From positions 6,859-42,936 of the forward strand of contig PLNP01000025.1 in assembly GCA_003142815.1 (NCBI GenBank): DNA of 36,078 nt, written 5' to 3'. Of the stretch, positions 1 to 36,078 are shown piece after piece. Both the position numbers and the translations under genes were made by a program. The notes below the pieces were generated by a model that had not been told where the DNA came from, ran no database searches, and was given only the letters and a program-made list of their open reading frames with translations. Each line of letters opens with the position of its first letter. Position 1 is the first letter of the stretch. Source of the stretch: Rhodanobacteraceae bacterium. Lineage in GTDB: Bacteria > Pseudomonadota > Gammaproteobacteria > Xanthomonadales > Rhodanobacteraceae.

Positions 1-552
1 TTTGGGTCTGGCGGAGAGAGAGAGGGTAAGCAGCACCCTCTTGGGTTGACTCCGGGCGTTCCGCCCTTCGCCCTTCGGGCCATCGGCTGCGCCGATGTTC
101 GCTCCGGCATCCTGCCTCCGCAGTGACAAATTCGTCTGGAACGAATTTGGACGGCCGCAGGGCCGGCCCTGGAGTGCGCAGCGCGGTAGGTGAGCCCCCG
201 GATGGGGCGAACAATCCCTCTCCGGCACGCATCGGAATAATCGGAGTCAGCAACGATTTCGGACGGCCGCAGGGCCGGCCCTGGAGCGCGCAGCGCGCAG
301 GGGTGAGCCCCAGGATGGGGCGAAGAATCCCGGCGCGAGTGGCGTAGCGCGGATCGAAATCGCGGCCGGTCCATATCACGGACGGTTGCTTGCGCAGACC
401 CATGTTGCAAGGGGGCGATGCGCGCGCAAAAGATCAAACCCGGTGCTCGTGAAAGGCGCTGGGTCCCGGCGTTTGCCGGGACGACGATGGTTGTGGGTAG
501 AGGAGGTTGCCGACTTTTGGTGAGTTTTTCTGCTCTGCGCAGCAAAAAAAAG
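1..552. other. Non-coding region rich in palindromes, upstream of the tRNA cluster
   Basis: No convincing gene is seen here; the short open frames lack RBS and recognisable composition. The sequence is built of hairpins. GCCC-TTC-GGGC lies at 70-80, CATCGGC-TGC-GCCGATG at 81-97, AAATTCGT-CTGGA-ACGAATTT at 128-148 and CCCGGC-GTTT-GCCGGG at 465-480. A direct repeat of about 70 bp is listed separately. The style matches the dispersed extragenic palindromes common in Xanthomonadales genomes, which is an inference without a genome-wide comparison. Confidence 0.6.
149..331. repeat. Two imperfect copies of a ~70-bp palindromic repeat
   Basis: Copy A spans about 149-218 and copy B about 261-331. Both begin GGACGGCCGCAGGGCCGG, continue through a GCGCAGCGCG block and a GGTGAGCCCC block, and end in GATGGGGCGA-A-AATCCC. 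They differ by a few substitutions and a small indel. Each contains the perfect palindrome CAGGGCCGGCCCTG (158-171 in copy A). The spacer between copies is unrelated. This looks like a dispersed extragenic repeat family. Confidence 0.75.
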
Positions 553-581
553 TTGACGTACACGGCCTCGATAAGAATAAT
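553..581 (+). promoter_or_regulatory. sigma70-type promoter for tRNA-Arg(ACG)
   Basis: The -35 hexamer TTGACG (553-558) and -10 hexamer AATAAT (576-581) are separated by exactly 17 bp. An A-rich tract just upstream (about 544-551) resembles an UP element. The stretch after the -10 is GC-rich (CCCGCGCC), the discriminator type typical of stringently controlled stable-RNA promoters. It lies about 80 bp upstream of the first tRNA. Confidence 0.7.
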
Positions 582-667
582 CCCGCGCCTTCGCCGGTGG
601 TATGAACGGCGCGTGTGGTGATAAGCTGCGCGGCCGCGTCGGCGGCTGGGAAGAAACAGGTTTCAAC

Positions 668-744
668 GCGCCCGTAGCTCAGTTGGATAGAGTACCAGGC
701 TACGAACTTGGTGGTCGGGAGTTCGAATCTCTCCGGGCGCGCCA
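668..744 (+). tRNA. tRNA-Arg (anticodon ACG)
   Basis: A 77-nt cloverleaf. The acceptor stem GCGCCCG pairs with CGGGCGC (734-740), followed by G and an encoded CCA. The anticodon arm is CCAGG-CTACGAA-CTTGG, giving anticodon ACG (read as ICG for CGN arginine codons). The T arm contains GTTCGAATC. An intrinsic terminator follows closely, so this tRNA may be its own transcription unit. Confidence 0.96.
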
Positions 745-754
745 TTTGGACATG

Positions 755-782
755 AAGGGTGCTGCGGCACCCTTTTTGTTTT
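755..782 (+). terminator. Intrinsic terminator after tRNA-Arg(ACG)
   Basis: The stem AAGGGTGC (755-762) pairs with GCACCCTT (767-774) around a TGCG loop and runs into TTTTTGTTTT. This is a classic rho-independent terminator starting 11 nt after the tRNA CCA end. Confidence 0.85.
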
Positions 783-826
783 GCTTGGGTCAGATGCGCT
801 CGCGCCGTTTGTTTGCAGGTGCCCGA

Positions 827-855
827 TTGACGGGGCGCGCTGCGGTTCGTAGTAT
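827..855 (+). promoter_or_regulatory. Probable promoter of the tRNA-Pro/Arg/His/Lys/Leu group
   Basis: TTGACG (827-832) and TAGTAT (850-855) are separated by 17 bp and followed by a GC-rich discriminator. The site lies after the terminator of tRNA-Arg(ACG) and about 48 bp upstream of tRNA-Pro. It shares its -35 with the promoter at 553. Confidence 0.55.
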
Positions 856-902
856 CGTCGGCCCTTTCCGATGACTGTGAGGTTATCGGAAACAGTGTTC
901 GA

Positions 903-979
903 CGGGGTATAGCGCAGTCTGGTAGCGCGCCTGCTTTGGGAGCAGGATGTCGGGGGTTCGAATCCCTCTACCCCGACCA
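903..979 (+). tRNA. tRNA-Pro (anticodon TGG)
   Basis: A 77-nt cloverleaf. The acceptor stem CGGGGTA pairs with TACCCCG and is followed by A and an encoded CCA. The anticodon arm is CCTGC-TTTGGGA-GCAGG, giving anticodon TGG. The first base C paired to the terminal G is the usual bacterial tRNA-Pro end. It is the first member of a five-tRNA group with spacers of about 20-100 nt. Confidence 0.96.
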
Positions 980-1050
980 TCCCGACTCGCGCGCAGGTGC
1001 GAGGTGGTTCGCGGACCGCGCGCCATACCCGCGACAATGCGGCTGACGAT

Positions 1051-1127
1051 GCGCCCGTAGCTCAACCGGATAGAGCATCGGCCTTCTAAGCCGACGGTTG
1101 CAGGTTCGAGTCCTGTCGGGCGTGCCA
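1051..1127 (+). tRNA. tRNA-Arg (anticodon TCT)
   Basis: A 77-nt cloverleaf. The acceptor stem GCGCCCG pairs with CGGGCGT (one wobble end pair), followed by G and an encoded CCA. The anticodon arm is TCGGC-CTTCTAA-GCCGA, giving TCT, which reads AGA/AGG. Confidence 0.95.
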
Positions 1128-1225
1128 GCTTCGCGTCGCTTCGTTCGCGGCGGTCGCGAAGGGATGGTGTGATGCGCCAGGAAGGCGGTTCACGCAGGCG
1201 GGTGAGACGATTGCAAGCCTTCAAT

Positions 1226-1303
1226 GGTGGACGTAGCTCAGCTGGTTAGAGTCCCGGATTGTGATTCCGGATGTCGTGGGTTCGAGTCCCATCGTCCACC
1301 CCA
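1226..1303 (+). tRNA. tRNA-His (anticodon GTG)
   Basis: A 77-nt body from 1227 plus the extra G-1 at 1226, which faces C73 as in bacterial tRNA-His. The acceptor stem GTGGACG pairs with CGTCCAC (1293-1299), followed by C73 and an encoded CCA. The anticodon arm is CCGGA-TTGTGAT-TCCGG. Confidence 0.96.
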
Positions 1304-1324
1304 ATTTCGTTACAATTAACATGT

Positions 1325-1400
1325 GGGCCGTTAGCTCAGTTGGTAGAGCAGGAGACTCTTAATCTCTTGGTCGTAGGTTCGACTCCTACACGGCCCACCA
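1325..1400 (+). tRNA. tRNA-Lys (anticodon CTT)
   Basis: A 76-nt cloverleaf. The acceptor stem GGGCCGT pairs with ACGGCCC (1390-1396), followed by A and an encoded CCA. The seven-base anticodon loop is CTCTTAA, giving anticodon CTT for AAG codons. It lies only 21 nt downstream of tRNA-His. Confidence 0.95.
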
Positions 1401-1465
1401 TTTTTCCTTGCGCGCAGGCGCGGCGATTCCACGCGCCGGTCGCGCGGGCAAAGATGCCGATGTGG

Positions 1466-1550
<85 letters not shown>

Positions 1551-1636
1551 TCGCGCGGAATGCCACACCGCCCGTTGCCTGCAGCCCGTCGTCGTCGACA
1601 CGCTGCGTGGTCCTGCAAACGATTTAGAGGAACACC

Positions 1637-2914
1637 ATGCAAGTTTCAGTCGAAAACGTCAGCACGCTCGGCCGCAAGCTCACCGTCCGCCTTCCCGCGC
1701 AAGGTCTCGAAGACACGATTCGTACGCGTATCCAGGAAATGGGTCGCAGTGCACGCATCAAGGGTTTTCGTCAGGGCAAGGTACCGACCAAGCTCATTGA
1801 GCAGCGCTACGGTAGCCAGATCCGCAACGAGGCGTTGTCAGCGTTGATCGGTTCGAGCTTCCAGGAAGCGGTCACCCAGGAGAAGTTGCGTCCGGCCGTG
1901 CAGCCGCAGATCGCGACCACCGGGCGTCCCGAGAACGGCGAAATCGAATACACCGCGACCTTCGAAGTCCTGCCGGAGATCGGCAAGATCGACGTCAGCG
2001 GCCTCGAGATCGTCAAGCCGGTCGCCAGCGTCGCCGATGCCGACATCGACCAGATGATCCAGACCCTGCGTCTGCAGCGTCGCAACTGGACGCAGACCGA
2101 TCGTGCCGCAACAGCCGGCGATATGGTGTTGTTCGAATATATCGCGCAGGCCGAGGGCCTGCGCCATCCGCAGACCGGCATGGATCGCGTGGGCGCGGTG
2201 CTGGGTTCCGGCGCGTATTTGACTGCGCTGGAGGAACACCTGGCCGGGCACAAGGTAGGTGATGAATTCACCGCGACCATCGCGTTCCCGGACGGTTTCC
2301 GCGTTGCGGCGCTGGCTGGCAAGTCGGCCGTCGTCAACGTCAAGCTGGTGCGCGTGCAGGAAGCGCAGTTGCCCGCAGTGGATGACGCGTTCGCGGCGAG
2401 CTTTGGCATTGCCGAAGGTGGTCTCGCGAAATTCCGCGAAGACGTGCGCGCGAACCTCGAACGCGAACTCAAGGGCGTCCTGTTGGCGCGGCTCAAGGCC
2501 GGCGTGATCGAAAAGCTCGTCGAAGCCCATCCCGACCTCGAACTGCCGCAGGGCATGGTCGAGAACGAGGCGCGCGGGTTGGCGCAGCAGGCCGGTGCGC
2601 AAGGCCAGGAGGCATTCGTGGCCTATCTGCCAACGGCGCGTCGCCGCGTCAGCGCGGGGTTGTTGATCGCCGAGCTCGCACGTCAGAACGAGATCCGCCT
2701 CGAACCGCGCCGCGTCAGCGAGGCACTTTCGACGATTGCCTCGACGTACGAAGAACCCCAGAAGGTTGTTGAACTCTATACGCGCGACCCCCAGTTGATG
2801 AGTGCGTTGCAGAATCGTGCGCTTGAGGATCAGGTCGTCGAGTGGATGGCCGAACATGCCAAGCACAGCGAACAGTCATTGAGTTTCAACGAAGTCATGC
2901 GGCCTGGCGCCTGA
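1637..2914 (+). CDS. tig: Trigger factor, ribosome-associated chaperone and prolyl isomerase
   Basis: A 425-residue protein, the usual length for trigger factor. The N-terminal ribosome-binding domain carries the signature around residues 37-50 (RIKGFRQGKVP), which docks on ribosomal protein L23 at the exit tunnel. It is followed by an FKBP-type PPIase domain (about 150-240) and a long helical C-terminal chaperone domain. The ATG follows AGAGGAA with good spacing. It lies upstream of clpP, clpX and lon, a conserved proteobacterial protein quality-control order. The PPIase segment is more diverged than the tail-binding motif, which is common in this family. Confidence 0.96.
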   Translation: MQVSVENVSTLGRKLTVRLPAQGLEDTIRTRIQEMGRSARIKGFRQGKVPTKLIEQRYGSQIRNEALSALIGSSFQEAVTQEKLRPAVQPQIATTGRPENGEIEYTATFEVLPEIGKIDVSGLEIVKPVASVADADIDQMIQTLRLQRRNWTQTDRAATAGDMVLFEYIAQAEGLRHPQTGMDRVGAVLGSGAYLTALEEHLAGHKVGDEFTATIAFPDGFRVAALAGKSAVVNVKLVRVQEAQLPAVDDAFAASFGIAEGGLAKFREDVRANLERELKGVLLARLKAGVIEKLVEAHPDLELPQGMVENEARGLAQQAGAQGQEAFVAYLPTARRRVSAGLLIAELARQNEIRLEPRRVSEALSTIASTYEEPQKVVELYTRDPQLMSALQNRALEDQVVEWMAEHAKHSEQSLSFNEVMRPGA

Positions 2915-2938
2915 ACGCCGGGCGCTCAGGAGAATCGA

Positions 2939-3574
2939 ATGTCCCGCAGCAATTCGCCGATTCAGGGTTTGAATCTCGTCCCGATGGTCGTCGAGCAGAC
3001 GCCGCGCGGCGAGCGTGCGTATGACATCTATTCGCGGCTGCTGAAGGAGCGCGTGGTGTTCGTGGTCGGTCCGATCGACGACTACATGGCGAACGTCATC
3101 GTGGCGCAGTTGCTGTTCCTTGAGTCGGATAACCCGGATAAGGACATCAACCTGTACATCAACAGTCCCGGCGGCGTCGTCACCGCGGGTCTGGCGATCT
3201 ACGATACGATGCAGTACATCCGCTCGGATGTCAGCACGATGTGCATTGGCCAAGCCAGCAGTGCAGCGTCGCTGCTGTTGATGGCCGGCGCGAAGGGCAA
3301 GCGTTATGCGTTGCCCAATTCGCGCGTCATGATCCACCAGCCTTCCGGCGGCGCGCAGGGTCAGGCCACCGACATCGAGATCCAGGCCAAGGAAATCCTG
3401 TATCTGCGTGGCCGCCTGAACCAGCTGTATGTCAACCATACGGGCCAGACGCTCGCGACGATCGAGCGCGACATGGAGCGCGATCGCTTCATGAGCAGTG
3501 AGGACGCCAAGAGTTACGGGATGATCGACGCGGTCCTCGAGAAGCGCCCTGGCGACGTGACCATCGGCGCGTAA
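2939..3574 (+). CDS. clpP: ATP-dependent Clp protease proteolytic subunit
   Basis: A 211-residue serine protease that forms the double-heptamer chamber of ClpXP/ClpAP in the cytoplasm. The nucleophile is Ser108 in GQASSAAS and the catalytic His is 133 in MIHQPSGG. The Asp lies in the [10 protein letters not shown] segment. The oxyanion glycine pair is seen in INSPGGVV. The start follows AGGAGAATCG, 25 bp after tig, suggesting co-transcription. N-terminal propeptide processing is expected from the family and cannot be seen here. Confidence 0.97.
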
Positions 3575-3687
3575 CCACCTACTGTTTGACGTTTTTCAAT
3601 TTTCCTGAAACCCTGCCGACTGAGCTGGGCGTCCGGTCGCGCTGTGTTATTCTGGACTGGTATGGTGGCGATTCTTCGAGGCGAGGC

Positions 3688-4962
3688 ATGACAGACGAGC
3701 GGCAAAGCCGATCGGGCGACAACAGCAAGATTCTTTACTGCTCGTTTTGCGGCAAGAGCCAGCACGAGGTGCGCAAGCTGATTGCGGGCCCGTCTGTGTT
3801 CATCTGCGACGAGTGCGTCGAGCTCTGCAACGACATCATCCGCGAGGAACTCGAGGAGAAGGCGGCCAGCGCGCGCAGCGATCTGCCAAAACCGGCCGAG
3901 ATTCTCGATATCCTGAACCAATACGTGATTGGCCAGACGCGCGCGAAGAAGGTCCTCGCGGTTGCGGTCTACAACCATTACAAGCGCCTCGAAACGCGCG
4001 GTCGCAGCGAAGAAGTCGAGCTTGCCAAGTCGAACATTCTGTTGGTGGGGCCGACCGGTTCCGGCAAGACGTTGCTGGCTGAAACGCTGGCGCGGCTGCT
4101 CAACGTCCCGTTCACGATCGCCGATGCGACGACACTGACCGAAGCCGGCTATGTCGGTGAGGACGTCGAGAACATCATCCAGAAGCTGCTGCAGAAGTGC
4201 GACTACGACGTCGAGAAGGCGCAGAGCGGCATCGTCTATATCGACGAGATCGACAAGATCTCGCGCAAGAGCGAAAACCCGTCGATCACCCGCGACGTGT
4301 CCGGCGAAGGCGTACAGCAGGCACTGCTCAAGCTGATCGAAGGCACGGTCGCCTCGGTACCGCCGCAGGGCGGCCGCAAGCATCCGCAGCAGGAGTTCCT
4401 GCAGGTCGACACCAAGAACATCCTGTTCATTGTCGGCGGTGCGTTCTCGGGCCTCGAGAAGATCATCCTGCAACGCTCCGAAGCGACCGGCATCGGCTTC
4501 AACGCCGAGGTGCGCAGCAAGAAGCGTCAGGACACGAGCAAGCTGCTCGCGGACACGCAGCCCGAGGACTTGATCAAGTTCGGCCTGATTCCGGAATTCG
4601 TCGGTCGCTTGCCGGTGGTTGCAACCCTCGAGGAGCTCGACGAACCCGCGCTGGTCAAGATCCTGACCGAACCAAAGAACGCGATCACCAAGCAGTTCAA
4701 GCGCTTGTTCGACATGGAGGGCGTTGAGCTGGAGTTTCGCCCGGACGCATTGACCGCGGTCGCGCACAAGGCTTTGCAACGCAAGACCGGCGCGCGCGGC
4801 CTGCGCACGATCCTCGAACAGGTGCTCCTCGACACCATGTTCGACTTGCCCTCGCTCGAACACGTCAGCAAGGTAGTGGTCGACGAAGCGGTCATCAATG
4901 GCCACGCCGAACCCTATCTGATCTATCGCGGCAACATGCAGGCACGCGCCGTCTCGGAGTAG
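3688..4962 (+). CDS. clpX: Clp protease ATP-binding subunit ClpX
   Basis: A 424-residue AAA+ unfoldase that delivers substrates to ClpP. The N-terminal zinc-binding domain has Cys18, Cys21, Cys40 and Cys43. Walker A is GPTGSGKT (121-128), the pore loop is GYVGEDV and Walker B is VYIDEIDK. A sensor-2 Arg is seen in the C-terminal KTGARGLR segment. The ATG at 3688 is preferred over an in-frame TTG at 3586. It gives the normal N-terminus and sits behind a CGAGGCGAGG-type RBS, while the 34 extra upstream residues look unlike ClpX. It lies 113 bp downstream of clpP. Confidence 0.97.
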
Positions 4963-5013
4963 TTCCGGGCTGCGTGACGCCCTTGTAATCGCGACAAAAA
5001 AGCCTTACTTGAC

Positions 5014-5045
5014 CATACGGCAGCGTGGGTACACGCTGCCGTATG
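5014..5045. other. Perfect 14-bp hairpin in the clpX-lon intergenic region
   Basis: CATACGGCAGCGTG (5014-5027) is followed by GGTA and then by its exact reverse complement (5032-5045). It lies between the clpX stop and the lon ATG, ending 43 nt before lon. No T tract follows on the plus strand, so it is not a classic terminator. It could be an RNA structure in the lon leader or a protein-binding palindrome. Confidence 0.8.
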
Positions 5046-5088
5046 CGTTTACACGACGCACTCAAACCCAGCACATCTTTCGAGCCCG

Positions 5089-7563
<2,475 letters not shown>

Positions 7564-7915
7564 CCGCTGCATTTGCCCGCGAGGTCGGGATTTCGTGTCG
7601 TAGCGCGCCGGCCGTATCGAGCATGGCGATGACGCGCGCGTGGTGACGCCGCAATCAGTCGTTCGTGCTGTCAAGGGCGGGTGCGGAATTTTTGCATGTC
7701 GCGCCCGCTCGGAAATGCAAGGCGCGCTCCGTCTTTTATTGCGCGGCCCCGGAGCCACTGGTATAAAGAGCGCGCCGCGATCCAGGGTGACACCGATGTC
7801 CAAGCGATTGCGGGGTAGCGAAGCAGACGCATTCGAGGTGAACAATCCCCCGGGCGCGCGTGCTTCGACTCATTCAAATTCACTGCGGGGCGTCTGCTCC
7901 GTGCGGGAGTCTCAA
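7564..7915. other. lon-hupB intergenic region
   Basis: A 352-bp stretch without a convincing gene. An open frame continuous with hupB runs back to 7640 but shows no HU-like residues before 7916. It holds an inverted repeat TTGCAT...ATGCAA (about 7692-7720) and a sigma70-type promoter listed separately. No terminator with a T tract follows lon. Confidence 0.6.
7739..7767 (+). promoter_or_regulatory. Probable hupB promoter
   Basis: TTGCGC (7739-7744) and TATAAA (7762-7767) are spaced by 17 bp. The -10 matches five of six consensus bases. It would give a leader of about 140 nt for hupB, leaving room for post-transcriptional control. Confidence 0.5.
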
Positions 7916-8188
7916 ATGAATAAAGGCGATTTTGTTGGAGCCATTGCAGATGCTTCCGGTCTGACCAAGGCCGATACAGAGCGTGCAGTCGAGGGAATGT
8001 TCAAGGTCGTCAAGAAGACGCTGAAGTCGGGAGATTCGATTTCACTGGTCGGCTTCGGCACCTTTGTCGTTCGCAAGCGTGCCGCACGCATCGGTCGTAA
8101 TCCGCGCACCGGCGAGCCGATCAAGATCAAGGCGTCGAAAGTGCCAGCATTCAAGGCCGGCAAGGCGCTCAAGGATGCAATGGCTTGA
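7916..8188 (+). CDS. hupB: DNA-binding protein HU
   Basis: A 90-residue histone-like nucleoid protein that binds and bends DNA as a dimer. The N-terminus MNKGDFVGAIADASGLTKAD is a typical HU helical start. The signature is seen in VGFGTFVVRKRAARIGRNPRTG, followed by the beta-arm with the conserved RNPRTGEPI tip and a VPAFKAGKALKDA end. The ATG gives the exact family length (90). It sits after lon, as in many proteobacteria where the HU-beta gene follows lon. Confidence 0.97.
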   Translation: MNKGDFVGAIADASGLTKADTERAVEGMFKVVKKTLKSGDSISLVGFGTFVVRKRAARIGRNPRTGEPIKIKASKVPAFKAGKALKDAMA

Positions 8189-8253
8189 GGTCTGACGCGG
8201 GTCCGTCCGCGGGGAAACCCGGCCGTCCATGGCCGGACTTCTCAGAAAGACTT

Positions 8254-8328
8254 GGGTGCTTAGCTCAGCGGTAGAGCGTCGCCTTTACACGGCGAGGGTC
8301 GGGGGTTCGAAACCCTCAGCACCCACCA
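8254..8328 (+). tRNA. tRNA-Val (anticodon TAC)
   Basis: A 75-nt cloverleaf. The acceptor stem GGGTGCT pairs with AGCACCC (8318-8324), followed by A and an encoded CCA. The anticodon arm is TCGCC-TTTACAC-GGCGA. It stands alone between hupB and ppiD. Confidence 0.96.
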
Positions 8329-8465
8329 AGATGTCCGGGCTACTCCATAGATCGTTGCGCGACTGCGCGATCCGGGCGACTGCCGACACTGAACTGCCGA
8401 CACGGATGTATTCGGGTGTATCGCTGCCACGCCCGATCAGGTCGTCCGCCATTTCATGATCCAGC

Positions 8466-8494
8466 GAGGGCGCCCGCGCGGCGCCCTCTTTTTT
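8466..8494 (+). terminator. Intrinsic terminator between tRNA-Val and ppiD
   Basis: The stem GAGGGCGCC (8466-8474) pairs perfectly with GGCGCCCTC (8480-8488) around CGCGC and is followed by six T residues. It ends the tRNA-Val transcript about 130 bp before ppiD. Confidence 0.9.
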
Positions 8495-8626
8495 CGGCCG
8501 CCACGCAGCGGATCGGATAGACGCATCAGGTTTGCGGCGCTGCCGCCGGTGACCGCGTAAAATCGCTGCGCCGAAGAATCGCGCCACGCCATAAGGCGCC
8601 GCTCAACCAGAACAGGTTTTGAACTC

Positions 8627-10549
8627 ATGCTGCAACTCCTCCGCGGAAAAAAATCCGGTCTGTTCGTGAAGATCGCGCTCGTGCTGATCACGATCGGCTT
8701 CTCGTTCTTCGGCATCGAGTCGTACTTCGTCTCCAATACGAATACGAGCGTGGCCAAGGTCGGTAGTACCGAAATCACCCAGGATCAATTCCGCGATCGC
8801 TTCAATCAGTATCGCCAGCGCATGCTGCAGACGATGGGGCCGGCGGCCGACGCCACGTTCTTCGCCAAGCCCGAGGTCAAGCGCCAGATGCTCGATCAGA
8901 TCATCGACGAGCAGGTGTTGCTCGACGTGAACAACAAGCTTGGCGTCACGATTCCCGCCGCGCGTATCCGCAAGGAAATCCTCGAAGTGCCCTCGTTCCA
9001 GAACGACGGCAAGTTCGACTCCGAACAATACAAGATGGTGCTCTCCTCGCAGGGCATGTCGCCGGCGGGTTTCGAGCAGCGTGTGCGCCAGGATCTGGGG
9101 ATGCGCGAACTGCCCGTGCAGATCGCCTCGACCGCGCTCGTCACCGATGCCGAGGTCGACACGTATTTGCGTCTGCAGGATCAACGCCGCGATTTTCGCT
9201 ATGTGAAGCTCGACAAGCCGGCGGCACCGCAGAACGCCGATATCAGCACTGCGGATATCGAGGCGTATTACAAGGCGCACGCGGCCGACTTCATGGTCCC
9301 CGAGCGTGTCGCGCTCGACTACATCGAACTGGACGGCTCCAAGCTCGACGTCAACCTGGCGCCCGACGACAGCGCGCTCAAGGATCGTTACGAAAAAGAG
9401 AAGGCGCGTTTCGTTTCCAATGAGCAGCGTCTCGCCTCGCATATCCTGATCAAGGTGGACGGCAAGGGCAATCCCGCGGACCAGAAGCAGGCGCTCGCGA
9501 AGGCCCAGGACATTGAGAAGCAGCTCAAGGAGGGCAAGGATTTCGCGACGCTCGCGAAGGAGAACTCCACGGATCTCGGCTCGAAGAACACCGGCGGCGA
9601 TCTCGGTTGGCTCGACAAGGGAACCACCGACGAAGCGTTCGAGAATGCATTGTTCGCGCTCAAGAAAGGCGAACTTTCGGCGCCGGTGCTGAGCAGTGAG
9701 GGCTATCACATCATCGAGCTGCGCGATGTCCGTCCCGGCAAGACGCGCAGTTTCGACGAGGTCAAGCCGGAACTCACCAAGGCATATGCGGACTCCGAGC
9801 GCGAACGCGTCTACGCCGAGAAGGCCGGCAAGTTGACCGACCTGGCCTATCAGGATCCGTCCACGCTGGAACCGGCCGCGAAGGACCTCGGGTTGACCGT
9901 GCAGAAGACCGCGTTGTTTGCGCGTCAGGGTGCGAGCGAGGGTGTTGCGGCGAATCCCGCCATTGCCAAGGCGGCGTTTTCCGACAGCGTGCTGGTGCAG
10001 AACAACAACTCCGATCCGATCGACCTTGGACCGAACCATATCGCCGTCGTGCGTATCGCCGAACACAAGCCGGCGACACCGATTCCGCTCGCCGACGTGA
10101 CCGACCCCGTACGTGGCAAGATCATCGCCGAGCGGATCGCCAAGGACGCGAAGGCACACGCCGGTGCGTTGCTCGCGCAGCTTGGCAATGGCCAGACGCT
10201 GGACCAGCTCGCGGCGGCACAGAAGCTCAAAGTCGAGGATCAGAAGGGCATCGGTCGCGATGCGGCGACGATCGACAGCGCGTTGATCAAGGCGGCCTTC
10301 TCGATGCCGCGTCCGCAGCACGGCAACACCAGCAACCAACTCGTCGATCTCGGCGGCGACAGCTATGCGCTGATCCAGCTCGACAACGTCGTCGATGGTG
10401 ACCCGTCCAAACTGGATGCGAAAACCCGGCAGGCGACGCGCAACACGCTCATGCAGGGCGCGGGCGCGGCGGTGGCGCGCGAATTCATCGCGGCGCTGCG
10501 CAAGGAAACCAAGATCACGGTTTCCGAAGACAAGCTGCAGGATCTCTGA
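8627..10549 (+). CDS. ppiD: Periplasmic folding chaperone PpiD (SurA/parvulin family)
   Basis: A 640-residue inner-membrane-anchored periplasmic chaperone that helps newly translocated proteins leave the Sec channel. One N-terminal membrane anchor (about residues 12-33) follows the positive MLQLLRGKKSG start. A SurA-like N domain (about 40-180) is followed by a parvulin domain (about 260-360, with LASHILIK and GGDLGWLDKG) and a C-terminal region. The usual neighbours lon and hupB precede it, as in E. coli. No classical RBS is obvious before the ATG. A GACGACC...GGTCGTC hairpin (10548-10570) follows the stop. Confidence 0.93.
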   Translation: MLQLLRGKKSGLFVKIALVLITIGFSFFGIESYFVSNTNTSVAKVGSTEITQDQFRDRFNQYRQRMLQTMGPAADATFFAKPEVKRQMLDQIIDEQVLLDVNNKLGVTIPAARIRKEILEVPSFQNDGKFDSEQYKMVLSSQGMSPAGFEQRVRQDLGMRELPVQIASTALVTDAEVDTYLRLQDQRRDFRYVKLDKPAAPQNADISTADIEAYYKAHAADFMVPERVALDYIELDGSKLDVNLAPDDSALKDRYEKEKARFVSNEQRLASHILIKVDGKGNPADQKQALAKAQDIEKQLKEGKDFATLAKENSTDLGSKNTGGDLGWLDKGTTDEAFENALFALKKGELSAPVLSSEGYHIIELRDVRPGKTRSFDEVKPELTKAYADSERERVYAEKAGKLTDLAYQDPSTLEPAAKDLGLTVQKTALFARQGASEGVAANPAIAKAAFSDSVLVQNNNSDPIDLGPNHIAVVRIAEHKPATPIPLADVTDPVRGKIIAERIAKDAKAHAGALLAQLGNGQTLDQLAAAQKLKVEDQKGIGRDAATIDSALIKAAFSMPRPQHGNTSNQLVDLGGDSYALIQLDNVVDGDPSKLDAKTRQATRNTLMQGAGAAVAREFIAALRKETKITVSEDKLQDL

Positions 10550-10691
10550 CGACCCATCCTGCCGGTCGTCGGAGTTGGCGCGGGCTCCCGTTGCCTCGAC
10601 GCAGAAGTCGTGTGCGCCATACTCGGTACGGCGCAAAGCTTCTATAGGAGTGCTGCAACGCGACAGACGCGTCCGCTGGATTCCTGGGCCC

Positions 10692-11474
10692 TTACAGCCC
10701 GGTCATGCCGAGCGTGTTGTAGCCGGCATCGACGTAGGTCACCTCGCCGGTGATGCCTGAGGCGAGGTCCGAACACAGGAATGCGGCGACGTTGCCGACT
10801 TCGTCGATCGTCACGCTGCGACGCAGCGGCGCGTTCTGTTCGACGTGCTCGAGCATCTTGCGGAAATTCGCGATGCCCGACGCTGCCAGTGTCTTGATCG
10901 GGCCGGCCGAGATCGCATTCACGCGCGTGCCTTCCGGGCCGAGGTTGTAGGCGAGGTAGCGCACATTCGCTTCAAGACTCGCCTTGGCCAGACCCATCAC
11001 GTTGTAGTTCGCGAGCGCACGCTCGGCGCCGAGATAGGTCAGGGTCAGGATCGCGCCGGCGCGGTCTTTCATCAGCGGACGCGCGGCTTTCGCCAGTGCG
11101 GCGAGGCTGTAGCTGGAAATATCGTGCGCCATCGCGAAATTCTCGCGGGTGAGACCATCGAGGAAATCGCCCTGCAGTGCCTCGCGCGGTGCGAAACCGA
11201 TCGAATGCACGAGGATGTCGAAACCGTCCCAGTGTTTGCCGAGGTTCTCGAACAGCGCCGCGATGTCGTCGTCGCGGGTTACGTCGCACGGCAACACGAT
11301 GTTCGAGCCGAATGTCGTCGCCGCTTCGTCGACGCGTGCCTTCAGTTTTTCGTCGACATAGGTGAACGCCAGTTGCGCCCCTTCGCGATGCATCGCGTTG
11401 GCGATGCCCCAGGCGATCGAGCGCTGGCTGAGAATGCCGGTGATCAAGGCGCGCTTGCCGTGCAGGAAACCCAT
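10692..11474 (-). CDS. fabI: Enoyl-[acyl-carrier-protein] reductase (NADH)
   Basis: A 260-residue short-chain dehydrogenase that catalyses the last reduction of each fatty acid elongation cycle and is the target of triclosan-type inhibitors. The N-terminal motif [14 protein letters not shown] is the FabI cofactor-binding variant of the Rossmann glycine motif. The catalytic pair is Tyr157 and Lys164 in YNVMGLAK (Y-x6-K), with the additional Tyr147. It ends in [16 protein letters not shown], typical of the family. It is convergent with ppiD and appears to be a single-gene unit. Confidence 0.96.
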
Positions 11475-11527
11475 AAGTTCTCCGGTATTTTGAGCGGGAC
11501 GTAGGAATTGTAACCGAGGGTCTGCGC

Positions 11528-12883
11528 TCAGTTCTTGCTGTTGCTGCCGACGCGCAGCCGTTGGCCCGGATGCAGGGTGCCGTTCGCGCCCGGATTGAGG
11601 CGTTTCAGCTGGCTGAGCGGAATCGCGCAGCGATGCGCGATGCGCGAGAGCGTGTCGCCGGCGCCGACGACGACGCTGCGCTCGCGCTCGGCAGCGTGCG
11701 CGACGTCATCCACCGGGTCGGACTCGCGTCCTGGCAGCAGCAGGGCCGTCATCCGCGTGACGGTCGCGTGTTCGTCGAGTGCATTCGCAGCAGCGAGTAC
11801 CGCGGCTGGAACGCCAATTTGCGTGGCCCAGGTGCCAATGCCGCTGGTACTCACGACGCGTTGTTCGCGCCAGTCGCCCCATAGCGCGATCGGTACCGCA
11901 TCGGCTGCCGCTTGGAACCGCGCGACGCTGTCTTTCGGCAGCAACAGTCTGTGCGCGGCGGCGGGCGCCATTCGATGCTGCCTGAAGCCTGCGTTCCAAC
12001 GCTGTACGTCATTGACATCGAGGCCGGCCAGCCGCGCGGCGAGACGCAGGTCCATGCCTGCCTTGAGCGAGACGGATCGCAATGTATCGTCAGCGCCCGG
12101 TTCCGGCAAGGTCACGCCGAAACGCGCTGGATCGTCGATGATGCAAGCGAGCGCCAGCAGGCGATTGAGATGGTCATGGGTGGTCGGCTTGAACGCGAGT
12201 TGCGCGAGTTCGCTGGCCGATAGCGTGTGCGCATCGCGTCCGCCGAGTAGTTTGCGGACCCGGAATTCGCCGCTGTTGTACGCCATGTCGGCGAGGCGCC
12301 AGTCCGCGAACTCCTCGCGATAGTGCTCGATAAGATCGAGCGCGGCGACCGTCGATGCGAGTGCATCGAGGCGACCATCGTAGTCGGCGCCCACCGCGAG
12401 CCCGGCCGCACGCGCGGTGTCGGGTACCAGCTGCCACATCCCGGCGGCCCGGTCGCCGCGCGACGCCACGGGCTGATAGTTGCTTTCAACGTAGGGCAGC
12501 ATCGCGAACTCGCCCGGCAGATCGCGGCGCTTGAGTTCGTCGACGACGAGCAGCAGGAACGGCATCGCCTGTCCCCAGCTGGCAGCGAATTGGCGTGGAC
12601 GCTTGGCGTAGATATTCGCCCAGCGCTGCACGTCCGCGTGATAGTCGCAGCCCTGCATCGCGAAGCTCCCGCGCAAGCGATTCCATGGCGAGGTAGCGGC
12701 CGCTGCCGCGGCAGAATCGGACGCTGCCGCGGCAGAATCGACTGGGGCGGCGGCCGCGGCGGCCGGCGGCGCAGCGAGGGGCACCTGCGGCGCTCGCGTG
12801 GGCGGCGTCGCGCACGCGGCGAGCAGCAGCGCAACGACGGCCGGCAGCGCGGCCCGCGCTGGTGCCAGGCGCACGCGCCTCAC
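11528..12883 (-). CDS. mltD: Membrane-bound lytic murein transglycosylase (MltD-like lipoprotein)
   Basis: A 451-residue cell-wall hydrolase. The GTG at 12883 is chosen because it overlaps the gloB stop (GTGA) and gives a lipoprotein signal [20 protein letters not shown] ending LLAAC, lipidated at Cys24. An Ala/Asp/Ser-rich linker follows. The SLT domain has the catalytic Glu in [20 protein letters not shown]. One C-terminal LysM peptidoglycan-binding domain is seen in [21 protein letters not shown]. coli MltD has two LysM repeats; only one clear repeat is seen here, with a degenerate second possible before it. The mltD-gloB order matches E. coli. Confidence 0.88.
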
Positions 12884-13659
12884 TGCGCCGGCATCCGAAA
12901 CGAATCCTTGCGCCGGCGCAATTGGGCGAACCGCTCGACGCGATCCGTGTGCCGAGTGGTGTCGAGCGCCGCGATCAGCTCCGCGCTGTCGATGCGCAGA
13001 AACGGGTTGCACGCGCGTTCGTTGCCGAGCGTGGTCGGCAACGTGGAGGCGCCTTGCGCGCGCAGTGCGTTCGCCTGTGCCGAGCGCGCCGCCAGCGCGG
13101 TGTTGTCTGGGTCGAGCGTGCGCGCGAATGCGCAATTGGCGACCGTGTATTCGTGACCGCAGCAGACCAGCGTGTCTGCGGGCAGGGCGGCCAGGCGGTC
13201 CAGTGATGCCAGCATCTGCGCGGGGCTGCCCTCGAACAGACGGCCGCAGCCGACGCTGAACAAGGTATCGCCGCAGAACAACACACCATGGCCGTAATAC
13301 GCGATGTGGCTGAGCGTGTGACCGGGTATCGCGATCACCTCGAAGCGCAGCTTCGGCGCGTCGAGTACGACGTGATCGCCGTCGCCGACACGCACCGCAG
13401 TGACGCCAATGCGTGCGTCGACGGGCGCATGAATTATCGCGCCCGTTGACGCTGCGAGTTCCGCGGCGCCACCGATATGGTCGTCATGGTGATGCGTGAT
13501 CAGGATGGCGCCGAGGCGCACACGCTCGCGCGCGAGCGCCGCAAATACGGGCGCGGCTTCGCCTGGGTCCACGACGACGGTCGCGCCGGCCGCATCCGCG
13601 AGCAACCAGATGGTGTTGTCAGTGAGCGCGGGCACGGCAATGAGGCGCAGGTCGGTCAT
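12880..13659 (-). CDS. gloB: Hydroxyacylglutathione hydrolase (glyoxalase II)
   Basis: A 259-residue metallo-beta-lactamase-fold enzyme that hydrolyses S-lactoylglutathione to lactate and glutathione in methylglyoxal detoxification. The metal motif THHHDDHIGG (HxHxDH) is intact. Further metal ligands lie in IPGHTLSHIAYY and FCGDTLFSVGCGRLFEG, and the CGHEYT substrate-binding segment is present. The ATG at 13659 (MTDLRL) is preferred over an upstream start at 13704, whose 15 extra residues are not glyoxalase-like. It is translationally coupled to the downstream transglycosylase. Confidence 0.95.
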   Translation of the reverse strand: MTDLRLIAVPALTDNTIWLLADAAGATVVVDPGEAAPVFAALARERVRLGAILITHHHDDHIGGAAELAASTGAIIHAPVDARIGVTAVRVGDGDHVVLDAPKLRFEVIAIPGHTLSHIAYYGHGVLFCGDTLFSVGCGRLFEGSPAQMLASLDRLAALPADTLVCCGHEYTVANCAFARTLDPDNTALAARSAQANALRAQGASTLPTTLGNERACNPFLRIDSAELIAALDTTRHTDRVERFAQLRRRKDSFRMPAQ

Positions 13660-13767
13660 GGCGGGCGGAATATAGCCAGCGCACCGGCGGCAGACGTTAA
13701 GCAATCATTAGGTGGCCGGCGAACGGGTTACACTTCTGCTCTTGAGACTGTGGCGGTTCCCAGCGTG

Positions 13768-14469
13768 ATGATTGGCTCCGACAACCTGTTTGCGTTGCCC
13801 GAAACCGGCGCATTGCTGCGCGAGGAACTCGGCTGCATGGCCACGCACGCGGCGCGCCGGCCTGCTGGTCGCGCGCTGGTCCTGCAGGCCTGCGCGGCGA
13901 ACCGCAGCTTCGTGGTCGACACGCGCCATCTCGCTGCCGTGCGCGTCCACGCGGAGCAGGGGCGCCTGTGCGGCGATGTCGTATGCGCGGCCGATACGCT
14001 GCCGTGGGAAGACGATTCATTCCAGCTCGTGCTTGCGCAGCATGTCGGCGATGTGCTGCCATCGACGGTCGCGATCATCGATGAGCTCGCGCGTGTGCTC
14101 GCGCCGGGCGGCATGTTGCTGTGGTGCGGGCTCAACCCGTGGAGTCCGTGGCTGGCGTGGATTCATTGGCGCGCGCGAGGGGGCATGCCGCTGCCGCGAG
14201 CCACGCACGCGGATTTTGTGCGCAGACACATGTCGAGCCGGCAGCTGGCGCCCGGTTCCGCGGAGTATCTCGGTGGGTACTGGCCGCAGCGCGGCGCACC
14301 CTCAGACACGCAGCCGGCGCGACTGCTGGCGCCGCTACGCCGGGCCTACCTGCTTGCCGCATCGAAACAACGCGCGATGCTCACGCCGTTGCGACCACGC
14401 GCCGCGCGCGAACGGGCAGTGATCCAACCGCAGCTGGCCGGTACGCCAAGTCGGCGCGCCCGCGCATGA
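13768..14469 (+). CDS. SAM-dependent methyltransferase, YafS-like
   Basis: A 233-residue protein with a class I methyltransferase-like fold. A nucleotide-binding first strand (ALVLQACAA), an acidic motif region ([25 protein letters not shown]) and a post-motif [22 protein letters not shown] are visible. E. coli has a methyltransferase gene (yafS) at the same place, divergent from gloB and before rnhA/dnaQ, so the identification rests on fold plus synteny. The substrate is unknown. The ATG at 13768 is chosen because upstream codons run into the gloB promoter region. The stop overlaps the rnhA start by ATGA. Confidence 0.8.
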
Positions 14470-14939
14470 GCGCCGCAAAAGATGACGCGAATCGCGTCGA
14501 GCTGTTTACCGATGGCGCCTGCCTCGGCAACCCCGGCCCCGGCGGCTGGGGCGCGCTGCTGCGCTCGGGCGCGCGCGAGAAGGAACTCAGCGGTGGCGAA
14601 GCGCTGACCACGAACAACCGCATGGAGCTGATGGCCGCGATCGCCGGCCTCGAAATCCTGAAGCGGCCATGCGAGGTCGTGCTGACCACTGATTCGCAGT
14701 ACGTCAAGCGCGGCGTCGAAGAATGGATGGCGCGCTGGTGCGCGAACGGCTGGCGCACCAGCGATCGCCAGCCGGTCAAGAATCGCGACCTTTGGGAGCG
14801 CCTTTCAGTGGCGCTCGCCGATCATCTTGTGCAGTGGCACTGGGTCAAGGGACACGCCGGTCACGCAGAAAACGAACGCGTCGATGTGCTGGCGCGTGAT
14901 GCCGCACTCGCGTTCCAGAATCGGCAGGAAAGTGCATGA
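14466..14939 (+). CDS. rnhA: Ribonuclease HI
   Basis: A 157-residue endonuclease that cleaves RNA in RNA-DNA hybrids, removing primers and R-loops. The catalytic acids are Asp16 (FTDGAC), Glu54 (NNRMELMA), Asp76 (TTDSQYV) and Asp140 (NERVDVLA). The His of [10 protein letters not shown] is also present, and length matches E. coli RNase HI. The start overlaps the preceding methyltransferase stop (ATGA) and the end overlaps the dnaQ start (ATGA), implying a tightly coupled operon. Confidence 0.97.
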
Positions 14940-15646
14940 GACAAATCATTCTCGACACCGAAACAACCGGCCTTGAAGTCCAGCGCGGCCATCGCGTCAT
15001 CGAAATTGGTTGCGTCGAACTGGTGCAGCGACGACCCACCGGACGCACGTTCCACCATTACCTGAATCCGGATCGCGCGATCGACGAAGGCGCGCGCGCG
15101 GTGACCGGTATCAGCGACGAATTCCTGCTCGACAAACCGCGCTTCGGCGAGGTTGCCGCGGAATTTCTCGAATTCGTCGACGGTGCCGAAGTCATTGCGC
15201 ACAACGCTTCGTTTGATATCGGTTTCCTCGATGCGGAACTCGGGCGTGCAGGTATCGAGAATGCGCGGCTTCGCGAGCGCGTGAGCGTGCTCGACACGCT
15301 CGCGCTCGCGCGCGAGAAATTTCCTGGCCAGCGCAATGGTCTCGATGCGCTATGCAAGCGGCTCGGTGTCGATAGCAGCCACCGCGAAATGCACGGCGCA
15401 TTGCTCGATGCGAACCTGCTCGCCGATGTCTATCTTGCGCTGACCGCAGGGCAGGGCCATCTCGGTTTCGCGAACGAAAGCGCGTCAGCACAAACGCACG
15501 TGGCCGCCGTCGATATGCTGATTCTCGTGCGCCCGCGCGTGCTGCGCGCGCTCGATGCGGAACTCGTGCTGCATGCGGCGCGACTGGACGCGATCGACAA
15601 GGCGAGCCGTGGCGCGTGTGTGTGGAAGCGGCTGGCGGCGGATTAG
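14936..15646 (+). CDS. dnaQ: DNA polymerase III epsilon subunit (proofreading exonuclease)
   Basis: A 236-residue 3'-5' exonuclease that proofreads for the replicative polymerase. ExoI is DTETTG (Asp7, Glu9). ExoII is [14 protein letters not shown], and ExoIII-epsilon is [14 protein letters not shown] with the catalytic His and Asp. The C-terminal part after about residue 180 should bind the alpha subunit. In E. coli rnhA and dnaQ are adjacent but divergent; here they are co-directional and overlap by 4 bp. Confidence 0.96.
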
Positions 15647-15663
15647 CTGCGTCGCCGGCAGGC

Positions 15664-15684
15664 CGGAAAGGGGGCGCCTTTCCG
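15664..15684. terminator. Hairpin between convergent dnaQ and the phosphatase gene
   Basis: CGGAAAGG (15664-15671) pairs with CCTTTCCG (15677-15684) around GGGCG. It sits in the 51-bp gap between two convergent genes and could terminate both. No T tract is seen, so it is a weak call. Confidence 0.4.
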
Positions 15685-15697
15685 CTTGCCGCCCCGC

Positions 15698-16402
15698 TCA
15701 GTGCGCGCGCACCAGGATTACGGTCACGTTGTCAGACCCACCGCCGTCAAGCGCAGCGAGGATCAAATGGTCGACGCATTCCTGTGGAGTCAAATCCTGG
15801 CGACCGACGATCGCGGCGATCGCACTGTCCTTGACCTCCTCGGTCAGGCCGTCGCTGCATAGCAGAAGCTGCATGCCCGGCGTCAACTGTCCGTGCACGC
15901 TCGCAACGCGCAGCGACTGCGGATCGGTCACGCCGAGCGCCTGGGTGACGACGTTGCGATGCGGATGGCTGCGCGCCTGCTCGCTGGTGATCGCACCTTG
16001 ATCGATCAGTTCCTGGACGTAGGAATGATCTTGTGACAGCTGCTTCAGGCCATCGTGCCACGCGTACACGCGGCTGTCGCCGACCCAGGCGATTTCGAAT
16101 TCGCCGCTTTCCTGGAGGCGTAGCGCGGCGATCGTCGTGCCCATCGGCAGCGCCTCGGAACTGCGTGTCGAATGGCGGATGATTTCCTCGTCGGCGAGCT
16201 GGATTGCGCGCACCAGTTCGACGCCGTTGCCGACCTCGCGCACCAGCGTGTCGCGCGCCAGCGCGCTGGCGACTTCGCCGTACTCGTGCCCCCCCATACC
16301 ATCCGCGACCAGCCACAGGCCGAGGTCGGCATCGGCATAGTAAGTGTCTTCGTTGTGTTCGCGGCGCAAGCCGACGTGGGTGCTGTGTCCGAACTCGATC
16401 AT
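15698..16402 (-). CDS. PP2C-type serine/threonine protein phosphatase (Stp1/PrpC-like)
   Basis: A 234-residue metal-dependent phosphatase. The PPM motifs are intact: RREHNEDTYY near the N-terminus, LVADGMGGH (metal-binding Asp and Gly), MGTTIAAL, IAWVGDSRVY, LLLCSDGLTEEV and GGSDNVTVILV. The ATG at 16402 is chosen since upstream codons are arginine-rich and unlike the family. Partners of this family are often Hanks-type kinases or FHA proteins; none is present in this window. It is convergent with dnaQ. Confidence 0.92.
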   Translation of the reverse strand: MIEFGHSTHVGLRREHNEDTYYADADLGLWLVADGMGGHEYGEVASALARDTLVREVGNGVELVRAIQLADEEIIRHSTRSSEALPMGTTIAALRLQESGEFEIAWVGDSRVYAWHDGLKQLSQDHSYVQELIDQGAITSEQARSHPHRNVVTQALGVTDPQSLRVASVHGQLTPGMQLLLCSDGLTEEVKDSAIAAIVGRQDLTPQECVDHLILAALDGGGSDNVTVILVRAH

Positions 16403-16472
16403 GCGCAGTGCTGATTTCCTGAAGGGACCAACGCCTTCTAACGGGCGAATGCGGCCGCCTTCTCGGCGCCGT

Positions 16473-16491
16473 GGCGGCATAGGATGCCGCC
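16473..16491. other. Perfect 8-bp hairpin upstream of the phosphatase gene
   Basis: GGCGGCAT, AGG, then ATGCCGCC lie in the gene-poor stretch 16403-16627. No T tract follows. No other gene or promoter was recognised in that stretch. Confidence 0.5.
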
Positions 16492-16627
16492 GAGCTTGCA
16501 CTGCGCGCAAGTTCGCGCGTCTGAGGTGGGCTGCGAGGTGGGGATGACGGCCGCGTCTGCCGCGCCGCCCGCGTTGTGTGCCGGCCCGATCCGTGGTGCT
16601 GTCAGGCACAAGAAAGCGGCGCAACAG

Positions 16628-16798
16628 TCACCGTGTTTGCGAAAGGACGCGTTTCACCGCCGCGACGAATTCCGGGTCGACGTCGCCGAGACGATCAATG
16701 CGCGCGACGATACGTCCCTGCGCGTCCAGCAGCACCAGCACGCTGGAATGGCTGAACTCGTGGTTCTGCAATTGCCGGTACTGGATGCCGAGCTTCTC
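16628..16798 (-). pseudogene. C-terminal remnant of an SCO1/SenC family protein
   Basis: About 55 residues (EKLGIQYRQLQNHEFSHSSV and the following VLLDAQGRIVARIDRLG) resemble the C-terminal end of SCO-type copper chaperones for cytochrome oxidase. These include the conserved His before a VLLD strand and the final helix. The N-terminal thioredoxin-like part with the CxxxC copper site is absent; upstream sequence switches to an oppositely oriented barrel-protein remnant. The open frame could be read from 16900, but its first 30 residues are not SCO-like. The assignment is from memory of the family and is moderate. Confidence 0.55.
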
Positions 16799-16801
16799 GG
16801 C

Positions 16802-17144
16802 GGCGACGGCCGCTACGGATTCAGCACGCCGTATGCGACGCTGCATGCATTCAACGGCTGGGCCCAACGGCTGGGCCGACCGCTTTACGACCACGCCCAA
16901 GGATGGCCTCGATGATCGCTATGTCGGCACCAGTGGCAAGCTCGGCAAGGCCGCATGGACGACCAGCTGGCACGATTTCCGCGCCGACCACGGCGGCCAC
17001 CACTACGGCAGCGAATTCGATGCGTCGATCAGCTATCCGCTGCCCACTCAGCTGACCGGTCTGCTCAAGGTCGCGGACTATTGCAGCGATGGCTTCGCCA
17101 CCGGCGAACGCAAGGTCTGGGTCAGCCTCGAGTACCGCTATTGA
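16802..17144 (+). pseudogene. C-terminal remnant of an outer-membrane barrel (alginate-export/porin-like) protein
   Basis: The frame from 16802 reads GRYGFSTPYATLHAFNGWA and then breaks. After a 13-bp tandem duplication (16852-16864 repeated at 16865-16877) the frame shifts and continues DRFTTTPKDGLDDRYVG to VWVSLEYRY and a stop. Removing one copy restores a continuous protein. Alternating strands and the C-terminal aromatic (Tyr) fit an outer-membrane beta-barrel end, and the wording resembles alginate-export family porins. The N-terminal bulk is missing. The remnant abuts an oppositely oriented SCO remnant, so this is a deletion or rearrangement scar. Confidence 0.6.
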
Positions 17145-17265
17145 AAACGCAGAGGCCGCTCCCGACTGCAGCCGCGTGGCGCAGGCTCAGCCCGGCGCCA
17201 GTGCGGCGATCAGCGCGAGAGATCGATGACCGCGATGCCGACCCGCAGTGCGCGGGCCAGCCTGC

Positions 17266-17667
17266 TCAGGAGAGCAACTTCGAGAATATGCCCCAGGGAT
17301 GGTACGCGATGGCTACGCTGACGATGAAAAGGTATACGCCCATGGCAGCGAAATAGCAGGTCGCCCGCAGGGTGCGCGTGCGCCCGCGTTTGAGCGCCAG
17401 CGTGCCGAGCACGATGTAGACGACCAGCAAAAGTACCTTGACCGTGAGCCAGGTCTGCACGAATGGATACTGGTGCAGGATCATCACCAGCATCAGTGCT
17501 GAGGCCAGCAGGGTCGTGTCGATCGCATACGAGAGATAACGCAGCGCCGGATGGTTCGTGTAGCGCGAGCACGCCAGCATCATCAGCCCGCGCACGCCGA
17601 ACAGACTGCCGGACACGATCACGGCAGCGATGTGGACCCATTTGATTTGCGGATAGAACTCGATCAT
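17266..17667 (-). CDS. SirB-family integral membrane protein
   Basis: A 133-residue protein with four predicted membrane helices. The motif LMLVMILHQYPFVQTWLTVK followed by a short loop and GTLALKRGRTR is typical of the SirB family, whose biochemical function is not established. The start MIEFYPQIKWVHIAAVIVSG fits other members. It stands downstream of nnrS on the same strand but 313 bp away, with repeat palindromes between, so co-transcription is uncertain. Confidence 0.82.
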   Translation of the reverse strand: MIEFYPQIKWVHIAAVIVSGSLFGVRGLMMLACSRYTNHPALRYLSYAIDTTLLASALMLVMILHQYPFVQTWLTVKVLLLVVYIVLGTLALKRGRTRTLRATCYFAAMGVYLFIVSVAIAYHPWGIFSKLLS

Positions 17668-17749
17668 TGGCGGGGTGGTTCCTTTGCATCGGGAGCGTGT
17701 CGGCGCTTGGCAACGGCGGGTGGAAGCAATTGTCTGTCTTCAGTAGGAA

Positions 17750-17889
17750 GCGGCTTCAGCCGCGATGCTCTGGCCATCGCTCAAGCGCTCCCCTTCAAGG
17801 GGCGAGTCGGGGTTTCGCGCGACATGTCGCGCGCCGACGAGCGGCTGCACACGGATGTGCGGACCGAACTTGCGAGCACAGGGATGTGC
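17750..17889. repeat. Cluster of extragenic palindromes (REP-like) between SirB-family gene and nnrS
   Basis: Five hairpins lie within 140 bp. These are GCGGCT-TC-AGCCGC (17750-17763), CCCCTTCAAGGGG (17790-17802), an 18-bp palindrome centred on ACATGT (17816-17833), GCACA-CGGA-TGTGC (17847-17860) and GCACA-GGGA-TGTGC (17876-17889). The last two share flanking sequence. No gene is seen in 17668-17980. This looks like a dispersed intergenic repeat unit of the host genome and may act as terminator or mRNA stabiliser. Confidence 0.65.
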
Positions 17890-17980
17890 GAGGAGTTGGG
17901 GTGGGGATGGTGTTCACTGATAGACGAGGATTCGGCAAGGGAGCGCGGAAGAGATCACACCCGCTCAATCGGTCGATTTG

Positions 17981-19315
17981 TCATGCCGCCTTGCCATCGA
18001 TGCGTGGCGTCGCATAGATCCACAGCGAGCGCAGCACCCACGGCAGGAACGCGAGCAGCCAGCCGAATGCGGCGATCACCATCCACAGGGGCGCATCGGG
18101 GGCGACCTCGGCGTAGATGCGGATCAGCGCGACGACCTGCAGCAACGCGAAGGTCAGCCACGCGATCGTGCCCATTTCGAGCGGCCGCCCGGAATGGCCC
18201 TGGGTCACGCGCGTGACCATCGCAACCAGGGTCGAGCCGAAGAAGCCGATCGTCAGCGCATGCACCGGCGCGCGGCCGAGCAGGAACCCGCCGTCGGCGA
18301 ACGCGATCAGGCTCTGCGCCGTGTACAGCATGAACGCGACCGGCAACCATGCGAATGCGAGGTACAGCACCGCGAGCAGGCCAGGCTTCATGCATTTCCA
18401 CGGCTGCCACGCGAGCCAGTGGCCGAGGAAGAACAGCGCGAGTGGCGCGTCGGCCAGCCACAGCCAATCCTGATGATGGGTGAGGTCGATGCCGAGATGC
18501 GCGAGCAGCAGCGCCCACAGCAGCGGCAGGCTCCATGCCGGCCTGAACACGCGGTAGCCGGCGCCGACCACACTGCCGCTGAAGAACGGCACCATGCGAT
18601 GGCAGACCGTAAAATAGATCGGCAACAGCAAACCGAACGTACCGAGCTTGATCGCGACGAACGCGAACTGCCACGGCGCGCCGAGAACGAATGCGCCGAA
18701 TGCGGCAAGCCCGCAGGCGCCGAGTACGAGTGCGGCAAAACACGACAGCGCATGCCGGTCGCGCGCGCCATTGCGAACGAGCACGCCGCCGAGCGCGGCG
18801 AGGCCCGCGATCCAGCCGGCCAGCATCAGCGCGATTCCGGCGACCAGCAGCGGTTTCATGTCGAGCAGGCCGAGATGCGAAAGCAGGTAACCGCCGAACA
18901 CGCCGCCGAACACCGGCACGTACGCGCGTCGCGTCAGCGCCGGTTGGCCCATCCAGCGTGGGAACACGGTCAACAGGAAGCCGAACATGAAAAGCGGCAG
19001 CATGCCGTACTGCGTGAACACCGCATGCGCCCAGCCGGCCGGTACCGGCGGCGTGGGGAACCTGTGTCCGAAATAGCTGGCACCGAGAAAACACGCCCAC
19101 CACAGCATCGACACGATCACCGCCGAGGCACCAGCGAAGAACATCATGCGATGCGGCGCGCTCGCGAGCAGCACCGGCAGGTCGGCGAACGCCGCCAGCG
19201 CGGATCTCCCAGTGGCGGGAGCCGCGCGCGGGCCGCTGGATGCGCTCGCGGATTCTGCGTGCACGTTCATCGGAATCCCGCGCAGTCCGGGCTTCGATTC
19301 GATGCGCTTAGCCAT
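17981..19315 (-). CDS. nnrS: NnrS family heme-copper membrane protein (nitric oxide stress)
   Basis: About 444 residues with roughly twelve membrane helices. Typical NnrS features are the SAPHRMMFFAGA opening, many histidines in helices (HAVFTQYGMLPLFMFGFLLT, VCHRMVPFF, HALTIGFFGS) and VTQGHSGRPL near the end. NnrS proteins are induced by NO in denitrifiers and protect cells from NO-related stress. The ATG at 19315 has a GAGGA RBS; an in-frame ATG at 19270 also remains possible. An FNR/DNR box lies 108 bp upstream, shared with the divergent DUF2249 operon. Confidence 0.9.
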   Translation of the reverse strand: MAKRIESKPGLRGIPMNVHAESASASSGPRAAPATGRSALAAFADLPVLLASAPHRMMFFAGASAVIVSMLWWACFLGASYFGHRFPTPPVPAGWAHAVFTQYGMLPLFMFGFLLTVFPRWMGQPALTRRAYVPVFGGVFGGYLLSHLGLLDMKPLLVAGIALMLAGWIAGLAALGGVLVRNGARDRHALSCFAALVLGACGLAAFGAFVLGAPWQFAFVAIKLGTFGLLLPIYFTVCHRMVPFFSGSVVGAGYRVFRPAWSLPLLWALLLAHLGIDLTHHQDWLWLADAPLALFFLGHWLAWQPWKCMKPGLLAVLYLAFAWLPVAFMLYTAQSLIAFADGGFLLGRAPVHALTIGFFGSTLVAMVTRVTQGHSGRPLEMGTIAWLTFALLQVVALIRIYAEVAPDAPLWMVIAAFGWLLAFLPWVLRSLWIYATPRIDGKAA

Positions 19316-19422
19316 GAGGTTGCGTCCTCGTGCGCACCCGTGTGCTGCGCAGTGCACGGCGTCTTTTGACTCTGATTCGCATTTCCATGTCGCCAGCGTG
19401 AATCTTTGAGACCGGCACTTCC

Positions 19423-19436
19423 TTGACCCAGATCAG
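19423..19436. promoter_or_regulatory. FNR/DNR-type box between nnrS and the DUF2249 operon
   Basis: TTGAC-CCAG-ATCAG matches TTGAT-N4-ATCAA at eight of ten positions. It lies in the 155-bp divergent intergenic region. Toward the DUF2249 gene the class II spacing would place transcription start at or next to its ATG (19471). Toward nnrS it would give a leader of about 70 nt. A NO-sensing Dnr-type or O2-sensing FNR-type regulator is expected from the target genes. Confidence 0.6.
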
Positions 19437-19470
19437 CGCGCTACGGACGCGGCCGAGTTGAGATAGTGGC

Positions 19471-19761
19471 ATGTCCGACCTGTCCCCGCGTGATTCCGTT
19501 TGCGCCGCCGCGCCTGGCGCGGAGCTGCATGAGCTCGATCTGCGCTGGCTGCCCTGTCCCGAGCCCATGCAGCGCGCGCTGGCCGCTGCCGATGCGCTGG
19601 TAGCGGGGCAGGTGGTGCAGGTGCTCACACCGCTGCTGCCGACGCCGTTGCTTGAAGTGCTGGCGGCGCGCAGCCTGCAGACGCGAGTGTTCATGCTGCC
19701 CAGCGGTGGCGCACGCCTGCTGATCCGTCGGCCCGGTCACGATGACACGGCTGGCGCTTGA
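19471..19761 (+). CDS. DUF2249 domain-containing protein
   Basis: A 96-residue protein whose core from residue 20 (ELDLRWLPCPEPMQRALAAA) to LIRRP matches the DUF2249 pattern. This is a small TusA-like alpha/beta fold frequently encoded beside NnrS and other denitrification genes. The family's function is undefined; a sulfur- or redox-linked role is often supposed. Cys28 in PCPEP stands where TusA has its CP motif. It overlaps the next gene by 20 bp. Confidence 0.8.
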   Translation: MSDLSPRDSVCAAAPGAELHELDLRWLPCPEPMQRALAAADALVAGQVVQVLTPLLPTPLLEVLAARSLQTRVFMLPSGGARLLIRRPGHDDTAGA

Positions 19762-20185
19762 GCAGGCGCCGGCGGCTTCGCTGCCGCGACGCTTCCTGCT
19801 CAGCGCGCCGCTGTGGGGGATGCTCGCCGGCGTACTGCTGATCGTCGATGGCGATGCGCTGCTGCGCACGCGCTGGAATCCGGCCACGTTGCAACTGCAG
19901 ATCGTTGGGTTCCTCCGCTGGATCCAATTGCATCGTCGCTGTGGTCGCGGCGTGCATCTGCCTGGCGTGCAGCGTTTGCTGCCGGAAGCAAATCAGGTCC
20001 ACGTGCTACGGGTGTTCCTCGTATCGGCACTGTTGCTGCCGGCGGCGGTGCTGTGGCCGCGCGCATGGCTGGTGCGCGGCGCCGAGCTGGCGGTATTGTT
20101 GGCCTATGGCGTGCTCTGGTGGGCTCTGCTCGGAGTCCGTCGGCGTGCCGATCGATTTGTCATGACTACCGAGGATCGCGCATGA
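19742..20185 (+). CDS. Small hypothetical membrane protein
   Basis: I do not recognise this 147-residue protein. Three hydrophobic segments are visible: about 18-36 (FLLSAPLWGMLAGVLLIV), about 89-110 (VFLVSALLLPAAVLWPRAW) and about 113-130 (LAVLLAYGVLWWALLGV). The middle (residues 50-88) is basic and less membrane-like than the ends, which could mean local decay or an internal deletion. I found no frame in which it reads better. It overlaps the DUF2249 gene by 20 bp and the next gene by ATGA, so it belongs to a three-gene operon facing the FNR-type box. Confidence 0.6.
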   Translation: MTRLALEQAPAASLPRRFLLSAPLWGMLAGVLLIVDGDALLRTRWNPATLQLQIVGFLRWIQLHRRCGRGVHLPGVQRLLPEANQVHVLRVFLVSALLLPAAVLWPRAWLVRGAELAVLLAYGVLWWALLGVRRRADRFVMTTEDRA

Positions 20186-21084
20186 GGCCCCGTTATTCGT
20201 TCGCGTCCACTGCAGGCAAGACGAGGTTGTCGCGCTGGCGTCAACGTCTAGCGCTGGCCGGTGTGCGCGATGTGATCGATCGCGTCGACGACGGCCTGTT
20301 GCTGCTGGTCGCCGCGCGACGCCGGCTGGTGCGCGTGGTCGTCCCACTCAAGCGCGGCGCCGGCGTGCCACCGCGCGATCCACCGCGCGAGCGCGAGATG
20401 CGCTTGCGCGCGCAGCGGCTGGCGCAGCGGCTGGACGTGCCCGACGCCACCGCTGAGCAGTTACTCGACGTGCTGATCGGCGATGCCTGCCGCCAGCAGG
20501 GCCTGCCGACTGATCTGGATCAAGGCGCCGCCGGCACTGGCACCGGCATGATGGCGCCCATCATGACGATCTTGACGCCATCCGTTTCCGCCGCGCCGCA
20601 CCGGTGGCTGCGCCTGTTGCCGCCGCCACGTCGGCTGGCGCCGTTGCTGCGCGTGTTTCCGTCGCGCTGGCAGACGCAACTGCTGGAGGCCGCGATGGCG
20701 CGTGTGCTGGCCGCACCGTTGCAAAGCGGTGCGCTAGACTTCATGCGCCAGCGCCGGCTCGGCATCGAGGTCGCCGATCTCGGTCTGCGCTGGGTGTTCG
20801 AGCTGCGCGACGAACGCCTGTGTACCAGCGACGAACCCGCAGAGGCGACCGTGCGCGGCAGCGCCACCGACCTGCTACTGCTGGCCAGCCGGCTGGAGGA
20901 TGCCGACACGTTGTTCTTCCAGCGTCGGCTGGTGCTGACCGGCGACACCGAGCTCGGCCTCACTGCGCGCAACCTGCTCGACCGCCTGCCTTGGGAATCG
21001 ATACCGCTGGGCCTGCGCATCGCGCTGAATCGTGGCGCACGCTTCGCGCGAGCCGCGCGTGCCGCGCATTGCGGCGAAAGCTGA
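20182..21084 (+). CDS. Chorismate mutase (AroQ type)-UbiT fusion protein
   Basis: A 300-residue two-domain protein. Residues about 27-105 look like an AroQ-class chorismate mutase. The expected catalytic residues can be aligned with the E. coli enzyme: Arg29, Arg47, Lys57, and Asp66/Arg69/Glu70 in a DxxRE motif. After a linker, residues about 150-280 match the SCP2-like UbiT (YhbT) accessory factor of O2-independent ubiquinone synthesis. The marker segments are ALDFMRQRRLGIEVADLGL, then a strand-rich core, then FFQRRLVLTGDTELGLTARN. The ATG at 20182 overlaps the upstream stop. UbiU and UbiV, the usual partners, are not in the window. The operon faces an FNR/DNR box, fitting an anaerobic role. 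Confidence 0.78.
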   Translation: MRPRYSFASTAGKTRLSRWRQRLALAGVRDVIDRVDDGLLLLVAARRRLVRVVVPLKRGAGVPPRDPPREREMRLRAQRLAQRLDVPDATAEQLLDVLIGDACRQQGLPTDLDQGAAGTGTGMMAPIMTILTPSVSAAPHRWLRLLPPPRRLAPLLRVFPSRWQTQLLEAAMARVLAAPLQSGALDFMRQRRLGIEVADLGLRWVFELRDERLCTSDEPAEATVRGSATDLLLLASRLEDADTLFFQRRLVLTGDTELGLTARNLLDRLPWESIPLGLRIALNRGARFARAARAAHCGES

Positions 21085-21132
21085 TTCCCGGCGCGGCCCG
21101 GCCGCGTGTTGTCATTCCACCTGTGAATCATC

Positions 21133-22158
21133 ATGACTGATATCGACCTCTTGCCCGTGCCCACTTGGCGCGACGAACTCGAACACGAATACGCCGCGCT
21201 CGGCGCGCGCCTCGAACGCCTCGTGCCGTGCCTGGAATGGCCGCTGCACCTGCCGTGGATCGATGCGATCAACAAGCTCAAGAAGCAACGCGGCGCGCTG
21301 ATCATGGCGCACAGTTATCAGTCGCCGGAGATCTTCCACGGCGTCGCCGACGTGACCGGCGATTCGCTCGCGCTGGCGCAGGCCGCAGCCGACTGCGACG
21401 CGGAGCTGATCGTGCTGTGCGGCGTCCACTTCATGGCCGAGACCGCGAAGATCCTCGCGCCGCACCGCACCGTGTTGATCCCCGACCTCGAAGCCGGCTG
21501 CTCGCTGGCCTCCTCGATCACCGCCGACGACGTGCGCGCCCTGCGCGCACAGCATCCGGGCGTGCCGGTGGTCAGCTACGTCAACACGTCGGCTGCGGTG
21601 AAAGCCGAGTCCGATGCCTGCTGCACGTCGGCCAACGCGGTGCAGGTGGTCGAGGCGATGGGTGCGGACAAGGTGATCTTCCTGCCCGATCGCTTCCTCG
21701 GCAGCTACGTCGCCACCCAGACCGAGGTCGAACTGGTGCTGTGGGACGGCCATTGCGAGGTGCATGAGAAGTTCACCGTCGAGCAGGCGCGCCACGCGCG
21801 CGAACGCTTTGACGCCAAGCTGGTGGCGCATCCCGAATGCTCGCCGGAGGTGCTGGCTGAGGTCGACTTCGTCGGTTCGACCAGCGCGATGGGCCGCTGG
21901 CTCGCGAAGGAGAAGCCCGCGCGCGTGGCGCTGATTACCGAATGCTCGCTGGCCGACAACCTGCGCGTGCAATTTCCGGCCATCGAATTCATCAAGCCGT
22001 GCAATCTGTGCCCGCACATGCAGCGGATCACCTTACAGAACATCTACGCCTGCCTGCGCGATCTGAAGCATGAAGTGGATGTGCCTGCCGACATCGCCGC
22101 GCGTGCACGCGCCGCGCTGGCGCGGATGCTCGCGGTGGGTCGGCGCGAAACGGTGTGA
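21133..22158 (+). CDS. nadA: Quinolinate synthase NadA
   Basis: A 341-residue [4Fe-4S] enzyme that condenses iminoaspartate with dihydroxyacetone phosphate to quinolinate in de novo NAD synthesis. Cluster cysteines are seen in VLCGVHFMAETAK, in ACCTSAN and in PCNLCPHMQRITL. Further family motifs are AHSYQSPEI, GDSLALAQ, VSYVNTSAAVKAESD and FLPDRFLGSYVA. The normal partner nadB follows with a TGATG overlap but is decayed, so the iminoaspartate source must lie elsewhere. No FNR box is seen directly upstream. Confidence 0.95.
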   Translation: MTDIDLLPVPTWRDELEHEYAALGARLERLVPCLEWPLHLPWIDAINKLKKQRGALIMAHSYQSPEIFHGVADVTGDSLALAQAAADCDAELIVLCGVHFMAETAKILAPHRTVLIPDLEAGCSLASSITADDVRALRAQHPGVPVVSYVNTSAAVKAESDACCTSANAVQVVEAMGADKVIFLPDRFLGSYVATQTEVELVLWDGHCEVHEKFTVEQARHARERFDAKLVAHPECSPEVLAEVDFVGSTSAMGRWLAKEKPARVALITECSLADNLRVQFPAIEFIKPCNLCPHMQRITLQNIYACLRDLKHEVDVPADIAARARAALARMLAVGRRETV

Positions 22159-22744
22159 TGCGCAATCGCCGGCCGGTCGTGGTGGTCGGCGGCGGCGTGG
22201 CCGGGTTGGTCACGGCGCTTGCCGCCGCGCCGACGCCGGTGCGTCTGCTGTGCCGCACGCATGACGGCAGCGGCACGGCCAGCACGCTGGCGCAGGGCGG
22301 CATCGCCGCCGCGCTCGATCCCGCCGACAGTCCCGCCGAACATGTGCGCGACACGCTGACCGCCGGTGCGCAGCACAACGATGCCGCAATGGTGCGGTGG
22401 CTCTGCGCGGAGGCGCCGGCGGCGATCCGCTGGCTGGCGGCGCAGGGCGTCGTGTTCGACCGCGATGCAACCCGAGGCCGGCGTGCACGCCGCCAGTGCA
22501 CGCTGGACCGAGCGTGGCGTATCGCTGGCCACGGCGGAGCTGTCCGTATTGCGCGAGCTGCTGTGGCAGGGCGGCCGGCCCGGTACGACAGGGCGCGGCA
22601 ATGCGCCGCACGCTGGACGCCGTGGAGGCGTTGGCTGCCGCCGGTTGGCAGGCGCGACTGGCGCGGCAACTGCTGCTGGCCGCCTTGCGGCGCCCGCTCA
22701 GCCTCGGTGCTCATCACCGATGTGATACCGTCGTGCCCGCTTGA
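22158..22744 (+). pseudogene. nadB: L-aspartate oxidase (nadB), internally deleted and frameshifted
   Basis: The first ~107 codons are a good NadB N-terminus: VVVVGGGVAGLVTALAAA (FAD-binding), STLAQGGIAAAL and a helical stretch to WLAAQGVVFDRDA. The frame is then lost. NadB-like C-terminal wording reappears first in a second frame (EAGVHAASARW to ELLWQ). It then appears in a third frame (MRRTLDAVEALAAAGWQARL to LAALRRPLSLGAHHR). The total span is under 600 bp against about 1600 bp for a full gene. Most of the FAD and substrate domain is missing, and at least two frameshifts are needed. It overlaps the nadA stop, showing a former nadA-nadB operon. Confidence 0.85.
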
Positions 22745-22791
22745 GATGCGGCCGCCATTGCGCAACGGGTGCGCGCGTATGACGATGCTGA

Positions 22792-22805
22792 TTGATGCGC
22801 ATCAA
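22792..22805 (+). promoter_or_regulatory. Perfect FNR/DNR-type box upstream of fabA
   Basis: TTGAT-GCGC-ATCAA matches all ten consensus positions. At class II spacing the -10 would be CAGACT (22828-22833), which is weak; CATTAT (22835-22840) is a better hexamer but 7 bp further. The fabA start codons lie 54 and 90 bp downstream of the box. It argues that fabAB is transcribed under low oxygen or NO. Confidence 0.65.
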
Positions 22806-22844
22806 GGCGAGCGCACAGGTGACCACGCAGACTCCATTATCCCA

Positions 22845-22915
22845 ATTGCGGAAACCCCATGCCCCGACCCTCGTCGCCTATTGCAGAAACCCCCATGCCG
22901 CGACCCTCGTCGCTC
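22845..22915 (+). repeat. Tandem duplication of the fabA translation start region
   Basis: Two copies of a 35/36-bp unit (22845-22879 and 22880-22915) differ at about three positions plus one inserted C. Each holds a purine-rich RBS-like stretch, an ATG and the first codons MPRPSS. The duplication stays in frame, so the upstream ATG adds 12 residues to FabA. Confidence 0.85.
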
Positions 22916-23410
22916 AATCATGAGCAGCTGCTCGCCTGCGCCCGTGGCGAACTGTTCGGCCCCGGCAATGCGCGCCTGCCATCGCCACCGATGCTGATGT
23001 TCAACCGCATCACCCGCATCGATGAGCACGGCGGTGCGTTCGGCAAAGGCACGTTGCATGCCGAGTTGGATATCCGCCCGGACCTGTGGTTCTTCGAGTG
23101 CCATTTTGAGGGCGACCCGGTGATGCCCGGCTGCCTCGGGCTGGATGCGATGTGGCAGCTGGCTGGTTTCTTCCTGCCGTGGCTGGGCGAGCCGGGTCGC
23201 GGGCGTGCGCTCGGCGTCGGCCAGGTGAAGTTCAGTGGCCAGGTAACGCCGAGTGCCAAGCTTCTGCGCTACGAAATAGACATCCGTCGCGTGATGCGCG
23301 GCAAGCTCGCGCTGGTGATCGCGGACGGCCGCACCTATGTCGACGACCGCCCGATCTATGTGGCCACCGACCTGCGCGTGGGCCTGTTCCAGTCCACCGA
23401 GGGCTTTTGA
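22895..23410 (+). CDS. fabA: 3-hydroxydecanoyl-ACP dehydratase/isomerase FabA
   Basis: A 171-residue enzyme that dehydrates 3-hydroxydecanoyl-ACP and isomerises the trans-2 to the cis-3 product, the first step of anaerobic unsaturated fatty acid synthesis. From the ATG at 22895 the catalytic residues fall at His70 ([14 protein letters not shown]) and Asp84 (GLDAMWQL), the E. coli numbering. This supports that start. An in-frame ATG at 22859 in the duplicated start region has a slightly better RBS (GGAAA) and would add 12 residues. fabB follows after one base. An FNR-type box lies upstream. Confidence 0.95.
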
Positions 23411-23411
23411 G

Positions 23412-24620
23412 ATGCGTCGTGTAGTGGTAACCGGGATGGGCATCGTGTCGTGTCTCGGCAATCTGGCGGCGGACGTGTCACGTGCGCTGCGCGAAGGGTG
23501 CAGCGGTATTCGCGCGGTGCCCGACTACGCCGAACGCGGCCTGCGCAGCCAGATTGCCGGCGTGCCGCAGATCGATCTCGAGGCGGCGATTGACCGCAAA
23601 TTGAAACGCTTTATGGGCGACGCCGCCGCCTACGCCTACGTGGCGATGCGCGACGCGATCGCCGACGCCGGCCTGGCCATCGAGCACGTGCGCCATCCGC
23701 GCAGCGGCGTGATCGCCGGCTCCGGCGGCGGCTCGGCGCAGTGGCAGATCGAGACCGGCGATCTGCTGCGCGAGAAGGGCATACGCCGGATCGGCCCGTA
23801 CATGGTACCGCGCACGATGTGCTCCACGGTGTCGGCCACGCTGGCCACCGCGTTCGGCATCCTTGGCCTGAGCTATTCGATCGCTGCCGCCTGCGCCACC
23901 TCAGGGCATTGCATCGGCGCGGCCGCGGACCTGATCCGCCACGGTGCGCAGGATGTGATGTTTGCCGGCGGCGGCGAGGAACTGCACTGGGGCATGACGG
24001 CGCAGTTCGACGCGATGGGCGCGCTGTCCAGCGGCTACAACGAGACGCCGCATACCGCCTCGCGCCCCTATGACACCGGTCGCGACGGCTTCGTCATCGC
24101 CGGTGGCAGCGGCATGCTGGTGCTGGAGGAATACGAACACGCCAAGGCGCGCGGTGCGCATATCCACGCCGAGCTGGTCGGCTACGGCGTGGCCTCCGAC
24201 GGCGCCCACATGGTGGCACCCTCGGGCGACGGCGCGGTGCGCTGCATGCAGATGGCACTGCGCGACGTGGTCGGGCCGGTCGACTACATCAACGCGCACG
24301 GCACCGCCACGCCGCTGGGTGACATCGTGGAATTGCAGGCGGTGCGCGAGGTGTTCGGCGCAGCGGTGCCGCCGCTATCCTCGACCAAGGCGCTGACCGG
24401 TCACTCGCTCGGCGCGGCCAGTGTGCAAGAGGCGATCTACAGCCTGCTGATGCTCAACGGTGGCTTCATGGCTGGCTCGGCCAACATCGCCGAACTCGAT
24501 CCCCGCGCCGAGGGTTTCCCGATCCTGCGCGAAAGCCGCACAGCGCGCCTCAACACGGTGATGTCCAACAGCTTCGGCTTCGGCGGCACCAACGCCAGCC
24601 TGGTGTTTGCAAAGGTCTGA
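23412..24620 (+). CDS. fabB: 3-oxoacyl-ACP synthase I (FabB)
   Basis: A 402-residue condensing enzyme that elongates cis-3-decenoyl-ACP, completing the FabA/FabB unsaturated fatty acid route. The catalytic triad is Cys161 ([10 protein letters not shown]), His296 ([11 protein letters not shown]) and His331 ([10 protein letters not shown]), with Lys326. It ends [18 protein letters not shown], as usual for FabB. The ATG follows the fabA stop by one base. A hairpin GCGGCCACT...AGTGGCCGC (24627-24652) without T tract follows the stop. Confidence 0.96.
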
Positions 24621-24626
24621 GCCGTT

Positions 24627-24652
24627 GCGGCCACTCCCGCAGTAGTGGCCGC
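24627..24652 (+). terminator. Hairpin after fabB, possible terminator
   Basis: A perfect 9-bp stem (GCGGCCACT, 8-nt loop, AGTGGCCGC) starts 6 nt after the fabB stop. No T tract follows, so rho-independent termination is doubtful; it may protect the 3' end. The rest of 24653-24806 shows no gene, only short CTATGTATCTATC-like repetition near 24750. Confidence 0.35.
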
Positions 24653-24806
24653 GACCGGTTGCGCCGCCGGCAGTGTCATGCCCGGCTCGCCGTGCCAGTA
24701 GCCGTTGCGTGCGCCGATGCGCGGTGGGCCGCAGGTGGCCCCACGTTTGGCTATGTGTCTATGTATCTATCGGTGCGTACTGTAAGTGACCCGCGCTGAG
24801 TGCGGT

Positions 24807-24820
24807 TTGATCCCGATCAA
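24807..24820 (-). promoter_or_regulatory. Perfect FNR/DNR-type box with no recognised target gene
   Basis: TTGAT-CCCG-ATCAA matches all ten positions. It lies between the 3' ends of convergent fabB and modC. Read leftward, a -10-like TACAGT (24784-24779) stands exactly 22 nt from the box, the spacing of a class II FNR promoter. Transcription would then start near 24772 and run toward and antisense to fabB. Read rightward, no -10 is seen. Confidence 0.6.
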
Positions 24821-24848
24821 GCTTGGCAAGAGGTTTGCTTGGGGCGGA

Positions 24849-25964
24849 CTACACCAGCAGTGCAACTGCCTTGATCTGGGCCCAGACCGCCAGGCCGGGA
24901 CGCAGACTGAGTCGCTCGACGGACTGGTGCGACACGCGCGCCAGCAAGGGCGTGCCGGCCGCATCGAGGCGGACTTGCATCTGGCCGCCGGGCAGCGGCG
25001 ACAGCGACGCGATTGTCACGGGCAGAATGTTGAGCAGAGTGGTGTCGGCGTGCGCGTTGAGCGCCAGGCTGACGTCGCGGGCCTGCACGCGCACGCGCAC
25101 CGCAGCGCCGTCCGGACGACGTGGACCGTAGGCGTAGAGGGTGCCTGCTGCGGTGGCTAGCGACAGCAAGCCATTGGCGTCGTGTCCGCTGACCGTGGCG
25201 GACAGGACGGTACCCGCGTCGTCGCGTAGCGCCAGCGGCAGGTCGGGGCGGTTGAGCACGTCCAACGCGGGCCCGGCCGCGATGACGCGGCCGACGTCCA
25301 GCAGCACGAGGTAATCCGCCAGCCGCACCACTTCCTCTACCGAATGGGATACGTACAGCAGCGGGATCCCGGCTTCGCGCTTGATCGCCTCCAGGTAAGG
25401 CAGGATTTCCGCGCGACGTGCACCATCGAGCGCACTCAGCGGCTCGTCTAGCAGCAGCCATTGCGGTTGCGATACCAGCGCACGCGCCAGCGCGACGCGT
25501 TGCTGCTCGCCGCCGGACAGGGTGGCGGGGTGGCGAGACAGCATCGGCGCGAGGTCGAGCTTGTCGATCCACTCCTGTAGCAGTGCTACCTGTCCGCGGG
25601 CGCGGCGCCAACCGTAGCGCAGGTTGTCCTGTACCGAGAGATGCGGCAGCAGCGCGGCATGCTGGAACACCATGCCAACGCGGCGCCGGTGGGCGGGCAG
25701 ATTGATGCGCTCATCCAGCCACGTCTGGTCGCTGAGGCGTACAACGCCGCGCGCTGCTGGTTCCAGTCCGGCGATGGCACGCAGCAGCGTGCTCTTGCCG
25801 CAACCCGATGGGCCGAACACCACGGTCACTCCATTGGCCGGCAGCCGTAGTGCCAGCTCCAGCGAGAACGTGCCGTGCCGCAGCCGCAGTTGCAACTCGA
25901 TGTCGTTGCTAGGAGCCTGTCGGACTTGGGTTGGCCGGGCTGCAAATCTGTCTACGCGCGCCAT
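24849..25964 (-). CDS. modC: Molybdate ABC transporter ATP-binding protein ModC
   Basis: A 371-residue ATPase energising molybdate uptake. Walker A is GPSGCGKST (51-59), the signature is LSGGEQQRVALARAL, Walker B is WLLLDEPLSALD and the switch His is in VSHSVEEV. A C-terminal TOBE-type molybdate-binding region follows (about 290-360). The first 18 or so residues (MARVDRFAARPTQVRQAP) are encoded by a MITE-like element; no ATG, and only a TTG within the family-like part, exists between the element and the ABC domain. The element therefore seems to supply the start codon and the upstream GGCGGAAA. Molybdate is needed for the NarG cofactor encoded nearby. Confidence 0.92.
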   Translation of the reverse strand: MARVDRFAARPTQVRQAPSNDIELQLRLRHGTFSLELALRLPANGVTVVFGPSGCGKSTLLRAIAGLEPAARGVVRLSDQTWLDERINLPAHRRRVGMVFQHAALLPHLSVQDNLRYGWRRARGQVALLQEWIDKLDLAPMLSRHPATLSGGEQQRVALARALVSQPQWLLLDEPLSALDGARRAEILPYLEAIKREAGIPLLYVSHSVEEVVRLADYLVLLDVGRVIAAGPALDVLNRPDLPLALRDDAGTVLSATVSGHDANGLLSLATAAGTLYAYGPRRPDGAAVRVRVQARDVSLALNAHADTTLLNILPVTIASLSPLPGGQMQVRLDAAGTPLLARVSHQSVERLSLRPGLAVWAQIKAVALLV

Positions 25965-26073
25965 ATTTCCGCCACTTCTTGGCCCATAGAACCACTATGG
26001 GCCGGCGAATCGTCGAAAACCTGTCGTCGCGCAGCCAGCTTTTCGCCTCGACCACCCAAGTCCGACAGGCTCC
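25912..26073. mobile_element. MITE-like element, copy 1 (between modB and modC)
   Basis: A 162-bp element with perfect 20-bp terminal inverted repeats (25912-25931 and 26054-26073, beginning GGAGCCTGTCGGACTTGGG). It has no transposase gene. An internal perfect hairpin GGCCCATA-GAACCAC-TATGGGCC lies at 25981-26003. A copy of the same length with only a few differences lies at 26772-26933. Flanks are CTA on the modC side and CAG on the modB side. It carries the ATG now used by modC on the minus strand. Confidence 0.9.
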
Positions 26074-26078
26074 CAGGC

Positions 26079-26753
26079 TCAGTCATGCGCCAGCGCCGTG
26101 CGCCTGCCCAGCCACTGCATCATCAGCAGCAGGGCGAACGAGAAAAGCAGCAGCCCCGCCGCGAGGCGATGAGCTTCGTCATAGGCCAGCGCCTCGACCT
26201 GATCGTATAGCAGCACCGACAGCACTCGCGTTTCGCCCTCGATGTTGCCACCCACCATCAGTACTACGCCGAACTCGCCAACGGTGTGGGCGAAACCGAG
26301 CAGGGCCGCAGTCACCAGTGCCGGTCGCGACAATGGAAGCACCACGCTGATGAAACGGTCGAGTGGCGGGGCGCGCAGGGTCGCGGCAGCATCCAGCACA
26401 CTGGAGTCGATGCCGGCGAACCCGGCTTGCAGCGGATGCACCACAAACGGCAGTGAATACAGCACCGACGCCACCAACAGGCCTTCGAAGGTGAACGCCA
26501 GAGTGCCCATGCCGAGCCAGTTGGTGATCCACCCCAGTGGACCCTGCGGCCCCATCCCGACCAACAGGTAGAAGCCGAGCACGGTCGGCGGCAGCACCAT
26601 CGGCAGCGCCACCACTGCGCCCACCGGGATCCGCCACGCCGAGCGCGTGCGTGCCAGCCACCACGCCAGCGGCATGCCCAGCACCAGCAGGATAAGCGTC
26701 GTCAGCCCGGCGAGTTTGACGGTGATGAGGATGGCAGCCCAGAGCGGATTCAT
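26079..26753 (-). CDS. modB: Molybdate ABC transporter permease ModB
   Basis: A 224-residue inner-membrane protein with five to six helices. The cytoplasmic EAA-type loop with conserved glycine is seen near LGFAHTVGEFGVVLMVGGN. The N-terminal MNPLWAAILITVKLAGLTT is typical of ModB. The ATG has no good RBS of its own. Its first bases overlap the TGA of a 24-codon leader ORF starting inside MITE copy 2 (ATGA), so translational coupling is likely. Both sides of the gene are flanked by MITE-like copies. Confidence 0.93.
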   Translation of the reverse strand: MNPLWAAILITVKLAGLTTLILLVLGMPLAWWLARTRSAWRIPVGAVVALPMVLPPTVLGFYLLVGMGPQGPLGWITNWLGMGTLAFTFEGLLVASVLYSLPFVVHPLQAGFAGIDSSVLDAAATLRAPPLDRFISVVLPLSRPALVTAALLGFAHTVGEFGVVLMVGGNIEGETRVLSVLLYDQVEALAYDEAHRLAAGLLLFSFALLLMMQWLGRRTALAHD

Positions 26754-26824
26754 GTTTGGGATGGTCTACCAGGAGCCTGTCGGACTTGGGTTGGCCGGGC
26801 TGCAAATCTGTCTACGCGCGCCAT
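26750..26824 (-). CDS. 24-codon leader ORF overlapping the modB start
   Basis: From an ATG inside MITE copy 2 (26824) the frame encodes MARVDRFAARPTQVRQAPGR and four more residues. It ends in TGA at 26752-26750, overlapping the modB ATG as ATGA. The ATG is preceded by GGTGGAAAC. The same ATG in copy 1 is fused in frame to modC. This is probably a by-product of element insertion that now assists modB translation; a functional peptide is not implied. Confidence 0.5.
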   Translation of the reverse strand: MARVDRFAARPTQVRQAPGRPSQT

Positions 26825-26933
26825 GTTTCCACCACTTCTTGGCCCATAGAACCACTATCGGCCGGCGAATCGTCGAAAACCTGTCGTCGCGCAGCCAGCT
26901 TTTCGCCTCGACCACCCAAGTTCGACAGGCTCC
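26772..26933. mobile_element. MITE-like element, copy 2 (between modA and modB)
   Basis: A 162-bp element nearly identical to copy 1. Its outer repeat has one mismatch (AAGTTCGACAGG against AAGTCCGACAGG in copy 1), and the internal hairpin has one mismatch (TATCGGCC). It ends one base into the modA stop codon (TAG, 26935-26933). Flanks are CCA on the modB side and TAG on the modA side. Confidence 0.9.
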
Positions 26934-27700
26934 TAGTCATAGCCATGCCCACGAATGAGACGGCGGGCCTCATCGCCGCGCAGGTATTGCAGGAAGCCCT
27001 TGGCGGCGGCATTGTCCCTTGCGCGCACCAGCAGCACGGCGCTCTGCACGATGGGCTGGTGCCATGCTTGCGGGACCAGCCAGGATGATCCCTTCACCTG
27101 CTTCTGCGCCTCCAGCACCAGCGAGCGCGGCAGCAGTCCGACATCGGCATTGCCGGTGAACACGAACTGGGTGGCCTGGCCGACGTTCTCGCCGAGGACC
27201 AGACGGGACTGCAGTGCATCCCAACGACCGAGGTGGTGCAGCGCCTCGCGAGCTGCGGCTCCGTACGGCGCCAGTTCCGGATTGGCGATGGACAGCTTGT
27301 TGAACTGGCCGTTACGCAGCAGCGCTGCGCCATCGCCAATCAGACCAGGCTGGCGGCTCCACAACACCAGCCGCCCAGTGGCGTAGTCGCTCCGGGACGC
27401 GGGTACCGCCAGTCCTTCCTTCACCAGCCGGCGTGGAGTGGCGTCGTCTGCGGAAAGAAATACGTCGAAGGGGGCGCCATGGCTGATCTGGGCATACAGC
27501 GTGCCGGTGGAGGCGGCGCTGATCTGGATGGTGTGGCCGGACTGCTGGTGGTACTGCTGGGCCAGCAAACGCGCCACTTCACCGAAGTTCGATGCCACCG
27601 CCGCGCGTGCCTCACCCGCGTGACTGGGCAGGTTGCCCAGCAGCGAGGCCATGGCAAAGACAGTGGAAAGCAGGGAGCGGAATGTCACGTGCGATTCCAT
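26933..27700 (-). CDS. modA: Molybdate-binding periplasmic protein ModA
   Basis: A 255-residue substrate-binding protein. A Sec signal peptide (SLLSTVFAMASLLGNLPSHA) is followed by the mature start GEARAAVASNF. The ModA motifs ISAASTGTLYAQISHGAPFDVFLSAD and the GNADVGLLPRS hinge are present. The ATG at 27700 is preferred over 27718, which lies almost against a ModE-like palindrome. The stop codon abuts MITE copy 2. It is the first gene of modABC. Confidence 0.92.
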   Translation of the reverse strand: MESHVTFRSLLSTVFAMASLLGNLPSHAGEARAAVASNFGEVARLLAQQYHQQSGHTIQISAASTGTLYAQISHGAPFDVFLSADDATPRRLVKEGLAVPASRSDYATGRLVLWSRQPGLIGDGAALLRNGQFNKLSIANPELAPYGAAAREALHHLGRWDALQSRLVLGENVGQATQFVFTGNADVGLLPRSLVLEAQKQVKGSSWLVPQAWHQPIVQSAVLLVRARDNAAAKGFLQYLRGDEARRLIRGHGYD

Positions 27701-27723
27701 GGGAATGGGATGGCGCATAGCTT

Positions 27724-27743
27724 ATCGCCATATTGTCTATAGC
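27724..27743 (-). promoter_or_regulatory. Putative ModE-type operator upstream of modA
   Basis: On the plus strand an ATCGCCATAT block (27724-27733) is followed by TGTC and TATAGC (27738-27743), giving an imperfect palindrome GCCATA-N5-TATAGC. The left half resembles the E. coli ModE half-site. It lies about 24 bp upstream of the modA ATG, where a molybdate-responsive repressor would act. modE itself is not in the window. Confidence 0.35.
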
Positions 27744-27790
27744 TTTGCACGCCAGCTCCCGCTCTAGTCGGTATTGATGCCAGCAGGACC

Positions 27791-27945
27791 AAGCAGCACG
27801 GCATCGCGATCAGCATGGACGGCAAAGGCTGCTGGCGCGACAACGTGTTTGTCGAACGCCTGTGAAAATCGATCAAATACGAGTATGAGGAGGTCTATCT
27901 GCACGCCTACGACTCGGTCCCGCAGGCCAAACAATCATCGGAACG
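27791..27945 (+). pseudogene. Remnant of an IS3-family transposase (OrfB)
   Basis: About 50 codons match the integrase-core end of IS3-type transposases: HGIAISMDGKGCWRDNVFVE, then RL, then KSIKYEYEEVYLHAYDSV. The Trp normally after RL is replaced by a stop (TGA 27863-27865). No start, upstream DDE residues or terminal repeats are present. The fragment lies between the 5' end of modA and the 3' end of the acr3 gene and marks an old insertion boundary. Confidence 0.8.
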
Positions 27946-27996
27946 GGCGAGGCTGTACAGACAAGTAGGGCCAGCTCTCTTGTTCATGTCCTCTGC

Positions 27997-29046
27997 TCAG
28001 GCTGGCGATCTCTCATACCAGGCTTTCGACGCATTCACGACCCGTACAACCAGCAGCATCACCGGCACCTCGATCAGTACCCCCACCACGGTGGCCAGCG
28101 CTGCCCCAGAGTGAAAACCGAACAGATTAATTGCGGCTGCTACTGCCAACTCGAAGAAGTTGGATGCCCCAATCAAGGCGGACGGGCAGGCGATGTTGTG
28201 TTTTTCACCGACGGCGCGGTTCAGCCAGTAGGCCAACGCCGAGTTGAAGAATACTTGAATCAAGATCGGTACGGCCAACAGGGCGATCACCAGCGGTTGC
28301 TTCAAGATGGCTTCGCCCTGAAAGGCGAACAGCAGCACGAGGGTTGCCAGCAAGGCGGTGATCGACCACGGGCCGATCTTCGCCATCGCCGCGTCGAATG
28401 CCGCATCTCCTTTCGCCAGCAGCAACTTGCGCCAGAGTTGGGCAAGGATCACCGGAATTACGATGTAAAGCACCACCGACGTGATGAGTGTTGCCCACGG
28501 CACGGTAATAGCCGAGATGCCGAGTAGGAACGCCACCAGCGGCGCGAAGGCCACGACCATGATGCTGTCGTTCAACGCCACCTGCGACAGGGTAAACAGC
28601 GGATCGCCGCCGGTCAGTCGGCTCCACACGAACACCATGGCCGTACAAGGAGCGGCGGCCAGCAGGATCAATCCGGCTATGTAGCTGTCGAGCTGGTCGG
28701 CGGGCAGCATCGGTGCAAACAGATGGCGGATGAACAGCCAGCCGAGGAAGGCCATCGAGAATGGTTTCACCAGCCAGTTCACGAACAGCGTCACACCGAT
28801 CCCGCGCACATGCTGGCGTAATTCACGCAAAGCGGAGAAATCCACTTTCATCAGCATCGGGATGATCATTACCCAGATCAGCAGTCCGACCGGCAGGTTG
28901 ACCTGGGCGACTTCCATGCGGCCGATAGCCTGAAAGACACTTGGCAAGAACTGGCCCAAGGCGATGCCGGTGACGATGCAGAGGAACACCCACACGGTCA
29001 GGTAGCGCTCGAACACGCTCATCGGCACGCCCACCGATTTTTTCAT
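27997..29046 (-). CDS. acr3: Arsenite efflux transporter ACR3
   Basis: A 349-residue membrane protein with about ten helices that exports As(III) using the proton-motive force. The conserved cysteine motif is in LAAAPCTAMVFVWSRLTGGD. Other family marks are NWLVKPFSMAFLGW and ACPSALIGASNFFELAVAAA. The ATG at 29046 (MKKSVGV) is chosen; an in-frame TTG at 29070 would add eight residues. It is the last gene of the minus-strand ars operon. Confidence 0.93.
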   Translation of the reverse strand: MKKSVGVPMSVFERYLTVWVFLCIVTGIALGQFLPSVFQAIGRMEVAQVNLPVGLLIWVMIIPMLMKVDFSALRELRQHVRGIGVTLFVNWLVKPFSMAFLGWLFIRHLFAPMLPADQLDSYIAGLILLAAAPCTAMVFVWSRLTGGDPLFTLSQVALNDSIMVVAFAPLVAFLLGISAITVPWATLITSVVLYIVIPVILAQLWRKLLLAKGDAAFDAAMAKIGPWSITALLATLVLLFAFQGEAILKQPLVIALLAVPILIQVFFNSALAYWLNRAVGEKHNIACPSALIGASNFFELAVAAAINLFGFHSGAALATVVGVLIEVPVMLLVVRVVNASKAWYERSPA

Positions 29047-29086
29047 GGTGACTTCACATTGAGCAGACAAAGCAGTGGTCTCCGGG

Positions 29087-29589
29087 TTATTCGTCGCGTT
29101 GCCGGCCCAGTTCGCCGAGCTTAGTTTGCAGGGACAGGCGGTCGATCTTGTTTATGGGCAGACTGAGAAACAGGCGGATGCGGTTGGCAATTTGCGCTTG
29201 AGTAATACGAAACGCTTTGAACTGCTGATCGTGATCACCTTCAACCGCTGTCGGGTCTGCGAAGCCCCAATGCGCAGTGATGGGCTGGCCGGGCCATGCC
29301 GGGCAAGTCTCGCCGGCGGCCTGGTCAACACCGTAAAGATGAAATCCATCGGCGGCGCGTCGGGCGCAGCGAACTCTGTCCAACTCTTGCTTCGCAAGCC
29401 GCCTATGTCGAAGCGCCGCCCGGCGAGCACTTCCAGCGTCATCGGATGCACTTCGTCGCGCGGATGGCTGCCCGCGCTGTAAGCCTTGAAGCGGTCGCGG
29501 CCAAGATGATTCATCACGACCTCGGCCATGATGCTGCGGGCCGAGTTACTCGTGCAGATGAAAAGTACGTTGTAGATTTTGTCGGCCAT
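29087..29589 (-). pseudogene. arsC: Second arsenate reductase (low-MW phosphatase type), frameshifted
   Basis: The N-terminal half is a good ArsC: the P-loop CTSNSARS (Cys-x5-Arg), YSAGSHPRDEVHPMTLEVL and the SKSW motif, up to MDFIFTV. A single-base deletion near 29326-29332 then shifts the frame. The continuation DQAAGETCPAWPGQPITAHW to the end lies in the adjacent frame. The expected redox Cys of the FTVCDQ motif falls at the lesion. If the base is truly missing, the gene is dead, but the intact arsC at 31772 would compensate. A sequencing error cannot be excluded. Confidence 0.85.
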
Positions 29590-29590
29590 G

Positions 29591-31360
29591 TCAGGCTTCT
29601 TCTGTGATGTGGCCCGTCAGTTCCAGCAGACGATCAACGCCGACCGGTTCTTCTCTCAGGAGTGGAACGACCGCATAGCGCTGGGCGTGGTGGGTGGCTA
29701 CGGCGTCGATTTCGCGCAGCTCGTTGCGCGCACGCTGACGCAGCAAAGGTGAGTGCGGCTGAGCGGCTGCCACGCTGTTATTGATGATCCAAGTCCACGG
29801 CTCGATGGCAGCGCGGCGCAAGTCCGCTTGCAGGTTGGCCGCCTCCAGCACGGGCGTGGTTTCCGCCAACGTCACCAGCAGCACCTTGGTTTGCTTCGGG
29901 TCTTGCAACTGCATCATCGGCGTGACGTAGTGCAAGCCCGTGTTGCCCATCTGGCGCGTGACTTCCCGGTGGTAAGCGCCGGTCGCGTCGAGCAGCAGCA
30001 GGGTATGTCCGGTGGGTGCGGTGTCCATCACCACGAATTTCTTGTCCGCCTCGCGGATGATGCGCGAGAAGGCTTGGAATACGGCGATTTCCTCGGTGCA
30101 AGGTGAGCGCAAATCCTCTTCCAGCAGTGCACGGCCTGCTGCGTCGAGCTGCGCGCCTTTGGTGTCCAGCACATGCTGCCGGTAACGCTCGGTTTCGGCG
30201 TGCGGGTCGATCCGGCTCACGGTGAGGTTGTCCAGCGAGTCATTCAACGTTTCGGTGAGATGGGCAGCCGGGTCGGAGGTGGTGAGGTGTACCGGTAGGC
30301 CACGATGGGCCAGCTCTATGGCCACTGCGGCAGCCAGGGTGGTCTTGCCGACCCCGCCTTTGCCCATCAACATCACGAGGCCATGTCCGTCGGCGGCGAT
30401 GCCATCGACCAGCGCCGAGAGGCTGGGTGCAACGAGGCTGATCGGCTGTTCTTCTCGGGAGACCAACTGCGGGACCGTTTTAGCGAGCAACTGGTGCAGG
30501 GCATCAAGCCCCACCAGATCGAAGGGCTTGAGGGCCACCTGATCGCACGGCAAGGCCTTGAGCACATCGGGAATCGCGGATAAAGCTGCTCGCTCGCGGT
30601 CGCCGATCGCCGCAGCCAGCGCATCCTGTGCCGCTTCGCTGCGGGGCAGCACGCCGTTGATGACGAGATATTGCTGCGACAGGCCAATGGCCGCGAGTTC
30701 TTCATGCGTGCGGGCGGCTTCGCGCAAGGTGGCCTGTTGCGCACGAGCGACCAGAACCAGGCGCGTGCGCCGGGCATCGGCCAAGGCTTCGACGGCGGCC
30801 TTGTACTGGCTGCGCTGCTTTTCCAGACCGGCCAATGGGCTGAGGCAGGACGCGTCGCCCTTGCCTTCTTCCAGAAAACCGCTCCAGGCGCCGGGCAGTT
30901 GCAGCAGTCGGATGGTGTGCCCAGTCGGAGCCGTGTCGAAAATGATGTGATCGTAGTCGGTAGTCAGTGCCGGGTCGGTGAGCAGCGCGGTGAACTCGTC
31001 GAAGGCTGCAATCTCGGTCGTGCAGGCGCCGGAAAGTTGTTCCTCGATGCCTTTGACCACGGTTTCCGGCAGCACGCCACGCACCGGGCCGACGATGCGG
31101 TCGCGGTAGGCCTGTGCCGCAGCCTGCGGATCGATTTCCAACGCAAACAAACGCGGAACGGCAGGAATGGCGCTGATCTGATTGCCGATGCTGACACCAA
31201 ACACCTGCCCCACGTTCGAGGCCGGGTCGGTGCTGACCAGCAGCACGCGCTGACCGGCTTCGGCGAGCTGGATGGCCGTTGCGCAGGCAATCGAAGTTTT
31301 GCCTACACCGCCTTTCCCGGTGAAGAAGAGGAAGCGCGGAGGATGTTCGAGGAATCTCAC
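29591..31360 (-). CDS. arsA: Arsenite-stimulated efflux ATPase ArsA
   Basis: A 589-residue tandem ATPase. Both halves carry the deviant Walker A GKGGVGKT (near residue 15 and near residue 333) and the signal-transduction motif DTAPTGHT. Arsenite-binding cysteines lie in the STEI/CTEEI segments (ACTTEIAAF and PCTEEIAVF). ArsA normally energises ArsB; here it accompanies ACR3, an arrangement also found in other bacteria. It sits between arsD and the frameshifted arsC2 with tight spacing. Confidence 0.95.
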   Translation of the reverse strand: MRFLEHPPRFLFFTGKGGVGKTSIACATAIQLAEAGQRVLLVSTDPASNVGQVFGVSIGNQISAIPAVPRLFALEIDPQAAAQAYRDRIVGPVRGVLPETVVKGIEEQLSGACTTEIAAFDEFTALLTDPALTTDYDHIIFDTAPTGHTIRLLQLPGAWSGFLEEGKGDASCLSPLAGLEKQRSQYKAAVEALADARRTRLVLVARAQQATLREAARTHEELAAIGLSQQYLVINGVLPRSEAAQDALAAAIGDRERAALSAIPDVLKALPCDQVALKPFDLVGLDALHQLLAKTVPQLVSREEQPISLVAPSLSALVDGIAADGHGLVMLMGKGGVGKTTLAAAVAIELAHRGLPVHLTTSDPAAHLTETLNDSLDNLTVSRIDPHAETERYRQHVLDTKGAQLDAAGRALLEEDLRSPCTEEIAVFQAFSRIIREADKKFVVMDTAPTGHTLLLLDATGAYHREVTRQMGNTGLHYVTPMMQLQDPKQTKVLLVTLAETTPVLEAANLQADLRRAAIEPWTWIINNSVAAAQPHSPLLRQRARNELREIDAVATHHAQRYAVVPLLREEPVGVDRLLELTGHITEEA

Positions 31361-31377
31361 GATGGCATCTCCAAGGC

Positions 31378-31740
31378 TCAGCAGCAGCGGCTGCCAGAGC
31401 AGCAGCTATTGGCGGGTTTCGAATCGGCGGCGGCCTGCGCGATATTTGCCCAGCGGGCCAGTTCAGCACGGTTGGGGTAGCGGCCCGTCAAGGCGACTTT
31501 CCCGTCAACGAGAATCAGCGGCAACGCTTCTTGGCCGGAGCGTTCCAAGAATCCCTTCACCGCCGGATTTTCAGCGAAGGCCATCGGTTGCTGGGCCAGA
31601 TTGAAACGCTCAATCTGCGCACCCTTCTGTTTGGCCCAATTCACGTCAGCCGAGAAGCTGACCAAAGCTTGATCGATATCGACACCGCACACACCGGTGC
31701 TGCAACACAGCGCCGGGTCAAACACTTGGATAGTTTTCAT
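31378..31740 (-). CDS. arsD: Arsenic metallochaperone ArsD
   Basis: A 120-residue protein that passes As(III) to ArsA. The conserved vicinal Cys12-Cys13 and Cys18 are seen in DPALCCSTGVCG. A C-terminal Cys-rich tail (SCCSGSRCC) is also present. The order arsD-arsA fits the known partnership. A TCAA-ATA-TTGA inverted repeat lies in the 31-bp gap between arsC and arsD. Confidence 0.94.
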   Translation of the reverse strand: MKTIQVFDPALCCSTGVCGVDIDQALVSFSADVNWAKQKGAQIERFNLAQQPMAFAENPAVKGFLERSGQEALPLILVDGKVALTGRYPNRAELARWANIAQAAADSKPANSCCSGSRCC

Positions 31741-31752
31741 TTGAAATCTCCA

Positions 31753-31763
31753 TCAAATATTGA
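31753..31763 (-). promoter_or_regulatory. Short inverted repeat between arsC and arsD, possible second ArsR site
   Basis: TCAA-ATA-TTGA is a perfect 4-bp inverted repeat in an A/T-rich gap. It resembles the TCAAC-CAAT-GTTGA repeat in the arsR promoter. ArsR proteins bind such A/T-rich palindromes, so an internal operator is possible but unproven. Confidence 0.3.
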
Positions 31764-31771
31764 AATAAGAA

Positions 31772-32251
31772 TCAAGAAAAAAGCGCGCCGATCCGGTCCA
31801 ACTCCGCTTTCAGGCGGGCAGGGTCGTTTTTCAGTTCGGCCGACGGGAGAGCGAAGAAGGCTTCCATCCGAGCGCGCAGAATGCGGTAAGCCGTCATGAA
31901 GGCCGCGTCGATTTCCGCGTCCGTGCCGGTGGCGTGGGCCGGGTCTTCCAGACCCCAGTGGGTGCGCAGCACCGGACCAAGGTAAGCCGGGCAGGTTTCA
32001 CCCGCTGCGCTGGAGCAGACGGTAATGACCACATCGGGGGTCAACGGCAGGTTGTCCCATGGCTTGCTGTGCAAGCCGTCGGTGGAGATGCCTTCACGGG
32101 CCAGCAGTGCGAGTGAGCGCGGATTTACCTGTCCAGTGGACTTGCTGCCAGCACTCATGGCTTTCCAGCCAGCAGGTGCGAGTTGGTTGAAGATGGCTTC
32201 GGCCATGATCGATCGACAGGAGTTGCCAGTGCAGAGAAAGAGGACATTCAT
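31772..32251 (-). CDS. arsC: Arsenate reductase ArsC (low-MW protein tyrosine phosphatase family)
   Basis: A 159-residue enzyme that reduces arsenate to arsenite. The P-loop is LFLCTGNSCRS (Cys-x5-Arg), and MSAGSKSTGQVNPRSLALL, LHSKPWD and VITVCSSAAGETCPAYLG follow, providing the redox cysteines. It is intact, unlike the arsC copy downstream. It starts 3 bp after the arsR stop region, so it is the second gene of the operon. Confidence 0.95.
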   Translation of the reverse strand: MNVLFLCTGNSCRSIMAEAIFNQLAPAGWKAMSAGSKSTGQVNPRSLALLAREGISTDGLHSKPWDNLPLTPDVVITVCSSAAGETCPAYLGPVLRTHWGLEDPAHATGTDAEIDAAFMTAYRILRARMEAFFALPSAELKNDPARLKAELDRIGALFS

Positions 32252-32254
32252 GTT

Positions 32255-32626
32255 TCAGGGCTTCACTTGGGTTGGAGAGATCGGAGGAAGTACAGCATCG
32301 GAGCACTTCGATGCGGCACGCATGTCCGCGCACTGCTCGGGGTGGCCGGAGCAACACTCTTCGGTTAGGTAGGCGATCAAGTCCAGCATCAACGAGATGT
32401 TGGCCCGATAGCGTTGAAAGCGGCCCTCCTGTTCGACCGTGAGCAGGCGGGCTTGTGTCAGAGCCTTCAGATGGAACGAAAGATTGGTTGGTGGCACGTC
32501 GAGGGTCGTGGCGATCGCGCCGGCGACCATGCCTTCCGGACCTTTCTTGACTAGCAGCCGGAACACATCGAGTCGTATGCCTGATGAGAGCGATTCAAAA
32601 GCGGAGATGACGGTATTTTTTTTCAT
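32255..32626 (-). CDS. arsR: Arsenical resistance repressor ArsR
   Basis: A 123-residue winged-helix SmtB/ArsR repressor. The recognition helix region is VPPTNLSFHLKALTQARLL, followed by the wing VEQEGRFQRYRANI. Cysteines in EECCSGHPEQC near the C-terminus probably form the As(III) site, as in ArsR variants with C-terminal sites. The ATG at 32626 (MKKNTVISAF) fits the family; a longer frame from 32740 crosses the promoter. The -10 lies so close that the mRNA may be leaderless. Confidence 0.93.
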   Translation of the reverse strand: MKKNTVISAFESLSSGIRLDVFRLLVKKGPEGMVAGAIATTLDVPPTNLSFHLKALTQARLLTVEQEGRFQRYRANISLMLDLIAYLTEECCSGHPEQCADMRAASKCSDAVLPPISPTQVKP

Positions 32627-32660
32627 AGTATGACTATACAACAAATCAACCAATGTTGAA
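32625..32660 (-). promoter_or_regulatory. arsR promoter with two overlapping palindromic operators
   Basis: On the minus strand a -35 TTCAAC (32660-32655) and -10 TATAGT (32638-32633) are spaced by 16 bp. Two perfect inverted repeats overlie them: TCAAC-CAAT-GTTGA (32646-32659) over the -35 and ATAGT-ATG-ACTAT (32625-32637) over the -10 and start codon. Repression by ArsR at either is expected. The predicted start of transcription coincides with the ATG. Confidence 0.55.
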
Positions 32661-32715
32661 ATAAAACTCGCCATTTTCCTGTGCGGACACAAGGGCCAGG
32701 GTTGGCGATGTCTGA

Positions 32716-32853
32716 GGCTGGCAAGGGCGTGGACGTTCATTGCGTGCGCTGCACGCGGCGCTGATTGGCATCGAGCTGGAGTTGCTACCCGGTCAGCACG
32801 CTGAAATGGCCAATTGCAATACTCCCGAGCAATGGCAGGAGTTGTCCCGATGA
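32716..32853 (+). pseudogene. C-terminal remnant resembling MobA (Mo cofactor guanylyltransferase)
   Basis: An open stretch reads RSLRALHAALIGIELELLPG and ends EMANCNTPEQWQELSR. The NxNTPE-type ending with a helix after it is like the C-terminus of MobA. The rest of the gene is missing; upstream sequence runs into the ars promoter. The stop overlaps the next gene start (ATGA), so they once formed an operon. MobA would fit beside nar genes, since NarG carries bis-MGD. The identification is tentative. Confidence 0.4.
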
Positions 32854-33224
32854 AGCTGCAGATTCAGGCGCAGAACCTGCGCTTCCGCATCGATAAGGCC
32901 GAACTTGGGCGTCTGTTGAGTGGAGAGTCCGTAGAGAACGTCACGCACCTCGGCGAAGGAACTACCTTCGGCCAATCGGTCCGGCTGGCGGAGATGGATG
33001 TCCCGACGCTGGCCGCGCAGAACAATCACGTGGCATTGACTTTGCCGCGTGCATGGGTGGCCGACTATGCCCGACGCCTTCCGAGTCGTGCCGGTATCGA
33101 GTTCACCGTTCCGATCGGCAGCGATGCCCACATCCTGGAGCTCGCTTTCGAAGTCGACGTGCGCGACAGCGTGCGGGTTCGCCGTGCGGAACGCGAACAA
33201 GGGCCGCCATCGGCAGGTAATTGA
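32850..33224 (+). CDS. Hypothetical protein upstream of the nar operon
   Basis: A 124-residue protein I do not recognise by name. It starts MKLQIQAQNLRFRIDKAELG, continues with alternating short strands, and has no signal peptide or membrane helix. The composition suggests a small beta-rich soluble domain. It overlaps the MobA-like remnant by ATGA and lies just before the FNR-type box of the nar genes. With its original upstream gene truncated, its own promoter is unclear. Confidence 0.65.
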   Translation: MKLQIQAQNLRFRIDKAELGRLLSGESVENVTHLGEGTTFGQSVRLAEMDVPTLAAQNNHVALTLPRAWVADYARRLPSRAGIEFTVPIGSDAHILELAFEVDVRDSVRVRRAEREQGPPSAGN

Positions 33225-33235
33225 TGCGAGCCAGT

Positions 33236-33249
33236 TGATCTGAGTCAAG
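33236..33249 (+). promoter_or_regulatory. FNR-type box upstream of the nar genes
   Basis: TTGAT-CTGA-GTCAA matches nine of ten consensus positions. It stands 145 bp before the narK remnant start. At class II spacing the -10 region is A/T-rich but poor (AATTGA; CAAATT two bases earlier is slightly better). Control by FNR/Anr, probably with a NarL-type factor, is usual for nar operons. No other gene is seen in 33225-33393. Confidence 0.65.
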
Positions 33250-33393
33250 CGGAGATCGGCCGCTGAGGCAAATTGACGCCGGACAAGATACGGGATCTGG
33301 CCGTATGGGATGCTAACGCAACGGTAGCGACGTCGGCCGGAAATGAGTCCGGTCGGTCGCTATAGCGACAGGTTTTCCCTCGAGGAGCGCGTC

Positions 33394-33807
33394 ATGAACG
33401 CCCCAATTGCCAGCTCAATGCGACGTGAAGGTTCCTTCATCCATGAGTGGCACCCGGAGGACCAGGAACGCATAGGTCATCGGATTGACGTCGCGGGGAA
33501 CTGGGTCTTGATCAGCATCGTCCCGGTGATCTTCCGCACGTTGCATGAGCGTCTGTCAGCCAGTGCTGACGAGCCTGGCAAGGTGGCAGTGATGCGCCAG
33601 GCCGGCATCGACTCGGCAGCGCTGATCGGCTTTAGTTCGGCTATCGGCGCCTATGGCGGCTTCTTCATTCCCAAGAGCTACGGTTCCTCCATCACCATGA
33701 CTGGTGGTCCGGAAATGGCGCTGTGCGGCTTCATTGCGTTCTACCTCAGCTGTCTTGTGACCACGTGGTGGTGGTACTTCCAGCGCGGTGCGCAGGCACC
33801 GTGCTGA
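33394..33807 (+). pseudogene. narK: Nitrate/nitrite transporter NarK with a large in-frame internal deletion
   Basis: 137 codons against roughly 450 for NarK. The first ~35 residues resemble a NarK2 N-terminus (SFIHEWHPEDQERIGHRI). The text then jumps at about GNWVLIS to the far C-terminal part: IVPVIFRTLHERL, the AGIDSAALIGFSSAIGAYGG segment and FIPKSYGSSITMTGG. At least two-thirds of the helices, including the nitrate-binding arginine helices, are lost. The frame stays open and the RBS (GAGGAG before ATG 33394) is good, so a short membrane protein may still be made. Confidence 0.8.
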
Positions 33808-33869
33808 TCGCAACGACGAAACAGGATGCGTGACATGACGATGCAACCGATTGCCAAGAAGGTTTTCCC

Positions 33870-36078
33870 ATGAGTTATTTCCTTGACCGGCTCCAGTTCT
33901 TCAAACGCAGTGCGGACACGTTCTCCGACGGTCACGGCGTCACCAAGACCGAAAACCGCGATTGGGAAAACGGCTACCGTGCCCGCTGGCAGTACGACAA
34001 GATCGTGCGCTCCACGCACGGCGTGAACTGCACCGGTTCGTGCAGTTGGAAGATCTACGTCAAGAACGGCCTGGTGACGTGGGAAACCCAGCAGACCGAC
34101 TACCCGCGCACGCGCCCGGACCTCCCCAACCATGAGCCGCGCGGTTGCCCCCGCGGCGCCAGCTATTCCTGGTATCTGTACAGCGCCAATCGCCTGAAGT
34201 ACCCGCTGGTGCGCGGTGCGTTGCTGCGCATGTGGCGCGAGGCGCGCAAGACCCTCTCGCCGGTGGATGCGTGGGCGAGCATCGTCAACGATCCGGTCAA
34301 GGCCAAAAGCTACAAGTCCAGGCGCGGCATGGGCGGCTTCGCCCGCGTGCGCTGGGACGAAGCCAACGAAATTATCGCTGCGTCCAACCTGTACACAGTC
34401 AAGCAGTACGGTCCGGATCGCGTGGTCGGTTTCTCGCCGATCCCGGCGATGTCGATGGTGTCCTACGCCGCCGGCGCGCGTTACCTGTCGCTGCTGGGCG
34501 GCGCCTGCTTGTCGTTCTACGACTGGTATTGCGACCTGCCGCCGGCCTCGCCGCAGGTGTGGGGCGAGCAGACCGACGTGCCCGAATCCGCCGACTGGTA
34601 CAACAGCCGCTACATCATTGCCTGGGGTTCCAACGTCCCGCAGACGCGCACGCCCGATGCGCACTTCTTCACCGAGGCGCGCTACAACGGCACCAAGACC
34701 GTGGCGATCACCCCGGACTATTCCGAGGTCGCCAAGCTCACCGACCACTGGCTGCACCCCAAGCAGGGCACCGACGCGGCGTTGGCGTTCGCGTTCGGCC
34801 ACGTGATCCTGAAAGAGTTCCACGTCGACAACCCGTCGCAGTACTTCACCGACTACTGCCGCCAGTACTCCGACATGCCGCTGCTGGTGCGGCTTGAGAA
34901 GCGCGCCGACGGCCGCCTGGTGCCGGAGCGCTTCCTGCGCGCCAGCGATCTTGGCGGACTGGGCGAGACCAACAACCCCGAGTGGAAGACGCTGGCCTTT
35001 GATGAGAACACCGGCGAGCTGGCCATCCCCAATGGCTCGGTTGGATTCCGCTGGGGCGAGAAGGGCAAGTGGAATATCGAGGAGCAGGACAGCGCCGGTC
35101 GCGCGATCCGCCAGCGGCTGAGTCTCAAAGACTTCAACGACGCTATCGAACCGGTCAGCTTCCCGTACTTCGGCGGCATCGAGCACGACCGCTGGACCGC
35201 CTCCAAGCACGACGAGATCCTCGAACGGAACCTGCCGGTGCGCAAGCTGACCCTGGTCGATGGCAAGCAGTGGGCGGTAGCGACCGTGTACGACCTGCTG
35301 ATGGCGCAGTACGGTGTCGATCGCGGCTTCGGTGGCGGCAACGTTGCTGTCAGCTATGACGAGGACGTGCCCGGCACGCCGGCATGGCAGGAGAAGATCA
35401 CCGGCGTGTCGCGCGCCGAGGTCATCGAGATCGCGCGCGAGTTCGCCCGCACCGCCGACAAGACCCGTGGCCGCAGCATGATCATTGTCGGTGCGGGCAT
35501 GAACCATTGGTTCCACAACGACATGAATTACCGCGGCCTGATCAATATGCTGGTCATGTGCGGCTGTGTCGGCCAGACCGGCGGTGGCTGGGCGCATTAC
35601 GTGGGCCAGGAGAAGTTGCGCCCGCTGACCGGCTGGATCCCGCTGGCGTTCGCGTTGGACTGGAGCCGCCCACCGCGGCAGATGAACGGCACCTCGTTCT
35701 TCTATTTTTGTTCCGACCAGTGGCGTTACGAAAAGCTGCAGGTCAAGGAATTGCTGTCGCCGCTGGCCGATCCGCAGAAATATTCCGGCAGCCTGGTCGA
35801 CCTCAACCTGCGCGCGGTGCGGATGGGCTGGCTGCCGAGTGCGCCGCAGCTGGACCGCAACCCGCTGCAGGTGGTGCGCGAAGCCGAGCAGGCGGGGCAG
35901 GCACCGGCGGACTACGTGGTGGCGCAGATGAAATCCGGTGCGATGGATTTTGCCTACGCCGATCCGGATGCGCCGCAGAACTTCCCACGGGTGATGTTCA
36001 TCTGGCGCTCCAACCTGCTGGGCTCGTCGGGCAAGGGGCACGAGTATTTCCTCAAGCACCTGCTGGGCGCCTCGCATG
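33870..36078 (+). CDS. narG: Respiratory nitrate reductase alpha subunit NarG (partial, runs off the window)
   Basis: The first 736 residues of a protein of about 1250. The catalytic subunit reduces nitrate to nitrite at a Mo-bisMGD centre on the cytoplasmic side of the membrane. The FS0 iron-sulfur cluster ligands are His50, Cys54, Cys58 and Cys93 (STHGVNCTGSCSW and RGCPRGAS). The molybdenum ligand Asp222 lies in SFYDWYCDLPPASPQ. The ATG at 33870 follows AAGAAGG. narH, narJ and narI should follow beyond the end. The long opposite-strand open frame over this region is a shadow. Confidence 0.97.
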   Translation, partial: MSYFLDRLQFFKRSADTFSDGHGVTKTENRDWENGYRARWQYDKIVRSTHGVNCTGSCSWKIYVKNGLVTWETQQTDYPRTRPDLPNHEPRGCPRGASYSWYLYSANRLKYPLVRGALLRMWREARKTLSPVDAWASIVNDPVKAKSYKSRRGMGGFARVRWDEANEIIAASNLYTVKQYGPDRVVGFSPIPAMSMVSYAAGARYLSLLGGACLSFYDWYCDLPPASPQVWGEQTDVPESADWYNSRYIIAWGSNVPQTRTPDAHFFTEARYNGTKTVAITPDYSEVAKLTDHWLHPKQGTDAALAFAFGHVILKEFHVDNPSQYFTDYCRQYSDMPLLVRLEKRADGRLVPERFLRASDLGGLGETNNPEWKTLAFDENTGELAIPNGSVGFRWGEKGKWNIEEQDSAGRAIRQRLSLKDFNDAIEPVSFPYFGGIEHDRWTASKHDEILERNLPVRKLTLVDGKQWAVATVYDLLMAQYGVDRGFGGGNVAVSYDEDVPGTPAWQEKITGVSRAEVIEIAREFARTADKTRGRSMIIVGAGMNHWFHNDMNYRGLINMLVMCGCVGQTGGGWAHYVGQEKLRPLTGWIPLAFALDWSRPPRQMNGTSFFYFCSDQWRYEKLQVKELLSPLADPQKYSGSLVDLNLRAVRMGWLPSAPQLDRNPLQVVREAEQAGQAPADYVVAQMKSGAMDFAYADPDAPQNFPRVMFIWRSNLLGSSGKGHEYFLKHLLGASH

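Follow-up and report, generated by a model that had tools for sequence, protein, structure and literature searches.

A chorismate mutase (CM) and UbiT are encoded by one in-frame gene, cm-ubiT, at positions 20182-21084 of the window, a 36,078-nucleotide stretch of genomic DNA from a member of the Rhodanobacteraceae. In the mechanism that is proposed, the CM domain of CM-UbiT would turn chorismate into prephenate at UbiT, which would act as the factor that binds lipid in O2-independent ubiquinone synthesis, and the U32 hydroxylases UbiU-UbiV would thereby be provided with an oxygen donor made specifically for them. Judged from the sequence comparisons, a dedicated prephenate supply tied to UbiT is somewhat probable as the role of CM-UbiT. 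The long protein would be expressed from an FNR-type promoter before the operon. Most species would produce an additional short UbiT from a promoter and an internal ATG within the linker, whereas in one branch the promoter would lie in front of the whole fusion and likely yield the long form only.

Domain organization of CM-UbiT

The gene and its parts are as follows:

20182-21084, + strand: cm-ubiT, CM fused in frame to UbiT; single ORF of 300 aa
20263-20499, + strand: AroQ-type CM domain, residues 28-106, with catalytic residues R29, R46, K57, D66, R69, E70 and Q106; Pfam CM_2, 62 homologues
20500-20613, + strand: linker, residues 107-144, protein and putative promoter DNA at once
20650-20997, + strand: UbiT domain, residues 157-272; NCBIfam NF047962

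The original prediction of an AroQ-type domain that precedes a UbiT-like SCP2 domain was confirmed by three profiles, each of which scored above its cut-off with the window protein. Pfam CM_2 matched residues 28-106 (43.6 bits, cut-off 27), Pfam SCP2 matched residues 179-267 (51.9 bits, cut-off 21.3), and the UbiT equivalog NF047962 matched residues 157-272 with 130.5 bits compared to a cut-off of 46.9. The AlphaFold2 model of CM-UbiT was poor overall (mean pLDDT 61.4, pTM 0.37, five sequences) and is therefore uninformative on the relative placement of the domains. Foldseek nevertheless recovered both folds from the model: the top match was UbiJ-SCP2 (6h6p), and the E. coli CM 1ecm ranked lower with an E value of 0.04-0.07 that is weak and derives from a poor model. 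The 1ecm match had a target TM-score of 0.83-0.87, an rmsd of 1.1 and 30% identity.

Operon context

The start ATG of cm-ubiT overlaps the stop codon of the preceding ORF (ATGA), and the gene is therefore read as a member of an operon. The putative operon reads as a DUF2249/TusA-like gene, a shortened membrane-protein gene, cm-ubiT and nadA in that order. The features that surround the fusion are:

19423-19436, + strand: site from the FNR-box scan, before the operon; -10 match weak
19471-19761, + strand: DUF2249/TusA-like gene for a small protein, opening the putative operon; 38 bits with Pfam DUF2249 (cut-off 29.5)
19742-20185, + strand: shortened membrane-protein gene, 147 aa, overlapping the start of the fusion; 416 aa in locus L089
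21133-22158, + strand: nadA, quinolinate synthase; Pfam NadA 371 bits
22792-22805, + strand: perfect FNR box TTGATGCGCATCAA before fabA, with a -10-like CAGACT at +29.5
22859-23410, + strand: fabA-like gene, identified by reading; its profile was built from itself

The TusA profile scored below its cut-off for the protein of the first gene. The second gene is a remnant from which most of the middle is missing relative to its counterpart in L089, and Pfam gave no match for its product. The anaerobic placement that had been proposed for the fusion agrees with the frequency of FNR-type boxes: 15 boxes with two mismatches or fewer occur in the window, compared with 6.0 expected from 100 shuffles in which the maximum was 13.

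Distribution of the fusion

A full-length fused match was present in 20 of 100 genomes of the nearer set and in 59 of 398 genomes of the order, frequencies on which chance or misassembly was rejected as the source of the fusion. With a profile built from 26 fused proteins, at least three of 369 genomes in a class-wide set and at least four of 398 in a phylum-wide set had a full-length fused match, all from the window's own order; six candidates at most were scored per genome, and rare cases may escape. Among the matches listed in these class and phylum searches none lay outside the order, to which the fusion thus appears confined. A search of the literature, mostly open-access, yielded no paper that mentions chorismate mutase together with UbiT, UbiU and UbiV, and for chorismate mutase with SCP2 one unrelated paper.

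The comparisons below involve 62 fused loci, all from the same order (Lysobacterales/Xanthomonadales): 60 come from the searched genomes, with L031 as the representative of one of these, and L032 and L034 were added; the named loci belong to a Lysobacter sp., a Lysobacteraceae MAG and an Arenimonas sp. Fourteen loci that were repeats of others or fragments were left out before counting. Near-copies are present among the 62, and 41 of the 43 linkers that bear an FNR box (see below) are distinct over 60 bases. Locus L016 was counted as fused, as the genome search spans both domains where tblastn missed the CM part, and L017, a decayed copy with a stop codon, was left out of the fused count.

Conservation of the mutase residues

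All seven catalytic residues of AroQ enzymes are present in the window protein. Residues R29, R46, K57, D66, R69, E70 and Q106 align with R11, R28, K39, D48, R51, E52 and Q88 of the E. coli enzyme. The equivalents of the first six are retained in 62 of 62 fused homologues and that of Gln88 in 61, and the survey of homologues revealed no general loss of the active site. The original prediction that the catalytic residues are intact thus holds, with one correction: the arginine assigned as Arg47 is one position off, for R46 is kept in 62/62 proteins and R47 in 44/62. The position of E. coli Ser84 is Ala in the window protein and Ala, Gly or Ser in 54, 7 and 1 of the 62 homologues, respectively; this serine was not treated as essential for the AroQ assignment.

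The CM part shows the codon pattern of a constrained protein and the linker does not. Between close pairs, differences at codon positions 1, 2 and 3 were 0.18, 0.14 and 0.38 in the CM part and 0.27, 0.29 and 0.31 in the linker. At loci that possess both domains, CM and UbiT were never out of frame, with 20 linker lengths that range from 18 to 47 aa. On the strength of the conserved residues, the CM domain of CM-UbiT is likely to be active in catalysis.

Prephenate and the ubiquinone pathway

The genomes that carry the fusion were examined for the remainder of the pathway. Genes of the U32 (UbiU/UbiV) type were detected in all 60 fused genomes tested (20/20 in a first set and 40/40 in a second). 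In the window's own genome, UbiU and UbiV are encoded on contig C53, as identified with profiles built for this analysis, and FNR-type boxes are located near ubiU on that contig. Among the first 100 genomes, U32 genes were found in 32, four of which (G065, G067, G085 and G089) had no UbiT match. The genome with the decayed fusion copy, G045, has no U32 genes.

Prephenate is reported to supply the hydroxyl groups in O2-independent ubiquinone synthesis (PMC11574389), and a study of UbiUVT in E. coli names it as a possible oxygen donor (PMC10470549). TrhP, a U32 relative of UbiU/V, is described as requiring prephenate in vivo, and its function as being restored by a CM-only pheA variant (PMC6599085). 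A CM tied to UbiT alongside UbiU-UbiV is what a prephenate-donor mechanism would favor. Two CM_2 matches were obtained in the window's own genome, CM-UbiT and one PheA-type protein. As the only other CM that was found is of the PheA type, with flux to phenylalanine, a separate prephenate-making activity makes sense. CMs of the PheA type are feedback-inhibited in other bacteria.

The fusion had also been suggested to gate chorismate between the UbiC route to the ubiquinone ring and prephenate. This idea was rejected: UbiC (PF04345) had no match in the window's own genome, so that the logic of gating fails there, and matches were limited to four of the 61 genomes searched. Instead, a XanB2-type chorismatase (PF21168) is present in 50 of the 61, the own genome among them; XanB2 is described as providing 4-hydroxybenzoate by an alternative route (PMC8854274).

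Outside the order, five of 68 ubiT loci have a short CM_2 gene within ~4 kb of ubiT. The 68 were examined out of ~87 UbiT-like rows with E values up to ~1e-19, and the five had drawn notice beforehand; rough arithmetic with two CM genes per 3 Mb gives ~0.4 loci expected by chance. The CM profile built in this work included four of the five proteins, and Pfam serves as the independent test. Four of the pairs are divergent with an FNR-type box between the genes, and the fifth is a ubiT-CM-fabA-fabB arrangement with a perfect box upstream. The Gln88 equivalent is absent from all five CM-like proteins (L119-L123) and Asp48 from four. With these residues missing, the five are possibly not typical mutases and may catalyze a different reaction or serve in binding. 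A CM tree, which is weak with 85 columns, cannot place the five and does not group them with the fused CMs. As assigned by profiles, the loci show a repeated association of AroQ-type proteins with ubiT, which does not imply a shared activity.

It is conceivable, if unlikely, that the CM domain serves as an additional CM, induced under anaerobic conditions, for Phe and Tyr synthesis and became fused merely through adjacency in an anaerobic operon. Two genomes of the order fit this explanation: G029 (L029/L090) has a lone CM, in which Lys39 is replaced by Arg, and no UbiT or U32 matches, and in G050 CM and ubiT are separate genes ~35 kb apart. In light of these cases, the CM may serve a different function in the operon, and the neighbors nadA and fabA belong to general biosynthesis. 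The explanation is opposed by the frame that is kept through all 20 linker lengths, by the recurrence of CM-like genes next to ubiT in five more families, where FNR boxes lie between the two genes or upstream of them, and by the fact that the product, prephenate, is the reported oxygen donor of the same pathway.

A putative FNR-type promoter nested in the linker

The linker of cm-ubiT includes three elements:

20510-20523, + strand: FNR/ANR box CTGATCTGGATCAA in the coding sequence, in the codons of the conserved DLDQ; one mismatch to TTGAT-N4-ATCAA
20547-20552, + strand: -10-like element CATGAT, with A/T at +31.5/+35.5 from the box center; putative promoter
20563-20565, + strand: internal ATG, codon 128, the likely start of a short UbiT, where the unfused ubiT genes of relatives begin

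The conserved linker motif DLDQG is an FNR/ANR box at the DNA level. The core NTGAYNNNNRTCAN was present in 43 of the 62 fused linkers and was absent from the flanking domains (0 in 14,322 nt of CM DNA and 0 in 26,064 nt of UbiT DNA). Resampling of synonymous codons (500 resamplings) gave 2.4 linker boxes on average and never more than 7, compared to the 43 observed. In a class II FNR-dependent promoter, the box is located ~41.5 bases before the transcription start with the -10 element at fixed spacing. In all 43 boxed linkers, the bases at +31.5 and +35.5 from the box center are A and T, respectively (NANNNT). An ATG is found exactly at +46.5 in 21 of the 41 non-redundant boxed linkers, and the rest have it at a different place in the linker. 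Synonymous resampling is uninformative on the conservation of the -10-like element, since the two bases concerned occupy first and second codon positions; they fall mostly in Met, Ile, Leu and Val codons, and protein constraint may explain them.

Unfused ubiT genes of relatives also are preceded by FNR-type boxes (L023, L024, L027, L028 and L085). The same kind of box in both positions suggests that the linker is the former ubiT promoter, now translated. Two genomes, G022 and G337, retain the box, the ATG, UbiT and the U32 genes, and have no detectable CM domain. These losses support the internal promoter; in addition, the fusion is dispensable in these genomes and UbiT can work without CM. 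The window's own genome encodes two FNR-like regulators with Cys clusters, as identified by reading. The internal promoter is likely to be real.

Among the 19 fused genes without an internal box, nine have an FNR-type box upstream of the whole fusion, and TAGNNT is present at +29.5 in 9/9 of these. The spacing of the -10-like element in the linkers is one base longer than the +30.5/+34.5 of these nine upstream promoters. Across the 62 fused genes, six have both boxes and ten have neither. In a UbiT tree with many weak forks, the nine upstream-box genes cluster (two changes versus a shuffled mean of 8.7) and the internal box is spread across the fused part. Three linkers (L020, L079 and L081) have no ATG, GTG or TTG, so that UbiT is expected there only as a fusion; two of the three have an upstream promoter. 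With a linker box, -10-like element and ATG in most genes and upstream promoters in others, cm-ubiT probably yields both CM-UbiT and short UbiT.

Part of the UbiT may thus be made without the CM domain, given the linker promoters, and a model of channelling is diluted accordingly. Short UbiT might even do all of the work, with the long protein as a by-product and CM and UbiT effectively two genes in one frame. The internal box in 43/62 genes and the retention of box and UbiT without CM in G022 and G337 are in keeping with this possibility. It is nonetheless improbable: the linkers of L020, L079 and L081, in genomes with U32 genes, offer no internal start codon, in nine genes the promoter precedes the whole fusion, and an out-of-frame pair of CM and UbiT was not seen at any locus with both. 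Least probable by a little is that binding of chorismate or prephenate by the CM domain mainly serves to sense ligand, as had been proposed earlier, or to dimerize UbiT; AroQ enzymes are intertwined dimers, and the CM-like proteins beside ubiT elsewhere are without Gln88 and mostly without Asp48, but the fused proteins retain the complete catalytic set, more than binding or dimerization alone would need.

The dedicated prephenate supply remains the preferred role of CM-UbiT. Its extended form, in which CM-UbiT would be the prephenate-delivery subunit of an anaerobic ubiquinone complex and the nested promoter would set the ratio of CM-UbiT to plain UbiT by oxygen, is a tentative proposal.

Comparison with known systems

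CM-UbiT resembles UbiT (YhbT) of E. coli and Pseudomonas, which acts with UbiU-UbiV, in its UbiT domain, its U32 partners and its putative control of the FNR type. It differs from these proteins in the N-terminal CM and in the putative FNR-type promoter within the coding sequence of the fusion; E. coli ubiT is reported to have one aerobic and one Fnr promoter (PMC10470549). A survey across Pseudomonadota describes FNR sites upstream of 1001 of 1566 ubiT genes, the same type of site and the same gene as here (PMC11707229). The range given in that survey is 450 bp upstream of annotated starts, and it would not reach a box within a fused ORF whose start is annotated at the CM.

The UbiT-UbiU fusion of Zymomonas mobilis also joins UbiT to another protein of the pathway, as reported (PMC6747719). 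There the partner is the hydroxylase, whereas in CM-UbiT it is the enzyme whose product is the reported oxygen donor of the hydroxylase. The CM domain is similar to AroQ CMs such as that of E. coli PheA (1ecm) in its CM_2 family, seven catalytic residues and fold match. Unlike PheA, its partner is a lipid-binding factor and neither a prephenate dehydratase nor a dehydrogenase, and Ser84 is replaced by Ala or Gly in 61/62 proteins.

A natural CM-UbiT fusion is independent, genome-based support for the chemistry in which prephenate is the oxygen donor, and CM-UbiT is a tractable protein for studying donor delivery to U32 hydroxylases. The putative nested promoter, as a regulatory site kept in a protein linker across several families, is the rarer point. 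The branch in which the promoter has moved before the fusion makes the long and short forms separable by experiment.

Other features of the window

Several further observations were made. At two of the 68 ubiT loci outside the order (L121 and L130), fabA-fabB lie beside ubiT; with fabA located after cm-ubiT and nadA in the window, there may be a recurring tie between anaerobic unsaturated fatty acid synthesis and ubiquinone synthesis. A nadB-like ORF (22155-22997) matches a FAD-binding domain over only the first ~130 residues and therefore looks cut short or frameshifted. A perfect FNR palindrome at 24807-24820 is flanked by the 3' ends of fabB and of a molybdate-transporter-like gene, a place at which a promoter is unexpected. 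From ORF reading, positions 27997-32740 resemble an arsenic-resistance cluster (transporter, ArsA-like ATPase, ArsC-like and ArsR-like). Finally, an FNR-type box with one mismatch (33235-33248) precedes an ORF (33343-33807) that by reading resembles the end of a nitrate transporter gene.
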